A stretch of DNA of 64,000 nucleotides, taken from NCBI RefSeq assembly GCF_900230285.1, contig NZ_OCNK01000001.1:1283518-1347517 (forward strand), read 5' to 3'. This document shows, one piece after another, positions 1-64,000 of the stretch. Each line of letters begins with the position of its first letter. Position 1 is the stretch's first letter. Made by a program: the position numbers and the translations under genes. The DNA is from Blastococcus haudaquaticus (lineage in GTDB: Bacteria > Actinomycetota > Actinomycetes > Mycobacteriales > Geodermatophilaceae). The notes below the pieces were generated by a model that was not told the DNA's origin, did no database searches, and worked only from the letters and a program-made list of their open reading frames with translations.

Positions 1-818
1 ACGTGGCCCAGCACGGTCGTGCGAACCTCCTTGCCGGTGCGCCGCTCCAGCTCGGCGCCGAGCTGCTGGGCGACCCCGGTGAAGCGGCGGTGGCCGTACT
101 CGTCCACGCCGCCGTCCCGCAGGTCCATGGTCCCGGGGCGGGGCGTCGCGCCCTCGGCCACGACGCCGATCACGTGGGAGTCGCCGCGCGCGAACCGCTC
201 GCTGACCAGCCGGCAGACGTCCTCGATGTCGAACGGCTCCTCGGGCACCAGCGTGAGGTGCGCGCCCGAGGCGAGGCCGGCGTGCAGCGCGATCCAGCCG
301 GCGTGCCGGCCCATGACCTCGACGAGCAGGACCCGCTGGTGGGACTCGGCTGTGGTGTGCAGCCGGTCGATCATCTCGGTGGCGATGCTGACCGCGGTGT
401 CGAAGCCGAAGGTCAGGTCGGTCTCGTCGATGTCGTTGTCGATGGTCTTGGGGATGCCGACGACGGGGACGCCGGCCTGCGAGAGCAGATGGGCGGCGGT
501 GAGCGTGCCCTCCCCGCCGATCGGGATGAGGACGTCGATGCCGTGCGTGGCCAGCACGTCCTTCATCTGGGGCAGCTCGTTGCTGATCCGCTCCGGGGCG
601 ACCCGGGCCGAGCCGAGCGTGGTCCCGCCGCGGGTCAGCAGCCCGTCGACGGCCGCGATGTCCAGCGGTGTCGTCCGGTCCTCGAGCAGGCCGCGCCAGC
701 CGTCGCGGAAGCCGACGACCTCGCTGCCGTAGTGGGCCGAGGCCGTGCGGACGACGGAGCGGATGACGGCGTTGAGGCCGGGGCAGTCGCCCCCGCCGGT
801 GAGGACACCGATGCGCAA
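1..818 (-). CDS. pfkA: 6-phosphofructokinase (ATP type), 3' end outside window
   Basis: Phosphorylates fructose 6-phosphate to the 1,6-bisphosphate in glycolysis. The reading frame opens with the phosphate-binding loop [12 protein letters not shown] and contains GGEGT at residues 101-105, the catalytic TIDND motif and EVMGRHAG. Residue 104 is Gly; in this family Gly here goes with ATP as donor, whereas Asp marks the PPi-dependent enzymes, so ATP use is predicted. I chose the TTG at 818-816 because the GGGAG ribosome site lies 6 nt before it; the GTG one codon earlier is the alternative. The gene runs off the left edge after about 272 codons of a usual 340. It is divergent from a GntR regulator, with palindromes between them. 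Confidence 0.95.
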
Positions 819-915
819 CACGTTCTCCCTCGAGAGGCGAGATGCGACCATACGTCATGACGTCCTGATGTTTCGCCTCCCGCGCCGGAGCGTCCCGCTG
901 CATGGGAATCGATGT

Positions 916-946
916 GACGTCTGATACGACATGACGACCAGACGTC
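916..946. promoter_or_regulatory. Inverted repeat, candidate GntR operator
   Basis: GACGTCTG (916-923) and CAGACGTC (939-946) are exact reverse complements separated by 15 nt. They lie about 12 bp upstream of a TACCTT hexamer (958-963) that would be the -10 of the GntR gene at 971. A separate perfect 12-bp palindrome, ACGTCATGACGT, lies at 852-863, nearer the pfkA start. GntR/HutC proteins bind inverted repeats as dimers, so these are candidate sites for the neighbouring regulator. This is inferred from position and symmetry only. Confidence 0.5.
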
Positions 947-970
947 TTGAGATCCCGTACCTTTGCACGC

Positions 971-1711
971 GTGGTGAGCCCCGTGACCGGACCCAAGTAC
1001 CTGGCGGTCCGGGAGCACCTCCGCCGCCGGGTCGCCTCCCTGCCCGAGCTGACCCTCCTCCCGCCGGAGCCGGTGCTGTGCGCCGAGTACGGCGTCAGCC
1101 GGATCACCCTGCGCCGTGCGGTCGACGGCCTGGTCGCCGACGGGCACCTGGTGCGGGAGCAGGGTCGGGGCACCTACGTCACCCGCCCGGCCATCCGGCA
1201 CGAGTACCGCGAGAGCTTCGTGCACCGGATCGCCGGCTTCAGCTCGGTGATGAGCGAGCAGGGCGCACAGGTGGGCACGAAGGTGCTCACCCAGCGGGTC
1301 GTGCCCGTCCCCGCCTCCGTGGCGGTGGAGCTCGCGCTCGACGGGACGACCGACGTCGTGGAGCTCGAGCGGCTGCGCAGCGTCGACGGGGAGCCCAACC
1401 ACGTCGCGCACAGCTTTCTCCCCGCCGAGCTCTACCCCGGCGCCGTCGATGCCGACTTCAGCGAGGGCTCGCTGTACGACTACCTGCGGCGCGAGTACCA
1501 GGCGGACCTGGCCACCGCCCGGATCGTGGTCGACGTCGGCACGGCGGCCCCGGACGAGGCGGACCTGCTGCGGGTCGTCGCCGGCTCACCGCTGCTCGTC
1601 GTCCGGACGACGGTGCGCGACAGCGCCGGCCGCCCCCTCGTGCACAGCTACTCCCGGCTGCGGCCGGACGTGAGCCAGGTCGAGTTCGAGGTCTCGGTGG
1701 GCGGCCGCTGA
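971..1711 (+). CDS. GntR family regulator, HutC/UTRA type
   Basis: An N-terminal winged helix-turn-helix (about residues 8-70; GVSRITLRRAVDGLVADG is the recognition helix region) is followed by a UTRA effector-binding domain (about 90-240), the arrangement of the HutC subfamily. Such proteins usually repress sugar, amino-acid or phosphonate genes and release DNA on binding a small molecule; the ligand cannot be read here. I place the start at GTG 971 because TACCTT ends 7 nt before it, as in many leaderless genes of this window; in-frame TTG 947 and GTG 983 are alternatives. The stop overlaps the ATG of the next gene (TGATG), so the two are co-translated. Confidence 0.85.
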   Translation: MVSPVTGPKYLAVREHLRRRVASLPELTLLPPEPVLCAEYGVSRITLRRAVDGLVADGHLVREQGRGTYVTRPAIRHEYRESFVHRIAGFSSVMSEQGAQVGTKVLTQRVVPVPASVAVELALDGTTDVVELERLRSVDGEPNHVAHSFLPAELYPGAVDADFSEGSLYDYLRREYQADLATARIVVDVGTAAPDEADLLRVVAGSPLLVVRTTVRDSAGRPLVHSYSRLRPDVSQVEFEVSVGGR

Positions 1712-2181
1712 TGAGCACCACGGCCGCCGGCGTCCGTCTCGTCCCGCAGGCGCCGGCCGAGGTCTGGCGGGCGCTCGCCGTCCTGGAGCCCTACTGCTCG
1801 GTGTGCGACGTCTCCTACGTCCTGGGCGAGCCGACCGGCGCACCCGGCGTCGGGACGACGTTCGTCTGCGCTCCCGGACGGCTCGACGGCGCGCCCACCG
1901 CAGGCGCGCCGCAGGGCGAGATCGTGGAATGGGACGCGCCCCGGGTGGTGGCCACCCGGCTGCGACTCACCCCGGAGACCTGGACCACCCGGATCGAGCT
2001 GACCGGGACCGACGGCGGCGGTACGCGGGTGGCCATGACCATCACCCACGAGCCGACCGGCGGGGGCCGGGTGGTGCGCCGCCTGCAGCGCGGAGCCCTG
2101 CGGCGGCTGGTCCAGCGGACCGTGGACGCCGAGCTGGCCAAGGTGCCGGCCCACGTGGAGCGCGTCGCCGGTCCCGCGTGA
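1711..2181 (+). CDS. SRPBCC (START-like) family protein
   Basis: A 156-residue protein with the SRPBCC/polyketide-cyclase-like pattern: an opening strand ending in APAEVWRAL, a central strand set with GEIVEWDAPRVVATRL, and a long C-terminal helix (RRLQRGALRRLVQRTVDAELAK region). Proteins of this fold hold hydrophobic ligands in a deep pocket. The ligand and role are unknown. The start overlaps the stop of the GntR regulator by one base, so it is probably expressed with it and may sense or handle the regulator's ligand; that last point is speculation. Confidence 0.8.
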   Translation: MSTTAAGVRLVPQAPAEVWRALAVLEPYCSVCDVSYVLGEPTGAPGVGTTFVCAPGRLDGAPTAGAPQGEIVEWDAPRVVATRLRLTPETWTTRIELTGTDGGGTRVAMTITHEPTGGGRVVRRLQRGALRRLVQRTVDAELAKVPAHVERVAGPA

Positions 2182-2346
2182 CCGACCCCGCCGGAGAAAC
2201 CGCGGCCGGGAGACCTGCGCCTCACCCCGATGGGGGATTCCGCGCATCGATGATCGCTCCGGGGGTAGAGCCTCCTGTCGTGCACCGACGTGCGCAACCG
2301 GCACATGCCGGATGGGGGCCACGTCGGACGAACGAAGGAGAACGCT

Positions 2347-2619
2347 GTGCAGATCCTCGGCCTCATCGTGGTCGGCCTCATCATCGGCGCCCTCGCCCGG
2401 CTCATCAAGCCCGGCAAGCAGCGCCTGAGCATCCTCATGACGCTCGTGCTGGGTGTCGTCGGCGCCATCATCGGCGGCCTCATCGGTCACCTGTTCAACC
2501 GCGACACCAGCATCTGGGAGCTCAACATCGTCGGCTTCATCATCGCCGTCGTGGCTGCTGTCCTCCTGATCGGTGTCGCCGAGAGCGTCTCCGGTCGCTC
2601 GCGCGGCGCCGTCCGCTGA
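2347..2619 (+). CDS. GlsB/YeaQ/YmgE family small membrane protein
   Basis: A 90-residue integral membrane protein with three hydrophobic segments (about residues 2-18, 30-48 and 60-82) and the glycine-rich GVVGAIIGGLIG pattern of the transglycosylase-associated (GlsB/YeaQ/YmgE) family, which is linked to stress responses in bacteria. The start is GTG 2347, just after a strong GAAGGAGA ribosome site; an upstream in-frame ATG would add a non-hydrophobic tail and lacks such a site. The 165-nt leader before it contains the palindrome CCGGCA-CA-TGCCGG. It is monocistronic, followed by a convergent hydrolase. Confidence 0.88.
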   Translation: MQILGLIVVGLIIGALARLIKPGKQRLSILMTLVLGVVGAIIGGLIGHLFNRDTSIWELNIVGFIIAVVAAVLLIGVAESVSGRSRGAVR

Positions 2620-2658
2620 CCTGTTCCCGGGGGACGCGGCCGGGCACGAGGCACTGCC

Positions 2659-3297
2659 TCAGAGCTCGGTCGTGTCCCCCGGGGCCAGCCGGCTGAACGG
2701 CGTGGGGGTCCCCGGACCCCGCTCGCCCAGCAGCCCGGTCACCACTCCCAGTCCTGCCTCGTTGAGCAGGCCGTCGTGGACGGCGAACGCCTGGTCGGCG
2801 TGCACCGCCCGCACGTAGTCAATGAGATCGGCCGTGCGCGACCACGGCGCGTGCATCGGGACGAGCAACGTCGGCACCGGCTCGTCGGGCACGGTCAGCG
2901 CATCCCCGGGGTGGAAGACCTCACCGCCGACGAAGAACCCGATGTTGGCGATCCGCGGGATGTCCGGGTGCACCTCCGCGTGCAGCTCGCCGTGGACCTG
3001 CACGTCGAAACCGGCCACCGTGACCGCGTCGCCGTGGCCCACCACGTGCAGCCGGCCGCCCAGGCCCTCGAGCCGGGCCGCCACCGACGTGTTCGTCCAG
3101 ACCTCCAGCCGGGGATCGGCGTCCAGCGCCGCGCGCAGCCGCTCCGGCTCGAAGTGGTCGGCGTGCTCGTGGGTGATCAGCACCGCGTCGGCACCCTCGA
3201 ACGCCGTCGGCTCGGTGAACGCGCCCGGGTCGATCACGAGGCTGCGGTCGCCGTCGGCCAGGACGACGCACGCGTGGCCGTGCTTGGTCAGCTCCAT
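2659..3297 (-). CDS. Metallo-beta-lactamase fold hydrolase (UlaG-like)
   Basis: A 212-residue protein beginning MELTKHGHACVVL, with the metal-binding HxHxDH motif as THEHADHF (about residues 47-54), a later HPGD and a C-terminal VHDGLLNEAG. This matches the short L-ascorbate-6-phosphate lactonase (UlaG)-like branch of the metallo-beta-lactamase fold, which hydrolyses phosphorylated or lactone substrates; the actual substrate is unknown. On its own strand CAGGAT ends exactly 6 nt before the ATG, suggesting a leaderless transcript. It converges on the GlsB-like gene. Confidence 0.85.
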   Translation of the reverse strand: MELTKHGHACVVLADGDRSLVIDPGAFTEPTAFEGADAVLITHEHADHFEPERLRAALDADPRLEVWTNTSVAARLEGLGGRLHVVGHGDAVTVAGFDVQVHGELHAEVHPDIPRIANIGFFVGGEVFHPGDALTVPDEPVPTLLVPMHAPWSRTADLIDYVRAVHADQAFAVHDGLLNEAGLGVVTGLLGERGPGTPTPFSRLAPGDTTEL

Positions 3298-3412
3298 GCC
3301 CGCATCCTGCCCCGGCCGCCCGGGCTGCGCAGACCGCTCCCCCTCCCTCGTCGGGGGGAGAGGCGGGCCCGTACGCGTAACCCTCGGGCGGACGTCTGCC
3401 GACGTTCCTCGC

Positions 3413-3634
3413 ATGATGCTGCAGACGACCGTGTTCGCCGCCGCACGCAGTCGCGCGCACGGACCCACCGTGGCGCTGTGGCACGCCGTCGAGCTCCACC
3501 GCCCGCCGGCCGAGGTGGACGGTGCCTGCGAGCTCACCCTCTGCGGCTCGCTGGCGCGGGTGTCGACCGACGAGTCGTGGCCCGTGGCCGCGACCGACGT
3601 CTGCCCGGCGTGCGCCCTGCTCTCCACCTGCTGA
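3413..3634 (+). CDS. Small cysteine-rich hypothetical protein
   Basis: A 73-residue protein with a Cys-x5-Cys pair (CELTLC) and a C-terminal CPAC followed by a last Cys, an arrangement that could bind zinc or iron-sulfur or form disulfides. No signal peptide or membrane segment is evident. Two adjacent ATG codons (3413 and 3416) could start it. I do not recognise a named family. It is read divergently from the metallo-hydrolase across about 115 bp that would hold both promoters. The spacing of the Cys residues and its position support it being real, but no homology could be tested. Confidence 0.5.
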   Translation: MMLQTTVFAAARSRAHGPTVALWHAVELHRPPAEVDGACELTLCGSLARVSTDESWPVAATDVCPACALLSTC

Positions 3635-3700
3635 GAGCCCACTGACGCCCTGTCGCCGGGTGGGGGAGCTCGCCCCGACGGCAGGTGCACACGTCGCGGG

Positions 3701-4258
3701 TCAGCCCGCGTGCACGTCCCGCTGGTCGAGCTGGGCCGCCAGGTCGTCCAGGACCGCGCGGCGCCGCTCCGCGAAGAAGCGGCACGCGGCCGCGCCGGCC
3801 GTCAGCCCGAAGCCGAGGCCCAGGGCGGCGGCCAGCCCGCCCCCGGTCACGAAGAACGCCGCTCCGGCGCAGACGAGCGCGCCGCTCCCCAGGATCACCG
3901 GGAAGAGCCACCGCCAGACCCACAGCGCGGAACGGTGGTGGTCGAGAGCGTCGCGCCAGACGTCCGGCCCGACCAGGTGCCGTGGGAGCGTGCCGCGGTG
4001 GATCGCACCCGCGAGCGGGCGCTGGACCGCCCGTAGCCGCCTCGGGGGGATCACAGCGGCGATCGCCAGGGCCGTGAGCCCTCCGGTCGCGGAGCGAGCA
4101 GCGGTCTCGGCCCAGCTCCAGTCGTCGTCCCCGAGCAGCGCGTGCGCGACCCAGCCGACCAGCCACACCCAGGCGGCGCCGATCGCGAAGACCACCGCCA
4201 GGCGGCGGCGCTCCGGCAGGCGGGACGGCCTCGTCACGCCGAGGATCCTGGCCTCCAC
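3701..4258 (-). CDS. Four-helix integral membrane protein, function unknown
   Basis: A 185-residue protein with four predicted membrane segments in two pairs (about residues 20-42, 55-70, 115-138 and 140-158), separated by a basic central loop (PRRLRAVQRPLAG, then VWRDALDHHRSALWVWRW), and with a charged cytoplasmic C-terminus. No catalytic motif is visible. It is on the same strand as the enoyl-CoA hydratase, 42 nt downstream of it, so the two may share a transcript. I do not recognise the family. Confidence 0.7.
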   Translation of the reverse strand: MEARILGVTRPSRLPERRRLAVVFAIGAAWVWLVGWVAHALLGDDDWSWAETAARSATGGLTALAIAAVIPPRRLRAVQRPLAGAIHRGTLPRHLVGPDVWRDALDHHRSALWVWRWLFPVILGSGALVCAGAAFFVTGGGLAAALGLGFGLTAGAAACRFFAERRRAVLDDLAAQLDQRDVHAG

Positions 4259-4300
4259 CCGCGACCGGCCGCCAGGGCCGTCCCCTGACGGGTGACTCCC

Positions 4301-5077
4301 TCAGCGGCCGGTGAACCTCGGCGCGCGCTTCTCCAGGAAGGCCTCGACGGCCTCGAGGTGGTCGGCGGTCCGGCCGAGCTCGTTCTGCAGCCGCGCCTCC
4401 GACGCCAGCGTGGCCTCCAGCGAGTCGGTGGCCGCCGTGGCCAGCACCGTCTTCACCGCCCGGTAGGCCGCCGTCGGACCGTTCGCCAGCCGGGCGGCGA
4501 GCGCCTGTGCCTCCGGCAGCACCTGCTCCGCCGGCACGACCCGGTGCACCAGGCCCCACTGCTCGGCGGTCTCCGCGGAGAAGGGGTCCGGCAGCAGCAG
4601 CAGCTGGGCCGCCCGGGAGCCGCCGACGCAGTGCACGAGGCGCGACGCGAGCGCCGAGTCGCTCGACAGCCCCACGCCGGTGAACGCCGTCGTGAACTTC
4701 GACCCGGCCGCGGCCACCCGCAGGTCGCCGGACAGCGCGATGCCGAGCCCGGCCCCGGCGCACGCGCCGTTGATCCCGACGACGACCGGGACGCGCATTG
4801 CCGAGAGGGCCAGGATCAGCGGGTTGTACTCCTCCTCCACGACCGAGAGGGAGGTCGCGGCGTTCCCGCGAAGCGACTCGACGTGCTCGGCGAGGTCCTG
4901 CCCCACGCAGAAGGCGCGACCGGAGCCGGTCAGCAGCAGCGCGCGCACCGACTCGTCCGCAGCCACCTCCCGCACCGCGGCCAGCAGCTCCCGGCGCAGC
5001 GCGTGGTCCAGTCCCGGACGCAGCAACGTCAGCGTGGCCACGCCGCCGTCGTCGGCCCTGCTCACCGTGTCGGACAT
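4301..5077 (-). CDS. Enoyl-CoA hydratase/isomerase, PaaG-like
   Basis: A 258-residue crotonase-fold protein. The oxyanion-hole segment GRAFCVGQDLAEH and the second, INGACAGAGLGIALSGDLR, are both present, as is the C-terminal FLEKRAPRFTGR. The CVGQDL form and the GLSSDSALA segment resemble 2-(1,2-epoxyphenyl)acetyl-CoA isomerase (PaaG) and related enzymes more than fatty-acid hydratases. No other phenylacetate genes are in the window, so a general CoA-ester isomerase or hydratase role is as likely. It is divergent from efeU; the shared 172-nt gap contains the iron box. Confidence 0.85.
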   Translation of the reverse strand: MSDTVSRADDGGVATLTLLRPGLDHALRRELLAAVREVAADESVRALLLTGSGRAFCVGQDLAEHVESLRGNAATSLSVVEEEYNPLILALSAMRVPVVVGINGACAGAGLGIALSGDLRVAAAGSKFTTAFTGVGLSSDSALASRLVHCVGGSRAAQLLLLPDPFSAETAEQWGLVHRVVPAEQVLPEAQALAARLANGPTAAYRAVKTVLATAATDSLEATLASEARLQNELGRTADHLEAVEAFLEKRAPRFTGR

Positions 5078-5187
5078 CGACAGCCTCTCCTCCGCTCGGT
5101 CGTCCGGGCGCCGTCACCCTGCCACGACCCCGTCGCGGTCGGCAGGTGTGGTGTGGGCCACCTGCTGGTGCACCGCCGGATCGCGAC

Positions 5188-5206
5188 TATGGTGAGGCTT
5201 GCCTAC
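5188..5206 (+). promoter_or_regulatory. Probable IdeR/DtxR iron box before efeUOB
   Basis: TATGGTGAGGCTTGCCTAC matches 13 of 19 positions of the consensus iron box TTAGGTTAGGCTAACCTAA, keeping the core AGGC-NN-GCCT symmetry. It lies 43 bp before the efeU start. IdeR/DtxR with Fe(II) binds such boxes and shuts off iron-uptake genes, which is exactly what would be expected for an EfeUOB operon. The match was made by eye. Confidence 0.7.
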
Positions 5207-5249
5207 GTCGTCCGGCGGGGGTCCACCGTCGTCGCGATCGGTTCCAGCC

Positions 5250-6140
5250 ATGGGTCAGGCCTTCCTCGCCAGCTACCTGATCGGCCTCCGCGAGGGTCTC
5301 GAGGCGACGCTCGTCGTCAGCATCCTGGTGGCCTACCTGGTGAAGTCCGGTCGCCGTCGTCAGCTCCTGCCGCTGTGGGGCGGTGTGGCCGCCGCCGTCG
5401 GCCTCTCCGTGCTGTTCGGGGCACTGCTGACCTACACCGAGACCTCGCTGCTGGCCGACTACCGCTCGCGCGAGCTCTTCGAGGCGATCGCCTCGGTCCT
5501 CGCCGTCGTCCTCGTGACCTGGATGATCTTCTGGATGCGCCGCACGGCCCGCCGGCTCAAGGGGGATCTGACCGGGAAGCTCGAGGCCGCGATCGGGGTC
5601 GGGGTGCTGGCCGTGGCGGGCATCGCCTTCGTGTCGGTGATCCGCGAGGGGCTGGAGACCGCGCTCCTCTTCTACGCCGCCGCACAGGGCGCCACCTCGA
5701 CGTCCACCCCGCTGGTCGCGATCTCCCTCGGCATCCTGACGTCGATCCTCATCGGCTTCGGGCTCTACGCCGGGGCCATCCGCGTGAACCTGCAGAAGTT
5801 CTTCACGGTCAGCGGCGTGCTGCTGGTCTTCGTCGCCGCCGGGATCCTGAAGTACGGCGTGCACGACTTCCAGGAGGCCGGGGTCCTGCCCGGCCTGGAC
5901 GTGATCGCCTTCGACATCTCCGGCGTCCTCGACCCCAACAGCTGGTACGGCGCGGCCATCGCCGGGATGTTCAACATCACCGCGGCCCCCACCGTGCTCG
6001 AGATGGTCGCGTACTTCGCCTACCTCGTCCCGGTGCTCTGCGCCTTCCTCTGGCCGTCCCGGCCAGCCCCTGCTTCCCGGACCGGTGCGGCTCCGGGTTC
6101 CTCCACGACGTCGGAGAACTCTCAGCATGTTCCTGCGTGA
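5250..6140 (+). CDS. efeU: EfeU, FTR1-family iron permease
   Basis: A 296-residue inner-membrane permease with about seven membrane segments. The two iron-passage motifs of the FTR1/EfeU family are intact: GLREGLEATL (about residues 9-18) and VIREGLETAL (about 129-138). It moves iron across the membrane with EfeO and EfeB. I chose ATG 5250 because the protein then begins MGQAFLASYLIGLREGLE, as in the family; longer in-frame starts lie inside the iron-box region. First gene of efeUOB; its 3' end overlaps efeO by 14 nt. Confidence 0.95.
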   Translation: MGQAFLASYLIGLREGLEATLVVSILVAYLVKSGRRRQLLPLWGGVAAAVGLSVLFGALLTYTETSLLADYRSRELFEAIASVLAVVLVTWMIFWMRRTARRLKGDLTGKLEAAIGVGVLAVAGIAFVSVIREGLETALLFYAAAQGATSTSTPLVAISLGILTSILIGFGLYAGAIRVNLQKFFTVSGVLLVFVAAGILKYGVHDFQEAGVLPGLDVIAFDISGVLDPNSWYGAAIAGMFNITAAPTVLEMVAYFAYLVPVLCAFLWPSRPAPASRTGAAPGSSTTSENSQHVPA

Positions 6141-7272
6141 CCGCCGGCTCGCCCTCCTCCCCGCCCTCGCGCTCGCCGTCCTGACGGCCGCCTGCGGCGG
6201 ATCCGACGACGGCGGGAACGGCGGCAGCACCGCCGCCGCCGACACCATCCCCGTCGCCGCGACCGACGACTTCTGCGAGGTGGAGGCCTCCGAGCTCGAG
6301 GCCGGCACGCACGAGTTCGAGGTGACCAACGGCGGCAGCAAGATCACCGAGTTCTACGTCTACGCCGAGGGCGACCGCGTCATGGCCGAGGTCGAGAACA
6401 TCGCCCCGGGCCTGAGCCGTCCCCTGCTCGTCGAGCTGCCGGCCGGCGAGTACGAGACCGCCTGCAAGCCCGGGATGATCGGCGACGGCATCCGCAACCC
6501 GCTGACCGTCACCGGCGAGTCCGCCCAGCTGTCGGAGGACGAGTCGCTCGCCCAGGCCGCCGAGGACTACCAGCGGTACGTGCAGAGCCAGACCGCGGCG
6601 CTCACCGAGCAGACGACGGCCTTCGTCGAGGCCGTCAAGGCCGGCGACATCGAGGGCGCGAAGGCGCTGTTCCCGGTGGCCCGCACCTACTGGGAGCGGA
6701 TCGAGCCGGTGGCCGAGATCTTCGGTGACCTCGACCCGCGGATCGACGGCCGCGAGGGCGACCAGGCCGAGGGCGAGGACTTCACCGGCTACCACCGCAT
6801 CGAGAAGGCGCTGTGGGAGACCGGCGACGTCTCCGACATGGGTCCCTACGCCGACCAGCTGCAGGCCGACGTCGCGGAGATCGTGGCCCTCGCGAACGAG
6901 ACGACGCTCGACCCGCTCCAGCTGGCCAACGGCGCGAAGGCCCTCCTCGACGAGGTGGCCACCGGGAAGATCACCGGCGAGGAGGACCGCTACTCCCACA
7001 CCGACCTCTGGGACTTCGCGGCCAACCTCGAGGGCTCGCAGGCCGCCGTCCAGGCGCTGCGGCCCTACCTCGAGGAGGCCGACCCCGAGCTGGTGACGGA
7101 GATCGACGAGCGGTTCGCCGAGACCGAGGCCGAGCTGGGGCAGTACCGCGCCGGCGACGGCTGGATGCTGCACGACCAGCTCTCCGAGGAGCAGCTCAAG
7201 GGCCTCAGCGACAGCATCACGGCGCTGACCGAGTCGGTCAGCCAGGTCGCGGCGGTCGTCGCAGACCGATGA
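6127..7272 (+). CDS. efeO: EfeO, periplasmic-side iron-binding lipoprotein
   Basis: A 381-residue secreted protein. A signal peptide ends in the lipobox LTAAC (Cys about residue 22), so it is likely lipid-anchored. The N-terminal cupredoxin-like domain (about 35-135) is followed by the M75/imelysin-type domain (about 145-375), which contains the HxxE motif as YHRIEKAL near residue 223. In EfeUOB systems EfeO binds iron and delivers it to EfeU. The start overlaps the end of efeU and the stop is 4 nt before efeB, indicating one operon. Confidence 0.94.
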   Translation: MFLRDRRLALLPALALAVLTAACGGSDDGGNGGSTAAADTIPVAATDDFCEVEASELEAGTHEFEVTNGGSKITEFYVYAEGDRVMAEVENIAPGLSRPLLVELPAGEYETACKPGMIGDGIRNPLTVTGESAQLSEDESLAQAAEDYQRYVQSQTAALTEQTTAFVEAVKAGDIEGAKALFPVARTYWERIEPVAEIFGDLDPRIDGREGDQAEGEDFTGYHRIEKALWETGDVSDMGPYADQLQADVAEIVALANETTLDPLQLANGAKALLDEVATGKITGEEDRYSHTDLWDFAANLEGSQAAVQALRPYLEEADPELVTEIDERFAETEAELGQYRAGDGWMLHDQLSEEQLKGLSDSITALTESVSQVAAVVADR

Positions 7273-7276
7273 CGTC

Positions 7277-8581
7277 ATGACCGAGCAGCAGGGTCCGGAG
7301 CCGCAGCCGGCGGGGGTCTCCCGTCGGCGGCTCTTCGGCTGGGTCGGCGCCGGCACCGCCGGCGTCCTGGCCGCCGGCGCGACCGGCGGCATGATCGGTC
7401 GGACGACGGCGGTGGAGACCGCGTCCTCGTCCGGACCGGGGCCCGATGACGCCGTCGAGTTCACCGGTGCGCACCAGGCCGGGATCGTCACCCCGGCCCA
7501 GGACCGGCTGCACTTCGTCGCCTTCGACGTCACCACCGACGACCGTGACGAGCTCGTGGAGGTGCTGAAGAACTGGACCGCCGCGGCGCGCCGCATGACG
7601 GCGGGCAGGGACGCCGGCCCAGTGGGAGCCGTGGAGGGCGAGCGGTTCGCCCCGCCGGACGACACCGGCGAGGCGATCGGCCTGCCGCCCTCGGGCCTCA
7701 CCCTGACCATCGGGTTCGGCCCGACCCTGTTCCGGACGGCCGAGGGGGTCGACCGGTTCGGTCTCGATGCTCGGCGTCCCGCCCCGCTCACCGATCTCCC
7801 CGCCTTCGCGGGCGACCAGCTGGACCCGGCCATCAGCGGCGGCGACATCTGCATCCAGGCCTGTGCGAACGACCCGCAGGTCGCGGTGCACGCAGTCCGG
7901 AACCTGGTGCGGCTCGGTGCCGGCGTGGTGAGCGTGCGCTGGTCGCAGCTCGGCTTCGGCCGGACCTCCTCCACCAGCACGGGGCAGGACACCCCGCGGA
8001 ACCTCTTCGGCTTCAAGGACGGCACGAACAACCTCAAGGCCGAGAACGAGACGGCCCTGGACCGCTTCGTGTGGGTGACCGACGACGACAGCGGCGCCGA
8101 CTGGCTCTCGGGGGGCTCGTACCTGGTCACCCGGCGGATCCGCATGCTCATCGAGCCGTGGGACACCTCGACCCTCGACGAGCAGCACCGCACCATCGGC
8201 CGGACCAAGGGCACCGGTGCACCGCTGGGTCAGCGGGAGGAGTTCGACCCGGTCGACTTCCGGAAGCAGGTCGACGGGGAGTTCGCGATCCCCGAGACGT
8301 CGCACGTCTTCCTCGCCAACCCCACCAACTCGGGCACCGCGATCCTGCGCCGCGGCTACAGCTTCGTGGACGGCTCCGACGGCCTCGGCCGGTTGGACGC
8401 CGGGCTCTTCTTCATCGCCTACCAGCGGGACCCGGAGACCGGCTTCGTCCAGGTCCAGCGGAACCTGCGGCTGGACGCGATGAACGAGTACATCCGGCAC
8501 ACGTCGTCGGCGGTCTTCGCCTGCCCCCCGGGGATCCGGGACGACGCCGACTGGTGGGGCCGGGCACTGTTCGACGGCTGA
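7277..8581 (+). CDS. efeB: EfeB, Tat-exported DyP-type peroxidase
   Basis: A 434-residue heme peroxidase of the dye-decolorising family. The N-terminus carries a twin-arginine signal (SRRRLFGW then a hydrophobic stretch), meaning folded export with heme. The family's GxxDG motif is present as GFKDGTNN (about residues 244-251). EfeB is proposed to oxidise Fe(II) or extract iron from heme for EfeO and EfeU. It starts 4 nt after efeO, completing the efeUOB operon. Confidence 0.94.
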   Translation: MTEQQGPEPQPAGVSRRRLFGWVGAGTAGVLAAGATGGMIGRTTAVETASSSGPGPDDAVEFTGAHQAGIVTPAQDRLHFVAFDVTTDDRDELVEVLKNWTAAARRMTAGRDAGPVGAVEGERFAPPDDTGEAIGLPPSGLTLTIGFGPTLFRTAEGVDRFGLDARRPAPLTDLPAFAGDQLDPAISGGDICIQACANDPQVAVHAVRNLVRLGAGVVSVRWSQLGFGRTSSTSTGQDTPRNLFGFKDGTNNLKAENETALDRFVWVTDDDSGADWLSGGSYLVTRRIRMLIEPWDTSTLDEQHRTIGRTKGTGAPLGQREEFDPVDFRKQVDGEFAIPETSHVFLANPTNSGTAILRRGYSFVDGSDGLGRLDAGLFFIAYQRDPETGFVQVQRNLRLDAMNEYIRHTSSAVFACPPGIRDDADWWGRALFDG

Positions 8582-8804
8582 GCCCGTCCTGAGCCGCGCG
8601 CAGCCGTCGCCGGACCGGTACGCACCGGAGTCGGCGCGCCGGGGCGCTCGCAAAGTCCCAGGTCGCGGCGTCACCCCGGTCGCGCATGTGACCGATCATG
8701 TGTAGCCCCGCCCCCGACTGGACAGAGGGGAACGGGGAGAATCACTCCCGGCGGCGACGTGGCGGCCTTCAGCAGCAGGGCCGGACAGGCAAGGGAGCAC
8801 TACC

Positions 8805-10385
8805 GTGGTCGAACCGGGACGACGGTGCCTGGGCGACCGCTACGAACTGGACCGGCTGATCGCCGCCGGCGGCATGGGACAGGTCTGGCGGGCCCAGGAT
8901 CTCGCCCTGCAGCGTCCGGTCGCGGTCAAGGTCCTCCGCAGTGAGTACACGGGCGACCCCACCTTCGTCGCCCGCTTCCGCGCCGAGGCCCAGCACGCGG
9001 CGTCGCTGAGCCACCCCAACATCGCCGCGGTCTTCGACTACGGCGAGGAGACCGCCCAGGACGGCACGGGGGAGACCCTCGCCTACCTGGTGATGGAGCT
9101 CGTCGAGGGCGAGCCCCTCTCCGCGCTCGTCGCCCGCGAGGGAGCCCTCGGCACGGAGACGACGCTCGGACTGCTCCGCCAGACCGCGTTCGGCCTCGGC
9201 GAGGCACACCGCGCGGGGATGGTCCACCGCGACGTCAAGCCGGGCAACATCCTGGTCCGCCCCGACGGCAGCGTGAAGATCACCGACTTCGGCATCGCCT
9301 GGTCGGCGCGCAGCGTCGCACTGACCCGCACCGGGCAGGTCATCGGCACCCCGCAGTACCTCTCCCCCGAGCAGGCCGAGGGTCGCCCCGCCACGCCCGC
9401 CAGCGACGTCTACGCCCTCGGCCTCATCGGCTACGAGTGCCTGACCGGCTCCCCCGCGTTCGAGGGCGACAACCCCGTCACCATCGCGCTCAAGCAGGTC
9501 CGCCAGGATCCCGAGCCGCTGCCCGCGGATCTGCCCGCCGAGGTCCGCGCGCTGATCGGACGGGCGCTCGGCAAGGACGCGGGCACCCGCTTCCCCGACG
9601 GCGCCGCGTTCGTCGCCGCCATCGACGACGTGCAGGCCGGTCGTCCCCTGCCCGCGGCACCGCCCACCGCGTCGGTCGCGTCCGCGGCGGTCGTCCCGCC
9701 GTCCCGGACGCCGGGCCCGGAGACCCAGCTCAGCGGCTCGGTGACCCGCCCACCGGCGGCCCGGCAACGCAGCCGCGTCGCCATGGTCCTGCTGCCGCTG
9801 CTCGCGCTGCTGGCCGGCGCGGGCATCGCGGTCGCCCTGTTGCAGGCACTGTCCGACGGGTCCTCCGGCTCGCCCGCGGAGGCGGCCGAGCAGCGCGACA
9901 GCGGGAGCGTCGTCCTGGACGCCGACGAGTACATCGGCCGGCCCCTCGAGGAGGTCGTCCGGCGCCTCACCCGGCTCGGCCTCGACGTGCAGCCCCGGGG
10001 CGAGGCCCGGGACGACGTGGTCCCCGACCAGGTGACCGGGGTCGCGCCGGACGGCGAGCCGCTGTCGCCCGGCGACACCGTCGTCGTCACGTACGCCACG
10101 GGCACGGAGTCGGGGAGCGGACCGGCCGAGCAACCCGCGGTGACCGGTTCTTCGGGCGGCGGCGGGAGCACGGCCGAGCCGACGGAGCAGGCGGTCCCGG
10201 TCGCCGGGACGACGGCGCCGTCCACCCGCTCGACGGCCCCGGTTCCCACGTTGGCCGGCACCCCCACGTCGGAGCAGCCCTCGGAGTCCCCGACGACGTC
10301 CTCCCCGACCGGCAGCGGGACGACGTCCGCACCGGAGACCACCGCACCCACCACCACCGCGACGTCGACCTCCCCGGCCGGGTGA
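8805..10385 (+). CDS. PASTA-domain Ser/Thr protein kinase 1
   Basis: A 526-residue membrane kinase. The Hanks-type catalytic domain (about residues 12-270) has the glycine loop AAGGMGQV, ATP lysine K42 in VAVKVL, HRDVKPGN at 141-148 and DFG at 161-163, all intact. A membrane segment follows at about 325-348, then one extracellular PASTA domain (about 365-435) and a long Thr/Ser/Pro-rich tail. PASTA domains sense muropeptides or lipid II in PknB-like kinases, which usually carry three to five copies; one copy is unusual. GTG 8805 follows an AAGGGAG ribosome site. The next gene is a close paralogue. Confidence 0.93.
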   Translation: MVEPGRRCLGDRYELDRLIAAGGMGQVWRAQDLALQRPVAVKVLRSEYTGDPTFVARFRAEAQHAASLSHPNIAAVFDYGEETAQDGTGETLAYLVMELVEGEPLSALVAREGALGTETTLGLLRQTAFGLGEAHRAGMVHRDVKPGNILVRPDGSVKITDFGIAWSARSVALTRTGQVIGTPQYLSPEQAEGRPATPASDVYALGLIGYECLTGSPAFEGDNPVTIALKQVRQDPEPLPADLPAEVRALIGRALGKDAGTRFPDGAAFVAAIDDVQAGRPLPAAPPTASVASAAVVPPSRTPGPETQLSGSVTRPPAARQRSRVAMVLLPLLALLAGAGIAVALLQALSDGSSGSPAEAAEQRDSGSVVLDADEYIGRPLEEVVRRLTRLGLDVQPRGEARDDVVPDQVTGVAPDGEPLSPGDTVVVTYATGTESGSGPAEQPAVTGSSGGGGSTAEPTEQAVPVAGTTAPSTRSTAPVPTLAGTPTSEQPSESPTTSSPTGSGTTSAPETTAPTTTATSTSPAG

Positions 10386-10463
10386 CGTCGCCGCCTCTGA
10401 CGTGTGGTCCGCCCGACCGGGTGCCAGGCTGGTCGGGGGACCGATGGCGACAGGAGTGACGGG

Positions 10464-11948
10464 ATGGTGGAACCGGGGCGTCGCACCCTCGGCGACCGCT
10501 ACGAGCTCGGCTCCCTGCTGGCCACCGGCGGCATGGGCCAGGTGTGGCGGGGCCGGGACACCCTGCTCGACCGCCCCGTCGCGGTGAAGGTCCTCCGCAA
10601 CGAGTTCACCGGGGATCCGACCTTCCTCGCCCGCTTCCGCGCCGAGGCCCGGCACACGGCGGTCCTGGCGCACCGCAACATCGCCGCCCTCTACGACTAC
10701 GGCGAGGAGACGGCGCAGGACGGCACGGGGGAGACCCTCGCCTACCTGGTGATGGAGCTGGTCGACGGCGAATCGCTGTCGGACCTGCTGGCGCGCGAAC
10801 GGCGGCTGCCGGTCGGGCCGACCCTCGACCTGCTGGAGCAGACCGCCGCCGGACTCGCGGCGGCGCACGCGGCGGGTGTGGTGCACCGGGACGTCAAGCC
10901 GGGCAACGTGCTGGTCGGCGCGGACGGCACGATCAAGATCACCGACTTCGGCATCGCCTGGTCGGCCTCCAGCGTCCCGCTCACGCAGACCGGCCAGGTC
11001 GTCGGCACGGCGCACTACCTGTCGCCCGAGCAGGCGGCCGGCACCAAGGCCGGCCCGGCCAGCGACGTCTACAGCCTCGGCATGATCGGCTACGAGTGCC
11101 TGGCCGGACGCCGGGCGTTCGACGGCGACAACTCCGTGCAGATCGCGCTCCGCCAGCTCCGGGACACCCCCGACCCGTTGCCGGACGACGTCCCCGAGAA
11201 CGTCCGCCGGCTGATCGGCCGCGCGTTGCTCAAGGACCCGGCCCAGCGGTTCCCCGACGGCGCAGCCTTCCGCGACGCCGTCGCCGACGTGCTGGTCGGC
11301 CGCATGCTCACCCCACCCCCGGTGGACACCGGCACCCGCCGGTTCGCGGCCGTGGCGGGCCCGCCGCCGCGCCGCCGGTGGCTGCGGGTGCTGGCGCCGG
11401 TCGCCGCTCTCCTGGCCGGCGCCGGGATCGCGGTCGCCGGGGTCCAGCTCGTCGGCAGCGATCCGCCGCCGGCCACCGCCGCGGGGCCGACGACGGTCGT
11501 CCTCGTCGCCGACGACTACCTGGGCCGGCCGGTCGGCGAGGTGGAGGCGGAGCTCGGGGCCTCCGGCTTCGCCGTCGAGCGCCGGGCGGAGGAGACGGCG
11601 GCCCGACCCGCCGGGACGGTCACCGCGATCTCCCCGGCCGGCGCAGTCCGCGTCGGCTCGACCATCGTCGTCCGCTACGCGGTGGCCCCCGCCGTCGCCC
11701 CGGTGAGCGAGACCCCCGCCCCCCGGCCGGCGGAGGTTCCGCAGTCCGGCGGCGGGCCCGGGACGGCGGTCTCCCCGCCAGTGGCCGGGAACGCGGGCGA
11801 GGCGGCTGACGATGGGGCCGACGAGGGGGCCGACGAGGGCGGGGCCGACGACGCCGACGACGCGGCGCCCGGGAACGGGAACGGGAAGGGGAACGGCAAC
11901 GGGAACGGCGGCGGTAAGGGCAACGGGCGGGGCCGCGGCGACGGCTGA
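10464..11948 (+). CDS. PASTA-domain Ser/Thr protein kinase 2 (tandem paralogue)
   Basis: A 494-residue paralogue of the preceding kinase, with the same layout: catalytic domain with K42, HRDVKPGN and DFG intact, a membrane segment at about 313-337, and one PASTA domain (about 350-415). Residues MVEPGRR at the start and GEETAQDGTGETLAYLVMEL in the middle are shared with kinase 1, showing a local duplication. The tail differs: it is acidic (DDGADEGADEGG) and then purely Gly/Asn/Lys/Arg (GNGNGKGN type repeats). I chose ATG 10464, preceded by AGGAG, over an upstream in-frame start that lacks one. Confidence 0.92.
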   Translation: MVEPGRRTLGDRYELGSLLATGGMGQVWRGRDTLLDRPVAVKVLRNEFTGDPTFLARFRAEARHTAVLAHRNIAALYDYGEETAQDGTGETLAYLVMELVDGESLSDLLARERRLPVGPTLDLLEQTAAGLAAAHAAGVVHRDVKPGNVLVGADGTIKITDFGIAWSASSVPLTQTGQVVGTAHYLSPEQAAGTKAGPASDVYSLGMIGYECLAGRRAFDGDNSVQIALRQLRDTPDPLPDDVPENVRRLIGRALLKDPAQRFPDGAAFRDAVADVLVGRMLTPPPVDTGTRRFAAVAGPPPRRRWLRVLAPVAALLAGAGIAVAGVQLVGSDPPPATAAGPTTVVLVADDYLGRPVGEVEAELGASGFAVERRAEETAARPAGTVTAISPAGAVRVGSTIVVRYAVAPAVAPVSETPAPRPAEVPQSGGGPGTAVSPPVAGNAGEAADDGADEGADEGGADDADDAAPGNGNGKGNGNGNGGGKGNGRGRGDG

Positions 11949-12057
11949 GCCGGCTCCGCGCGCGGTCGGGCCGGCATGACAGGATCGCCGGCGAGCCCCG
12001 GCGGACCGGCCGGGACACGGGACGGGCGTCGCGACCGAGCGAGCCGGGCAGGGTGGG

Positions 12058-13872
12058 GTGACGAGCGGCGTGGGGGAGCGGTCCGGCGAGCCGCCGCAGA
12101 CCGACTACGCGGCCGTCTTCCGGGCGATGCCCACCCCGTACCTGGTCATGACGCCGGACCTGGTCATCGCCGACGCGAACCCGGCCTACCTGGCGAGGAC
12201 GGGCCGCCGCCTCGACGAGCTCGTGGGCCGGCCGGTGTTCGACGCGTTCCCGGGCAACCCGAACGAGACCGACCCGGACGGCGGCGCCACGCGGATCCGC
12301 GCCTCGTTCGAACGGGCCCGGGACACCGGCCTGATCGACACGATGGAGCTGCAGGAGTACGACATCCCCGACGGCCGGGGCGGCTTCTCCCAGCGGTTCT
12401 GGAGCCTGATCAGCATCCCGGTGGTCGACGGGAGCGGCGCGTGCCGGTACGTCATCCAGCGCGCCGAGGACATCACCGACTACGTCCTCGACCAGCGGGG
12501 CGCGGGCGATCGCGGGGAACCGAGCCACGGCATGGAGTGGCGCCGCCGCGTGCTCGACGTCGAGTCCGACCTCTTCGCCCGGGGGCTGGAGCTGGCGGCG
12601 TCCCGGGAGGCGGAGCTGGCCACGGCACGCCGCCTCGCCGCGCTGGCGGGGGTGGCCCTGGATCTCGCAGCGGCGGACAGCGTCGAGGAGCTGGTCCAGA
12701 TCGTGTCGGTGAGCGGCCTGGAGGCGCTCGGCGCCCACGGTGCGGCCGTCGCCGTCCGCGACGGTGAGCTGCTGCGGCTGGAGCTCACCGAGGACCTCGG
12801 CCCCGTCGCTCGTGAGCGGTACGCCGTGCTGCCCCTGGACGCCCCCCTGCCCGGAGCCGTCGCCGCGCGGACCGGACGCACCCTCGTGCTCCCCGATCGC
12901 GCCGCCACGGTGGCCTTCGCCGCCGAGATGGCCGAGGCCGTCCAGTCCACGGGGAACGAGGCATGGGTCGCCCTGCCGCTGCAGGCGGGCTCGCGCAACC
13001 TCGGCTCCCTGATGGTCGGCTGGACGCGGGCGCAGGCCTTCACGGCCGAGGACATCGACCTGCTGGAGGCGTTCGCCGCCCAGTGCGCGCAGGTCCTCGA
13101 CCGCATCCAGACCCGGCAGGCGGAGCGGGCGGCGCACGCGGCGGTCCGCGGGATGGCGGAGGCCCTCCAGCGCAGCCTGCTGACCGAGCCCCCGCAGCCG
13201 GCGGACCTGGAGATCGCCGTCCGGTACCTGCCGGCGGCGGAGCAGGCCCAGGTCGGCGGCGACTGGTACGACGCCTTCATGGTGGGCGACGGCAGCACCA
13301 TGCTGGTCATCGGCGACGTCACTGGGCACGACCGGCACGCCGCCGCGGCCATGGCCCAGGTCCGCAACGTGCTGCGCGGCGTGGCGCACAGCCAGCCCGA
13401 GTCACCCGCCCGGGTCCTCGCCGCGCTCGACCGGGCCATGGGCGATCTCGCCGTCGGCACCCTGGCCACCGCCGTCCTGGCGCGGGTGGAGAACGGCCCC
13501 GACGGCGCCGGGTGCCAGCGGTTGCTGCGCTGGTCGAACGCCGGGCACCCGCCCCCCGTCCTGGTCGAGGCCGACGGCACGGTCACCCTCCTGGAGAGGA
13601 CGCCCAACCGGCTGCTCGGCGTGGAGGCGGGCTCCCTGCGGGTGGAGCACGTCTGGCTGCTGCCGCCGGGCGCGACGCTGCTGCTCTACACCGACGGCCT
13701 CGTGGAACGCCGGGGCGCCACCCTCGACGACGGGATGGCCTGGCTGTGCGAGGAGGTGTCCCGGCTGCACGCCCTGCCGCTCGACGAGTTGTGCGACCGC
13801 CTGCTGGAGGTCCTGCCGGCGGAGCTGGACGACGACGTCGCGATCCTCGCGCTGCGGGCACGGCACACCTGA
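12058..13872 (+). CDS. PAS-GAF-PP2C (SpoIIE/RsbU-type) phosphatase
   Basis: A 604-residue regulator with an N-terminal PAS domain (about 20-135), a GAF domain (about 195-355) and a C-terminal PP2C/SpoIIE phosphatase domain (about 385-600). Metal-binding and catalytic motifs GGDWYDAF and VIGDVTGHD and the closing DDDVAIL are present. Proteins like this dephosphorylate anti-sigma-factor antagonists (STAS proteins) in partner switching, in response to signals sensed by the PAS and GAF domains. It follows the two Ser/Thr kinases on the same strand, but RsbU-type phosphatases act on STAS proteins rather than on kinase substrates, so a functional link is not shown. No STAS antagonist is encoded in the window outside the SulP C-terminus. 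Confidence 0.9.
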   Translation: MTSGVGERSGEPPQTDYAAVFRAMPTPYLVMTPDLVIADANPAYLARTGRRLDELVGRPVFDAFPGNPNETDPDGGATRIRASFERARDTGLIDTMELQEYDIPDGRGGFSQRFWSLISIPVVDGSGACRYVIQRAEDITDYVLDQRGAGDRGEPSHGMEWRRRVLDVESDLFARGLELAASREAELATARRLAALAGVALDLAAADSVEELVQIVSVSGLEALGAHGAAVAVRDGELLRLELTEDLGPVARERYAVLPLDAPLPGAVAARTGRTLVLPDRAATVAFAAEMAEAVQSTGNEAWVALPLQAGSRNLGSLMVGWTRAQAFTAEDIDLLEAFAAQCAQVLDRIQTRQAERAAHAAVRGMAEALQRSLLTEPPQPADLEIAVRYLPAAEQAQVGGDWYDAFMVGDGSTMLVIGDVTGHDRHAAAAMAQVRNVLRGVAHSQPESPARVLAALDRAMGDLAVGTLATAVLARVENGPDGAGCQRLLRWSNAGHPPPVLVEADGTVTLLERTPNRLLGVEAGSLRVEHVWLLPPGATLLLYTDGLVERRGATLDDGMAWLCEEVSRLHALPLDELCDRLLEVLPAELDDDVAILALRARHT

Positions 13873-13882
13873 GCCGGCGGGG

Positions 13883-14680
13883 TCAGTCCTTCCGGCTGCG
13901 CGGGCCGATCCAGAGCGCGCCACCCAGCGCGGCCAGGGCGGCGGTGAGGACGAAGCCGCGGTCGCTGTCGACGACCGGGAGGACGACGAGCAGCCAGAAG
14001 ACGGCCAGGCCGACCAGTCCGGCGGCGGCCACCCGCCATGCCGGGCCGGAACGCAGCCGGTTGCCGGCCGGGAAGAAGGCGGCGAACGCCACGAGGCCGA
14101 GCAGGACGCAGGCCGTGGCGAAGGCCGACCAGAGGGGGATGCGCTGCCAGTAGGACTCGACCTCCTCGCCCCGCATCGTCAGCCCGATCTCGAGCAGCGC
14201 CAGCGAGACGACGGTCAGGCCGAGGCCGAGTAGGGCGGGCCGGTCCCAGGTGGCCCGGCGCTTCGCCGGTCGGTCGGCCACGGCCGGCGACTCGAGCGTC
14301 TCGGGCCACACCGGACCGGCAGGGTTCTCGGGCGCCGGCGCGGCTGCCCCGTGCGGGGCGGCCTGCGCAGTCGAGCCCGCGTCGGCGGGCGGCCCGGCCT
14401 CGTCGTGCGGGACAGGAGTCGGCCGGACCGGGGGCGGCGGCGGGGGCGTGCCGATGCCCGGCAGGCCGGGTACGAAGTCGACCGGCCCGGTCGGGGCGAG
14501 CGTCTCGACCGGCTCCACCGGTGCCGGCGTGGTGGCACCCGGGTGCGGCGGGAGCTGCTGCGTGGCGGTCGCGCCGGCGGGCGGCTGCACGACGGGGATC
14601 TCCTGGGTGCTCGGCGGCCGGGTGCTCGGTGGCTGGGCGCTGCCGGGCGCCGCGGGCGACTGGGGGTCGGACGAACTCAC
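13883..14680 (-). CDS. Proline-rich membrane protein, function unknown
   Basis: A 265-residue protein. The first 130 or so residues are low-complexity Pro/Ala/Thr (for example GTPPPPPPVRPTPVP), then come four membrane segments (about 155-172, 185-207, 217-237 and 240-258) and a short basic tail. The GTG start is preceded by an excellent AGAGGAGGAG ribosome site. No domain is recognised; the cytoplasmic Pro-rich N-terminus followed by a compact membrane bundle is common in actinobacterial membrane proteins. It is divergent from cinA and converges tightly (10 nt) on the PP2C gene. Confidence 0.75.
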   Translation of the reverse strand: MSSSDPQSPAAPGSAQPPSTRPPSTQEIPVVQPPAGATATQQLPPHPGATTPAPVEPVETLAPTGPVDFVPGLPGIGTPPPPPPVRPTPVPHDEAGPPADAGSTAQAAPHGAAAPAPENPAGPVWPETLESPAVADRPAKRRATWDRPALLGLGLTVVSLALLEIGLTMRGEEVESYWQRIPLWSAFATACVLLGLVAFAAFFPAGNRLRSGPAWRVAAAGLVGLAVFWLLVVLPVVDSDRGFVLTAALAALGGALWIGPRSRKD

Positions 14681-14821
14681 GGCTCCTCCTCTGCTCCGGG
14701 GTGGGGTGGTCGGCGTGCGCCGGTAGGTCCGCGGATCGGGCCCGCGGATCGGACCCGGCGCTCCGCACGGTATCCGCGCGCGGTCGCCCGGCCTGCGAGG
14801 CGCCCCGGGGTGCACCGCGCC

Positions 14822-14827
14822 TAGGGT
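14822..14827 (+). promoter_or_regulatory. -10 hexamer of leaderless cinA
   Basis: TAGGGT ends exactly 6 nt before the GTG start of cinA, and no Shine-Dalgarno-like sequence precedes that GTG. This is the arrangement of actinobacterial leaderless genes, where transcription begins at the first base of the start codon. It fixes the start choice. Confidence 0.6.
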
Positions 14828-14833
14828 CGGTGC

Positions 14834-16117
14834 GTGGGTACGCGCGCAGGCATCGTCGTCACCGGGACCGAGGTGCTCACCGGTCGGGTGCCCGACCGCA
14901 ACGGGCCCTGGCTCGCCGAGCAGCTCCGCCTCCTCGGCGTCGACGTGGGCCACGTGGTCGTCGTGGGCGACCGCCCCGAGGACCTGCGGGCGGCCCTCTC
15001 CTTCCTCACCAGCACCGGCGCCTCCCTCGTCATCACCTCCGGCGGGCTGGGGCCGACGGCCGACGACCTGACCGCGGAGGTCGTGGGCGCGTACCAGGGA
15101 CGGCCGTCCGCGGTGGACGCCGAGCTGGAGCAGCGGATCGCGGCGGTGGTCGAACGGCTGATGGCCCGCCGCGGCTGGCGGACCGACCCGTCCGCGACGG
15201 CGGCCGGCGTCCGCAAGCAGGCCCGGGTGCCCGACGGCGCGACCGTGCTCGGACCGGTCGGCACCGCACCGGGTCTCGTGGTGCCGCCGGCGGACGGGCG
15301 GGACGGACCGACGGTCCTGGTGCTCCCCGGTCCGCCGTCGGAGCTGCAGGGCATGTGGCCCGACGCGGTGGCGGCGGCGCCGGTCCGCGCGGCACTGACG
15401 GGTGCGACCGAGCTGCGCCAGGAGACGGTGCGGCTGTGGGGAACGCTGGAGGCGCAGCTCGCCGTCACCCTCCGGGAACTCGACGCGGAGCTCTCCGGGC
15501 TGGAGATCACGACGTGCCTGCGGGAGGGCGAGCTGGAGATCGTCACCCGCTTCGCGCCCGCGGCGCAGGGGGCCTACGACCGGCTCGCCGCGGCGCTGGC
15601 CGCCGAGTACGCCGGCACGATCTTCTCCACCGGCCCGACCCTCGACGAGCTGGTGGGCCGGGCGTTCGCCGATCAGGGCCGGACGGTGGCCACGGCGGAG
15701 TCGTGCACCGGCGGGCTGCTGGCCGCGCGGCTGACCGAGCGGCCGGGATCGTCGGCCTGGGTCCGTGGCGGCGTCGTCGCCTACGCCAACACGGCGAAGG
15801 AGCAGCTGCTCGACGTCCCAGCAGCGCTGCTGGCCGAGCACGGGGCGGTGAGCGCCGAGGTCGCGGTCGCGCTCGCCGAGGGCGCCCGGGCACGGTTCGG
15901 GACGGACGTCGGCGTCGGCATCACCGGGATCGCCGGGCCGGGCGGCGGGTCTCCGGAGAAGCCGGTCGGGACGGTGCACCTGTGCGTCGCGACCGCGGAC
16001 GGCCGGGAGGCGCGCGCCCTGCGGCTGCCCGGTGCACGGTCCGCCGTCCGGGAGCGGTCGGTCACGATGGCGATGCACCTGCTGCGCCGGGCGTTGCTCG
16101 GGGGACCGCCCGCCTGA
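14834..16117 (+). CDS. cinA: CinA family protein (NMN deamidase-type)
   Basis: A 427-residue, full-length two-domain CinA. The N-terminal MoaB/MocF-like domain (about residues 3-170; [13 protein letters not shown] and [12 protein letters not shown]) is followed by the C-terminal PncC-like domain (about 270-425; [16 protein letters not shown], then [20 protein letters not shown]). PncC-type domains hydrolyse NMN to NaMN and ammonia in pyridine-nucleotide recycling; the N-terminal domain in CinA can hydrolyse ADP-ribose. The GTG start is leaderless by its TAGGGT hexamer. It converges on the small membrane gene at 16120 with only 2 nt between the stops. Confidence 0.95.
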
Positions 16118-16119
16118 GG

Positions 16120-16278
16120 TCAGGGCGTGACGGTCACCTCGGTGAAGGGCAGGAGCGGCTCGACCTCGGGGAAGACCACGAAGAGGAGCAGGGCCGCCAC
16201 GGCCAGGACCAGGACCAGCGCCTCGAGCGCCTTCACTGCCGTGCTGCCCGGCAGGCGCCGCCAGATCCAGGTGTACAT
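16120..16278 (-). CDS. Small single-pass membrane protein next to sortase
   Basis: A 52-residue protein: a short basic N-terminus (MYTWIWRRLPG), one membrane helix (about 19-38) and a short acidic exterior tail ending EVTVTP. Small proteins of this form commonly sit directly downstream of class E sortase genes in Actinobacteria, as here (33 nt after the sortase stop, same strand). A role in sortase placement or cofactor use is possible but not established. Confidence 0.72.
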   Translation of the reverse strand: MYTWIWRRLPGSTAVKALEALVLVLAVAALLLFVVFPEVEPLLPFTEVTVTP

Positions 16279-16310
16279 GCGGATGGCCTCCGGAGTCGTC
16301 GCGGGCAGCG

Positions 16311-17159
16311 TCAGCTGCCGAGCGCGGGGGGCCCGTCGGGAGCGGACGCCTTGCTCACCGGGGCGCCGTCCAGCCGGGCGTGGACGATGAGCCGCTGCGC
16401 GGCCGAGTACTTCGGGTGGCACGTGGTGAGCGTCAGGTAGGCGCCCGAGGTCGCGGCGTCCACGGACGCGCCGGGAGTCGGCGAGATGACCGCGGTGTCT
16501 GTCGGCCGGACGATCTCGCGGCCCGGGATGCCACTGGGGTCCGCGCGGAAGTCGCCCGTGGCCGGGTCCCCGAGGACCCGGTAGGTGTACCAGTTGCCCT
16601 CGGTCTCGACCACGATGGCGTCCCCCGGCCGCATGCGGTCCAGGTCGAGGAAGGGTGACCCGCGACCGACGCGGTGGCCGGCCACTGCGAAGTTCCCCTC
16701 CTGGCCGGGCATCGCGGTGTCGAGGTAGTGGCCCGGCCCCTGCTCGAGCTGCACCTGGGCGGTGCCCTCGACGATCACGCGGGAGTAGTCCTCGCCCAGG
16801 CGCGGGATGTGCAGCACGGCGAGCGGCTGACCCAGCTCTGCCTGGAAGGACTCCGGGGCGGGGGCGGGGGCGGGGGCAGGCGCGCCCGCCGGAGGGGTCA
16901 CCGTGGGGGCGTCGGCCGGGGGGGACTCCGCCCACTGCTCCTGGATCTGCTGGCTGAGCTGGTCCTGTTCCCGCGCGGCGATGAGGTCGGTGACGTAGAG
17001 CTCGTAGACGACGAACAGCAGGGCGACGAGTCCGAAGGTGATCAGCGTCTGGCCGATGCCGCGGGACAGCGTCCGCAGCCAGTCGCCCCGCGAGCGCGGC
17101 GCGGCCGCGGTGGGCCGGGTGTCGCTCGGGGGGCTGTCCACGTCGACTGCGCTGCTCAC
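16311..17159 (-). CDS. srtE: Class E sortase (SrtE)
   Basis: A 282-residue membrane-anchored transpeptidase. One N-terminal membrane segment (about 36-58) is followed by a Pro/Ala linker (an APAPAPAP tract encoded by a GGGGGC repeat) and the catalytic domain (about 105-265). The catalytic His is in AVAGHRVG and the Cys and Arg in TLTTCHPKYSAAQR. Class E sortases cleave LAxTG rather than LPxTG signals and link proteins to the cell wall. The next gene upstream on the same strand ends with LAYTG, a membrane helix and a basic tail: an obvious local substrate. Confidence 0.94.
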   Translation of the reverse strand: MSSAVDVDSPPSDTRPTAAAPRSRGDWLRTLSRGIGQTLITFGLVALLFVVYELYVTDLIAAREQDQLSQQIQEQWAESPPADAPTVTPPAGAPAPAPAPAPESFQAELGQPLAVLHIPRLGEDYSRVIVEGTAQVQLEQGPGHYLDTAMPGQEGNFAVAGHRVGRGSPFLDLDRMRPGDAIVVETEGNWYTYRVLGDPATGDFRADPSGIPGREIVRPTDTAVISPTPGASVDAATSGAYLTLTTCHPKYSAAQRLIVHARLDGAPVSKASAPDGPPALGS

Positions 17160-17185
17160 CGCGGATCCTGTCTGCCGGGAGGGGT

Positions 17186-17226
17186 GGGCACCTCCTGCCG
17201 GACGTCGATCCCGGCAGGAGGTGCCC
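17186..17226 (-). terminator. Perfect 16-bp hairpin, distal terminator
   Basis: GGGCACCTCCTGCCGG (17186-17201) pairs perfectly with 17211-17226 around a 9-nt loop. It sits between the end of the repeat-protein gene and the sortase start. No U-tract follows, as is normal for GC-rich actinobacterial terminators. Confidence 0.65.
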
Positions 17227-17294
17227 TGGTCATGCCCTACGGGTGGTGGGTGGTGCCGTACTGGTGTTGCCCTGCTGGTGGTGCTGAGTGGTGC

Positions 17295-17332
17295 CCGGCC
17301 CGCCGCCCTGGATGGGTCGGGCGGCGGGCCGG
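17295..17332 (-). terminator. Perfect 14-bp hairpin after the repeat-protein gene
   Basis: CCGGCCCGCCGCCC (17295-17308) pairs perfectly with 17319-17332 around a 10-nt loop, beginning 4 nt after the stop of the LAYTG protein gene. With the second hairpin at 17186 it makes a double terminator that would separate this gene's transcript from that of the sortase. Confidence 0.7.
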
Positions 17333-17336
17333 TGGA

Positions 17337-18767
17337 TCAGACCGCCGCGGTGGCGGTGCGGCGACGGCCGGCCAGCGTGAGAGCGCCACCCGCACCCAGG
17401 GCCAGGAGGCCCAGGGTCAGCGGAGCGGTGGTCTCGGCGCCGGTGTAGGCCAGCTGGCCCTTCGGCTGTGCGTGGGTGTTCATCGGAGCGGCGGCCCGGT
17501 GGTGGACCGGAGCCGCGGCCTTGTGGTGCTGCTGGACCGGAGCGGCCTCGTGCTTGGCCGGAGCCGGCTGCGCCGGGGCGTGGTGCACCGGCTTCTCGTT
17601 CGGCTTGCAGACCCAGGCGCTGCCGCCACCGGCGGTGGCGTTGTTGGAGCAGGTCACGTCAGCGTCGCCGCCGATCGAGATGATGTTGATGATGTTGGTG
17701 ATGTGCTGCGAGCAGTCGACGTCGCCCTCTTCGCTGTAGCAGGTGAGGGTGTTGTCGTTGCCGACGATGACCTTGATGATCGAGTCGCCGCCGTTGGCGT
17801 TGACGGTGCCGGTCTCGGCGTTGTTGTCGACGTTGTTGCGGGCGTCACTGTCCTGGTCGAGGTAGGTGTCGCCGTAACCGCCGTCGCCGTGCTTGCCACC
17901 GTCTCCGCCACTGGTCACGGAGTCGTTGTCGTTGCGGGCGTTGGCGTTGTAGCGGGCAGCGTTGCCGGCCGCGGCGTTGTTGCTGCCGTGGACCCCGGCG
18001 TCGCCGCCGCGGGAGGCGACGTCGACCTCGTTGTGGATGACCTGCGAGCCCTCGGCGTCGCCCTTGTCGTCGCTGCCGGCGTCGACGGAGTTGCCGTTGC
18101 CGGCGATGACGCCGACGACGGAGTCGCCGCCGTTGGCGTTGACGGTGCCGGACTCGGCGTTGTTGTCGACGTTGTTGCGGGCGTCGGCGTCCTGGACGAC
18201 GTCGGTGTAGGCGTCGCCGCCGTCGCCGTGCTTGCCGGCGTCCCCGCCCGTGGTGACGGAGTCGTTGTGGTTGGAGGCGTCGGCGTTGTACGACGCACCG
18301 TTGCCGGCGGCCGCGTTGTTGCTGTTGCTGACGCTGGCGTTGCCGCCCTGCGACGCGACGTCGACCTCGTTGTGGACGGTCTGCGACGCGTTCACGTCAC
18401 CCTTGTCGCCGCTCCCGGCGTCGACCGAGTTGCCGTTGCCGGCGAACACGATGACGTAGGAGTCGCCGCCGTTGGCGTTGACGGTGCCGGACTCGGCGTT
18501 GTTGCTGACGTTGTTGCGGGCGTCGGCATCCTGGTCGACGACCGTCTCGGCGCCGCCGCCGGAGCCGCCGGAGCCGCCCTCGCCGCCGGTGGTGACCGAC
18601 TCGTTGCTGTTGGCGGCCTCGGCGTCGTAGGAAGCGGTGTTGCCCGCTGCTGCGTTGTTGCTGCCGCTGACGTCTGCGTCAGAGGCGCTCGCCGCCGCCT
18701 GGCCGAGGATGAGGAATCCTCCGGCCATGCCTGCGATGGCGAGTCCGTTTCTCACGGATCGATTCAC
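17337..18767 (-). CDS. LAYTG-anchored Asn/Gly-rich repeat surface protein
   Basis: A 476-residue exported protein. A signal peptide (about residues 1-28) is followed by three tandem repeats of 113 residues (about 30-142, 143-255 and 256-366), each with SNNAAAGN, DADARNNV-NNAESGTVNANG and a VHNEVDVAS-like close; a fourth, truncated unit has four Cys. A His/Pro/Ala linker leads to the sorting signal LAYTG (439-443), a membrane helix and GRRR tail. This is the type of signal used by sortase E, encoded next door. The regular Asn/Gly turns suggest a beta-solenoid or amyloid-like wall fibre; that is inference. GTG 18767 follows an AAAGGA site. I do not recognise a named family. Confidence 0.9.
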   Translation of the reverse strand: MNRSVRNGLAIAGMAGGFLILGQAAASASDADVSGSNNAAAGNTASYDAEAANSNESVTTGGEGGSGGSGGGAETVVDQDADARNNVSNNAESGTVNANGGDSYVIVFAGNGNSVDAGSGDKGDVNASQTVHNEVDVASQGGNASVSNSNNAAAGNGASYNADASNHNDSVTTGGDAGKHGDGGDAYTDVVQDADARNNVDNNAESGTVNANGGDSVVGVIAGNGNSVDAGSDDKGDAEGSQVIHNEVDVASRGGDAGVHGSNNAAAGNAARYNANARNDNDSVTSGGDGGKHGDGGYGDTYLDQDSDARNNVDNNAETGTVNANGGDSIIKVIVGNDNTLTCYSEEGDVDCSQHITNIINIISIGGDADVTCSNNATAGGGSAWVCKPNEKPVHHAPAQPAPAKHEAAPVQQHHKAAAPVHHRAAAPMNTHAQPKGQLAYTGAETTAPLTLGLLALGAGGALTLAGRRRTATAAV

Positions 18768-18798
18768 GTGCGTGTCCTTTGTGAATGTGCGCGTCACA
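17782..18798 (-). repeat. 339-bp tandem coding repeat (3 units)
   Basis: The landmark GAGTCGCCGCCGTTGGCG recurs at 17782, 18121 and 18460, exactly 339 bp (113 codons) apart, marking three tandem units inside the LAYTG-protein gene; the end given extends one period beyond the last landmark and runs slightly past the gene start. Units are similar but not identical at DNA level, so the array is old rather than a fresh duplication. Confidence 0.8.
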
Positions 18799-18915
18799 TG
18801 CGGGTATGAAGTGACGCGCTGGTGAATGGGTGACGAGCGGGGCGGCTGCACTTGGTCGGTGATGTGCCCCCCGTGGCACACCTGAGGACGGACGCAGGCC
18901 GCAGTAGCGGCGGCG

Positions 18916-20016
18916 TCAGTCCGGCCGTGTAGCGGGGTCGGTCGCCGTGAGGGTGGGCGACCCCGCTGCCGGCGCCGCGACGCCGGGCTCGTTCACCGCG
19001 AGGAAGATGTCGGCAGGCGTGCCGAGGACCGCGGCAACGACGGAACCCACGGTCTTGGACGTGCTCTGGCCGGCGCTCTGGCTGCCGCAACCGGCGCCGG
19101 CGACCGTGGGAGCCGGCGCGCTGGAGGACAGCGGCGCCTCAGGGGCGGACGGCTGCGGCGCGGGCTCCGGCGTGACCTGGCCGATGAACTGCTGGGCGAG
19201 CAGGTCCGACGTCTCCGGGGAAGCCGCGCTCGGCGCCACCGCGGGTGCGGTCCGCTCGGCGGCACCGGCGCCCGTCGACCGGGCGGTCCCGGCGGTGCCG
19301 GCGTCCGCGGCCGATCCGGGCACGGCGCAGAGCACGGCGAGGTCGCCGGCGGGCTGGGTGGCCGGCGCCGCGGCCTGAGCCGTCGCCGGAGTCGTTCCCG
19401 AGCAGGCCGGGGCGTCCGTGGTGGCAGCCGTGGCGGTCGCGGACGCGCCTCGCGACTCGTCGCATGCCGACTGTGCCGTGCCGGGCGTCCCGCCCACCTC
19501 GGTGGTCGTGACGGTGGTGGTGCCGTCCCGGTTCGTCGTCGTCGTGGTCGTCGTGTCGGTGGTGGTGGTGGTCGTCGTGGTCACGCTGCTGCTCGTGGCC
19601 GACGCGAGGACGGTGACGTTCCCGGCTGACGCGGAGACATCGTCCGCCGCGGCGCCGCCCGGCGCTGCCGACGCACCCTGCGGTGCCGGCACGGGCTCGG
19701 GAACGCTGCCCGCGGTGGTGGCCACCGACGTGACCGAGGCGCCGATCGCGCTGGTGGAAGCCTCCACGACCGAGGTCACCGTCGACGTGACCACGCTGGT
19801 GATCGAACGCGGGCTCGGCTGCGCCTCTGTCGGTGCCTGATCGGCCTCCGCGGCGACGGGAGCCGGCTCGTCGGCGTGGGCCGCCGCGGCGGTCCCGACC
19901 GCGATGCAGGCGTAGGCCCCGGCCCCCAGGACGCACGCCTGCAGGCTGCGACGGAGCAGCGACCTGCGGACAGGGAACGGCTCCAGGCCGTTCCTGCTCG
20001 CGGTGGTCCCCGTCAT
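18916..20016 (-). CDS. Secreted Ala/Thr-rich protein, function unknown
   Basis: A 366-residue exported protein. The signal peptide has a basic start (VRRSLLRRS), a hydrophobic core and a cleavage site near AAHADE (about residue 49). The mature part is low-complexity Ala/Thr/Ser/Pro with an almost pure Thr tract (TTTTTTTTDTTTTTTT) in the middle, a form expected of a glycosylated or extended wall-spanning stalk. A few Cys residues occur in the second half. There is no LPxTG-type signal or C-terminal helix. It lies upstream of the LAYTG protein on the same strand with 148 nt between, and is probably a separate unit. Family unknown. Confidence 0.75.
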   Translation of the reverse strand: MTGTTASRNGLEPFPVRRSLLRRSLQACVLGAGAYACIAVGTAAAAHADEPAPVAAEADQAPTEAQPSPRSITSVVTSTVTSVVEASTSAIGASVTSVATTAGSVPEPVPAPQGASAAPGGAAADDVSASAGNVTVLASATSSSVTTTTTTTTDTTTTTTTNRDGTTTVTTTEVGGTPGTAQSACDESRGASATATAATTDAPACSGTTPATAQAAAPATQPAGDLAVLCAVPGSAADAGTAGTARSTGAGAAERTAPAVAPSAASPETSDLLAQQFIGQVTPEPAPQPSAPEAPLSSSAPAPTVAGAGCGSQSAGQSTSKTVGSVVAAVLGTPADIFLAVNEPGVAAPAAGSPTLTATDPATRPD

Positions 20017-20136
20017 GGGGCGGACGTTATGAACGAGTTCGTCTCGTGACTACCGGGTCGTGCACCACCGTGAAGTGTGCGGCGTGTCACCTGCCCTCAC
20101 CCGACCGGGGGATTGCGGAGAGTAACCGAAACCGGG

Positions 20137-20167
20137 TTGTTACCGAGTCTGGTATCAACCTGATACC
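20137..20167 (+). promoter_or_regulatory. Promoter with overlapping operator, toxin-antitoxin pair
   Basis: A -35-like TTGTTA (20137-20142) and -10-like CTGATA (20160-20165) are 17 bp apart. Overlapping the -10 is a perfect inverted repeat, GGTATCA-ACC-TGATACC (20151-20167). It lies about 43 bp before the antitoxin-like start. Antitoxins usually repress their own operon by binding such a repeat. Confidence 0.6.
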
Positions 20168-20209
20168 TGGCTGAGACCACAGCGGGGCGACACCCAGGGG
20201 GTGTGGAGC

Positions 20210-20422
20210 ATGGCCATGACGCTCAGGCTGAGCCCGGCGCAGTCCGAGGCACTGCGCCGTCGCGCCGTGGCCGAGGGCGCCTCGATGCAGGACGTCGCCC
20301 GGCGGGCGGTGGAGGCCTACATCCGGGCCCACGAGCCCGAGGTGCCGATCGCGACCGTGATCGACACCGAGCTGCACCGGTTCGCCGGGGCCGTCGAGTG
20401 GTTGAGCCGATGGCGGGACTGA
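20210..20422 (+). CDS. Ribbon-helix-helix antitoxin-like protein
   Basis: A 70-residue protein beginning MAMTLRLSPAQSEALRRRA, the strand-helix pattern of ribbon-helix-helix DNA-binding antitoxins, followed by GASMQDVARRAVEAYI (second helix) and a C-terminal segment likely to contact the partner. ATG 20210 follows GGAG; the ATG two codons later is possible. It overlaps the next gene by 13 nt, as is usual in toxin-antitoxin operons. It probably autoregulates through the repeat at 20151-20167. Confidence 0.75.
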   Translation: MAMTLRLSPAQSEALRRRAVAEGASMQDVARRAVEAYIRAHEPEVPIATVIDTELHRFAGAVEWLSRWRD

Positions 20423-20808
20423 CCCTCGAGGACCTGCTCGAGGTCGCCCGGCGCACGCTCGGGTCGGACATGCGGGTCCGCGACCTGGGGCTGCTCACGG
20501 CCGCGCTGGCCCGGATCGAGGCGCGCGCGCTGGGCCACGACGTGTACCCCACCGTCGAGGAGCGGGCGGCCGCCCTGCTGCACTCCCTCGCCACCACCGC
20601 GCCGCTCGTGCACGGCAACCGGCCCTTCGCGTGGGCGGCGACGGCGGTCTACCTGGCCCGCAGGGGCTGTCCCTCGGCGCTCACCGACGAGCAGGCGGTC
20701 AGCCTGGTCACCGACGTCCTGACCGGCCGCGTCGAGGCCGTCACGGCGATCGCCGACCGGCTGCGCGGGACGAGCGGACCCGCCGCCGGGACGCCGTCCC
20801 CCGCGTGA
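20410..20808 (+). CDS. Fic/Doc-family toxin-like protein with degenerate active site
   Basis: A 132-residue protein with the overall pattern of actinobacterial Fic-family (Doc-like) toxins: LTLEDLLEVARR start, a central ARIEARALGHDVYPTVEERAA-type segment and the WAATAVYLARRG helix. Active members carry H-x-x-x-[DE]-G-N-[KR]-R; here the matching stretch reads APLVHGNRPFAW. The catalytic His is Ala, the acidic residue is His, and the last Arg is Pro; only GN is kept. AMP- or phosphate-transfer activity is therefore unlikely. The start overlaps the antitoxin-like gene; the stop overlaps a GTG (GTGA) ahead of the AidB-like gene. Confidence 0.75.
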   Translation: MAGLTLEDLLEVARRTLGSDMRVRDLGLLTAALARIEARALGHDVYPTVEERAAALLHSLATTAPLVHGNRPFAWAATAVYLARRGCPSALTDEQAVSLVTDVLTGRVEAVTAIADRLRGTSGPAAGTPSPA

Positions 20809-20831
20809 GCGCCCCACGTACGGTGGCGATC

Positions 20832-22451
20832 ATGGGGTCCACGCACGAGGTGACCAACCAGGTTCCGCCGCTCGCCGGGCACGACCCGATCGCCGGTGAC
20901 ACCGCGCTCGCGGAGGCCTGCGTCCGGCACGCCGACGCCACGGCGCTCGCGTCGCTGGCCGATCTCGGGCGGCTCTCCGGCAGCGAGCAGGCGCAGGAGT
21001 GGGGCCGGCTGGCCAACGAGAACCCGCCCCGGCTGCGGACGCACGACCGGTACGGGCACCGGATCGACGAGGTCGAGTTCCACCCGGCCTGGCACGAGCT
21101 CATGCGCACCGCCGTGGGGCACGGCCTGGCCGGCGCCCCGTGGGCGGAGCGGTCCCCCCACGCGCACGTCCGGCGCGCCGTCGGCTACTTCGGGTGGACG
21201 CAGAACGAGATGGGTCACGGCTGTCCGGTGACGATGACCTACGCGGTCGTCCCCGCGCTGCGGCGCACACCCGAGCTCGCCGCCCGCTACGAACCGGGGC
21301 TGACGTCGACCGCCTACCAGTTCGGGCTGGCCGAGCCGACCGGCAAGCGCGGCCTCGTCGCCGGCATGGGGATGACGGAGAAGCAGGGCGGCTCCGACGT
21401 CCGGGCCAACAGCACCCGCGCCGTCGCCCAGCCGGACGGGTCCTACCGGCTGACCGGTCACAAGTGGTTCACCTCGGCGCCGATGAGCGACCTCTTCCTG
21501 GTGCTGGCCCGGCTGGAGGAGGGCATCTCCTGCTTCGTGGTCCCCCGGGTGCTGCCGGACGGCACGCGCAACGTGTTCCACGTGCAACGTCTGAAGGACA
21601 AGCTCGGCGACCGGTCCAACGCCAGCAGCGAGGTGGAGTTCGACGGGACGACGGGGTGGCTCGTGGGGGAGCCGGGGCGCGGGGTGCCGGCCATCATCGA
21701 GATGGTCAACATGACCCGCCTGGACTGCGTCCTCGGTTCGGCTGCCACCATCCGTGCCGCGCTCACGCAGGCCATCCACCACGCGCGGCACCGGCGGGCC
21801 TTCGGCGCCCTGCTCGTCGACCAGCCGCTCATGCAGAACGTGCTGGCCGATCTGGCCGTGGAGAGCGAGGCGGCGACGGCGCTGGCGATCCGGCTCGCCG
21901 CTGCGGTCGACGCCGGGGAGTCGCCCTTCCTGCGGCTGGCCGGCGCCGCCGCGAAGTTCTGGGTGTGCAAGCGGACGCCGGGCGTCGTGGCCGAGGCCAT
22001 GGAGGTGCTCGGCGGCAACGGCTACGTCGAGGACTCGGGCCTGCCGCGGCTCTACCGGCAGTCGCCGCTGAACTCCATCTGGGAGGGCTCGGGAAACGTG
22101 ATCGCGCTCGACGTGCTGCGCGCCATGGGCCGCTCGTCGGACTCCCTGGCCGCCGTCGACGCGGAGCTGGAGCTCGCGCGAGGCGTCGACGACCGGTACG
22201 ACGACGCCGTCGGGCGGCTGCGCGCGGAGCTCGCCGACCCCGAGGACCTGCCCGTCCGGGCGCGGCGGATCGCCGGTCTCCTCGCTCTCTGCCTGCAGGG
22301 CTCCCTGCTCCTGCGGCACGCGCCCGACGCGGTCGCGGACGCCTTCTGCGCCTCTCGCCTGGGCGGGAGCGGCGGTGGCGTGCTCGGAATGCTGCCCGCG
22401 ACGACGGCGGCCGCCAAGATCGTCGAACGGGCGTCGGTCGCCCCTGTCTGA
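20832..22451 (+). CDS. aidB: AidB-like acyl-CoA dehydrogenase
   Basis: A 539-residue flavoprotein of the AidB branch of acyl-CoA dehydrogenases: it begins GSTHEVTNQVPPLAGHD, typical of AidB, with GMGMTEKQGGSDVRAN and HKWFTSAPM in the FAD-binding region and EVLGGNGYVEDSGLPRLYR near the C-terminus. AidB is induced by DNA alkylation in E. coli, binds DNA and may detoxify alkylating compounds. ATG 20832 is preferred because TACGGT ends 7 nt before it and the family begins there; in-frame GTG 20805 overlaps the toxin-like stop and would allow translational coupling. Confidence 0.88.
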   Translation: MGSTHEVTNQVPPLAGHDPIAGDTALAEACVRHADATALASLADLGRLSGSEQAQEWGRLANENPPRLRTHDRYGHRIDEVEFHPAWHELMRTAVGHGLAGAPWAERSPHAHVRRAVGYFGWTQNEMGHGCPVTMTYAVVPALRRTPELAARYEPGLTSTAYQFGLAEPTGKRGLVAGMGMTEKQGGSDVRANSTRAVAQPDGSYRLTGHKWFTSAPMSDLFLVLARLEEGISCFVVPRVLPDGTRNVFHVQRLKDKLGDRSNASSEVEFDGTTGWLVGEPGRGVPAIIEMVNMTRLDCVLGSAATIRAALTQAIHHARHRRAFGALLVDQPLMQNVLADLAVESEAATALAIRLAAAVDAGESPFLRLAGAAAKFWVCKRTPGVVAEAMEVLGGNGYVEDSGLPRLYRQSPLNSIWEGSGNVIALDVLRAMGRSSDSLAAVDAELELARGVDDRYDDAVGRLRAELADPEDLPVRARRIAGLLALCLQGSLLLRHAPDAVADAFCASRLGGSGGGVLGMLPATTAAAKIVERASVAPV

Positions 22452-22570
22452 TCGGCGGTCGGGATGACTACTCTCGTGTCATTCACCGATCACCGGCAGC
22501 GGTGCCGGGCGGTGTCGTGCCGTAATTCCGCTAGCTGCGGATCGACCATGAGCGGACGAGAGCGGGCAGC

Positions 22571-24691
22571 GTGCAACCAGACGACGACGGCCCTCGGTCG
22601 GGACGGCGCGACGTGCTGGACGGCGTCCCCGACGCGGTCTACCGGCTGGACGCGCAGGGACGGTTCACCTATCTGAACGCCGCGGCGGAGGGCCTCTTCA
22701 GGCGCCGGGCCGACGAGCTGATCGGCCGCTCGATGGTCGAGTGCTTCCCGATGCTGGAAGGCACTCCCGCGGAGAAGCTGCTGCACGAGGTGCTCGCCAC
22801 GGCCGAACCGCGGCAGTTCGACCACTACGCCGAGCAGCGGGACCGCTGGTTCGAGGTCCGCGCCTTCCCGGATGCCGAGGGCATCGCGGTCTTCTTCCGC
22901 GACGTCGACGCCCAGCACCGCGCCGCGCAACGTCGCGAGACCGCGCTCCGCGAGCTCACCGCCGTCCTCGAGGCACTGCCGTCCGCGACGGTCCTGGTGG
23001 ACGAGGACGGCCGGATCCTCATCACCAACCGGGCCTGGGAGGCCAACAGCGAGCTGCTGCGCAGCAGCGGCATCGATCCCGGCGGCCTCGACGACGACTA
23101 CCTCGAGTGCCTGCGCCGCGGACTGCCGGGGGACGACCAGGCGGCGGTGGCCGCCGGCCTGGCCAGGCTGCAGGCGGAGCCGCTGGACGGCCTGCCCGGC
23201 TCCTTCGACCACGAGTACTCCGCGCAGCTCGGGTCCTTCGCCACCTGGTTCCGGCTGCAGGCCGCGCGCGTGCCCGACTCCCGGCGCGTGGTGGTCACGC
23301 ACACCGACATCACCGAGCGGGTCCGCGGCGAGCAGGCGCTCGCCTGGCGGGCCGGGCACGACGAGCTGACCGGCCTGCCGAACCGGGCGACGCTGCTGGA
23401 CATGATCGCCGACGCCCTCGCCCACGGGACTCCGGACGCCCCGGGCACGGCGCTGCTGGTGCTGGACCTCGACGGCTTCAAGACCGTCAACGACTCCCTC
23501 GGCCACCAGATCGGCGACCGGCTGCTGCGGCAGGTGGGGGAGCGCCTCGCCGAGCAGGTGCGGCCGGGCGACGCCGTCGGGCGGCTCGGCGCGGACCAGT
23601 TCGTCGTGCTGGCCCGCAGTTGCGATCAGGCGGAGGCGGCCGCGCTGGCCTTCCGCCTGCAGTCGACCTTCGCGCTGCCCTTCACCGCGTCCGGCATCTC
23701 CGTGCCGCTGTCGGCGAGCATCGGCGTCGCTGTCTCCCGTTCCGACGTCCGCGACCCGCACCAGCTGCTCAGCGACGCGGATGCGGCGATGTTCGCCGCG
23801 AAGAGCTCGGGCCGCGACCGGGTGCACCTGTTCTCCCCGGGTCTGCGCGAGGCGGCGCGCTGGCGCCTGGAGGTCGCCACCCGGCTGCGCGGGGACGCCA
23901 TCGACCAGCTGGTCGTCCACTACCAGCCGGTGGTCCGCCTCGACACCGGCGAGGTGGAGGGCGTGGAGGCGCTGGTCCGCTGGCAGCACCCGGAGCGGGG
24001 CCTGCTGCCCCCCGACTCCTTCCTCTCCGTCGCGGAGGAGACCGGTCAGGTCATCCCCATCACCCGGTGGCTGCTGCGCGAGACCACCCGCAAGGCCGCC
24101 GAGTGGGCGGCGCAGGGCCTGCCGCTGCGCATGTCGGTGAACATCAGCGCCCGCCACTTCTCCGCCGAGACGTTGGTCCGGGACGTGCGCGTCGCGTTGC
24201 GCGACTCCGGCCTGCCGCCCGACCAGCTCGTCCTCGAGCTGACCGAGACCAGCGTGGCCGAGGACCCGACGCGCGCCGAGGACCAGCTGACCGTGCTGCG
24301 CAGCTTCGGTGTCCGGGTGGCCATCGACGACTTCGGCACCGGTTGGTCCTCGCTGGCCCAGCTGTTCGCCCTACCCATCGGCACGCTGAAGATCGACCGG
24401 TCGCTGCTCAACGCGGCCGAGCGGGCGGTGGCCGGGGAGACCGGAGCGGTGCTGCACGCGATCGTGGAGCTCACCCGCACACTGGGGATCCGGTCGGTGG
24501 CCGAGGGCGTGGAGACGCCCGAACACCTGCGGATGGTCCGGGAGGCCGGCTGCGACCTCGCCCAGGGGTGGCTGCTCGGCCAGGCCATGCCGGCCGAGGA
24601 GATCCCGCGTTTCGTGCGCTCGGTCCAGGCCGCGGGCGGGGACCTCTGCGCGCTGGCGGTCGCCGGCGCATCGGTCCCCCAGGCAGGGTGA
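22571..24691 (+). CDS. PAS-PAS-GGDEF(degenerate)-EAL protein
   Basis: A 706-residue cytoplasmic c-di-GMP protein: two PAS-like domains (about 15-115 and 125-245), a GGDEF-like domain (about 255-425) and an EAL domain (about 435-690). The cyclase signature is GADQF (residues 340-344) instead of GGDEF, so synthesis is unlikely and the domain may only bind GTP. The EAL domain keeps EALVRW, DDFGTGWSS and VAEGVET, so hydrolysis of c-di-GMP to pGpG is predicted. No membrane segments are seen. The start is GTG 22571. A PilZ receptor is encoded 1.5 kb downstream. Confidence 0.92.
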   Translation: MQPDDDGPRSGRRDVLDGVPDAVYRLDAQGRFTYLNAAAEGLFRRRADELIGRSMVECFPMLEGTPAEKLLHEVLATAEPRQFDHYAEQRDRWFEVRAFPDAEGIAVFFRDVDAQHRAAQRRETALRELTAVLEALPSATVLVDEDGRILITNRAWEANSELLRSSGIDPGGLDDDYLECLRRGLPGDDQAAVAAGLARLQAEPLDGLPGSFDHEYSAQLGSFATWFRLQAARVPDSRRVVVTHTDITERVRGEQALAWRAGHDELTGLPNRATLLDMIADALAHGTPDAPGTALLVLDLDGFKTVNDSLGHQIGDRLLRQVGERLAEQVRPGDAVGRLGADQFVVLARSCDQAEAAALAFRLQSTFALPFTASGISVPLSASIGVAVSRSDVRDPHQLLSDADAAMFAAKSSGRDRVHLFSPGLREAARWRLEVATRLRGDAIDQLVVHYQPVVRLDTGEVEGVEALVRWQHPERGLLPPDSFLSVAEETGQVIPITRWLLRETTRKAAEWAAQGLPLRMSVNISARHFSAETLVRDVRVALRDSGLPPDQLVLELTETSVAEDPTRAEDQLTVLRSFGVRVAIDDFGTGWSSLAQLFALPIGTLKIDRSLLNAAERAVAGETGAVLHAIVELTRTLGIRSVAEGVETPEHLRMVREAGCDLAQGWLLGQAMPAEEIPRFVRSVQAAGGDLCALAVAGASVPQAG

Positions 24692-24807
24692 TCGGCCGCC
24701 GCGTGGGCCGCCGGGCGAGCGCGCCGGGCGGGCCGCCCCGGGTGCCGGACGCGCGTCCGCCGGTCCCGGAGCGCACCGGCCGGCAGGCGGCGCGGCACAC
24801 TGCTCCC

Positions 24808-25542
24808 GTGCCCGACAGCCTGGACGCCGAACTCGCCACCCTCACCGACGAGGAACAGGCGGCCGACAGCCCCTCGCCCCAGCCGGCCGCGGGAGCGCCG
24901 GAGGGCCGGCAGCAACCGGCGCTGGACCTGCTCATCTGGGACGCCCCGAACATCGACATGACCCTGTCGACGGTCATCGGGGCCCGGCCCACCGCGGCCT
25001 CCCGGCCGCGGTTCGACGCCATCGCGGCCTGGTTCGTCGAGGGCGCGGGCGACCCGTCCACGCCCGGCGCGGCCGATGTCGAGGCGTGCGTGTTCGCCAA
25101 CATCCCGCCACAGCCGGGGACGCTGCAGCGCTGGGTCGAGGCCCTGCGCGGGTTCGGCTACTCGGTCTTCGCCCGGCCGAAGTCGCAGCCCGACGACGAC
25201 ATCGACCAGGACATGCTCGACCACATCGCCGTCCGGGCGCACAGCCACCGGCTGCGCCGGCTGGTCGTGTTCTCGGGTGACGGGCGGAACTTCGCCGAGC
25301 CGCTGGAGCAGCTCGTCCGCGAGGGCACCCAGGTCGTCGTCGTCGCCTTCAGCGAGGTCGCGGGGTACGCGATCAGTTCGGAGCTGCTGGAGTTCATCGA
25401 CATCGAGGACGTCCCCGGGGCGTTCGTCGAGCCCCTGGACCGCGTGCGCCTCGACGCCCTCCCGCCGGACGGCGCCTGGCTGCGGCCGACCCGCAGCCTG
25501 CGGGACTTCGTCAGCAGCTTCACCGCCCGCCGGGACCGCTGA
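24808..25542 (+). CDS. NYN-domain (LabA/DUF88-like) protein
   Basis: A 244-residue protein. After a Pro/Glu-rich start, the NYN/PIN-like nuclease fold begins at LLIWDAPNIDMTL (first Asp about residue 44) and continues with the acidic positions DDDIDQDML and VVFSGDGRNF, the expected metal-ligand Asp residues. NYN proteins are presumed RNases; bacterial LabA-type members act in regulation. CACACT (24796-24801) ends 6 nt before the GTG start, suggesting a leaderless mRNA. It is on the same strand as the EAL gene, 116 nt later. Confidence 0.82.
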   Translation: MPDSLDAELATLTDEEQAADSPSPQPAAGAPEGRQQPALDLLIWDAPNIDMTLSTVIGARPTAASRPRFDAIAAWFVEGAGDPSTPGAADVEACVFANIPPQPGTLQRWVEALRGFGYSVFARPKSQPDDDIDQDMLDHIAVRAHSHRLRRLVVFSGDGRNFAEPLEQLVREGTQVVVVAFSEVAGYAISSELLEFIDIEDVPGAFVEPLDRVRLDALPPDGAWLRPTRSLRDFVSSFTARRDR

Positions 25543-25579
25543 GCGCTGCCGTCCCGCAGACGGGCGGTCGCCGCCGTGC

Positions 25580-26026
25580 TCAGCGGCCGCCCGAGCGCAG
25601 CGTCTCGAGCGCCTTGGCGACCCGTCGCTGACGGGTCTCCGGGGTCTTCGCGTCCTCGACGGCCAACACGTGCCGACGCCGATGGCTGTACGACAGTCGC
25701 TCGAACGCCTCGCGGGCCGCGGGGTCGCCGTCGAGGGCGACGCGCAGGTCCTCGGGGACGGCGACCTCCCGGGGCTCGGTGTCCAGCTCGATGTCGACCT
25801 CGACGTCGTCGCCCGCCGCCACGCCGGCCGCCGTCCGGTGCTCCGCACTCAGCGGGAGCAGGTACCGCCCGCCCATGACCGCCACGGTGCTGCGGTACGT
25901 GTGCCCGCCCACCGTCACCCGGACCGGCGGCTTCTTCCCCGCACCGAGCTCCTCCACCACGGCGGCGGGCACCTCCATGCCCGTGGCGGTCCTCCCGCCC
26001 AGCTCGACCCTCGTCGTGAACCTCAC
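25580..26026 (-). CDS. YdeI/DUF1905-type protein
   Basis: A 148-residue protein with the DUF1905 beta-barrel (about residues 1-90: RFTTRVELGG, then VTVGGHTYRSTVAVMGGRYLLPLS) and the short C-terminal helical YdeI/OmpD-associated segment (YSHRRRHVLAVEDAKTPETRQRRVAKALETL). Function is unknown; the family is widespread in Actinobacteria. The GTG start is preceded by CAGACT 7 nt away, so it may be leaderless. It lies convergent to the NYN gene and divergent from the PilZ gene. Confidence 0.82.
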   Translation of the reverse strand: MRFTTRVELGGRTATGMEVPAAVVEELGAGKKPPVRVTVGGHTYRSTVAVMGGRYLLPLSAEHRTAAGVAAGDDVEVDIELDTEPREVAVPEDLRVALDGDPAAREAFERLSYSHRRRHVLAVEDAKTPETRQRRVAKALETLRSGGR

Positions 26027-26206
26027 GCAGGGGAGTCTGCCCGGCCGGCACCGCCGCCTCCATCCGCTGCCCCGAGGAGCGGTCCCCGCTGCGGCGCGTC
26101 GGGCACGGCGGCGTCGCCGGGCGGGAACCCGCGGGTTACCGTCGCCGACCGGGGAGTTCCACCGGGTCGACGACCCCGTGCCCCGTAGACCGATCGGAGA
26201 GGACCC

Positions 26207-26869
26207 ATGACGAGCGTTCCGGGAGTCGATCATCCCGAGGAGCAGACGGAGGCCGAGGTGACGCTCGACGGGCGGGGCATCTCGGTCAGCTCGCGCGTGG
26301 AAGGCGTCACCAAGGGCTTCATCACCGTGCGTCCGTCCGTGGGCGAGTTCGTCGAGCAGGTGGTGGTCCGGGTCGGCGACCCCGTCGCGATCTTCTGGTC
26401 GAGCGAGGAGACCCAGCGCTCCCTCCCGGCGCGGGTCAGCGACGTCGAGACCGGCGCGGTCGTCCGGTGGCGGATGGAGGCCACCGGGCCGGCCGAGGTC
26501 AGTCAGCGGCGGCAGGCGGTTCGTGGGCGGGTGCAGGCGCCGGTCGTGGCCGGCTACGGGGCGATCGACCTCACGGGCACGACCATCGACCTCAGCGAGG
26601 CCGGGCTGCGCGCGGAGTTCGAGGGCCTCGGGGCCCCACCGGAGGCCGGCGCGAAGCTCGACCTGGTCCTGACCCTGGACGACGGTGAGACGAGGACGAA
26701 GGCGGAGGTGGTGCGCACCCACGCCCGTGGCGCCCGCTGGATCATGTCGATCCGCTTCCTCGGCATCCAGGAGAAGGATCAGGACCGCGTCCGCCGGAGG
26801 GTCTTCACGGCGCTCCGCGAGGAGCGGGCGAGCAAGGCCGGTCATGCCCTTCCGGACCCGCGGGACTAG
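26207..26869 (+). CDS. PilZ-domain c-di-GMP receptor (YcgR-like)
   Basis: A 220-residue protein with an N-terminal YcgR-like beta domain (about 15-100) and a PilZ domain (about 100-210). The c-di-GMP contacts RRQAVR (RxxxR type) near residue 103 and DLSEAGLR (DxSxxG type) near residue 131 are both intact, so binding is predicted. In other bacteria such proteins slow motility or switch on matrix synthesis. The upstream gap of 180 nt contains the perfect palindrome AACCCGCGGGTT (26126-26137). Confidence 0.9.
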   Translation: MTSVPGVDHPEEQTEAEVTLDGRGISVSSRVEGVTKGFITVRPSVGEFVEQVVVRVGDPVAIFWSSEETQRSLPARVSDVETGAVVRWRMEATGPAEVSQRRQAVRGRVQAPVVAGYGAIDLTGTTIDLSEAGLRAEFEGLGAPPEAGAKLDLVLTLDDGETRTKAEVVRTHARGARWIMSIRFLGIQEKDQDRVRRRVFTALREERASKAGHALPDPRD

Positions 26870-26945
26870 CTCTGCCCCACTCGCGGGAGCAGTCCCGCCG
26901 AACCCGCGGGGGTAGCCGGGGTCCGTACGGGGCAGTGCTCCGGAT

Positions 26946-28649
26946 GTGACCGCCCCGCCCCTCCGGCTCCCCGACGCCCTCGCGGCGTTGCGCGATCAGC
27001 TGGCGATGACGCCTCTCGGGCTGGCCACGCCGGGCCGGGACGACGCCGTCCGCGCCGCCCGCGCCGTCCGTGACCAGATCGACGACTACCTGCTCCCCCG
27101 GCTCGGTGACCTGGACGCGCCGCTGCTCACCGTCGTCGGAGGCTCCACCGGCGCCGGCAAGTCCACGCTGGTGAACAGCCTCATCGGCAGCCCGGTGACG
27201 ACGGCGGGCGTCCTCCGGCCGACGACGCGGGCCCCGGTCCTCGTCTGCGCGCGGTCGGACGCGGCCGCCTTCGCCGGTGACCGGGTGCTCCCGGGCTTGT
27301 CCCGGGTCACCGGCGGCAGCGGCGGTCCGGGCACCGTCCAGCTCGTCGTCCGCGACGACGTCCCGCCGGGCCTCGCCCTCCTGGACGCCCCCGACGTCGA
27401 CTCGGTGGTGGAGTCCAACCGCGAGCTGGCCGGGCAGCTCCTGGCCGCGGCGGACCTCTGGGTCTTCGTCACCACCGCCGCCCGCTACGCCGACGCGGTG
27501 CCGTGGGACCTGCTCCGGACGGCGCAGGAGCGGGGCACCGCCCTGGCCGTCGTCCTGGACCGCGTGCCGCCCGAGGCGGCCGGCGAGGTCGCCGCCGATC
27601 TGCACGGGATGCTGCAGCGCGCCGGCCTGGCGAGCGCGCGGCTCTTCGTCGTGGAGGAGCGGCCACTGGTCGACGGCCGGGTCCCCGAGGACCAGGTCGC
27701 GCCGCTGCGGTCCTGGCTGCACGGGCTGGCCGCCGACCAGGGGGCCAGGTCGGCGGTGGTCCGGCAGACGCTCACCGGCGCACTGGACAGCCTGGAGCAG
27801 CGGGTCGGCGGGATCGCCGCGGTCGTGGACCAGCAGGTGGTGGCGGGGGAGGCGCTCCGCGGCGCGGCGGCCGCCGCCTACACCGCTGCCTACGACGGGA
27901 TCGACGACGGCGTGCGGAGCGGCACCCTGCTGCGCGGCGAGGTGCTGGCCCGCTGGCAGGAGTTCGTCGGTACCGGGGAGTGGATGCGGGCGCTCCAGGG
28001 GCAGGTCAGCCGGCTGCGCGACCGCGTCGTCAGCGCCGTCTCGGGTCGACCGACGCCGGTCGAGGACCTCCAGGGCGCCCTGGAGAGCAGCGTGGAACGC
28101 CTGCTGCGTGCCGAGGCCGACCGCGCCGCCGAGCGCACGGTGACCACCTGGCGGTCACTGGCCGGCGGCGCCCAGCTCCTCGCCGGCGCCGAGCGGGAGC
28201 TCGAGCAGGTGTCGCCCGACTTCCCGGAGGCGGCCGCGGCGCAGGTGCGCGACTGGCAGGGGACGGTCCTGGACCTGGTGCGCGACCAGGGGGCGGACAA
28301 GCGGTCGAGGGCCCGGATCCTCTCGTGGGGCATCAACGGCGCGGGCGCGGTCGTCATGATCGCCGTCTTCGCGCAGACCGGCGGCCTCGTCGGCGGGGAG
28401 ATCGCGGTGGCGGGCGGCACGACCGTCGTCGGGCAGCGGGTGCTCGAGGCGGTCTTCGGCGATGCCGCCGTGCGGTCGCTGGCCGCCCGCGCCCGCGAGG
28501 ACCTGCAGCGCCGGGCCGACGGGCTGCTCCGCTACGAGCAGGCCCGCTTCGACGACCGGGTGCAGGACGCGGCGCCGCCACCGGGGGCGTCCGACGCGCT
28601 CCGGGCGAGCGTCGCGGAACTGACCGCGGCGCGCCGGGCCACCGCGTGA
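26946..28649 (+). CDS. Dynamin-like GTPase
   Basis: A 567-residue large GTPase. The P-loop is GGSTGAGKSTLVN (about residues 65-77), switch Thr lies in LRPTTRAPV, and the G3 region reads LLDAPDVDS. The rest is helical with a hydrophobic hairpin near residues 455-490 (GINGAGAVVMIAVFAQTGG), as in bacterial dynamin-family proteins that insert in membranes. The last base-pairs overlap the next GTPase gene (GTGA), so the two make an obligate pair. Such paired GTPases act in membrane remodelling or septation in other bacteria; the role here is unknown. Confidence 0.82.
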   Translation: MTAPPLRLPDALAALRDQLAMTPLGLATPGRDDAVRAARAVRDQIDDYLLPRLGDLDAPLLTVVGGSTGAGKSTLVNSLIGSPVTTAGVLRPTTRAPVLVCARSDAAAFAGDRVLPGLSRVTGGSGGPGTVQLVVRDDVPPGLALLDAPDVDSVVESNRELAGQLLAAADLWVFVTTAARYADAVPWDLLRTAQERGTALAVVLDRVPPEAAGEVAADLHGMLQRAGLASARLFVVEERPLVDGRVPEDQVAPLRSWLHGLAADQGARSAVVRQTLTGALDSLEQRVGGIAAVVDQQVVAGEALRGAAAAAYTAAYDGIDDGVRSGTLLRGEVLARWQEFVGTGEWMRALQGQVSRLRDRVVSAVSGRPTPVEDLQGALESSVERLLRAEADRAAERTVTTWRSLAGGAQLLAGAERELEQVSPDFPEAAAAQVRDWQGTVLDLVRDQGADKRSRARILSWGINGAGAVVMIAVFAQTGGLVGGEIAVAGGTTVVGQRVLEAVFGDAAVRSLAARAREDLQRRADGLLRYEQARFDDRVQDAAPPPGASDALRASVAELTAARRATA

Positions 28650-30238
28650 GGACGAAGGAGCTGCCGCTGGCCGACCGGCTGGCCGCGCTGCGCGACGCCG
28701 TCGAGGTGGCCGAGGGGCGCCTCGACGTCCCGGAGGTGCCGCAGGCCCGGGCCCTCCTCGCGAAGGCCGGCGCCCGGGCAGCCCTGGGCGACGCGACCGT
28801 GGTGGCGCTCGCCGGTGCCACGGGCAGCGGGAAGTCCACCCTCTTCAACGCGCTCTCCGGCAGCGAGGTCAGCACCCCGGGCATCCGCCGGCCGACCACC
28901 GGCGTCGCGCACGCCACGACGTGGGGTGCCGACGGGGCCGACGGTCTGCTGGACTGGCTGGAGGTCCCGCGCCGCCACCGGCACGTCCCCGAGCCGGGGC
29001 TCGACGGCCTCGTCCTCCTCGACCTGCCCGATCACGACAGCATCCGGCTCGAGAACCGGCTGGAGGTGGACCGGCTCGTGGCGCTGGTCGACGTCCTGGT
29101 GTGGGTGCTGGACCCGGAGAAGTACGCCGACGCCGCGGTGCACGACCGCTACCTCGCCCCGCTCGCGGGGCACAGCGGTGTCCTGCTCGTCGTCCTCAAC
29201 CAGATCGACCGGCTGGACGCCGTCGCGGCGAAGGAGTGCCTCACCGACCTGCGCGCCCTGCTCGACCGCGAGGGTCTGTCCGGAGTCCCGCTGCTCGCCG
29301 CCTCCGGCCGGACGGGCGCGGGCGTCGCCGAGCTCCGCGGGGAGCTGGCCCGCCGGGTCGCGGCGCGGCGGGCGGCCTCGGACCGGCTGACCGCGGACGT
29401 GCGCGGCATGGCCGCCGGTCTCGCCCGGCACGCCGGCGACGACGGGGACGGCGGTGCCGCGCTTGCCCGCCGGGACCGCGGGGAGCTCGTCGACGAGCTC
29501 GGTGCGGCGCTGGCCGACGCCGCGGGGGTCCCGGCCGTCACGAGCGCCGTCGAGCGGTCGACGCACCGTGCGGGGGTCGCGCACACCGGGTGGCCGCTGG
29601 TCCGCTGGGTCCGCAAGCTCCGCCCGGACCCGCTCGGCCGGTTGCACCTGGGTGACGAGCGGGCCCGCACGTCCCTCGCGCCGGCCGGGGCCATCGAGGT
29701 GGCGGCGGTGACGACGGCGGTGCGGCGCGCCCGCGACGTCGTGGGCGAGGGGCTGCCGCAGGCCTGGCGGGACGACCTGCGCCGCACGGTGGAGGTGTCG
29801 GAGACCGAGCTGGCCGACCGGCTGGACCGGGCGGTGGCCGGGACCGATCTCGGGTCGGACCGGGTGCCGCTCTGGCAGCGCGCGGTCGGGGGCCTGCACT
29901 GGGTCCTCGCGCTGACGGCGCTGGTCGGCGCGCTGTGGCTGCTGGCGCTGGTGGCCCTCGGGTTCTTCCAGCTCGACGACGTCGTGCCCCTGCCGCGAGT
30001 GGAGGGCCTGCCGCTGCCGACCCTGCTCCTCGGGTGCGGGCTGGTCGCCGGGTTCCTGCTCGCGCTGCTGGCGCGGCCCCTGGTGCGGATGCGCGCCCGG
30101 CGGCGGGCGCGGGCGGCCGAGCGACGGCTCCGGGCCGCGATCGGGACCGTGGCCCAGGAGGAGCTGCTGGCCCCGATGACGGCGGTCCGCGAGGACGCCG
30201 CCCGCTTCCGCGAGGCCGTCCACAGAGCCAGCAGGTGA
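28646..30238 (+). CDS. YfjP-like membrane GTPase, partner of dynamin-like gene
   Basis: A 530-residue Era/YfjP-like GTPase: G1 GATGSGKSTLFNAL (about residues 53-66), G2 Thr in RRPTTGVAHAT, G3 DLPDHDS, and G4 NQID. Two membrane helices (about 425-450 and 460-485) come before a basic C-terminal helix. GTG 28646 overlaps the previous stop by 4 nt, so translation is coupled. The tandem dynamin-like plus YfjP-like pair is conserved in Actinobacteria; the presumed site of action is the inner face of the membrane. Confidence 0.85.
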   Translation: MRTKELPLADRLAALRDAVEVAEGRLDVPEVPQARALLAKAGARAALGDATVVALAGATGSGKSTLFNALSGSEVSTPGIRRPTTGVAHATTWGADGADGLLDWLEVPRRHRHVPEPGLDGLVLLDLPDHDSIRLENRLEVDRLVALVDVLVWVLDPEKYADAAVHDRYLAPLAGHSGVLLVVLNQIDRLDAVAAKECLTDLRALLDREGLSGVPLLAASGRTGAGVAELRGELARRVAARRAASDRLTADVRGMAAGLARHAGDDGDGGAALARRDRGELVDELGAALADAAGVPAVTSAVERSTHRAGVAHTGWPLVRWVRKLRPDPLGRLHLGDERARTSLAPAGAIEVAAVTTAVRRARDVVGEGLPQAWRDDLRRTVEVSETELADRLDRAVAGTDLGSDRVPLWQRAVGGLHWVLALTALVGALWLLALVALGFFQLDDVVPLPRVEGLPLPTLLLGCGLVAGFLLALLARPLVRMRARRRARAAERRLRAAIGTVAQEELLAPMTAVREDAARFREAVHRASR

Positions 30239-30240
30239 CC

Positions 30241-30774
30241 TCAGTCCCGGCGGACCTCGGGTGACCGTGGCTCGGGGAGCTGGCTGCGCTGGCGCTCGGG
30301 GACGTCGGTGCGGCCGGAGGGCAGCCGGGCCCACACGTGCTTGCGGCCGGGCCGCTTCTCCCAGCCGAACGTCGTCGACAGCTGCGCGACCAGGTGCAGC
30401 CCCATCCCGCCCAGCGCGGGGTCGCGGTCGACGGCGGGCACCGGTGGACTGTCCGGCGCCTCGTCGCTGAGGTCCAGCAGCCATCCGCCCGGTCCGGCGA
30501 CCACCAGGGCACGGACGTCACCCCCACCGTGGCGGAGGGCGTTGGAGGCCAGTTCCTCGAACACCAGGAGCAGACCGTCCCGGGCGTCCTCGGTGGAGGC
30601 CGAGGAGACGGAGGGATGGGCGATCCGGGCCCGGAGGTCGCTGCGCACGCGGGAGACCACGTGCATCGCCTCGAGCTGCCAGTGCCACACGTCACCGGGG
30701 ACGGAAGGCACCGGGGCGCACGGCCAGGGCCCGGACCCAGGGTCGTGGGCCGGCTCATCGGCCATGTCGGCCAT
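30241..30774 (-). CDS. HATPase-type anti-sigma/regulatory kinase (RsbW-like)
   Basis: A 177-residue protein with a GHKL ATPase fold: N-box FEELASNALRHGG (about residues 73-85) and the G-box LGGMGLHLVAQLS. There is no histidine-phosphotransfer domain. Stand-alone domains of this type are RsbW/SpoIIAB-like serine kinases that hold sigma factors or phosphorylate STAS antagonists. ATG 30774 follows GGGAGAGG; ATG 30765 is a second option. It is divergent from the GAF-ANTAR gene. No sigma factor gene is nearby, so its partner is elsewhere. Confidence 0.85.
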   Translation of the reverse strand: MADMADEPAHDPGSGPWPCAPVPSVPGDVWHWQLEAMHVVSRVRSDLRARIAHPSVSSASTEDARDGLLLVFEELASNALRHGGGDVRALVVAGPGGWLLDLSDEAPDSPPVPAVDRDPALGGMGLHLVAQLSTTFGWEKRPGRKHVWARLPSGRTDVPERQRSQLPEPRSPEVRRD

Positions 30775-30904
30775 CGCCTCTCCCTCGAGTCTGGCGTCGC
30801 GTCCGGGGCCGGACCTTCGCCGGGCCGGGTCCATCCTGACCGATGGTGACCTGACGCGCACCGGCGGGCGGGACATCCGCCCTCCACCAGGCACACTGTG
30901 CGCC

Positions 30905-31594
30905 ATGGAAGCCATGCTGCGGGAGCTCAGTCGCGTGGTCCTGGTCGACCGGGCGCTGAGCGACGTCCTGACCGACATCACCCGCATCGCCGCCGCTGGC
31001 ATCCCGGGTGCCGAGTCCACCTCCATCACGCTGCTGCGCGACGACCAGGCCTTCACCGCGGCGCACTACGGCGAGATGTCGCTCCTGGCCGACGAGCTGC
31101 AGTACGAGAAGGGCTACGGGCCGTGCATGGACGCCGGCCGGGGCGGCGTGCTGCTGCGCGTCGACGACATGCAGACCGAGCAGCGCTGGCCGGACTACGT
31201 GTCCCACGTGTACGGGACCGCCGGTGTGCGCAGCTCGCTGTCGGTGCCGCTGCCGTACCAGGGCAGCTCGATCGGGGCGCTCAACAACTACTCGTCGCGG
31301 CCTGCCGCCTTCGCCTCCCCGGAGAGCCTGGCGGCCGGGCTGGAGGTCGCCGAGGTGGTGGCGGTCGCCGTCGCCAACGCCGACGCGCACCACCAGCTGG
31401 GCGAGCAGGCCCGGAACATGCGGATCGCGATGGATTCCCGCGCGGTGATCGAGCAGGCCAAGGGCGTGCTCATGGCGCAGCGCGGCGTCGACGCCGAGCA
31501 GGCCTTCGAGATCCTCCGGCAGGCGTCGCAGCGCTACAACCGCAAGCTGCGCGACATCGCCCTCGGCATCGTGGAGGGCACGCAGACCCGCTAG
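30905..31594 (+). CDS. GAF-ANTAR RNA-binding antiterminator
   Basis: A 229-residue protein with a GAF sensor domain (about 5-150) and a C-terminal ANTAR domain (about 165-225; SRAVIEQAKGVLMAQRGVDA then FEILRQASQRYNRKLRDIA). ANTAR proteins bind paired hexanucleotide-loop hairpins in nascent RNA and block terminators. A phosphate receiver is absent, so the GAF domain should supply the signal. The stop shares CTAG with the convergent nucleoside hydrolase stop. Confidence 0.92.
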   Translation: MEAMLRELSRVVLVDRALSDVLTDITRIAAAGIPGAESTSITLLRDDQAFTAAHYGEMSLLADELQYEKGYGPCMDAGRGGVLLRVDDMQTEQRWPDYVSHVYGTAGVRSSLSVPLPYQGSSIGALNNYSSRPAAFASPESLAAGLEVAEVVAVAVANADAHHQLGEQARNMRIAMDSRAVIEQAKGVLMAQRGVDAEQAFEILRQASQRYNRKLRDIALGIVEGTQTR

Positions 31595-32532
31595 CCGCGG
31601 TCCAGGGAAGCCAGGCGCGTCACGAGGAACTCGACAGCGGCGGCGCTGTCCACCTGCTCGGCGACGTCGACGGCGGTGGGGGCCGAGGAGACGGTGCGCC
31701 GGTCGACCAGCGTCTGGCCGCGGCCGAAGCCGAGTCCGGTGTCCACCACCACGTCGCGGCGCACCGTGCCGAGCGTGCCCGGGACGATCGCCTCGCTGAC
31801 GGCGAGCGCGTCGTGCACCACCACGCCCGTGGTGCCGTACGTCGCCCGGGCGTGCGCGAGGTACTGCTGCAGGATCGCGGCGGCCTGGGTCCCGATCGGG
31901 CCGGCGGCGGCGAACCGCGCGATGTCCTCCTCGTCCAGCACCGTGGGCAGGGTGACGTCGAGGCCCACCAGCAGGGTGGGCAGCGTCGAGGTGAGCACCG
32001 CCTGGGCGGCCTCGGCGTCGGCCCAGATGTTGAACTCCGCGGCCGCGGTGACGTTGCCGCCCCGGGTGGCCGAACCGCCCATGATCACCAGCCGGCCGAT
32101 GCGCGCGGCCGCCTCGGGGAAGACCCGCAGGAGCAGGGCGATGTTGGTCAGCGGGCCCACCGCCGCGACGGTGACCGGCTCGGCGGACGTGGTCAGCAGC
32201 TCGGCGAGCGCCACGACGGCGGGCCGGGGGTCGATCGGTGCCGGGGACGCCGGCAGCACCACCCCGCCGAGCCCGGCGGTCCCGTGCACGTGCCCTGCCC
32301 GTTCGGGCTGGGCGTGCACCAGGGACTCGGCCGCCCCGGCCGCCACCGGGACGTCGGAGCGCCCGGCCAGGTGCAGCACCCGGAGAGCGTTGTCCGTGGT
32401 CTGCGGGAGCTCGACGTTGCCGTGCACCGTGGTGACCAGCCGGAGGTCGACCTCCGGGCTGGCCAGCGCCAGGAGGATGGCCAGCGCGTCGTCGATGCCG
32501 GGGTCGGTGTCGATCACCAGGGGAGTGGGCAC
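31591..32532 (-). CDS. Inosine-uridine preferring nucleoside hydrolase
   Basis: A 313-residue enzyme beginning MPTPLVIDTDPGIDDALA, the DxDPGxDD calcium-binding signature of the IU-nucleoside hydrolases, with GNVELPQTTDNALR, GPLTNIALLL, MGGSATRGGNVT and AAEFNIWADAEAA further on. It splits purine or pyrimidine ribonucleosides into base and ribose. On its strand CAGGAT ends 6 nt before the GTG start (leaderless pattern). The stop codon overlaps the GAF-ANTAR stop within a shared CTAG. Confidence 0.93.
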   Translation of the reverse strand: MPTPLVIDTDPGIDDALAILLALASPEVDLRLVTTVHGNVELPQTTDNALRVLHLAGRSDVPVAAGAAESLVHAQPERAGHVHGTAGLGGVVLPASPAPIDPRPAVVALAELLTTSAEPVTVAAVGPLTNIALLLRVFPEAAARIGRLVIMGGSATRGGNVTAAAEFNIWADAEAAQAVLTSTLPTLLVGLDVTLPTVLDEEDIARFAAAGPIGTQAAAILQQYLAHARATYGTTGVVVHDALAVSEAIVPGTLGTVRRDVVVDTGLGFGRGQTLVDRRTVSSAPTAVDVAEQVDSAAAVEFLVTRLASLDRG

Positions 32533-32552
32533 CGGCCGATCCTGCCAGCGCG

Positions 32553-33938
32553 TCAGGCGACCTTCTCGATCGCCTTCGGCTCCGGGCCGGTCGGGTCGGT
32601 CGGGTCGGTCGGGTCGGCAGGACCCCACCACGGGGCCCGGGCCAGCAGGTACAGCACGACTCCCACCGCGAGGAGGATGCCGGCGAACAGCCAGGTCCGC
32701 GCCTCCTGCTGCCAGAGGAGCAGCAGGCACGAGCCGACGGCCAGGACCGGCAGCACCACCGGGGCACGGAAGTGCCCGGCCTCGGCCCGGTCGCGCCGCA
32801 GGACCAGGACCGCCGTGTTCGTGCTGAGGAAGACGAGCAGCAGCAGCAGGACGACGGTGTTGGCGAGCGTGGCCAGGTCACCGACGAGCGTCAGCCCCAT
32901 CGCCACCGCCGTGGTGACCGCGATCGCCACCCACGGGGTCCGGCGACGCGGGAGCACCCGGCCGAGCGGCCGCGGGAGCAGCCCCTGCTCGGCCATGCCG
33001 AACACCAGCCGGCTGGACATGATCATCGTCAGCAGCGCGCCGTTGGCGACGGCCACCAGGGCGATCGCGCTGAACACCTCGTCGGGGATGCCGGCGTCCG
33101 CTGCCCGGACGACGTCGAGCAGCGGACCGGAGGACTCGGCCAGCTCGCCGGGCGCCAGCACGACGGACGCCGCCAGCCCGACGAGCACGTAGACCGCCCC
33201 GGCGACCAGCAGGGCACCGAACAGCGCCCGGGGGTAGACCCGGCGCACGTCGCGGACCTCCTCGGCCATGTTCGCCGACGTCTCGAAGCCCACGAAGGAG
33301 TAGTAGGCGAGCAGCGCGGCCGCCAGCACCCCGGAGGTCACGGAGACACCGGCGGGGAACTCCGTCGCGCGCCCGAGGTCGCCGTCCCCCCGGCCGAGGA
33401 CGACGGCCCCGAGCACGATGATCAGCAGCAGGCCGGAGAGCTCGACCACGGTCATGACGACGTTCGCGCCCATCGACTCCCGGATGCCCCGGGCGTTGAG
33501 CAGCGCGATCAGCAGGAGGAAGACGAGCGCGGCGGCCGTCGCCGGGACGTCGAGGAACACGCCCAGGTAGTCGCCGGCGAAGGCCAGGGACAGCCCGGCG
33601 GCGCTGGTGACACCCGCGGCGAGCATGCAGTAGCCGACGAGGAAGGACACGAGCGGGCTGCCGTAGGCGCGCTCGGCGAACACCGCGGAGCCACCCGCCC
33701 TCGGGTACTTCGTGACGAGCTCGGCGTAGGAGGCGGCCGTGAGCAGGGCGAGCAGCAGCGCCACCACCATGGGAGCCCACACGGCGCCGCCCACCTCGCC
33801 CGCGATGACGCCGAACAGCGCATAGATCCCCGCGCCCAGGACGTCGCCCAGGATGAAGAGGAAGAGGAGTTTCCCGGTGACGGCGCGGCGCAGCCGGGTG
33901 GTGCCGGCGTCGTCGCCGGATTCGTCGGAATCGGTCAC
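32553..33938 (-). CDS. APC-family amino acid permease
   Basis: A 461-residue transporter with about twelve membrane segments and the APC signatures GDVLGAGIYALFG in helix 1 and GFETSANMAEEVRDVRRVYPRAL in the mid-region. The substrate is unknown. The C-terminal tail holds a short (DPT)n run, PADPTDPTDPTG, coded by 9-bp tandem repeats GTCGGTCGG near 32590. The GTG start gives MTDSDESGDD, an acidic cytoplasmic tail. It ends 20 nt before the nucleoside hydrolase start, so they may share a transcript. Confidence 0.9.
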   Translation of the reverse strand: MTDSDESGDDAGTTRLRRAVTGKLLFLFILGDVLGAGIYALFGVIAGEVGGAVWAPMVVALLLALLTAASYAELVTKYPRAGGSAVFAERAYGSPLVSFLVGYCMLAAGVTSAAGLSLAFAGDYLGVFLDVPATAAALVFLLLIALLNARGIRESMGANVVMTVVELSGLLLIIVLGAVVLGRGDGDLGRATEFPAGVSVTSGVLAAALLAYYSFVGFETSANMAEEVRDVRRVYPRALFGALLVAGAVYVLVGLAASVVLAPGELAESSGPLLDVVRAADAGIPDEVFSAIALVAVANGALLTMIMSSRLVFGMAEQGLLPRPLGRVLPRRRTPWVAIAVTTAVAMGLTLVGDLATLANTVVLLLLLVFLSTNTAVLVLRRDRAEAGHFRAPVVLPVLAVGSCLLLLWQQEARTWLFAGILLAVGVVLYLLARAPWWGPADPTDPTDPTGPEPKAIEKVA

Positions 33939-34263
33939 CCACGAAGTCTCCGGGCGGGCGCCGGACCGGGCAATCCGACGGCTCCCCGTACGGGTGAGGC
34001 CTGCGACACGCGGGGCGCGTCGGGCGCTGGGCCGGGATGACCGTGCCCCGCTCCAGGTATTTCCACGCTCAGAATGCGCGGCTTGTCGACAAGTTCCCGT
34101 TCTCAGAAAAGGGTCATCGACCGGTCCGGAAATGCTGCGCAACGGTTAGGTCACGCGCTCTCCAGCAGGTGTCGGGAATGACCGGAAAGGGGTCGGCCGC
34201 TCTCTATGTTTCTCCTTGTCCGCAGCACCTTCCCCGGCTGCGGACACGACCTGAGGAGGCGAC
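33939..34263. other. Gene-free 325-nt gap with promoter-like sequence
   Basis: This gap between the divergent APC permease and the orphan gene at 34264 is noticeably less GC-rich than its surroundings from about 34030 to 34215. It contains the perfect palindrome CTTGTCGACAAG (34082-34093). Several promoter-like elements occur, including TTGTCG (34084) and CTCTATG (34203), but no convincing pair at proper spacing. A strong GAGGAGG ribosome site lies just before the ATG at 34264. No ORF with good codon use was seen. Confidence 0.5.
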
Positions 34264-35115
34264 ATGAGCGGCGAGCGATCCACCGCGGCGCAGTTGTCGA
34301 CCCACCTCGCCGGCCCCGACCGGGAAGCCCGGCAGGAATACGGCCTCGCTGGGCTGATCGACGTGCTCGACCGCGCCGACGGCGTCTCCGGCGGCCGTCG
34401 GGCGCCCGCCCGGCGGGCCTCGGCCCACCGCCCGGCCGGTGGGCGCGCCGGCACGGTCCGGACCGTTCCCCTCCGTTCGGTGCAGCCCGCCCCGATGGCC
34501 CGCCCGACCCCGGTGCCGCGCGCCTTCGTGCTGCCCGAGCCCGAGCGGGTCCCGGTCACCGGGCTCTCCGACCTGGTCCGCCGCGCCGCGCTCTGGGGCG
34601 CCGGGCCGCGCGGCGAGAACCTCGCCTGGAAGGTCCGTCCGGCGGCGCCCGCAGCCCCCCGACCGTCCCGCCTGCGCGCCCTGGTGCGCCGCGCCGCGCT
34701 CTGGGGCGCGGGACCCGGCGGCGAGCACCTGTCCTGGGGGCGCCCCGCCGTCCCCGCGGCGCGCCCCGACGTCGACCCACCCGTGGTGCTGCGCGAGATG
34801 CCCAGCACCCCCACGATCAAGCCCGCGGCGCCTTCCCCCGCCGTGGCGCTCCTTCCCCGCGTGCCGGCGTCGTCGGCCGGTCCGCGAGGAATGCCGCCGA
34901 TCACCCGCGGAGCAGTGGCCGTCCCCGGCATAAGACCGGGCGGACCGCCTGAACGCTCCCGGGCCACCGGCTGGCCCCCGCAGTCCCGGAGGTCGCCGAT
35001 GGCGACCGGACTGGCGCGGGCACGGGGTGACCCGTCGTCCTGCCCGGTCAGGGGTTCGCCCCCGACGGCGCGGCGCTCCCGTTCCCCGGGCTCCGCCTGG
35101 AGCTCGTTCCCCTAG
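34264..35115 (+). CDS. Orphan Pro/Arg-rich protein with 36-residue internal repeat
   Basis: A 283-residue protein with a strong GAGGAGG ribosome site. The start MSGERSTAAQLSTHLAGP looks ordinary and partly helical. The middle contains two copies, 36 codons apart, of LVRRAALWGAGPxGExLxW (about residues 104-122 and 140-158). The remainder is low-complexity Pro/Ala/Arg. There is no signal peptide or membrane segment. I recognise no family. The last 60 residues look like poor coding sequence and could follow a frameshift, but the frame stays open to 35115. The repeated Trp-containing unit may be a short binding motif. Confidence 0.6.
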   Translation: MSGERSTAAQLSTHLAGPDREARQEYGLAGLIDVLDRADGVSGGRRAPARRASAHRPAGGRAGTVRTVPLRSVQPAPMARPTPVPRAFVLPEPERVPVTGLSDLVRRAALWGAGPRGENLAWKVRPAAPAAPRPSRLRALVRRAALWGAGPGGEHLSWGRPAVPAARPDVDPPVVLREMPSTPTIKPAAPSPAVALLPRVPASSAGPRGMPPITRGAVAVPGIRPGGPPERSRATGWPPQSRRSPMATGLARARGDPSSCPVRGSPPTARRSRSPGSAWSSFP

Positions 35116-35931
35116 AGGGACGGACGCCCCGCACCGAGCAGCAAGCGCGACCACGGCAGCCAGCCGCTGGACGCCGTCCTCCGCCCGCCCCGAGCACGCC
35201 GGAACCGGCCGCCCCCTTCCCCGGGTGTCCGGGACCGCCGCCTCGGTCCCCGAGCACGCACGACCCTGCAGGCCGACCCCGGCCGCTACCTGACTCGCCC
35301 CGACGGTGCCCCTCCCGGCCCCGACCGACTTCGACGCACGACGGTTCTCGCCTCGTCCCCCCGCCGACTGCCCTGTGCAGCGCGCGGACCCTCCAGGGAG
35401 GCGCAGACGTCTGCGGCGTCGCCGGTCCGGCCGGCCCGGTGCACTCCGGTGGCCGATCGACTTCGACGCACGACGGTTCTCGCCTCGTCCCCCCGCCGAC
35501 TGCCCTGTGCAGCGCGCGGACCCTCCAGGGAGGCGCAGACGTCTGCGGCGTCGCCGACCGGCTCCCCGGTTCCGTCGACCGGGCGGTCCCCAGCTCCTCC
35601 GGTACCCGGACGCGACCGTCGTCCCCGGGTCTCTGACCGGATCGGATCTGGGCCGGTGGCGCCAGAGCGCGGCGCGGGATCGACGGCTCGCGAGGACCGT
35701 TCCGCGGCCCGGCCGCTCCGGCGCCGCGACGCTGGACGACGTCGCCTGGCCCGTGGACGACGTGCCGGTGGACCGACCGTCCACCACTCCCTCCCGCCGA
35801 CGGCGGGCGTCCCCGGAGGCCCCGGGGACGCCCGCCCCGGCCAGGAGGACCCGGTGCCGACCGGGATCCGGGGGACCGGGATGCTGGGCGCCAGAGAGTG
35901 CCGCGCAGGCCCCCGTGGAAGGAACGTCATC
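35116..35931. other. 816-nt gene-free tract with direct repeats
   Basis: No convincing gene was found on either strand between 35116 and 35931. Open frames exist (GC-rich DNA has few stops) but their third-codon positions are not GC-biased and their products are Arg/Pro-rich noise. The tract holds a perfect 99-bp direct repeat (separate entry) and ends with GGAAGGA before the GTG at 35932. It may be a long leader, a regulatory array or a decayed gene. Confidence 0.6.
35326..35556. repeat. Perfect 99-bp direct repeat, period 132 bp
   Basis: 35326-35424 and 35458-35556 are identical over 99 bp, separated by 33 bp of different sequence. Each copy includes the perfect 12-bp palindrome GCAGACGTCTGC (centred near 35409 and 35541). 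132 bp is a multiple of three, yet no frame looks coding. Perfect identity in otherwise noncoding DNA means either a recent duplication or strong constraint. Confidence 0.88.
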
Positions 35932-38565
35932 GTGACCGCCCCCGAGCCCGTCGACGGTGCTCCCGCGGGGGCGATCGACGCGGGACGGATGGGCACGCCC
36001 CCGATGGACACGCCCCCGATGGACACGGCCCGGTTGGACGCGGTGCGGCGCCTCGAGTCGACCGCCCTCGGCTCCCGGTCCCTGCAGCGGCTGACCGATC
36101 TGACCCAGCGGCTGCTCGGCACCGACGCGGCGGCGGTCTCCCTGGCCGGCGACGTCGAGACGGTCGTGAGCGGGGCGGGCCTGCCGTCCGGGAGCCTGGG
36201 CCGCCAGGTGCCGCTGGCGGACTCCCTCTGCGCCGTCGTCCTCGCCGCGGCGCCCGACGCCCTCCTGGCCCCCTCCGCCGCACGCCACCCCCGCCTCGCC
36301 GGGCTGCCCGCGGTCCGGGGCGGCGCCGTCGGCGCCTACCTCGCCGTTCCGCTGGCGGTCTTCGACGGCACGGCGGTGGGCACGCTGGCCGTCTACTCCG
36401 GGGCCGAGCGGGTCTGGGCGGACACCGATGTGGCCCTGCTGCGCCAGCTGGGCGACGCCGTGTCCAGCGAGCTCCAGCTGGCGGCGCTGAGCCAGGAGTT
36501 CGAGGCCCACCGGCTCCGGTTCGAGCTGGCCATCGACGCCGCGGAGATCGGCAGCTTCGACTGGGACCTCGCCACCGGGCGCCTGGTGTGGGACGACCGG
36601 CTCGTCGCGCTCTTCGGCTACGACCGGTCGACGTTCGACGAGACGATCGGGGCCGTCATGGCCCGGTGTCATCCGGACGACCGGGAGCGGCTGACCGAGG
36701 CCCTGCAGTCGGCCATCGACACCTGCGGCGAGTACGACGCCGAGTTCCGCATCGTCCTCCCCACCGGGGAGACCCGGTGGATCCAGGGGCGCGGTCGCGC
36801 GCTGGCCGACGACCACGGCGTCGCCGTCCGGCTGGTCGGCGCGGGGTTCGACACGACGTCCCAGAGGCACGGCGAGGCCCGGGTGTCCCGGGTGCTCGAG
36901 GTGATGAGGTCCGCGTTCTTCTCCCTGGACCGCGACTGGCGGTTCACCTACGTCAACGCCGAGGCCGAGCGGGTCCTGGAGCGGGACCGCGACGAGCTGC
37001 TCGGCGGCTCGGTGTGGGACCTCTTCCCCGCAGCCGTGGGCAGCGACTTCGAGCGCAACTACCGCGGAGCCGCGGCGACCGGGGAGGAACGGGTCTTCGA
37101 GGCCTACTACCCGCCGCCCCTGGCCGCCTGGTTCGAGGTGCGGGCGTGGCCGGGGCCGGACGGGTTGTCGGTGTACTTCCTCGACGTCACCGAGCGCCGC
37201 GAGGCCGAGGAGCGTGCCCGGCGCAGCGCCGCTCGACTGACGCTCGTGGCCGAGGTGACCGCGGGCCTCTCGGCGGCACTGGGTGGGGCCGGGCACGAGG
37301 CGGTGGCCATGCAGCGGGTGGCGGAGTCGGTGATCCCGCTGCTCGGCGACTGGGTGATCGTCAGTCTCGTCGACGGGGACGGGCGGATGCGCGACGTGGC
37401 CAGCTGGCACCGGGACCCGGCACTGCGGCCGGCCGCGGCCCGGTACGCGGAGCTGCGCCTGGCGTCCCTCGGTCCGACCGCCCCGCTCATGCGTGCGCTG
37501 GCGTCCGGGCAGATGCGCATCGTGGACGACGTCGATGCGGCGGTCGGCCGGATGCTCCCCCCGGGCGAGGTGAGCGACGTCTTCCGGACGCTCGAGCCGG
37601 GATCGGCGATCACGCTGCCGATGGCGGCGCGGGGCCGGACGCTCGGCGCCCTGAGCGTCTACCGCGCGCCCGACCGGACCCCCGTCGACCAGGACGACGT
37701 CGCCACGGTCCGCGACCTCGCCGACCGGATAGCGCTGGCGCTGGACAACTCCCGCCTGTACGAGCAGCAGCGCGGGCTGGCGGAAGGTCTCCAGCGGAGC
37801 CTGCTCACCGCCCCTCCGGCGCCCGACCACGCCGAGATCGTGGTCCGCTACAAGGCCGCCGTGGAGGCTGCCGAGGTCGGTGGCGACTGGTACGACGCGT
37901 TCCTGCAGCCGTCGGGCGCCACGATGGTCGTCATCGGCGATGTCGTGGGTCACGACACCGAGGCAGCCGCGGCGATGGGGCAGCTGCGCGGCATGCTGCG
38001 GGGGATCGCCTACCGCGAAGGGGCCGGGCCGGCCGAGGTCCTGAGCCAGCTCGACGCCGCCATCCACGGTCTCGACATGGGCACGATGGCCACCGCGGCG
38101 ATCGCCCGTGTCGAGCAGACGCCGGAGGAGCGGGCCGCCGGGTCGACGCGCCTGCGGTGGTCGAACGCCGGGCACCCGCCACCGCTGCTCCTGCACCCGG
38201 ACGGCCGGGTGGAGGAACTGGCCGGCGAGCGCGCCGAGCTGATGCTGGGCGTGGACCCGTCGGCCTCGCGCACGGACGCCGTCGTGACGGTGACCCGGGG
38301 GGCCACGCTGCTGCTCTACACCGACGGTCTGGTCGAGGGCCGGGACCTGCCGCTCGACGAGGGGATCGCCCGCCTCCGGGCGGCGGTGGCGCAGCTGGCG
38401 GAGGAGCCGCTCGCGGTGCTGTGCGACCAGGTGATCGAGCGCCTGCGTCCGGAGGGGCTGCAGGACGACGTGGCGCTCGTGGCGGTCCGGCTGCACCGGG
38501 AGGACCGCCCACGGCCCGCGGAGGCGGGCCCGCAGCGGGTCCCCGGCCGGACGCCGCAGCGCTGA
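35932..38565 (+). CDS. GAF-PAS-PAS-GAF-PP2C (SpoIIE-type) phosphatase
   Basis: An 877-residue multi-sensor phosphatase: GAF (about 30-185), PAS with PAC (about 195-310), a second PAS (about 320-425), a second GAF (about 440-605), and PP2C/SpoIIE (about 640-865). Phosphatase motifs GGDWYDAF, VIGDVVGHD and the closing QDDVAL are intact. It probably dephosphorylates a STAS anti-sigma antagonist in answer to redox, ligand or light signals; no flavin Cys (LOV) motif was seen. GTG 35932 follows GAAGGA. Its stop is 3 nt from the convergent HATPase gene, a probable partner. Confidence 0.92.
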   Translation: MTAPEPVDGAPAGAIDAGRMGTPPMDTPPMDTARLDAVRRLESTALGSRSLQRLTDLTQRLLGTDAAAVSLAGDVETVVSGAGLPSGSLGRQVPLADSLCAVVLAAAPDALLAPSAARHPRLAGLPAVRGGAVGAYLAVPLAVFDGTAVGTLAVYSGAERVWADTDVALLRQLGDAVSSELQLAALSQEFEAHRLRFELAIDAAEIGSFDWDLATGRLVWDDRLVALFGYDRSTFDETIGAVMARCHPDDRERLTEALQSAIDTCGEYDAEFRIVLPTGETRWIQGRGRALADDHGVAVRLVGAGFDTTSQRHGEARVSRVLEVMRSAFFSLDRDWRFTYVNAEAERVLERDRDELLGGSVWDLFPAAVGSDFERNYRGAAATGEERVFEAYYPPPLAAWFEVRAWPGPDGLSVYFLDVTERREAEERARRSAARLTLVAEVTAGLSAALGGAGHEAVAMQRVAESVIPLLGDWVIVSLVDGDGRMRDVASWHRDPALRPAAARYAELRLASLGPTAPLMRALASGQMRIVDDVDAAVGRMLPPGEVSDVFRTLEPGSAITLPMAARGRTLGALSVYRAPDRTPVDQDDVATVRDLADRIALALDNSRLYEQQRGLAEGLQRSLLTAPPAPDHAEIVVRYKAAVEAAEVGGDWYDAFLQPSGATMVVIGDVVGHDTEAAAAMGQLRGMLRGIAYREGAGPAEVLSQLDAAIHGLDMGTMATAAIARVEQTPEERAAGSTRLRWSNAGHPPPLLLHPDGRVEELAGERAELMLGVDPSASRTDAVVTVTRGATLLLYTDGLVEGRDLPLDEGIARLRAAVAQLAEEPLAVLCDQVIERLRPEGLQDDVALVAVRLHREDRPRPAEAGPQRVPGRTPQR

Positions 38566-38568
38566 CCA

Positions 38569-39021
38569 TCAGGCGCGGGGGAGCAGGGCCCAGACGTACT
38601 TGTTGCCGGCGCTGACGTACCAGCCGTGCGCGGTGGCCATCTCGGCGATCAGGTACAGCCCGAGCCCGCCCTCGCTCGGGTCCCGGCCCACGGCCGGTGA
38701 CGGCGGCGTGCCCGCGGCTTGGTCGGACACCTCGACCAGGTAGGCGTCGGCAGTGACCCGTACCGCGGCCCGGACCTGCCCTCCGCCGTGCCGCAGCGCG
38801 TTGGAGGCCATCTCGTCCAGGGCGAGGATCAGCTGGTCGCGGAGATCGTCCGCACGTTCCTCGGCGGGGCCCCGGCCGGCCGCCTGCGTCGTGGCGTGCT
38901 GCCGGAGCTCGGCCCGCACGCGGGGCAGCTGCGCGATCTGGCGCAGCTCCCAGGACAGCGCGGGCTCGGCCGGAGGAGGTGTCGCCGACGGCCAGACCGG
39001 TCTCGCCGCCTGCCCTGTCAC
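38569..39021 (-). CDS. HATPase-type anti-sigma/regulatory kinase (RsbW-like) 2
   Basis: A 150-residue GHKL ATPase-fold protein: N-box LALDEMASNALRHGG and G-box EGGLGLYLIAEMATAHGW. It is a close relative of the protein at 30241 (shared SNALRHGGG and the C-terminal K-Y/H-VWALLP ending). It sits tail to tail with the large PP2C sensor, so the two are likely kinase and phosphatase arms of one partner-switching circuit. The GTG start follows AAGGGGA. Confidence 0.85.
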   Translation of the reverse strand: MTGQAARPVWPSATPPPAEPALSWELRQIAQLPRVRAELRQHATTQAAGRGPAEERADDLRDQLILALDEMASNALRHGGGQVRAAVRVTADAYLVEVSDQAAGTPPSPAVGRDPSEGGLGLYLIAEMATAHGWYVSAGNKYVWALLPRA

Positions 39022-39146
39022 GCGATGGTCCCCTTGCCTAGACGCGGCCTCCGGTCGCAGGCCAACACCTGCGTATGGGCCGCGAGGGCCCGAGGCAAAC
39101 CTGATGCGACCCGTGTCACTCCCACGAGGCGCAGCCACCTGCGGGG

Positions 39147-39908
39147 TCAGCCGACGAATATCGGCGCCCAGGCGCCGCTGAGCACGCTGGAGGTGACCGC
39201 CACGGCGCACACGAGGACCGCGCCGGCCACGAAGCCGGCGTCGCGCGGGTGCAGCCGCGAGCCGCGGGCGTTGCTGCGGCGGATGCCCGAGTCGAAGCCA
39301 CGGGCGTCCATCGCCGTCGCCAGCCGGGAGCCCCGGCGCACCGCGCCCACCAGGAGGGTGAACGCGATCCCGCCGACCAGCCGGGCCTGCGCGACCGGGT
39401 TGCGGCCGGCCTCGACCCCGCGGGTCCGGCGCGCCAGCCGGACGGACTCGAACTCCGCGACGAGCAGCGGGACCAGCCGGAGCGCGGCCAGGGCACCGAA
39501 CGCGAAGCGGGTCGACAGCCGCCAGTGGATGGTGAGCGCGTCGGCCAGCCGTACCGGGTCGGTGGAGGCGACGAGCAGCACGCCGGGCAGCGCCAGGCCG
39601 ACGACCCGCAGCCCGAGGCCGACGCCGGTGACCACGGTCGCGTCGTCGGAGAGGAGCACGTTGACCAGGCCGACGGACGTGGCGCCGAGGACGAGCGGCC
39701 AGGTGCGCCGCCACAGGTCCCGGAGGTCGGTGAGCCCGGCCGCCGGCAGCAGGCACAGCTCGGCGGCCACGACGACGGCCGGGGTGACGACGTCCAGGCT
39801 GGTGAGCAGGACCAGGGTGACCACGATCATCGCGGTCAGCTGGGCGACGGGGTTGATCCGGCCCAGGCGGGCGTCGGGCACCGGTCCCAGTGAGAGGGAG
39901 GCGGTCAC
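39147..39908 (-). CDS. ykoC: ECF transporter T component (YkoC/EcfT)
   Basis: A 253-residue membrane protein with five or so membrane segments and the EcfT/CbiQ signature region in which short Ala-Arg-Gly motifs contact the ATPase (RLARRTRGVEAGRNP and then AMDARGFD). It links the ATPase to the substrate-binding S protein. Its start overlaps the stop of the ATPase gene by 4 nt (GTGA), last gene of ykoEDC. Confidence 0.9.
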   Translation of the reverse strand: MTASLSLGPVPDARLGRINPVAQLTAMIVVTLVLLTSLDVVTPAVVVAAELCLLPAAGLTDLRDLWRRTWPLVLGATSVGLVNVLLSDDATVVTGVGLGLRVVGLALPGVLLVASTDPVRLADALTIHWRLSTRFAFGALAALRLVPLLVAEFESVRLARRTRGVEAGRNPVAQARLVGGIAFTLLVGAVRRGSRLATAMDARGFDSGIRRSNARGSRLHPRDAGFVAGAVLVCAVAVTSSVLSGAWAPIFVG

Positions 39909-41356
39909 GGTGGCCCCAGGGCGAGCCGGTGGTCGGCGAGGACCTCGACCAGGTCGGCGTCGTGGGTCACGACGGCGACCGCCCGGCCCTGCGCCCGCTG
40001 CTCGGCCAGGAGGGTGACCAGTTCCCGCCAGGTCGCCGCGTCCTGGCCGAACGTCGGCTCGTCCAGGACCAGCACCTGCGGTGACGTCGCCAGCGCCGTC
40101 GCGACCGAGAGCCGGCGCTGCTGGCCACCCGACAGGGTGTAGGGGTTGGCGTCGGCGAAGGCGCTGAGCCCGAGGCGTTCGAGCAACTCGTCGGCGGTGG
40201 CGCGCGCCGCGGCCGCCTGCCGCCCGGAACGCAGCGGACCCACGGCCAGCTCGTCCCGGAGCCGGCCGGTGAGGAACTGCTGCTCGGGGTGCTGGAACAC
40301 CGTGCCGATCCGGCTCACCAGTTCTCCGGCCCGCCAGCGGTGCGGCTCGTCGGAGCCCGTGCGCACGGCGCCGGTCAGGTCCGCCGAGGCCGTCACCCGC
40401 CCCGAGGTCGGCGCCCGGAGGCCGGCCAGCAACAGCGCGAGGGTGGACTTCCCGGTCCCGTTGCGCCCCGTGACGGCGAGCACCCGGCCACCGCGCAGGG
40501 CCGTCGTCGACGGGGACAGGGCCGGCGCGGAGCTGCCGCGGTAGGTGAAGCCGGCCGCCTGCGCCGCGAGCAGGACCGTTCCGTCCGGCCCCGGGGGGAG
40601 CCGCAGGCCGGCGGTGCGCGGCAGCGGCCGCCAGCCCGGACCGTGCTGGACCAGCCCGTCCGGCGTCACCTCGACGACGCGGTCGACCAGGGGCAGCCAG
40701 GGTTCCGCGTCGTGGTCCACGACGACCACCGTGGCCGTGCGCCCGGGGGTCGCGCGGGCCACCGCCGTCCGCACCAGGGCGGCACCGTCGGGGTCGAGCT
40801 GCGCGGTCGGCTCGTCCAGCAGCAGGAGGCCGGGCCTCCGCGCCAGCGCCCCGGCCAGCACCAGGCGCTGCTTCTCCCCGCCCGAGAGCGCCTGGGTCGC
40901 CCGGTCCCGGCCGTAGGGGAACCCGACGGCGGCCAGCGCCTCGTCCACCCGGGGCCAGATCACCTCCGGCGGTAGGCCGGCGTTCTCCAGCCCGAACGCC
41001 ACGTCGTCGCCGGCCCGGGTCATGACCAGCTGGCTGTCCGGGTCCTGGGCGAGCAGGCCCAGCCGTCCTCGCGCAGCACGCGGCGGACCGCCGTCCACCG
41101 TGAGCTCGCCGGTCACCTCGGTGCCCTCGGCCTCGAGGATGCCGGCCAGGGCGGCGAGCAGGGTGGACTTCCCCGCGCCGGACGCGCCGGTGAGCAGGAG
41201 GCGCTCGCCGGGCTCGACCACGAGGTCGACGCCGGTCAGCGCCCACGCCCGCCGGGACGCGTGCCGGACGCCGAGACCCCGTGCGACGAGGCGCACGGGG
41301 CCGACGTCGGCCCCGGCCGGTGACGGGCTCGGCCGGGACCTCGGCGTGGCGGTCAC
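39905..41356 (-). CDS. ykoD: ECF transporter ATPase, two fused ABC domains (YkoD)
   Basis: A 483-residue protein with two complete ABC ATPase domains. Walker A motifs are TGASGAGKST and TGRNGTGKST, signatures LSGGEKQR and LSGGQQRR, and Walker B LLLLDEPT and VLVLDEPT. The double-domain form is that of YkoD in ykoEDC thiamine/HMP uptake. GTG 41356 begins just 10 nt after the ykoE stop. It powers transport of the substrate captured by YkoE. Confidence 0.93.
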   Translation of the reverse strand: MTATPRSRPSPSPAGADVGPVRLVARGLGVRHASRRAWALTGVDLVVEPGERLLLTGASGAGKSTLLAALAGILEAEGTEVTGELTVDGGPPRAARGRLGLLAQDPDSQLVMTRAGDDVAFGLENAGLPPEVIWPRVDEALAAVGFPYGRDRATQALSGGEKQRLVLAGALARRPGLLLLDEPTAQLDPDGAALVRTAVARATPGRTATVVVVDHDAEPWLPLVDRVVEVTPDGLVQHGPGWRPLPRTAGLRLPPGPDGTVLLAAQAAGFTYRGSSAPALSPSTTALRGGRVLAVTGRNGTGKSTLALLLAGLRAPTSGRVTASADLTGAVRTGSDEPHRWRAGELVSRIGTVFQHPEQQFLTGRLRDELAVGPLRSGRQAAAARATADELLERLGLSAFADANPYTLSGGQQRRLSVATALATSPQVLVLDEPTFGQDAATWRELVTLLAEQRAQGRAVAVVTHDADLVEVLADHRLALGPP

Positions 41357-41366
41357 CGGGCCGGCG

Positions 41367-41996
41367 TCAGACGCGGGTGCGGCCCGCGGCGAAGGAGCTG
41401 AGCGCCCCGGTCCGGGCCATGGCGCGCACCAGGAGCATGCCCACCACGCCGGCCAGGAGGACGCTCGAGAGCACCGTCGCCAGGGTGTACGGCAGCGTGA
41501 ACGCCCAGAGCGGGTACTCGCCGGACACCGGGTAGTACAGGCTCAGGTCGAGGATCGACGTCGACAGCCCGGCGGTGACGGCCGCGAGGATCGCCGTCGC
41601 CCAGCCGAAGGTGCGGTACCGGGTGAGCAGGAACCCGAGCTCGGCGCCGGCGCCCTGCACCAGGCCGTAGACCACGATGATGCCGCCGTACGGGGAGCCC
41701 AGCAGCAGGCTGACCGCGGCGGCCAGGGTCGAGGCGAAGATCGCCGCTCCCGGGCGCCGCACCAGCAGGCCGGCGACCACCCCGGGCATCAGGAAGACGC
41801 CGTTGAGCAGGCCCTTGATGGGCGGGAAGAAGTCCAGCGGGGTGGAGGCCACCTCGGCGAACAGGTTCCAGCCCCAGAAGACGACGCCGAAGGCGACGCC
41901 GAGGACGGCGGTGACGACGATGTCGACGGTGCGCCAGCGGACGGGGTTCCCGTACCCGGCATCGACGGACGACGGACGGACGGCCTGATCGGCCAT
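41367..41996 (-). CDS. ykoE: ECF transporter S component YkoE (thiamine precursor)
   Basis: A 209-residue integral membrane protein with about six membrane segments and the YkoE pattern WRTVDIVVTAVLGVAFGVVFWGWN, followed by FFPPIKGLLNGVFLMPGVVAGLLVRRPGAA. YkoE-type S proteins bind thiamine or hydroxymethylpyrimidine. ATG 41996 has a strong GGAGGA ribosome site that abuts the end of a TPP riboswitch. First gene of a tight ykoE-D-C operon. Confidence 0.94.
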   Translation of the reverse strand: MADQAVRPSSVDAGYGNPVRWRTVDIVVTAVLGVAFGVVFWGWNLFAEVASTPLDFFPPIKGLLNGVFLMPGVVAGLLVRRPGAAIFASTLAAAVSLLLGSPYGGIIVVYGLVQGAGAELGFLLTRYRTFGWATAILAAVTAGLSTSILDLSLYYPVSGEYPLWAFTLPYTLATVLSSVLLAGVVGMLLVRAMARTGALSSFAAGRTRV

Positions 41997-42008
41997 GGAA
42001 TTCCTCCA

Positions 42009-42099
42009 GACTCCCTGCGCCGGCATGACCCGGATCAGGTTCGAGGGTCTGCGGTTGCCCGCACTCTCAGCGCCGAAGCGCTCCCCTGCTGCGTGTGTT
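42009..42099 (-). promoter_or_regulatory. TPP riboswitch (THI element)
   Basis: Read on the minus strand, the conserved THI pieces appear in order: CAGGGGAGC, GCGCTGAGAGTGCGGGC, ACCCTCGAACCTGATCC, GGGTCATGCCGGCGCAGGGAG. The 3' end lies about 12 nt before the ykoE ATG and next to its GGAGGA ribosome site, so control is likely translational, by closing the ribosome site when thiamine pyrophosphate is bound. It identifies the operon as thiamine-related. Confidence 0.95.
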
Positions 42100-42159
42100 C
42101 GGTTGTGCCGCAGACCCTAGCCCAGCGGGAGCGGGACGGCGCCGCCGCCCGCCATGTAC

Positions 42160-42188
42160 TTGAAACTTGAAACAAATCGGCGCAGAAT
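42160..42188 (+). promoter_or_regulatory. Sigma-70-like promoter before VOC gene
   Basis: -35 TTGAAA (42160-42165) and -10 CAGAAT (42183-42188) are 17 bp apart. The direct repeat TTGAAACTTGAAAC spans the -35. The ATG of the VOC gene is 30 bp beyond the -10. This small AT-rich patch stands out from its GC-rich surroundings. Confidence 0.6.
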
Positions 42189-42218
42189 GGCGCGGACCGT
42201 CGACACCAGGAGCCCGTC

Positions 42219-42731
42219 ATGCCCGTCCAGCGCCTCAACCACGCAGTCCTCTACGTCCGGGACGTCGAGCGCAGCCACGCCTTCTACCGCGACGTGCTCG
42301 GCTTCCGGGCGAAGATGGAGATCCCGGGTGCCGCGGTGTTCCTCCAGGCGGAGGGCTCGACCAACGACCACGACCTGGGCCTCTTCCAGATCGGCCCGGG
42401 CGCCGGTCCCTCGGAAGCCGGTCGCCGCACCGTCGGGCTGTACCACCTGGCGTGGGAGGTGGACACGCTCGCGGAGCTGGCCCGCATCCGCGATGCGCTC
42501 CTGCGGGCCGGCGCGCTCGTCGGGGCCTCCGACCACGCCACGACCAAGGCGCTCTACGCCCAGGACCCCGACGGCATCGAGTTCGAGGTCTCCTGGCTGC
42601 TGCCGGCGAACCTGATCACGCCGGAGGTCACCGAGGGTGCCGCGATGACCTCCGCGCTGGACCTCGATCGCGAGATCGAGCGCTACGGCGCGCAGACCCG
42701 CGGCGGGGTCGGGGTATCCGTCCCGGCCTGA
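42219..42731 (+). CDS. VOC family (glyoxalase/extradiol dioxygenase-like) protein
   Basis: A 170-residue protein with two beta-alpha-beta-beta-beta modules. Metal ligand positions are visible: His in RLNHAVLYV (about residue 8), His in LYHLAWEV (about 76) and Glu in GIEFEVSW (about 125), as in extradiol dioxygenases and glyoxalases. YVRDVERSHAFYRDVLGF is the usual VOC helix. The substrate is unknown. It is preceded by a clear promoter with a direct repeat and diverges from the ykoE riboswitch. Confidence 0.85.
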   Translation: MPVQRLNHAVLYVRDVERSHAFYRDVLGFRAKMEIPGAAVFLQAEGSTNDHDLGLFQIGPGAGPSEAGRRTVGLYHLAWEVDTLAELARIRDALLRAGALVGASDHATTKALYAQDPDGIEFEVSWLLPANLITPEVTEGAAMTSALDLDREIERYGAQTRGGVGVSVPA

Positions 42732-42792
42732 ACGCGTGAGCCCGGCCGGGGCTGGGCAGGGACCGGGAGTTCCCGTCCCGCCAGGAGGCCCC

Positions 42793-43596
42793 GTGTCCCA
42801 GCCCGCCGCCCGTCCGCTCGCCCTCGTCACCGGTGCCTCCAGCGGCATCGGGCGGGAGCTGGCCAAGCAGTTCGCCGAGCACGGCTACGACCTGATCATC
42901 GCGGCCGAGGACGTCGAGCTCGACGACGCGACCGAGGAGCTCAAGGCGCTGGGCGTCGCGGTGGCCCCGGTGAGCGTCGACCTCACCAAGCGGGACGACG
43001 TCGAGCGGCTGCTCGCCGCGGTCCGGGGGGCGGGGCGCCCACTGGACGTGGCGGCGCTGAACGCCGGCGTGGGCGTGGGCGGGCCGTTCATCGAGACCGA
43101 CCTCGAGGCCGAGCTGAACCTGGTGGCGCTCAACTGCACCTCCACGATGCACCTGGGCAAGCGCATCGCCCAGGACATGGCCGCCCGGGACGCGGGGCGG
43201 ATCCTGTTCACCTCCTCGATCGCCTCCCAGGCGCCGCAGCCGTTCCAGGCGGTCTACGGGGCGTCGAAGGCGTTCGTCCAGTCGCTGGCGCTGGCCCTCC
43301 GCGAGGAGCTCAAGGACACGAACGTGACGATCACGTCGATGCTGCCGGGCGTCACGCACTCCGAGTTCTTCGACCGCGCCGGCCTCACCGACACGAAACT
43401 CGGTGCCACAGAGCACAAGGACGACCCCGCCAAGGTGGCCAAGGACGGGTTCGAGGGGTTGATGAAGGGCGAGGCGTCGGTCTTCGCCGGCTCCCTCACC
43501 AGCAAGGCCATGGGGAGGATGTCGGCGATGACGCCCGACACCGTCGCCGCCAAGACCTTCCGCCCGCTGGCCGAGCCCGGGTCCGCGGAGGGCTGA
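42793..43596 (+). CDS. Short-chain dehydrogenase/reductase
   Basis: A 267-residue SDR. The NAD(P) loop is VTGASSGIGRELA, the catalytic Ser is in FTSSIASQ, and the Tyr-Lys pair is in YGASKAF. No specific activity can be assigned; the fold and length match classical SDRs acting on alcohols and ketones. GTG 42793 follows AGGAGG; earlier in-frame starts have no ribosome site. It is on the same strand as the VOC gene. Confidence 0.88.
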   Translation: MSQPAARPLALVTGASSGIGRELAKQFAEHGYDLIIAAEDVELDDATEELKALGVAVAPVSVDLTKRDDVERLLAAVRGAGRPLDVAALNAGVGVGGPFIETDLEAELNLVALNCTSTMHLGKRIAQDMAARDAGRILFTSSIASQAPQPFQAVYGASKAFVQSLALALREELKDTNVTITSMLPGVTHSEFFDRAGLTDTKLGATEHKDDPAKVAKDGFEGLMKGEASVFAGSLTSKAMGRMSAMTPDTVAAKTFRPLAEPGSAEG

Positions 43597-43627
43597 GTCC
43601 GGTCCGACGACGACCGCGCACCGGGGA

Positions 43628-44068
43628 TCAGCAGCCGCAGCTGATCCCCGCCGGCGCCGTGAGCAGGTCGACGTCCGGCCGGTGCAGGCCCGTGGCGGTC
43701 TCCACGGGCAGGCCCTCCCGGGCCCAGTACTCGAATCCGCCGATCATCTCGCGTACCCGGTAGCCCAGCCGGGCCAGCGTCAGCGCCGCCCGGGTCGCGC
43801 CGTTGCAGCCGGGGCCCCAGCAGTAGGTGACCACGGGAACCGACCGGTCCAGCTCGGCGTCCGCGCGGTCGGCGAGCTCGCGGCCGGGCAGGTGGACGGC
43901 TCCGGGCACGCGCCCCTGCGCCCACGACTCGGCGCTGCGGCTGTCCAGCAGCACGAACCCGGCCTCGCCGGTCCCGAGTGCGGCGTGCACGTCGGAGACG
44001 TCGGTCTCCATCGCCAGGCGTCCGGCGAAGTGGACGGCGGCATCGGCAGGGTCGGCCCAGGTCTGCAT
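43628..44068 (-). CDS. Rhodanese-like domain protein
   Basis: A 146-residue single-domain rhodanese. LLDSRSAESWAQGRVPGAVHLPG is the standard N-terminal region and the active-site loop reads TYCWGPGCNGATR, with Cys at the catalytic place and a second Cys five residues on (CWGPGC), as in sulfurtransferases or arsenate/phosphatase-like variants. A further CGC ends the protein. The ATG at 44068 or an adjacent GTG (44071) may start it. The substrate is unknown. Confidence 0.85.
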   Translation of the reverse strand: MQTWADPADAAVHFAGRLAMETDVSDVHAALGTGEAGFVLLDSRSAESWAQGRVPGAVHLPGRELADRADAELDRSVPVVTYCWGPGCNGATRAALTLARLGYRVREMIGGFEYWAREGLPVETATGLHRPDVDLLTAPAGISCGC

Positions 44069-44183
44069 CACCCGTCCGACGTTAGGGGCGCTGCGGAGTG
44101 CCGACGAGCGGTTGTCCCGCCAACCTCCGCGGCGACACGGCCATAGTGGCCACTTCGGCCCCAGGGGTTGACGGACGGGCGAT

Positions 44184-44200
44184 TGACATCTGAGATGTCA
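44184..44200. promoter_or_regulatory. Perfect 17-bp palindrome over regulator start codon
   Basis: TGACATCT-G-AGATGTCA is a perfect inverted repeat. The likely ATG of the GntR regulator (44195-44197) lies in its right arm. FadR-type GntR proteins bind short inverted repeats, so binding here would block the regulator's own transcription start or ribosome entry and hence also acdS downstream. Confidence 0.65.
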
Positions 44201-44866
44201 GTTGTGGCGTCGCTTCTCGCACCGGTCGGCCGCGTCCTGCTCCGGGACGTCGCCCTCGACCGCCTCCGCACGGCGATCGTCACCGGGGTCCTCGCGCCGG
44301 GTGAGGTGATCAAGGACGCGGAGCTGGCCGCCCGCCTCGGTCTGTCCGTGGCGCCGGTGCGCGCGGCACTGGCCCGGCTCGCCGACGAGGGTCTGGTGGA
44401 GAGCAAGCCGCAGAGTCGCACCCGGGTGACCCCGTTGGTCCCCGCGAAGGTGCGCGATGCCGCAGCCGTCGTCCGCGCCATGCACGAGCTCGCCGCCCGC
44501 GAGGCGGTCCCGCGGCTCGTCGAGGACGACGTGGCCGCCATGCGCGCCGCCAACGAGCGGTTCCGCGCCGCGCTCGCCGTCGCCGACGTCGATTCCGCCA
44601 CCGAGGCCGACGACGACCTGCACGGCGTGCTGCTCGCCCGCTGCGGCAACACCGCCGTCCTCGCGACCGTCGAGCGGTTCACCCCGGCCATCCGCCGCCT
44701 GGAACGGCAGCGGTTCGGGACCGACGGCGGCCACCCCTCTGCCGAGCTGCACGACCGCCTGATCGCTGCCTGCGCGGCCGCCGACGCCGACGCCGCCGTC
44801 GCCACCACCACCGAGATCTGGACGGCGCTGCTGTCCGAGCTGGAGGACGACCCCCGTGAGCCTTGA
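44195..44866 (+). CDS. GntR family regulator (FadR/FCD type), acdS neighbour
   Basis: A 223-residue protein with an N-terminal winged helix (about residues 12-75; [26 protein letters not shown]) and an all-helical FCD domain (about 90-215) with metal-binding-type residues ([14 protein letters not shown], then [10 protein letters not shown]). FCD regulators bind organic acids or amino acids. ATG 44195 lies in a 17-bp palindrome; GTG 44204 is the alternative. The end overlaps acdS by 11 nt. GntR regulators next to acdS are a known actinobacterial arrangement, so the ligand may be ACC or its breakdown products. Confidence 0.85.
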
Positions 44867-45875
44867 CGACTTCCCCCGCTATCCGCTGCTCTTCGGCCCT
44901 TCCCCCGTGCACCGGCTCGACCGGCTGACCGAGCACCTCGGCGGGGCCGCCGTCTGGGCCAAGCGCGAGGACGTGAACTCCGGCATCGCCTTCGGCGGCA
45001 ACAAGACCCGGAAGCTCGAGTACCTCGTGGCCGACGCGCTCGCCCAGGGCTGCGACACGCTCGTCTCGATCGGCGGGGTGCAGAGCAACCACACCCGGCA
45101 GGTCGCCGCGGTCGCCGCCCGGGTCGGGCTGCGGTGCGTCCTGGTCCAGGAGAGCTGGGTGGACTGGCCCGACGCCGTCTACGACAAGGTCGGCAACATC
45201 CTGATCAGCCGGCTGGCCGGCGCCGACGTCCGGCTGGTGAAGGCCGGCTTCGGCATCGGGTTCAAGGAGAGCTGGGAGACGGCGCTGCGCGAGATCGAGG
45301 AGCGCGGCGGGAAGCCCTACGCGATCCCGGCCGGGGCGTCGGACCACCCGCTCGGCGGCCACGGGTTCGCCGGCTGGGCGCACGAGGTCGCCGCCCAGGA
45401 AGCCGAGCTCGGTGTCTTCTTCGACACCGTGGTGGTCTGCTCGGTGACCGGCTCCACCCAGGCGGGCATGGTCGCCGGCTTCGCGCAGCTCGAGGAGCAG
45501 GGCGCCCGGCCGCGGCGGGTGCTGGGCGTCGACGCGTCGGCCAAGCCGGCGGAGACGCGCGCGCAGGTGCTCCGGATCGCGCAGCGGACCGCGCGGGCCA
45601 TCGGGGTCCAGCGGGAGCTCACCCTGGACGACGTCGAGCTGGACGAGAGGTACCACGCGGGCATCTACGGGATCCCCGACCGGGCCACCATCGCCGCGAT
45701 GGAGCTCGCCGCCCGCACCGAGGGCATGGTCACCGACCCCGTGTACGAGGGGAAGTCGATGGCCGCCACGATCGACCTGGTCGGCCGCGGGGAGATCGAC
45801 CGTTCGTCCACGGTGCTCTACGCCCACCTCGGCGGGCAGCCCGCGCTCAACGGCTACAGCGCGCTCTTCTCCTAG
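44856..45875 (+). CDS. acdS: 1-aminocyclopropane-1-carboxylate (ACC) deaminase
   Basis: A 339-residue PLP enzyme that splits ACC, the plant ethylene precursor, into 2-oxobutyrate and ammonia. It aligns along its whole length with Acd[23 protein letters not shown] (PLP Lys50), [18 protein letters not shown], and [12 protein letters not shown]. The two residues used to separate real AcdS from D-cysteine desulfhydrase are both of the AcdS type: Glu in VYEGKSM and Leu in YAHLGG. This enzyme lowers ethylene in plants colonised by the bacterium. It is translationally coupled to the GntR gene. Its TAG stop shares CTAG with the convergent hydrolase. Confidence 0.94.
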
Positions 45876-46558
45876 AGCGAGCGGGCCAGCGACTCCTCGT
45901 CGGAGCGGCGCAGCGCGTCGGCGATGTCGGCGCGCTGCGGCCCGAGGCCGCCCCCGGCGAGGACGACGTCGCGGGCGAAGGCGTGCCAGACGAGGGCCCG
46001 CCGGACCATGCTGTGACCGCCGGCCACGGTGAACCGGGCGACGTGCGCGCCCGCCTGCTGCGCGCGGCCGGCGAACTCCGCGGACATCGCGGCCGGGACC
46101 CAGCGGTCGCCGCGGCCGTGCAGGATGGCCACCGTCGCGCCGCGCAGGTGACCGACCGGTTCGCCGGGCGGGGTCCACGGCGCCAGCGCGCACACCGCGG
46201 CCACCTGCGGCTCGCCTCCGGCGCGGAGCACCGCCCGGCCGCCCATCGAGTGACCCACCAGCACGACCGGGACGTCCCCGTGCTCGGCGCGGATGCGGTC
46301 GAGGCTCCAGCGGACGTCGGCGTACGCGTCGGCCGCGATGCCGTTCCAGCCGGCGACGCGGTACCGCAGCAGGCAGGTGGTGAGCCCACGACCGGAACCG
46401 CTCGCCGCGACGAACTGCTCGATGGCCCGCATGCGGGCCAGCGAGAGGGCGCGCTCCTTCGGCGGTTCGACGCTGGCGATCGTGCCGCCGTGGCAGAACA
46501 GCGCGACCGCGGTGGTCGCGCCGTCCGCCGTCCGCACCTCCAGGCGCGGCTCAGCCAC
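45872..46558 (-). CDS. Alpha/beta hydrolase
   Basis: A 228-residue alpha/beta hydrolase. Nucleophile elbow GHSMGG, catalytic acid probably in HGRGDRWV and His in AGGHSMVRR. The early CHGGT may form the oxyanion hole. Substrate unknown. I chose GTG 46558: a GGAGGA site lies about 8 nt before it and it overlaps the small membrane gene by 8 nt; the longer GTG 46597 would overlap by 47 nt. The stop overlaps acdS's within CTAG. Confidence 0.82.
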
Positions 46559-46754
46559 GCCGGCGTCCTCCGCGGAGGGTCGCGCGTGCCCGGTCACCGA
46601 GGTCGCCGGCCTTCAGCAGTGACCGGCTGACGGCGGACGGGCCGCGGCGCCGCTCGAGCGTCCGGCCCAGCCGGCGCAGCAGGCCGGTGGTGAGCGGGAC
46701 GACGACGGTGAGGACCAGCCACATGCGCAGCCGGCGGGAGAAGAAGAGCCACAT
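46551..46754 (-). CDS. Small membrane protein, function unknown
   Basis: A 67-residue protein with one membrane segment (about 10-26) flanked by basic stretches, and a strongly basic cytoplasmic tail (RRLGRTLERRRGPS and the C-terminal GGRRRG). It overlaps the downstream hydrolase by 8 nt and begins 30 nt after the oxidoreductase stop, so it lies in a small same-strand operon. I do not recognise a family; the codon use and operon position support it. Confidence 0.6.
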   Translation of the reverse strand: MWLFFSRRLRMWLVLTVVVPLTTGLLRRLGRTLERRRGPSAVSRSLLKAGDLGDRARATLRGGRRRG

Positions 46755-46784
46755 GGTCGGACCTCTGCCCAGGGAAGCGCGGTG

Positions 46785-47798
46785 TCAGTCGGCCAGCCGC
46801 ACGACCATCTTGCCCGTGTTGCCGCCGCGCAGGAGGTCGAGGAACGCGGGCACGGCCTCGTCCAGCCCCTCCCGCACGGTCTCGCGGACGACGAGTTCCC
46901 CGGAGGTCACCAGCGGCGTCACCTTCGCGATGAAGTCGTCGCGCATGTCGGCGTGGTCGCCGACGATGAAGCCGCGCAGGCTGAGCTTCTTCGTCACCAT
47001 CATGAACATGTTGCGCGGCCCGGGCTGGGCCTCGACCGCGTTGTAGCCCGAGATCGCCCCGCACAGGGCGCCCCGGCCGAACTCCCGGAAGGCGCCGATG
47101 GCGGCCTCGAGGTGCTCCCCGCCGACGTTGTCGAAGAAGACGTCGATGCCGTCGGGCGCCGCGGTCCGGAGCTGCTGCGCGACCGGGCCGTCGTGGTAGT
47201 CGAACGCGGCGGTGAACCCGAGCTCGTCGGTCAGCCAGCGCACCTTCTCCGGCGTGCCGGCGCTGCCGAAGACCGCCGCGGCGCCGTTGAGCCGGGCGAA
47301 CTGGCCCACCAGGCTGCCGACCGCGCCGGCGGCGCCGGACACGAAGACGGTGTCGCCCTCGCGGAACTCCGCGAGCCGGAAGAGGCCGACCCAGGCGGTC
47401 AGGCCGGGCATGCCGAGCACCCCCAGGTGGTAGCTCGCCGGGACGCCCGGCAGTTCCGGCAGCACCCGGACGTGCCGGGCGTCCAGGACGGCGACGTCCC
47501 GCCAGGCCGCGTCGGCCAGCACCAGCGCGCCCTCGGCGACGGCGGGCGAGCGCGAGGCGACGACGCGGCCGACCGCACCGCCCTTCATCGTCTCGCCGAC
47601 CTCCCAGGCCGCCGCGTAGGACTTTCCCGCATTCATCCGCCCGCGCATGTACGGGTCCACCGACATGGCGAGCATCCGGACGACGATCTGGCCGTCGGCC
47701 GGGTCGGGGCGCTCCAGCTCCACCAGGCGGAAGTCCTCGGGGGTCGGCTCGCCGTGCGGCCGGGCCGCCAGCTGCCATTCACGCGTCGCTACGGGCAT
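46785..47798 (-). CDS. NADP-dependent oxidoreductase (alkenal reductase, CurA/PTGR-like)
   Basis: A 337-residue medium-chain reductase without zinc ligands. It shows the leukotriene B4 dehydrogenase/CurA pattern: VDPYMRGRMN near residue 50, GMPGLTAWVGLF, the NADP loop VSGAAGAVGSLVGQ, and DVFFDNVGGEHLEAAI. Such enzymes reduce the double bond of alpha,beta-unsaturated carbonyls. ATG 47798 is preceded by CACGAT exactly 6 nt away (leaderless pattern). It heads a set with the small membrane protein and hydrolase. Confidence 0.9.
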   Translation of the reverse strand: MPVATREWQLAARPHGEPTPEDFRLVELERPDPADGQIVVRMLAMSVDPYMRGRMNAGKSYAAAWEVGETMKGGAVGRVVASRSPAVAEGALVLADAAWRDVAVLDARHVRVLPELPGVPASYHLGVLGMPGLTAWVGLFRLAEFREGDTVFVSGAAGAVGSLVGQFARLNGAAAVFGSAGTPEKVRWLTDELGFTAAFDYHDGPVAQQLRTAAPDGIDVFFDNVGGEHLEAAIGAFREFGRGALCGAISGYNAVEAQPGPRNMFMMVTKKLSLRGFIVGDHADMRDDFIAKVTPLVTSGELVVRETVREGLDEAVPAFLDLLRGGNTGKMVVRLAD

Positions 47799-47883
47799 TC
47801 CCCGATCGTGCCCCGCCGCCCTCCCCGCCGGCCGCGCGGGTGGGGCGTGAGCCGGGGTGGGGCGGTCCGGCAGAGTGGACGGC

Positions 47884-49002
47884 GTGGACGCCGCCGAACT
47901 CTTCGACTCGTTGCGCCGCGCCCCTGACGTCGAGTCGCCGGAGCTGGTCGCCGTCGACGCCACCGACCGGCTGCTGCTCGACGAGGCCGCCGCTGCGCTC
48001 GCCCTCTGCGGCCCCGGCGAGGTCGCCGTCGTCGACGACTCCTACGGGGCGCTGACCCTCGGGGCGGTCGCGGTGCACGGCGCCTCCGACGTCCGTGTCG
48101 CCCAGGACCTGCTGGTGGGGGAGCGGGCGCTCACCCGCAACGCCGAGCGCGCCGGGCTGACCGGCACCTACCGGCAGCTGCCCTTGGCCGAGGTGGCCGC
48201 GGGCGCGCGTGTCGTCCTCGTGCAAGCGCCGAAGTCCCTGGACGGGCTGCGCGAGATCGCCGAGTCCGTCGCCGCCGTCGCCGCGCCGGACGTGTCGGTG
48301 TTCGTCGGCGGCCGCGTCAAGCACATGACGCACGCCATGAACGACGTCCTGGGCGCTTCCTTCGACGACGTGTCGGCCACCCTCGCCCGGCAGAAGTCCC
48401 GGGTGCTGGTGGCGCGCGGCCCCCGGCCCGGCACGTCGTCCTTCCCGCGCTCCCAGCACCACACCGACCTCGGCCTGACGGTCTGCGCGCACGGGTCGGC
48501 GTTCGCCGGCACGAAGGTCGACATCGGCACCCGCGCCCTCCTCGACGCGCTGTCCGGCGAGACGCGCGAGGGGACGGCGCTCGACCTGGGCTCCGGCACC
48601 GGTCTGCTGGCCGCCGCACTGGCGACCAGGTCCCCGGGGCTCGCCGTCCTCGCGGTCGACCAGTCGGCGGCGGCGGTGGCGTCCACGGCTGCGACCGCGC
48701 GGGCCAACGGCGTGGCGGAGCGCGTGCGCGTGGTCCGGGACGACGCGGCCGACTCCCTCCCCGACGGGAGCGTGGACCTGGTCGTCTGCAACCCGCCGTT
48801 CCACGTCGGCGCGGCGGTCGTGACCACGGCGGCCGACCGGCTCTTCGCCGCGGCTGCGCGGGTGCTCCGCCCGGGCGGCGAGCTGTGGACGGTCTACAAC
48901 AGCGCCCTCCGCTACAAGGCGGCTCTCGGGCGCACGGTCGGCCCGACCCGCGTCGTCCGGCAGACGCCGAAGTTCACCGTGACCGCCTCCACCCGACGGT
49001 GA
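47884..49002 (+). CDS. RsmC/RlmG-like rRNA methyltransferase
   Basis: A 372-residue class I SAM methyltransferase with an inactive-like N-terminal half (about 1-185) and a catalytic C-terminal half. The SAM loop is ALDLGSGTGLLAA and the N-methyltransferase motif is VVCNPPFHVG; NPPFH is typical of RsmC/RlmG guanine-N2 methyltransferases of 16S or 23S rRNA. Which rRNA base is modified cannot be said. GTG 47884 is preceded by CAGAGT 7 nt away. The stop lies inside the first unit of a 23-bp tandem repeat. Confidence 0.85.
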   Translation: MDAAELFDSLRRAPDVESPELVAVDATDRLLLDEAAAALALCGPGEVAVVDDSYGALTLGAVAVHGASDVRVAQDLLVGERALTRNAERAGLTGTYRQLPLAEVAAGARVVLVQAPKSLDGLREIAESVAAVAAPDVSVFVGGRVKHMTHAMNDVLGASFDDVSATLARQKSRVLVARGPRPGTSSFPRSQHHTDLGLTVCAHGSAFAGTKVDIGTRALLDALSGETREGTALDLGSGTGLLAAALATRSPGLAVLAVDQSAAAVASTAATARANGVAERVRVVRDDAADSLPDGSVDLVVCNPPFHVGAAVVTTAADRLFAAAARVLRPGGELWTVYNSALRYKAALGRTVGPTRVVRQTPKFTVTASTRR

Positions 49003-49066
49003 TCTCCCCACCCTCCCGCCGGTGATCTCCTCACCCTCCCGCCGATGATCTCCCCACCCTCCCGCC
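48998..49066. repeat. Three 23-bp tandem repeats spanning a stop codon
   Basis: Units at 48998-49020, 49021-49043 and 49044-49066 read GGTGATCTCCCCACCC-TCCCGCC with one or two changes. The stop TGA of the preceding methyltransferase (49000-49002) is within the first unit. A perfect palindrome CCCGCCCGGGCGGG (49079-49092) follows and may act as a terminator. Confidence 0.85.
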
Positions 49067-49111
49067 GATCACCCTTGTCCCGCCCGGGCGGGAGGGCCAC
49101 GGTGACGGGGC

Positions 49112-50185
49112 ATGACGGATCTGTCTCCCGCACCGCTCGCCGATCGCCTCGTCGCCGCCGTGACCGGTGCCTTCGAGGCGGCGGCCGTCGACCTCGGTGA
49201 CCGGCTGGGCTGGTACCGCGCACTGGCCGACGGGCCCGCCACCGCGCCGCAGCTCGCCGCCCGCACCGGGTCCGACGCCCGCTACGCCCGGGAGTGGCTG
49301 GAGCAGCAGGCCGTGGCCGGCTACCTCACGGTCGACGACGTCCATGCCGGTCCGGACGAGCGCTGCTACACCCTCCCCGACGAGCACCGGGCCGTCCTCG
49401 TCGACGAGACCGCCCCCGAGTACGCCGTGCCCCTGGCGCGGGTGGCCATGACCTTCACCCGCAACGTGCCCCGGCTCGCCGACGCCTACCGCAGCGGCGG
49501 GGGGCTGAGCTGGGCGGACATGGGGCCCGAGGCGCGGGAGGGCCAGGCCGCGGCGAACCGGCCGTTCTTCACCGGCGCCCTGGTCACCGACGTGCTGCCG
49601 GACCTGGCCGACGTGCACGCGATCCTGCACGCCGGAGGACGCGTCGCGGACGTCGGCTGCGGGTTGGGCTGGTCGTCCATCGGCATGGCGACGGGCTATC
49701 CGGCGGCGCGGGTCGACGGGTTCGACGTCGATGCCCCCTCCGTGGAGCAGGCCCGCCGCAACGCCGCGGAGGCCGGCGTGGACGAGCGGGTCACCTTCAC
49801 GGTGTCCGATGCCGGAGCCCTGACCGCGGCGGGGGAGTACGACCTGGTCACCGCGTTCGAGTGCATCCACGACCTGCCCGACCCGGTCGCCGTCCTGAGC
49901 GCGATGCGGGCGATGGTCCGGTCCGGCGGCGTCGTCCTCGTGGTGGACGAGCGGGTCGCTGCGACCTTCACGGCCCCCGGCGACGACGTGGAGCGGCTGA
50001 TGTACGGCTACAGCCTCACCTGCTGCCTGCCCGACTCGATGTCCGCGGCGACGACGGTGGCGACCGGCACGGTCATGCGGCCGGCCACCCTGCTCGGCTA
50101 CGCCCGGGAGGCGGGTTTCGACGACGTCGAGGTCCTGCCGGTCGCGCACGACTTCTTCCGCTTCTACCGGCTTCTACCCACCTGA
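49112..50185 (+). CDS. SAM-dependent methyltransferase with winged-helix N-domain
   Basis: A 357-residue protein. The N-terminal winged-helix dimerisation domain (about 8-90; [25 protein letters not shown]) is followed by a class I methyltransferase domain (about 150-340) with [17 protein letters not shown] as the SAM loop. This two-domain form resembles Rv2258c-like actinobacterial methyltransferases. The substrate is a small molecule, unidentified. It may be transcribed with nothing else: 110 nt of repeats precede it and a chemotaxis receptor follows after 134 nt. Confidence 0.86.
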
Positions 50186-50319
50186 CCTGCGGTGGTCCTG
50201 CCGGCGGATCGAGAAAAGCCGCAACTTCCACGGTTTCTGCTGTAGTCGCTCCAGTCCATCGCCGAAGAACGCCGCATCGGGGACGACATCTCCGACCACC
50301 CCGGCCCTGGAGATGCTCG

Positions 50320-51906
50320 ATGGCGCGCTCGTTCTGGTCCGACCGGCCCCTCGGGGTCAAGCTGGCTGCCCTCGTGGCCGCCGGCGCAGGGGCGCTCGGC
50401 GTCTTCGCCGTCGTGACCGTCGGCGCGCTGCAGGACACCGGCGACCGGACCGACGAGGTCCTCGCCAGCGCGGAGCTGACCGGCGACGTCCTGCTGGCCG
50501 ACATGATGCACGACGCCGTCCGCGCCGACGTGCTGCAGGCGCTGCTCAGCGGCGGCACCGGCGACCTCTACTCGAGCGCGGTCGCCGACCTCGCGGAGCA
50601 CGACGCGACCTTCCGCGACATCATGGCCGAGGCACTCGCCGACGACCTCAGCCCCGAGGTCACCGCGTCCGTCCGGGCCGTCACACCGGCGGTCGAGGAC
50701 TACCTGGCCTCCGCCGACAGCATCGTCGCGACGGCAGGGGCCGACCCGGCCGCCGCGGGCCGGGCCTACCCGGCCTTCGCCACGGCCTTCTCCGCCCTCG
50801 AGGACGAGCTGCCCGCCATGGGCGACGCCGTCACCGCCTACGCCGAGGCGGCCGCTACGAGCAGCCGGGACGAGCGCTCCACCGCGATCACCGAGGCACT
50901 CGTCATCGCGGCCGCCGGTGTGCTGGTCCTCGCGCTGCTCGGCTGGGTGGTCACCCGCTCGGTCGTCGGCCCGCTGAACCAGGTCCGCGCCGTGCTCGCC
51001 GGCCTCGCCGAGGGCGACCTCCGCGGGTCCACCGACATCACCAGCCACGACGAGGTGGGCCAGATGGCTGCGTCGCTGGAGGCCTCCATGAGCAACGTCC
51101 GGGCGGTCATGACGGCGATCGGCGACAGCTCGACCACCCTGGCGTCGGCCACCGAGCAGCTGTCGGCCAGCGCGCAGGACATGGCCCGCCTCGCGGGCGA
51201 GTCGTCGGTGCAGAGCGGCATCGTGGCCGCCGCGGCCGACCAGGTCTCGACCAACGTGCAGACCGTCTCCGCCGGCTCCGAGCAGATGGGCGCCTCGATC
51301 CGGGAGATCGCCCAGAACGCCAGCGAGGTGTCGCGGGTGGCGGCCCAGGCGGTCCACGCCGCCGACAGCACCACCGCGACCGTCGCGAAGCTGGGCGAGT
51401 CCTCGGTCGAGATCGCCGGCGTCGTCAAGGTCATCACGAGCATCGCGGAGCAGACCAACCTGCTCGCCCTCAACGCGACCATCGAGGCGGCGCGGGCGGG
51501 GGAGGCGGGCAAGGGCTTCGCCGTCGTGGCCAACGAGGTCAAGGAGCTGGCGCAGGAGACCGCGAAGGCGACGCAGGACATCACCGCGCGGGTGCTGGCC
51601 ATCCAGTCCGACACCGAGGGCGCGGTGCAGGCGATCGGCGAGATCTCGTCGATCATCGGCCAGATCAACGACTCCCAGGGCACCATCGCCGCCGCCGTCG
51701 AGGAGCAGACCGCGACCACGACGGAGATGAACCGGAACGTCGCCGAGGCGGCGGTCTCGGCCAGCCGGATCGCCGAGAACATCGGGGCGGTCGCCACGGC
51801 CACCACGTCCACGACCCGCGCGATGACCGACGCGCAGGCCGCCATCGACGAGGTCGCCCGCATGGCGACCTCGCTGCACAGCTCGGTCGCGAGGTTCCGG
51901 TACTGA
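50320..51906 (+). CDS. Methyl-accepting chemotaxis protein
   Basis: A 528-residue receptor: membrane segments at about 12-35 and 187-210, a roughly 150-residue helical extracellular sensor between them, a HAMP domain (about 208-262) and the cytoplasmic signalling domain. The conserved hairpin tip reads [20 protein letters not shown] and lies near residue 375. The ligand is unknown. No che genes are in the window. ATG 50320 follows GGAGATG. The preceding 134 nt are AT-richer than average. Confidence 0.93.
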
Positions 51907-51966
51907 CGCGCTACCGGAGCGACCTGAGGGTCGGCGGCGGTGGGGGGCTTCCCACCGCCGCCGCTG

Positions 51967-52407
51967 TCACCCCAGGCGGAGTGCGTACACGTCCTCCTCG
52001 CCGCCGATGACCTCGCCGGTGGCCACGAAACCCAGCGACTCGTAGAAGGGGCCCGGGGCGCCGTCGCCACGGTGTGCGCCCACCTTCAGCTGGGTGGCGC
52101 CGGGCCGGGTGCGGACGTACCGGATGACCTCCTCGACCACCTGCCGGCCGTAGCCACGCCCCTGGAAGCGGGCGTCGACCATGAGGCGCCACAGCATGTA
52201 GCCGGGCCCGGCGCGGGTGTCGTGGAGCATGACGAAGCCCACCAGCTCGTCCCCGTCGTACACCGCGCGGCACCAGGCCACCTCGTGGACGTACGCCTCG
52301 GCCAGTGACACCGCGTTGGGTCTGACGAAGTCCTCCTGGGCCGGCGCGACCCGCAGGTCGCACACCGCCCGGACGTTCTCCGGCGTCACGGGCTCGAGGC
52401 GGATCAC
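51967..52407 (-). CDS. GNAT family N-acetyltransferase
   Basis: A 146-residue acetyltransferase. The acetyl-CoA binding motif A is RFQGRGYGRQVVEEV, with LWRLMVDARF before it and PGPFYESLGFVATGEV at the end, similar to spermine/spermidine acetyltransferases (BltD/PaiA type) in pattern. Substrate unproven. GTG 52407 start. It converges on the chemotaxis receptor and may be expressed with the phosphoribosyltransferase upstream on the same strand. Confidence 0.88.
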   Translation of the reverse strand: MIRLEPVTPENVRAVCDLRVAPAQEDFVRPNAVSLAEAYVHEVAWCRAVYDGDELVGFVMLHDTRAGPGYMLWRLMVDARFQGRGYGRQVVEEVIRYVRTRPGATQLKVGAHRGDGAPGPFYESLGFVATGEVIGGEEDVYALRLG

Positions 52408-52456
52408 GCGGCCATCCTCCAGGCGCCCGCGGGGAGCGTGGGCGACGCGTCCCCCG

Positions 52457-52951
52457 TCAGTGGGCCGGACGGTCGCTGCGCCGGACCACCGGAGGCAGCG
52501 TCGACCACGGGAAGTCGATCCACCGGTCGGTGCGCCGCCACGCGTAGTCCGCCTTCACCACCGACTGCGGCTTCTCGTAGATCACCGCCGTCCGCACCTC
52601 GGCGACGTACCCGGCGCAGAAGTCGCGCACCAGCTCGAGCGTCTTGCCGGTGTCGGCGACGTCGTCGGCCACCAGGACCTTGCTCCCGGTGATGTCGACG
52701 CGGTCCAGCGTGGGCGGCAGCACGACCGGCAGGTCCAGCCGCTGGTCCACGCCGGTGTAGAACTCCACGTTCATCGTGAACAGGTTCTTGACGTCGAGCG
52801 CGTACCCCAGCGCGCCGGCGAGGAACAGCCCGCCACGGGCGATGGACAGGATGAGGTCGGGCTCGTAGCCGTCGCCCGCCACGTGCTCGGCCAGCTCCCG
52901 GCTCGCCGTCCCGAAGAGTTCGTAGGTCAGGGTCTCGCGCTGGTCCGTCAC
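52457..52951 (-). CDS. Phosphoribosyltransferase, HPRT/XPRT-like
   Basis: A 164-residue type I phosphoribosyltransferase. The PRPP loop is VLVADDVADTGKTLELV, and ILSIARGGLFLAGALGYAL is the pyrophosphate-contact loop. Small proteins of this type include xanthine/guanine transferases that recycle purine bases; the substrate cannot be fixed. A CACCAT hexamer lies 8 nt before the GTG start. It is divergent from the LiaF-like gene. Confidence 0.86.
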   Translation of the reverse strand: MTDQRETLTYELFGTASRELAEHVAGDGYEPDLILSIARGGLFLAGALGYALDVKNLFTMNVEFYTGVDQRLDLPVVLPPTLDRVDITGSKVLVADDVADTGKTLELVRDFCAGYVAEVRTAVIYEKPQSVVKADYAWRRTDRWIDFPWSTLPPVVRRSDRPAH

Positions 52952-52978
52952 GGTCGACGATGGTGGCAGGCTCCACGC

Positions 52979-53446
52979 ATGCGGCGCTCACTCGCTCCCG
53001 TCCTCCGCGCGCTCCGGCCGTGGTTCGTCGGCTGGTTCGCCTTCCAGGCCGTGGTGGCGGCCGTCGGATGGTTGACGGCCCGGCGGCAGAACGAGGGCGA
53101 CGAGTCCTCGACGAGCATCCGGCGGGTGCTCACGCACTCCGGGCTGGAGTTGCGCCCCCGCAACCCGGCCCTGTCGCGGCTGCGCGTCGACATGGCCATG
53201 TCCGGCGCCGAGATCGACCTGACCGGGCTCCCGCGGTCCGACCAGGGCATCGACCTGACCCTGCGCGTGCTGATGGGCGGCGCTGCGGTGCGGGTGCCAC
53301 CGGACTGGCGGGTCTGGTGGCGATTCCGGGGCGTCGGCGGCATGGGGGGCGACGGCGTCGTCCAGCGCACGCACGACGAGCACGCCGCCGACCTGCGGAT
53401 CCATGCCGTCGTGGTGCTCGGCGGCGTCGGCGTCGAGGCCGGCTGA
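52979..53446 (+). CDS. LiaF C-terminal-like (toastrack) protein
   Basis: A 155-residue protein with one N-terminal membrane segment (about 15-32) and a domain like the C-terminus of LiaF (cell-wall-active antibiotic response protein): AEIDLTGLPRSDQGIDLTLRV, then VLMGGAAVRVPPDWRV, the repeating GG-V-VP-dW pattern of that beta-stacked fold. LiaF inhibits LiaSR signalling in Firmicutes; no LiaSR is in the window. CAGGCT ends 6 nt before ATG 52979 (leaderless). Confidence 0.78.
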   Translation: MRRSLAPVLRALRPWFVGWFAFQAVVAAVGWLTARRQNEGDESSTSIRRVLTHSGLELRPRNPALSRLRVDMAMSGAEIDLTGLPRSDQGIDLTLRVLMGGAAVRVPPDWRVWWRFRGVGGMGGDGVVQRTHDEHAADLRIHAVVVLGGVGVEAG

Positions 53447-53448
53447 CC

Positions 53449-54372
53449 TCAGCAGAAGCCGGGCGTGCCCTGCCAGGCGATCTCCGCCGAGGGGACGTCG
53501 TCGCGCAGCACCGAGCCCTCGATCAGCCCGTACGGGCGGTCGTCGGCGTGGTAGACGACGGCGCCGCCCTCGGGTGTGTTCGCCAGTCCGTAGGCGGACA
53601 GGTCCTGCAGGAAGTGGTGCTTGTTCGGCATCGACATCCGGATCTCGGCGATGTGCGGGAACCGCTCCAGGACCGCCTCGCCCATCGCGTGGAGCGACTG
53701 CTGCAGGGCCAGTGAGTGCGTGGAGGCGAACGTCTCCAGCAGCGTCGTCCGGACGCCGGTGAACAGCTCGTCGAACGGCAGCTCGTCGGCATCGGTGCCG
53801 GTGTAGCGCCACCGGGCGGTCACCGCCGTCGCCAGGACGCGGTCGTCGGTCCCGGCCAGCGTCGTGTACCGGTCGCGGGGGAAGCCCCGGAACTCCGAAC
53901 CCGTGGTCTTGAGGACGACGAGCCCGGTGAGCCCGGCCAGCACGTGGGCGGTCCGGCCGGGCCCGGAGCCGTCGACGGTGACGACGGCGGTCCGGACCTC
54001 GTCGCCCGTGCGGGAGAACGCGTGGTCGTGCGGCCGGCCGGCCACGGTGATCCGGTCCCAGCCGTAGGACTCGACGGCCACGCGGGCGCCGCTGATCCAG
54101 TCGTAGGACCCGGCGAAGTGCCGGGCCAGTCGCAGGCCGAACTCCTCGGGCGTCCCCACGCCGTCGCGGGCGAAGGCGAAGACGGTGTTCTTCTGCGCGT
54201 CGGTGGTCAGCACGTGGGCGTTGTCGCCGGAGGTGTGCGCCGCGGTGAAGTCGCCGCGCAGGCTGGAGCTGACGTTCAGATCGACGAACGTGTGCCGCGG
54301 CGTGCTGCGGTCGACCGCGACGACGCGGACCTCGGCCTTCCCGTACTGATTGGGTCCCAGGACGATCGCCAT
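53449..54372 (-). CDS. Urate oxidase (uricase)
   Basis: A 307-residue cofactor-free uricase that turns urate into 5-hydroxyisourate. Family segments are present: GPNQYGKAEVR at the start, the catalytic Lys-Thr region with VNVSSSLRGDF, and HTSGDNAHVLTTDAQKNTV, and near the end MPNKHHFLQDL. AACAGT ends 6 nt before the ATG on its strand (leaderless pattern). It is followed, upstream on the same strand, by the two enzymes for the next two steps. Confidence 0.95.
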   Translation of the reverse strand: MAIVLGPNQYGKAEVRVVAVDRSTPRHTFVDLNVSSSLRGDFTAAHTSGDNAHVLTTDAQKNTVFAFARDGVGTPEEFGLRLARHFAGSYDWISGARVAVESYGWDRITVAGRPHDHAFSRTGDEVRTAVVTVDGSGPGRTAHVLAGLTGLVVLKTTGSEFRGFPRDRYTTLAGTDDRVLATAVTARWRYTGTDADELPFDELFTGVRTTLLETFASTHSLALQQSLHAMGEAVLERFPHIAEIRMSMPNKHHFLQDLSAYGLANTPEGGAVVYHADDRPYGLIEGSVLRDDVPSAEIAWQGTPGFC

Positions 54373-54411
54373 GCACGCACTGTTGCACGTGGAACGTCCG
54401 GGACGGACCCG

Positions 54412-54729
54412 CTAGGAACCCCGGTAGGTCGAGTACGCGAAGGGGGCGAGCAGCAGCGGCACGTGGTGGTGGTCGGCGGGCTCCACGACGGCGAAGGTGA
54501 GCACCACCTCCGGGAAGAACGCCTCCCGGCCCTGCTCGGCGAACCACGGCCCGGTCGCGAACACCAGGCGGTGGGTGCCCGCGCCGGTGGCCTCCTCGGT
54601 GAGCCGGCAGCGGCCGTCCCGGTCGGTGACGCCGTCCGCGAGCAGGTCCTCCCCGGCGAACAGCCGGACGGCGATGCCGGCGGCGGGGCGGCCGAGCACC
54701 GAGTCGAGCACGTGCGTCGAGACGCTCAA
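54412..54729 (-). CDS. 5-hydroxyisourate hydrolase (transthyretin-related)
   Basis: A 105-residue enzyme for the second step of urate breakdown. It starts MSVSTHVLDSVLGRPA, has the family's HHHVPLLLAPFAYSTYRGS ending with the hallmark tetrapeptide YRGS, and the usual length. The start is a TTG that overlaps the previous stop (TTGA), so translation is coupled to the OHCU decarboxylase gene. An unusual start codon, but the only one consistent with the family. Confidence 0.93.
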   Translation of the reverse strand: MSVSTHVLDSVLGRPAAGIAVRLFAGEDLLADGVTDRDGRCRLTEEATGAGTHRLVFATGPWFAEQGREAFFPEVVLTFAVVEPADHHHVPLLLAPFAYSTYRGS

Positions 54730-55304
54730 CGCACTGGCTCCGCTCCGGACTCGTTCCGCTCCTCGGTCGCCGGCGCTCCCTGCGATGCTCGCTCGCCCGT
54801 CGCCGTCGCGCCGACCAGCTGCCGGACCCGCAGCGCGGTGATCTGCGCCAGCTGCTCGGTGACCTCGGCCCGCTCGGTCTCGTCGTCGTTGCCCAGCCGG
54901 CGCTGCAGTTCGCCGAGCATCTCGGCCGGGCTGCGGCCGGAGGCGCGGATCAGGAAGACGTGGTCGAAGCGCTCCTCGTACCGGCGGTTGCCGTCCAGGA
55001 GGGCGTCCCGGGTGGCGTCGTCGGCACCGGTCAGGGAGCTCTGCTCCGTGCGGGAGGACATCGCCTCCGTGGAGTCGCCTTCCACGCGGTCGCCGATGCG
55101 CGGATGGGCGGCGAGCGCGAGGAGCACCTCGTCCCACGGCAGCCCGCGTGCGACGTCCTCGCTGCGACCCACCAGCGTCTCGACGTCCCGGTAAGGACGA
55201 CCGGCGGCGACCTCCGCGGCGAAGCGCGGCGCCGCGTTGCAGGCGCGCAGCGCCTGCACGGCCTGGTCGGCGGGCTCGTCGTTGAAGTCGTCGAGGGCGG
55301 GCAC
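54726..55304 (-). CDS. OHCU decarboxylase
   Basis: A 192-residue enzyme for the third step, 2-oxo-4-hydroxy-4-carboxy-5-ureidoimidazoline decarboxylation to S-allantoin. Typical motifs: LPWDEVLLALAAHPRIGDR with the active-site His, and DHVFLIRASGRSPAEMLGELQRRLGND. The C-terminal ten residues are an unconserved extension. CATCCT ends 6 nt before the GTG start (leaderless pattern). First gene of a two-gene operon; divergent from the malate-synthase remnant. Confidence 0.92.
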   Translation of the reverse strand: MPALDDFNDEPADQAVQALRACNAAPRFAAEVAAGRPYRDVETLVGRSEDVARGLPWDEVLLALAAHPRIGDRVEGDSTEAMSSRTEQSSLTGADDATRDALLDGNRRYEERFDHVFLIRASGRSPAEMLGELQRRLGNDDETERAEVTEQLAQITALRVRQLVGATATGERASQGAPATEERNESGAEPVR

Positions 55305-55348
55305 GGTGAGAGGATGCCAGCTCGGCCCGTCGAGGAGAGGTCCGCGGA

Positions 55349-55588
55349 ATGCCTGATGTGCGCGTGGAGGGCCCGGCGGTCGAGCGGGGCGCGGAGGTCC
55401 TGACCCCGGAGGCGCTGGACTCCGTCGCCGACCTGCAGACCCGCTTCGCCGCCCACCGCCGGCTCGTCGAGCAGGTCGCGCCGGCCGGCGACCTCCCCGA
55501 CTTCCTCACCCTGCCGGCGTGCGGGTCGATCAGGGAACGACCTCGTCCTCCCCGACCCACGCACGCCCGGGACGGGGCCGCGCCGTGA
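55349..55588 (+). pseudogene. aceB: Malate synthase remnant: N- and C-terminal ends joined
   Basis: A 79-codon open frame with a GAGGAGAGG ribosome site. The first 33 or so residues (VEGPAVERGAEVLTPEALDS, then LQTRFAAHRR) read like the N-terminus of malate synthase A; the next 25 (LVEQVAPAGDLPDFLTLPA) read like its extreme C-terminus, as recalled for the family (an LFEQV...FLTLPAY ending). The TIM barrel and active site, about 470 residues, are missing in frame, and a 20-residue tail follows. So it is most likely a deletion scar. The stop still overlaps the next GTG (GTGA). In related genomes I expect an intact gene here. The family comparison is from memory. Confidence 0.65.
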
Positions 55589-56838
55589 CCTTGGACGAGA
55601 GCGTGTACGCCGAGCTGGACCGGCTGCTGACGCCGGTGGACGCGATGCGGCTGGCCCGGTACCCGGGGGAGTGGCCGCAGCGGCAGCCGGTGCACACCTG
55701 CTACGTGCCCGCCGACGCCGTCGTCCCGGGGCTCTCCGCCGCCTGGGGGAGCGCAGCGCTGGACGCCCTCGACGAGCACGGGCTGCCCGACCTGGGCCTG
55801 GCCCCGGCGCTGGTCGAGGAGGTCCTGCCCCGGGTGCGGGCCAAGCTCGCCGCCGAGCCGGTCGAGGACCTGCGGGTCGACGCCGAGGACGGCTACCGCG
55901 GCGCGGCGGACCGGGAGGACGACGACGTGCTGCGGGCGGCCGCGACGATGGCGGCAGACGCGGCGGCCGGCACGGCCCCTGCGTCGTTCGGCATCCGCGC
56001 CAAGTCCCTCGAGGCGCCGACCCGCCGGCGCGGCGTCCGGTCCCTCGACCTGTTCCTCGGGGCCCTCGCCGCCGGGGACGTCCGTCGGGCCGTCGTCACC
56101 CTGCCGAAGGTCACCGACGTCGACCAGGTGAAGGCGTTCCTGCCCCTCCTGGAGGCACTGGAGGCGGCGCACGGCATCGCCCTGGACCTGGAGCTCCAGG
56201 TGGAGACCCCGCAGGCGGTCCTCGGTGCCGACGGCACCGCCACCCTCGCCCGGCTGGTGCACGTGGCGGGCCCCCGCCTCATCGGTCTGCACTACGGCAC
56301 CTACGACTACAGCGCCGCGCTCGGCATCGCGGCCGCCCACCAGTCGTCGGACCACCCGGCCGCCGACCTCGCCAAGCAGCTCATGCAGGTCGCCGTGGCG
56401 GGCACCGGGGCGCGGGCGGTGGACGGCTCGACGAACGTGCTGCCGGTCGGTTCCCGCGACCGGGTGCACGCGGCGTGGCAGCTGCACGCCCGCCTGGTGC
56501 GACGGGCCCTGGAGCGCGGCTTCTACCAGGGCTGGGACCTCCACCCCGCCCAGCTCGTCACCCGGTACGTCGCCGGCTTCGCGTTCTTCCGGGAGTCGCT
56601 GCCCGCGGCGGCCGCCCGACTGGCCGCCTACCTGGACCGCAGCGACGCCGGCGTGCTCGACGAGCCGGCCACTGCCCGGGCGCTGGCCGGCGTGCTCCTG
56701 CGCGGCCTCGACTGCGGGGCCGTCGACGACGGAGAAGTTCTCGATGCCGGGGTGCCGGACCGGTCCGTCCTCGATAGTGTTGCCGGCCGGCGGCCAGGGG
56801 GAGCCGGAGTGGTCGCCGATGGTCGTACGGCCCGCTGA
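55585..56838 (+). CDS. DUF6986 aldolase/citrate-lyase-like protein
   Basis: A 417-residue protein of the HpcH/HpaI aldolase-like superfamily (DUF6986 type). It begins MTLDESVYAELDRLL and contains RVDAEDGYR, FGIRAKSL, VVTLPKVTD, LELQVETPQAVLG (the barrel's metal-Glu region), and HYGTYDYSAALGI. In Actinobacteria it is a habitual neighbour of malate synthase and purine breakdown genes, which suggests handling of glyoxylate or a condensation product; no reaction is proven. It starts at GTG 55585 overlapping the aceB remnant stop. Confidence 0.82.
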   Translation: MTLDESVYAELDRLLTPVDAMRLARYPGEWPQRQPVHTCYVPADAVVPGLSAAWGSAALDALDEHGLPDLGLAPALVEEVLPRVRAKLAAEPVEDLRVDAEDGYRGAADREDDDVLRAAATMAADAAAGTAPASFGIRAKSLEAPTRRRGVRSLDLFLGALAAGDVRRAVVTLPKVTDVDQVKAFLPLLEALEAAHGIALDLELQVETPQAVLGADGTATLARLVHVAGPRLIGLHYGTYDYSAALGIAAAHQSSDHPAADLAKQLMQVAVAGTGARAVDGSTNVLPVGSRDRVHAAWQLHARLVRRALERGFYQGWDLHPAQLVTRYVAGFAFFRESLPAAAARLAAYLDRSDAGVLDEPATARALAGVLLRGLDCGAVDDGEVLDAGVPDRSVLDSVAGRRPGGAGVVADGRTAR

Positions 56839-56872
56839 CCTCGCGCAGCGGAGCTCGCCCCGAGAGGTTCCG

Positions 56873-57520
56873 ATGACCGCTCTTCCCGTCGCCGCCTGTC
56901 CCACCGAGGCGGAGCTCGAGTTCGACCGCCAGGTCGACGCCCTGGTCATGACCGGGCTGCCCGAGGCCCTGGAGCTGGCGGAACAGTGCTTCCGCGCGTG
57001 CGCCGAACCGCTGCGCGACCTCCTGCCCCCGGTGCCGGGCGCGACCGACCGGATCCCCTTCGTCGTCGTCTTCCCGACCATGCCGGTCGGGCGGGTGCTC
57101 GGGACGGTGCACACGGTCGGCGGAACCGGCTTCACCACGATGTCCGACGACGACCTGGCGTCTGTCCGCCCGTCGCCGGACCTCGAGGTGCCGCTGGGCC
57201 CCTACCTGCTGCTGGACGTCGACCTGGGCGGCGACACCGTCGACACTCCTCCGGAGGAAGCCCTCACCCGGCTCGCGGGCGCCGGCCGGACGCCGCTCAC
57301 CCTCGCGGAGGGAGTGGCGGTCCTGGTCTCCGACCCGGGGGTGCTGCGCAGCCGCAACGCGTTCTCGCTGGCCGGCTCGCACGCCGGTGACCAGCGGGTT
57401 CCCGCGCTCTGGCAGAGCGCCCGGCGCCCGCGGCTGGGCTGGTGGGAGCAGACCGCGCCGCACACGTGGCTCGGTACCGCGTCGTGCGGAGGCCGCCGCG
57501 AGGAACCCTCGCTGATGTGA
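56873..57520 (+). CDS. DUF5701 family protein
   Basis: A 215-residue protein with the features I associate with DUF5701: LPEALELAEQCFRACAEPL, GFTTMSDDDLASVRPSPDL, LTLAEGVAVL, and a conserved C-terminal LGWWEQTAPHTWLGTASC. There is no known function. It is common in Actinobacteria. The ATG at 56873 follows GAGAGG. It is 34 nt after the DUF6986 gene, same strand. Confidence 0.8.
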   Translation: MTALPVAACPTEAELEFDRQVDALVMTGLPEALELAEQCFRACAEPLRDLLPPVPGATDRIPFVVVFPTMPVGRVLGTVHTVGGTGFTTMSDDDLASVRPSPDLEVPLGPYLLLDVDLGGDTVDTPPEEALTRLAGAGRTPLTLAEGVAVLVSDPGVLRSRNAFSLAGSHAGDQRVPALWQSARRPRLGWWEQTAPHTWLGTASCGGRREEPSLM

Positions 57521-57688
57521 GCGTTCCCGCCCCCCGTGCGGGGTGCTTGCGCGCATGTCCCAGAATGGACGCTCAGGCGATCGGGACGACCCGGTCCGAC
57601 AGCGCCTCGGGGGGCCGGTGGACGCATCCGCGACGGGGTCCTCGTCGCCGGGCATGCCCACTCCTCGAGTTCAGGACGGGGCGGGCGG

Positions 57689-58627
57689 GTGAGCCACGGG
57701 CACGCCGGAGCTGTCGTCGGCAGCGAGGCGGAGCTGCTCGCCGTCGCCCTGCCCTTCATCGACGCGGGCCTGCGCGACGGTGACCTGGTCGCCCTCGCCT
57801 GCCCCGCCGACACGGTCGAGGTGCTGTCCCGCGCCCTCGGGACCCGGGCCGCCGTGGTGGAGTCCGAGCCACGGCTGAACCTCCTGGGTTCCCGCGCCCC
57901 GGATGCCCTCGGCATGTGCGCGCGGTTCCTGGAGCGCGCGCGGGGCACGGGCTCGGGCCGGTTCCGGGTGCTGTCCGAGGTCGACTTCGGGTCCGACCCG
58001 GCCGACTGGCGGGAGGGTCAGCGCTTCGAAGCGGTGACCAACCGCATCCTGGGCAGCGCGCCGATGGACATCGTCTGCATCTACGACCGGCGCCGGCTGG
58101 ACCCCTCCGTCGTCGAGAGCGCGGCCGCCACCCACCCGCTCCTCATGGGCCCTGCCGGCCGCAGCGTGCCCAACCCGGCCTACCAGGACCCGGCGACCTA
58201 CGTCCCGGCCCTCCCGATGCCGCGGGAGCCGGCCGAGGACGGCGAACCCGTCCTCGCCGTCGACGACGCGCCCACCCTGGCGGGCCTGCGCCGCCGGCTC
58301 GGCGCGACGCTCGCCTCCCTCGTCCCCGACCGCGACCAGGCCGAGGACCTGCACCTGGCCGCCGCGGAGATCGCGTCCAACGCGTTCCGGCACGGTTCCC
58401 GGCCGGTGTCGGCTCGCGTCTGGGCCGCCGGTGACCGGATCGTGTGCGTGATCGCCGACCGCGGCACCTCCTACGGCGACCCGTTCAGCGGTTTCACCCC
58501 GGCGCACGGCCTGGACCTCTCCGCCGGCGGCATGGGGCTGTGGCTGGCCCGCAAGCTCTGGGACCACGTGGACGTGCTGCCCGGCCCCGCCGGGCTCAGC
58601 GTCCGGCTGAGCACGCGCATCCGCTGA
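57689..58627 (+). CDS. MEDS-HATPase regulator (RsbA-like anti-sigma kinase)
   Basis: A 312-residue two-domain protein. The N-terminal MEDS domain (about 5-165; FIDAGLRDGDLVALACP, MCARFLERARG, IVCIYDRRRLDPSV) is joined to a C-terminal GHKL ATPase (about 190-310; N-box AAAEIASNAFRHGS, G-box GGMGLWLARKLWDHVDV). MEDS senses small ligands in methylotroph DcmR and in RsbA anti-sigma proteins. The kinase arm would act on an STAS antagonist or sigma factor elsewhere. GTG 57689 start. A hairpin follows the stop at once. Confidence 0.85.
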   Translation: MSHGHAGAVVGSEAELLAVALPFIDAGLRDGDLVALACPADTVEVLSRALGTRAAVVESEPRLNLLGSRAPDALGMCARFLERARGTGSGRFRVLSEVDFGSDPADWREGQRFEAVTNRILGSAPMDIVCIYDRRRLDPSVVESAAATHPLLMGPAGRSVPNPAYQDPATYVPALPMPREPAEDGEPVLAVDDAPTLAGLRRRLGATLASLVPDRDQAEDLHLAAAEIASNAFRHGSRPVSARVWAAGDRIVCVIADRGTSYGDPFSGFTPAHGLDLSAGGMGLWLARKLWDHVDVLPGPAGLSVRLSTRIR

Positions 58628-58641
58628 ACCCGTTCGCGGGT
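58628..58641 (+). terminator. Short hairpin with TTCG loop after MEDS gene
   Basis: ACCCG-TTCG-CGGGT begins at the first base after the TGA stop (58625-58627). The stable tetraloop and position suggest a weak terminator, though only five pairs are present and no U-run follows. Confidence 0.4.
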
Positions 58642-58647
58642 CGTTCC

Positions 58648-58676
58648 TTGACGGCCAGATGTCTCACTGCTGAGGT
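58648..58676 (+). promoter_or_regulatory. Promoter of leaderless NmrA-like gene
   Basis: -35 TTGACG (58648-58653), 17 bp, and -10 TGAGGT (58671-58676). Its first transcribed base would be at or next to the GTG start at 58683, so the mRNA is probably leaderless. Confidence 0.55.
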
Positions 58677-58682
58677 ACCTGG

Positions 58683-59540
58683 GTGATCGTGGTGACGGCG
58701 GCCGGAGGACGGACCGGCGGTGCCGTCGTCCGCGCACTGTGGGCGGGCGGTCTGCGCGTCCGCGGGCTGGTCGGCAGCTCGCAGCCCCGGCCGGAGCTCA
58801 CCGCGCTGAGCGCCGACGTCGTCGCAGCCGACCTGCGCGATCCCTCGTCGGTGGAGCCGCTCCTCGAGGGAGCCGAGGCCCTGTACCTGATCTGGCCGAA
58901 CTTCGACCCCGGGGAGACCGCGGGCGCCACCGCCCTCCTCGCCGCCGCGCGGCGGGCCGGGGTCGGACGGGTGGTCTACCACTCGGTGCTGCGCCCGCAG
59001 GCGCGGTCCATGCCCCACCACGCCGCCAAGGACCGGGTCGAGGAGGCGCTAGACGCGAGCGGGCTGCGCTGGCGGGTGCTCCAGCCGTGCGCCTACGCGG
59101 CCAACCTGGACGGTCAGCTGGCCGACGTCGCCGCCACCGGTGTGCTCCGCAGTCCCTGGGGGCTGGAGCAGGCGCAGTCGCTGGTGGACCTCCGCGACGT
59201 CGCCGCGGCGGCGGTCGCGCTGCTCACGGAGGACGGGCTGGACGGCGGAACGTTCGAGGCCGTCGGGCCGGAACCGCTCAGCGCCCCCCGGCTCGCCGAG
59301 CTGCTGGCCGAGCACCTCGGGCGGGACGTGCGGGCGGAGGACGCCGCCCCGGCGGGCCCGGTCCCACCGCGCGAGCAGTACGCGGCGCACTGCGCGCGGC
59401 TGATGTTCGACCACTACCGGGCGCACGGCTTCACCGGGAGCCCGCGGGTGCTGGAGGCGCTGCTGGGCCGGCCGGCCCGCACGTACGCCGAGCACCTGGC
59501 GACGCTGGAACTCCCCGGCGCGACGGTCGAACTACGGTGA
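58683..59540 (+). CDS. NAD(P)-binding NmrA/SDR-like protein
   Basis: A 285-residue Rossmann-fold protein starting MIVVTAAGGRTGGAVVRAL, the nucleotide loop of the atypical SDR/NmrA group, and containing VVYHSVLRPQ, the HHAAKDRVEEALDASGLRW segment and ADVAATGVLRS. The catalytic Tyr of true SDRs is not obvious, so it may be a redox sensor or quinone/azo reductase-like protein. The GTG start is leaderless. It overlaps the MarR gene by 4 nt (GTGA), so the two form an operon, which often means the regulator controls this gene. Confidence 0.85.
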   Translation: MIVVTAAGGRTGGAVVRALWAGGLRVRGLVGSSQPRPELTALSADVVAADLRDPSSVEPLLEGAEALYLIWPNFDPGETAGATALLAAARRAGVGRVVYHSVLRPQARSMPHHAAKDRVEEALDASGLRWRVLQPCAYAANLDGQLADVAATGVLRSPWGLEQAQSLVDLRDVAAAAVALLTEDGLDGGTFEAVGPEPLSAPRLAELLAEHLGRDVRAEDAAPAGPVPPREQYAAHCARLMFDHYRAHGFTGSPRVLEALLGRPARTYAEHLATLELPGATVELR

Positions 59541-60049
59541 GCCACGTGGAGGACGCCGTCGACCAGATCCTGGCCCAGTGGGCCCGGGAACGGCCGGACC
59601 TCGACTGTTCCCCCATGGGGATCATCGGGCGGATCAGCCAGCTGCAGCGGGAGGTGTTCCTCGCCCAGCGGACCACGTTCGCCCGCTACGGCCTGGACGC
59701 CCCGTCCTTCGACGTCCTCGCTGCGCTGCGCCGGGCGGGCCATCCGTACCAGCTCACGCCCACGGCGCTGATGCGGACCGCGCTGGTCACGTCGGGCGCG
59801 ATCACCCAGCGGCTGGACCGGCTCGAGGAGAAGGGGCTGATCACCCGCGAGCGGAGCGAGGAGGACGGCCGCGCGGTCGTGGTGACGCTGACCGCCGCCG
59901 GCCGGGCGGCGCTGGACGCGGCCCTGCCGGACCACCTCGAGACGGAGCGGACCCTCCTCGACGGCCTGTCCGACGCCGATCGGGAGCAGCTGGCCGGCCT
60001 GCTGCGCCGACTACTCGTGGCTCGCGGCCGGGTGCCGCAGGAGCCCTAG
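59537..60049 (+). CDS. MarR family regulator
   Basis: A 170-residue winged-helix repressor with the MarR form: LTPTALMRTALVTSGAITQRLDRLEEKGLITRERSEEDGRAVVVTLT, flanked by long helices for dimerisation. It is translated from a GTG overlapping the NmrA-like stop. The 55 nt before the operon hold no clear palindrome. Its TAG stop shares CTAG with the convergent cyclase stop. Confidence 0.9.
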   Translation: MSHVEDAVDQILAQWARERPDLDCSPMGIIGRISQLQREVFLAQRTTFARYGLDAPSFDVLAALRRAGHPYQLTPTALMRTALVTSGAITQRLDRLEEKGLITRERSEEDGRAVVVTLTAAGRAALDAALPDHLETERTLLDGLSDADREQLAGLLRRLLVARGRVPQEP

Positions 60050-61881
60050 CCGGACAGGCTGTCGAGCAGCGCCCGAGAGTCCTTGCCGGACCGCTTGGCG
60101 GAGTACATGGCCGTGTCGGCTCCGTGCAGCAGCCGTTCGGCCGTGTCCCCCGGGACGGCCAGTGCGCCGCCGATGCTCGCCGTCACCGAGACCGTCGTGC
60201 CGGCCAGTGCCATGGGGGCACGCAGCGAGGCCAGCAGCCGATCGGCGACGTCGCGGAGGCGCTCACCGTCCGCGTCGGTCAGCAGGACGGCGAACTCGTC
60301 ACCCCCGAGCCGGGCGACGACGTCGTCGGCGCGCACGTCGGCGGTCAGGCGCGAGGCCACGGTGATGAGCAGGTCGTCGCCGGCCGCGTGGCCGAGCGAG
60401 TCGTTCACGGTCTTGAAGTCGTCGATGTCGACGAAGAGGACGGCCGGCCGGGCGTCCGCGTCGATGCCGCGGGTGGCCTCGTCCAGGCGCTCGGAGAACG
60501 CCGTCCGGTTCAGCAGGCCGGTCAGCGGGTCGGTCCGGGCCTGGCGCCGCAGCTCGTCCTCGAACAGCTTGCGGTCGGTGACCTCGCGGAAGTTGACCAC
60601 CCAGCCCTTGATGCCCACGGCGTCGACCCGCCCGCTGATCCGCATCTCCACCCAGCGGGTGCCACCCGAGCTGTGCTCGACCCGGATGTCGGTGTCCACC
60701 GCCCCGGCGTGGACGTCCGCGGCGTCGCCTGCCGCGGCCACTGCGGCGCGGAGGCGGGGCTGGTCGCGGGGGTCGGCGAGCTCGATGGCGTCGCGGCCCA
60801 CGTAGTAGGCCGGCGGGCGGCCCAGCAGCGACTGCACCGCGGGGCTCATGTAGGTGATGGCGCCGGTGGAGGCCTCGACGATGGCGATCACGTCGGACGC
60901 GTTCTCCAGCAGCAGCTGCAGGCGTGCCTCCCCGGCGACCAGGGCGGCGCGGGTGCTCTCGCGCTCGCTGTCGAGTGAGTGCAGCCGCCAGAGCGCCATC
61001 CCGGTGAGCAGCGTGCTGCCCGCGCCGAGGACGTAGCCGACGCCGCCGTGGCCCATCGTCCACAGGATGAGCAGGGCGGGGCTGACCAGCAGGGCGGCCC
61101 CCAGGCCGAGCACCCGGGAGCTGGCGGCGTCCTGCTCGCTCTCCGGCACCTGGCCCATGGCAGCGACCGCGGGGTGCCGGGCGGCCAGCACGAGCGCGGC
61201 CACCGCGAGCAGGGGCAACGGGTCGAGGAAGGGGCTCTCGCGCAGCGGCGTCCCGACGAGCATGCGGCCGCCGTAGCCGACCACGGTGAGGACGGCGGCG
61301 ACGAGCAGGGCCATCGTGCTGACCGAGCGGTTGCCGCGGGACATGGCCAGCGGGACGCAGACGATGAGGAGGACGGCGGTGAGCACCGGCGTGCCGACGC
61401 CCAGCTCCGCGAAGTCGCCGGAGGTGTTCGCGCCTCCGCGGCTCACGGCGAGCAGGGACAGCCCGGCGGCGAGCAGCAGGGTGGTGGTGTCCATCCACGC
61501 GCCCTGGTTGCGGCGGCGGCGCCCGCCGCGGACGACGCCCAGGGCTCCCACGATCATCGCGGCATAGGCGGCGAGATCGAGAGCGGTCTCGACGACGTCG
61601 AAGATTTCTGTGTGCACGCCAGCCAGGAGCGGGACCTCGGCCGCGCTGCTGAGCGCGAAGAACAGCAGGCCCAGGCCCAGTCCTCGCCAGGCGACGACCA
61701 GCGGCGTCCGGTGTCGGCCCAGTGCGGTGCGGACGGCGACGATCCCGAAGCCGAAGAGCACGACCTCGGCCGCGGGGCGCCACGGGCCCATTGGGACGGA
61801 GACCACCGCGGCGACGACCAGCACGACCAGTGCCGCGTGCAGCCAGGCGGCACGGGCGGTGGGGGCGGCGGAGTCGGTCAC
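60046..61881 (-). CDS. Membrane PAS-GGDEF diguanylate cyclase
   Basis: A 611-residue membrane protein. About eight N-terminal membrane segments (residues 10-290) are followed by a PAS domain (about 320-440) and a GGDEF domain (about 450-605). The catalytic motif is intact, RLGGDEFAV, with DIDDFKTVNDSLGH before it, so synthesis of c-di-GMP from GTP is predicted. There is no EAL domain. Its product could feed the PilZ receptor and the EAL protein encoded earlier. The GTG start is at 61881. It converges on MarR with overlapping stops. Confidence 0.93.
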   Translation of the reverse strand: MTDSAAPTARAAWLHAALVVLVVAAVVSVPMGPWRPAAEVVLFGFGIVAVRTALGRHRTPLVVAWRGLGLGLLFFALSSAAEVPLLAGVHTEIFDVVETALDLAAYAAMIVGALGVVRGGRRRRNQGAWMDTTTLLLAAGLSLLAVSRGGANTSGDFAELGVGTPVLTAVLLIVCVPLAMSRGNRSVSTMALLVAAVLTVVGYGGRMLVGTPLRESPFLDPLPLLAVAALVLAARHPAVAAMGQVPESEQDAASSRVLGLGAALLVSPALLILWTMGHGGVGYVLGAGSTLLTGMALWRLHSLDSERESTRAALVAGEARLQLLLENASDVIAIVEASTGAITYMSPAVQSLLGRPPAYYVGRDAIELADPRDQPRLRAAVAAAGDAADVHAGAVDTDIRVEHSSGGTRWVEMRISGRVDAVGIKGWVVNFREVTDRKLFEDELRRQARTDPLTGLLNRTAFSERLDEATRGIDADARPAVLFVDIDDFKTVNDSLGHAAGDDLLITVASRLTADVRADDVVARLGGDEFAVLLTDADGERLRDVADRLLASLRAPMALAGTTVSVTASIGGALAVPGDTAERLLHGADTAMYSAKRSGKDSRALLDSLSG

Positions 61882-61959
61882 GCACTCCCCATCGACACCT
61901 CGGCGCCGAACCTTGATGGACTCACTCCAGCGAGGGACGGGCCGCTGGCCTGCACGTTC

Positions 61960-63027
61960 TCAGGGCAGGGGCGCCAGATCGGCCGGCCGGAGGTCGGGCC
62001 GCACCCGCACGAACCGCAGCGGGTGCCGGAACACCCCGGCCTGCAGGGCCGCGTCGGCGCTCACCTCGACGACCACCGTCGGGTCGACGCGGGTGAGCGC
62101 GACCGACAGCCGGCCACCGCCGAACCGGCCGGTGCCGATGCGCTCGGGCCAGGGATGGGGGCCGCTCGCGGGGGAGAGCGCGGCGGCCAGCTCGGCGGAC
62201 TGCCGCGGATCGAGCGGGCTGGTGCGGCCGACCACGACGAGCTCGCCGTCCCGGTAGCGGCCGGCCACGAGCTGGCTGGGCGCGCCGATCGGCCCGATGA
62301 CGCCCCCGGCGAGCACCTCGGTGGTCTCCCAGGACTTCACCTTGAGCCATTCCCGCCGGCCAGGGGCGTACCTCGTGCCGACCCCCTTGGCGACCAGCCC
62401 CTCGATCCCGGCCGGGCGGTAGTCGTCGAACCACGTCCGGGCCTCGACGGGGTCCGTCGTCGCCGGCGACAACTGCAGCGGGGGCGCCCACCGGGCGGCC
62501 AGGTCCTCCAGCGTCGCGCGTCGCCGGCCGAGCTTCTCCGCGCGCAGGTCGGTGCCGCCCGAGGCCAGCAGGTCGAACGCGACGTAGGAGGCGGGGTGGG
62601 CGGCGACGAGCGCCGGGATCCGTCCCGGCGCGGTGACCATGCGCTGCTGCAGCAGCCCGAAGTCCAGCCGCGAGCCGTTCCAGACGACCACCTCGCCGTC
62701 GACCACGCTGCCCGCGGGGATCTGGGCGACCGCCGCGGCGACGACGTCGGGGAACCGGTCGGTGAGGTCGCGGCCCTGCTTGGACCACACCCGCGTCGAG
62801 CTGCCGGTCCGGACGACGACCAGCCGGTAACCGTCCCACTTGGGCTCGTACAGGCAGCCGCCCGGCAGCGCGGTCGGATGCGGGATCGTGCGCACCGGCT
62901 TGGCCAGCTCCACCGCGACGGGCCCGGTCAGCTCGGGCGGCAGGCCCGGGAGGCCGGGGGCGGACAGTGGCACCGGCACAGCCTGGCCGCTGACCGGCCC
63001 CGATGCACGGCCGACGGCGCAGGTCAC
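61960..63027 (-). CDS. ATP-dependent DNA ligase (LigC-like)
   Basis: A 355-residue ligase: motif I YEPKWDGYR with the adenylated Lys, motif III VVDGEVVVW, motif IV IEGLVAKG, and motif V REWLKVKSWET. The C-terminal OB-fold follows. The size and single-domain form match stand-alone LigC/LigD-type actinobacterial ligases, used in repair rather than replication. No Ku or polymerase domain gene is nearby. GTG 63027 is the longest start; shorter GTGs (near 62978) are possible and would leave all motifs in place. Confidence 0.9.
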   Translation of the reverse strand: MTCAVGRASGPVSGQAVPVPLSAPGLPGLPPELTGPVAVELAKPVRTIPHPTALPGGCLYEPKWDGYRLVVVRTGSSTRVWSKQGRDLTDRFPDVVAAAVAQIPAGSVVDGEVVVWNGSRLDFGLLQQRMVTAPGRIPALVAAHPASYVAFDLLASGGTDLRAEKLGRRRATLEDLAARWAPPLQLSPATTDPVEARTWFDDYRPAGIEGLVAKGVGTRYAPGRREWLKVKSWETTEVLAGGVIGPIGAPSQLVAGRYRDGELVVVGRTSPLDPRQSAELAAALSPASGPHPWPERIGTGRFGGGRLSVALTRVDPTVVVEVSADAALQAGVFRHPLRFVRVRPDLRPADLAPLP

Positions 63028-63060
63028 ACCCGTTCGGGGGCCGGTCGTGACCGCGTGTGG

Positions 63061-63459
63061 TCAGCCGAGGCGGGCGGCCGGGTGGGCGGCGAGGTCGTCG
63101 GCGAACCCCTCGGCGATGGCGAGCTGCTCGCGGAGGGCGGTCACCCGTGCGGTGGCCGCCTCGTGGAACATCCGCAACCGGTCGACGAGCGCGGGGTCGG
63201 TGGGCGCGGAGGAGAGGTCGGCGAGCAGCGTGAGCAGCTCGCGCATCTCCTCCAGTGCGAAGCCGAGCGGCTTCATCCGCTTGATCACCTCCAGCCGGGC
63301 GACGGCGTCCTCGCCGTAGAGGCGGAACCCGCCGGCCGTCCGTCCGGTCGGCGGCACCAGGCCGTTCTCCTCGTAGAAGCGGATGGTGCGCAGGCTCAGG
63401 CCGGTGCGCTCGGCGACCTGCCCGATCTGCAGGAGGCCGCTCCGGTCGGTGGCGTCCAT
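63061..63459 (-). CDS. MerR family regulator
   Basis: A 132-residue MerR protein: LQIGQVAERTGLSLRTIRFYEENGLVPP is the DNA-binding winged helix, followed by GFRLYGEDAVARLEVIKRMKPLGFALEEMRELL and a long coiled-coil helix. There is no Cys-rich metal site at the C-terminus, so the effector is not a metal of the CueR/ZntR type. Its ATG overlaps the SulP stop by one base (TGATG), so the two are co-translated. Confidence 0.9.
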   Translation of the reverse strand: MDATDRSGLLQIGQVAERTGLSLRTIRFYEENGLVPPTGRTAGGFRLYGEDAVARLEVIKRMKPLGFALEEMRELLTLLADLSSAPTDPALVDRLRMFHEAATARVTALREQLAIAEGFADDLAAHPAARLG

Positions 63460-64000
63460 CAGTGCGCCGAGAGCTGGCCGGTGTGCCGCTCGAAGCGGTC
63501 GAAGGAGTGCGGGTCGAGCCCGACGATCGTCGCCGTCTTCCCGCGGGTCGCGTACTTGTGGGTGATGGCGTCCAGGGCGGCGACGGTGGAGGCGTCCCAC
63601 ACCTGGGCCCCCGACAGGTCGATGACCACGGTGGCCGGGTCCGCGGCGTACTCGAACTGGGTGTACAGGTCGTTGCTGGAGGCGAAGAACAACGCCCCCG
63701 TGACGGAGTAGCGCACGCTGCCGTCGGCCTCCACGACGCGCTCGACGTCCACGAGGTGGGCGATGCGCTGGGCGAAGAGCACGCAGGCCACGAGCACGCC
63801 GACGCCGACGCCGATGGCGAGGTTGTGGGTGAGGAGGGTGACGGCGACCGTGGACAGCATCACGGTGGTCTCGCTCTTGGGCATGCGGTGGATGGTCTGG
63901 AGGCTGTGCCAGTCGAAGGTCGCGATCGACACGAAGATCATGACGGCGACCAGGGCGGCCATCGGGATCACGGCGACGATGTCGCCGAGCGCCACGACGA
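63459..64000 (-). CDS. SulP-family anion transporter, C-terminal part
   Basis: The last 180 residues of a SulP (SLC26-like) transporter: the final membrane helices (MAALVAVMIFVSIATFDWHS, and LAIGVGVGVLVACVLFAQRI), then the cytosolic STAS domain (FFASSNDLYTQFEYAADPATVVIDLSGAQVWDASTVAALDAI). The start is outside the window. Members carry sulfate, bicarbonate or other anions; the cargo is not clear from this part. It is followed by, and overlaps, a MerR regulator. Confidence 0.9.
   Translation of the reverse strand, partial: VVALGDIVAVIPMAALVAVMIFVSIATFDWHSLQTIHRMPKSETTVMLSTVAVTLLTHNLAIGVGVGVLVACVLFAQRIAHLVDVERVVEADGSVRYSVTGALFFASSNDLYTQFEYAADPATVVIDLSGAQVWDASTVAALDAITHKYATRGKTATIVGLDPHSFDRFERHTGQLSAH

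Follow-up and report, generated by a model that had tools for sequence, protein, structure and literature searches.

Locus organization and gene content

The window, i.e., the whole 64 kb stretch of Blastococcus DNA analysed here, carries four genes on the minus strand between positions 16120 and 20016, encoding a 52-aa membrane protein, a class E sortase, a repeat protein with an LAYTG motif (hereafter the substrate), and an Ala/Thr-rich protein. The first-pass annotation had read four same-strand genes as one surface module, and both the gene set and the common strand are borne out. The features of the locus and its flanks are as follows.

14834..16117, plus strand: cinA, cassette flank (Pfam PF02464)
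16120..16278, minus strand: 52-aa single-pass membrane protein of the MYxWIWRxLPG ... FPxxEPxLPFxxVTV family, directly 3' of srtE
16311..17159, minus strand: srtE, class E sortase, 282 aa (NCBIfam NF033747; aligned to SrtE1, 5cuw)
17186..17226, minus strand: hairpin 2, perfect 16-bp stem, before srtE
17295..17332, minus strand: hairpin 1, perfect 14-bp stem, 4 nt past the substrate stop codon
17337..18767, minus strand: LAYTG repeat protein, 476 aa, GTG start, three 113-residue units
18789..18819, minus strand: hairpin, perfect 9-bp stem, upstream of the repeat gene
18916..20016, minus strand: Ala/Thr-rich protein of secreted type, 366 aa, with conserved N- and C-terminal ends and a variable Thr-rich middle
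20826..22451, plus strand: AidB-like acyl-CoA dehydrogenase gene, the other flank, start codon not fixed (Pfam PF18158, PF00441)

An equivalent of the Ala/Thr-rich frame was found in 16 of 16 loci examined, the window included, and the protein has no Pfam or NCBIfam match. Both of the perfect hairpins said to lie between the repeat gene and the sortase were recovered, and only five perfect stems of at least 11 bp (loops of 3-16 nt) occur in the entire 64 kb. Hairpin 1 is present in 14 of 15 relative loci and stands behind 12 of 14 substrate copies in five tandem loci; because it follows most substrate copies in relatives, we assign it to the substrate gene, where it may act as a terminator or 3'-end stabiliser. 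At locus L059, where one tandem copy ends without a sorting tail, hairpin 1 lies five nt past the stop codon of that copy. Ten of 15 relative loci have a second stem, of at least 8 bp, between the substrate gene and srtE.

The LAYTG repeat protein

The substrate gene has a repeat period of 339 nt (score 1171), and a landmark recurs at residues 36, 149, and 262, i.e., at a spacing of exactly 113, which agrees with the three 113-residue units described previously. Identity between units is 73% (units 1 and 2), 48% (1 and 3), and 53% (2 and 3). Refining the earlier description, a Cys pair sets unit 3 apart from units 1 and 2. Read by eye, the substrate order is signal peptide, LAXTG, hydrophobic helix, and basic tail.

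18684..18767, minus strand: signal-peptide-like N-terminus, residues 1-28 (assigned by eye), one of the conserved ends
18324..18662, minus strand: repeat unit 1, residues 36-148, from repeat comparison
17985..18323, minus strand: repeat unit 2, residues 149-261, from repeat comparison
17646..17984, minus strand: repeat unit 3, residues 262-374, sole unit with Cys
17712..17741, minus strand: Cys pair C343-C352 in the last unit (Cys-X(3-14)-Cys in 24 of 24 substrates)
17439..17453, minus strand: LAYTG sorting motif; behind it a hydrophobic stretch, then GRRR (conserved tail)

The core is rich in G (17%), N (14%), A (13%), D (11%), and S (10%), with a pI of 4.05 and a net charge of about -42, and is hydrophilic (GRAVY -0.67). 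The repeat has no match in Pfam, NCBIfam, or PDB sequences and is not a chaplin, so that, for these collections, the earlier statement that it belongs to no known family holds. Pfam matches (DUF6264, AsmA, DbpA, and others) all fell below the cut-off, and no curlin or haemagglutinin repeat model appeared up to E 1 among the Pfam results for 11 proteins, a search in which HMMER filters may hide weak matches. RTX-like and curlin-like readings are unsupported by any Pfam match. AlphaFold models of the full-length protein (24 rows, mean pLDDT 38) and of unit 3 (47 rows, mean pLDDT 44) are too weak to bear on the earlier suggestion that the repeat protein may be a new structural family.

Fibrillar adhesins and curli-like repeats combine a repeat stalk with a wall anchor and an Asn/Gly-rich composition, as does the LAYTG protein, which in contrast has no Pfam adhesive domain or curlin match. 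Secreted amyloid subunits likewise have a composition like that of its G/N/A/D/S-rich core. A functional amyloid or cross-beta wall fibre is a conceivable, if unlikely, identity for the repeat protein; its units would then stack into beta sheets and assemble by themselves, and the LAYTG end would tether the fibre to the wall. Such a reading gains from the strands and zero helix seen in both AlphaFold models, unusable as they are at pLDDT 38 and 44, and from several relatives in which hydrophobicity correlates negatively at lag 1 and positively at lag 2 (z = -5.8 and 3.6 in L053_8301). In the window core, however, the alternation is not significant (lag 1 z = -1.0, lag 2 z = 0.9); the high negative charge and the lack of a curlin model up to E 1 also speak against it, and a structural amyloid would not usually switch its core class among close relatives. 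Some weight is added to the amyloid reading by Geodermatophilus obscurus, a member of this family that produces extracellular functional amyloid in quantity, the protein being left unnamed in the available text (PMC3035280).

Conserved ends and a variable core

Retention of LAYTG in orthologues had been set beforehand as a test, and the motif is kept in 24 of 24 counted substrates as LAYTG (19), LASTG (3), or LAFTG (2); the L047 substrate, which has LAYTR instead, contributes to the identities and classes and is not part of the motif and Cys totals. Third copies in L056 (cut) and L059 (no sorting tail) were excluded from the counts, as were L060 and L061, which have no cassette. L051, at a contig edge, entered only the flank tree and hairpin alignment, its assignment to class A being made by eye from a partial match.

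Across 291 cross-locus substrate pairs, median identity was 0.79 for CinA, 0.72 for SrtE, 0.82 for the signal, and 0.71 for the tail, and 0.25 for the core plus linker. The 25 substrate cores fall into nine BLAST classes, and one class changes five times along the flank tree. Identity of the window core is 61% to the cores of L043/L044, which belong to the other genus group (CinA 77-78%), and only 22-25% to those of L052/L050 from its own genus group (CinA 84-85%). Core trees forced to keep same-genus cores together (p-AU = 7 × 10−65), or to keep the flank-tree pair L045 and L048 together (p-AU = 2.6 × 10−46), were rejected, in tests that used eight fast, compositionally biased cores and groups named after the identities had been seen. 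Moreover, within one class, each of two subtypes occurs in both genus groups, contradicting the flank tree. Since the distribution of core types cuts across the genera, in conflict with the flanking genes, cores were likely exchanged between lineages, as judged from sequence comparison. Replacement might proceed by recombination in the conserved ends; third codon positions there show no greater likeness than those of CinA or SrtE, and thus give no sign of recent exchange by that route. Part of the core pattern could be old paralogy with loss.

We also considered an alternative in which all cores descend from a single ancestor and have diverged in place, through rapid point changes and through units being gained or lost. 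Repeat number does vary, neighbouring units in L046 are near-identical, and the classes have in common a best self-offset of 108-145 residues and the Cys pair, which suggests common descent. If class A is ancestral, repeated loss may account for the five changes, and the unremarkable third codon positions of the ends are as expected without exchange. Yet the subtypes spanning both genus groups, and the far greater closeness of the window core to the other genus group than to its nearest flank kin, make divergence in place doubtful. Within each of the five tandem loci the complete copies all belong to one class, and this lack of any visible local reserve of other classes likewise weighs against it. 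We favour exchange of cores between lineages.

Class E sortase and the cassette as a probable unit

SrtE scores 255.3 bits against the class E model NF033747 (cut-off 160) and keeps the catalytic His162, Cys247, and Arg256 in alignment with 5cuw and others. Its Tyr145, within GHY, aligns with the GHY tyrosine of SrtE1 (Tyr229, beta3/beta4 loop). Going by the primers listed in PMC5148588, Tyr229 stands behind Gly-His, and the available part of that report proposes the class E tyrosine as the reader of LAXTG. Model score, catalytic residues, tyrosine, and motif support the earlier proposal of a sortase E with a local LAYTG substrate at the sequence level, and the catalytic residues, substrate-reading tyrosine, and sorting motif taken together speak for anchoring by the adjoining SrtE. 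The cassette is thus probably the display system of a class E sortase, in which the LAYTG protein would be joined to the wall by its neighbour with the acidic core exposed.

The cassette was seen in 19 Blastococcus-type genomes as an optional element beside cinA. A genome-contig scan with the single repeat protein as query returned no relative; with an alignment as query it returned 11 loci, ten labelled Blastococcus and one labelled 'Bacillus sp. AZ43', the latter unverified. Viral contigs yielded no relative (25 stretches fit a pattern, none confirmed), and a phage origin was rejected on that ground. In a literature collection with few subscription journals, we found nothing on sortases in Blastococcus or Geodermatophilaceae.

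These neighbours might form no working unit, SrtE being a housekeeping sortase with many substrates and any class E sortase handling the LAYTG protein. Sortase domains are encoded at six loci of the genome, four of which are close to SrtE, and this leaves room for another sortase to act on the substrate; in Actinoplanes missouriensis, srtE is found apart from the genes for its substrates (PMC13251363, available text). We nevertheless consider this rather improbable. Of 20 regions retrieved through a match to the substrate, 18 show the window's order, substrate(s)-srtE-cinA, and 24 cinA loci without the cassette have neither srtE nor a substrate within 1.5 kb of cinA, which adjoins the acyl-CoA dehydrogenase gene in 18 of them. 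In addition, two other sortase loci of the same genome are each adjoined by a LAxTG-type gene of their own.

Comparison with known class E systems

Functional work on class E sortases is described as mostly confined to Streptomyces, and the tested substrates named in the available text are, for that genus, chaplins and, for Actinoplanes, SspA, CwpA, and CwpB (PMC13251363). Streptomyces coelicolor SrtE1/SrtE2 and the long chaplins ChpA-C share with our locus the sortase class, the S3-subsite tyrosine, and LAXTG on a secreted surface protein, going by the parts available of PMC5148588. The Blastococcus core differs in being acidic and hydrophilic, built of 113-residue units, and without detectable chaplin-domain kinship; here, moreover, sortase and substrate sit in one cassette and the core varies between species. 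A role for the repeat protein as a hydrophobic sheath component of chaplin type that serves multicellular growth, like the LAXTG chaplins or CwpA/CwpB, is very improbable and largely refuted: the sortase class and sorting signal type are the same, and G035, from a related genus, has an LAYTG protein with many chaplin matches, but the core is hydrophilic and acidic, PF03777 is absent from the own genome and the Pfam scan and matched in only 4 of 112 family genomes, and hhalign of the units against the G035 protein gave a probability of 0.1 with the sorting tail alone matching, so chaplin kinship was rejected.

The A. missouriensis SrtE is likewise class E and needed for surface proteins that lack known domains (CwpA, CwpB, and SspA). 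Its substrates carry LPVTG and are encoded away from srtE, unlike in the Blastococcus cassette; hydrophobicity is ascribed to CwpA/B and predicted disorder to SspA, and the available text of both reports mentions no swapped core (PMC13251363, PMC13293333).

A small membrane protein beside class E sortases

Matches to the 52-aa protein (E up to 0.01) occur in 229 of 298 genomes of the order and 86 of 118 of the class. In all 59 loci sampled across the class (30/30 and 29/29), the gene directly follows an SrtE-like sortase, and this neighbour exceeded the class E cut-off in each of the 20 genomes where the model was also run. A class E sortase above the cut-off was present in 20/20 genomes with the 52-aa gene versus 2/20 without it (Fisher P = 3 × 10−9), these two being G383 and G401, where the gene was not detected. 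The protein is likely a sortase partner, judging from this gene neighbourhood. It went undetected in 9 of 19 cassettes, which indicates that it is dispensable next to the cassette srtE; cassettes without it may rely on a copy at another place in the genome.

The protein belongs to no Pfam or NCBIfam family, and we found no description of it in literature on class E sortases or on sortases with small membrane proteins, a survey that left most subscription journals uncovered. We put forward tentatively, at somewhat less than even chances, that it founds a family of undescribed obligate class E subunits across Actinomycetes, while the Blastococcus cassette is a core-exchange system whose constant ends, for secretion and anchoring, allow entire repeat cores to be swapped by lineages and the wall face to be changed. 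Were the 52-aa subunit required, reconstitution and assays of class E sortases would change, and the small conserved protein offers a direct and cheap test of class E anchoring.

Proposed mechanism and role

Secretion, anchoring, and partnership with the 52-aa protein would combine as follows. The LAYTG protein would probably leave the cell through Sec and become attached to peptidoglycan by the adjacent SrtE, whose Cys247, with His162 and Arg256, is predicted to cut between Thr and Gly of LAYTG. Tyr145 would read the alanine of the motif, and the protein would be handed on to a precursor of the wall. Its basic Ala/Pro/His linker would then span the wall and leave the acidic, Asn/Gly-rich repeat core outside, with the 52-aa protein acting in the membrane as a small partner of SrtE. 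Hairpin 1 probably caps the substrate transcript, which would give much substrate and little sortase.

Regarding its role, we can only suggest, with the balance tipping slightly the other way, a variable coat or adhesin, bound to the wall, that mediates contact between cells or with surfaces and changes because phages or partners that recognise it exert pressure. Hypervariable Ig-protein modules of Thermococcales, as described in the available text of PMC8416519, offer an analogy of a widespread module around a hypervariable protein, although they belong to another domain of life and involve another protein and another anchoring. The locus provides a compact sortase-substrate pair together with a natural series of exchangeable cores, with which to ask what purpose surface variation in actinomycetes serves. 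The optional cassette, its core as the least conserved part, and the class-wide 52-aa neighbour were all absent from the first-pass annotation.

Organization of the locus and sortase-substrate pairing

The first-pass annotation described a sortase gene accompanied by a LAYTG repeat protein within a set of four genes. This observation is sound: all four genes lie on the minus strand in the order described, with cinA behind them and genes for a ribbon-helix-helix protein, a Fic/Doc-like protein and an AidB-like acyl-CoA dehydrogenase upstream.

Features of the locus (window positions)
20410-20808, plus: Fic/Doc-like protein gene (22.9 bits, cut-off 24)
20201-20422, plus: ribbon-helix-helix protein gene, FitA-like (score below cut-off)
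20016-18916, minus: Ala/Thr-rich protein gene, first (5') of four
18767-17337, minus: repeat protein gene, second of four
17159-16311, minus: sortase gene, third of four
16278-16120, minus: 52-residue membrane protein gene, last (3') of four
14834-16117, opposite orientation: cinA

The sortase passes the NCBIfam class E model (255 bits, cut-off 160) and can be aligned with solved sortases, including SrtE1. The alignment places its catalytic residues at His162, Cys247 and Arg256, and its Tyr145 at the position of S. coelicolor SrtE1 Tyr229, a residue proposed to let class E enzymes read the alanine of LAXTG (PMC5148588). Enzyme and LAYTG motif thus fit each other, and the earlier reading, in which SrtE would anchor the neighbouring LAYTG protein, is well supported at the sequence level. 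Two other SrtE-like sortases of the window genome (G000) adjoin an LAATG-type gene with an fn3 domain (L064, C6:144511-145434) and a LATTG gene (L063, C2:817277).

Judged by eye, the Ala/Thr-rich protein has an equivalent reading frame in 16/16 loci checked (L051, L056 and L057 left out), with start and end alike and a variable Thr-rich middle, a plan that resembles that of the LAYTG substrate; no sorting motif was seen in the window copy. The ribbon-helix-helix and Fic/Doc-like genes overlap each other and are likely a toxin-antitoxin pair adjoining the cassette. Four of the 18 relative cassette loci contain both, as does L061, a locus without the cassette.

An optional cassette at a single site

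Substrate matches comprised 87 proteins by single sequence and 109 by profile (the window's own entry counted), and those with organism names are all Blastococcus save one Klenkia and one unverified Bacillus record. A match occurs in 17 of 61 genomes (own included), none outside the family, and in 43 of 112 family genomes, many through the tail alone. Among 20 regions around substrate matches, the cassette adjoins cinA in 18 and is absent from L060 and L061, giving 19 cassettes with the window, spread over two genus groups. In a sample of 25 genomes picked mainly for having no cassette seen, cinA was present in 24, and no cassette gene lies within 1.5 kb of these loci. The dehydrogenase gene adjoins cinA in 18 of the 24 (36 to 508 nt separate the aligned parts), L159 holds just a short C-terminal dehydrogenase fragment, and five show none of the gene. 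Such cassette-free loci indicate that the cassette is optional, inserted or lost at a single site beside cinA.

A repeat protein outside known families

The repeat protein consists of a signal-peptide-like start, three 113-residue units (pairwise identities 73, 48 and 53%), a basic Ala/Pro/His-rich linker, and LAYTG followed by a hydrophobic stretch and GRRR. The core has an acidic, hydrophilic composition (pI 4.05, GRAVY -0.67, charge about -42), and cysteines are confined to unit 3 and beyond. The first-pass view that the repeat fits no known family was borne out: the sole Pfam match (up to E 1) was DUF6264, sub-threshold and in the linker and tail; NCBIfam returned LAxTG tail models alone, also sub-threshold; a PDB sequence search gave no match; and a Pfam search of ten diverse substrate relatives gave none above cut-off. 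Two AlphaFold predictions were too weak for use (mean pLDDT 38 and 44).

A chaplin repeat, one of the alternatives named at first pass, can be excluded, with no chaplin in the window's own genome and chaplins in 4 of 112 family genomes. Kinship is likewise rejected: comparing the unit profile with a chaplin-like LAYTG protein from a related genus gave no alignment (probability 0.1), whereas the tails do align. In genome G035, two long frames (C1:560639-562045, L079, and C1:2193442-2194839) together carry 17 chaplin matches. The L079 frame (646 codons) terminates in LAYTG, a helix and RRR, so the related genus owns a chaplin-repeat LAxTG protein.

Constant ends and a probably exchangeable core

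The main interest of the locus lies in ends that stay constant around what reads as an exchangeable core, all at one optional site, along with a class-wide sortase neighbour. Comparison of 25 complete substrates, drawn from 18 loci and giving 291 between-locus pairs, yielded median identities of 0.79 (CinA), 0.72 (SrtE), 0.82 (signal region) and 0.71 (tail) versus 0.25 (core plus linker), with core identity below 0.35 in 87% of pairs. Conserved codons agree at their third position no more often in the ends (0.62, 0.64) than they do in CinA and SrtE (0.61, 0.64), which suggests that the ends are conserved by selection at the protein level and gives no sign of recent exchange there. The core value of 0.72 is taken as codon bias because unrelated cores score as high (window to L052, 0.77-0.82).

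BLAST clustering sorts the cores into nine classes with a common plan: their best self-offset is similar (108 to 145 residues; without a shuffled control, identity was at least 0.30 in 17/24), and 24/24 substrates carry a Cys-X(3-14)-Cys pair, by position in the later core. Five loci hold two or three tandem substrate copies each, and complete copies within a locus belong to one class. The third tandem copy of L059 (about 10618-12171) is a frame without sorting tail, with hairpin 1 five nt past its stop, possibly a secreted unanchored copy or a frameshift. A substrate of L047 (9117 onward) bears LAYTR instead of LAYTG, possibly a dead sorting signal in one species.

In a 19-locus tree built from CinA, SrtE and the dehydrogenase, members of the window's core class fall in separate places and require 5 changes, with L051 assigned to that class by eye. 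The first bases of the L051 contig (G003 C8:1) read SDVCSSDL, which we take to be the mark of Illumina adaptor sequence and which is likely an assembly artefact. Two subtypes within the window's class, one comprising the window and L045 with L043, L044 and L046, the other L048 with L047 and L049, are each present in both genus groups. Constraining same-genus cores together cost 144 log units (p-AU 7e-65) and constraining the flank-tree pair L045 and L048 cost 78 (p-AU 2.6e-46), in a test of 8 rows with biased composition and groups picked once identities were known. We interpret this core-flank conflict as lineages having exchanged cores, perhaps alongside loss of old paralogues.

Our tentative choice for the core is a variable adhesin or coat. 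The main rival is an amyloid fibre, ranked so because one Geodermatophilus, belonging to the same family, produces extracellular amyloid in abundance, the protein not being named in the available part of that source (PMC3035280).

A class-wide neighbour of SrtE-like sortases

The 52-residue protein belongs to no Pfam or NCBIfam family, and is present in 229/298 order genomes and 86/118 class genomes, mostly in single copy. In every locus sampled its gene lies directly behind an SrtE-like sortase on the same strand (30/30 loci in genomes picked among those with a match; 29/29 best-scoring loci of the class search), and the class E model, run on 20 of the sampled genomes, placed that neighbour above cut-off in all 20. 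An above-cut-off class E sortase occurs in 20/20 genomes with the protein versus 2/20 without it, the latter being the 20 listed and tested out of 32 that lack it. Tyr2, Trp4, Trp6, Pro10, Gly11, Leu31, Phe36, Pro37 and Pro44 are near-invariant in 70 sequences. There is strong genomic evidence that the protein is a partner of the SrtE-like sortase, in a mode that we infer. Detection in only 10/19 cassettes counts against a strict need in cis, and the window genome holds a second copy adjoining another SrtE-like sortase. One copy (P0121) is named 'AcrB/AcrD/AcrF family protein' in UniRef, ill-suited to 52 residues, which looks like a misannotation.

Conserved hairpins

Counting stems of at least 8 perfect pairs, hairpin 1 (14-bp stem, 17295-17332) follows the substrate stop in 14/15 relative loci, and the sole exception, L057, carries it with a longer loop by alignment; the second hairpin precedes srtE in 10/15. 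In the five tandem loci, a stem of at least 11 bp stands behind 12/14 substrate copies. The stem sequence is almost invariant, and the changes that L043 and L053 carry are paired. Hairpin 1 may serve to terminate the substrate transcript or to stabilise its 3' end. A further hairpin, with a perfect 9-bp stem (18789-18819), lies upstream of the repeat gene and is possibly regulatory.
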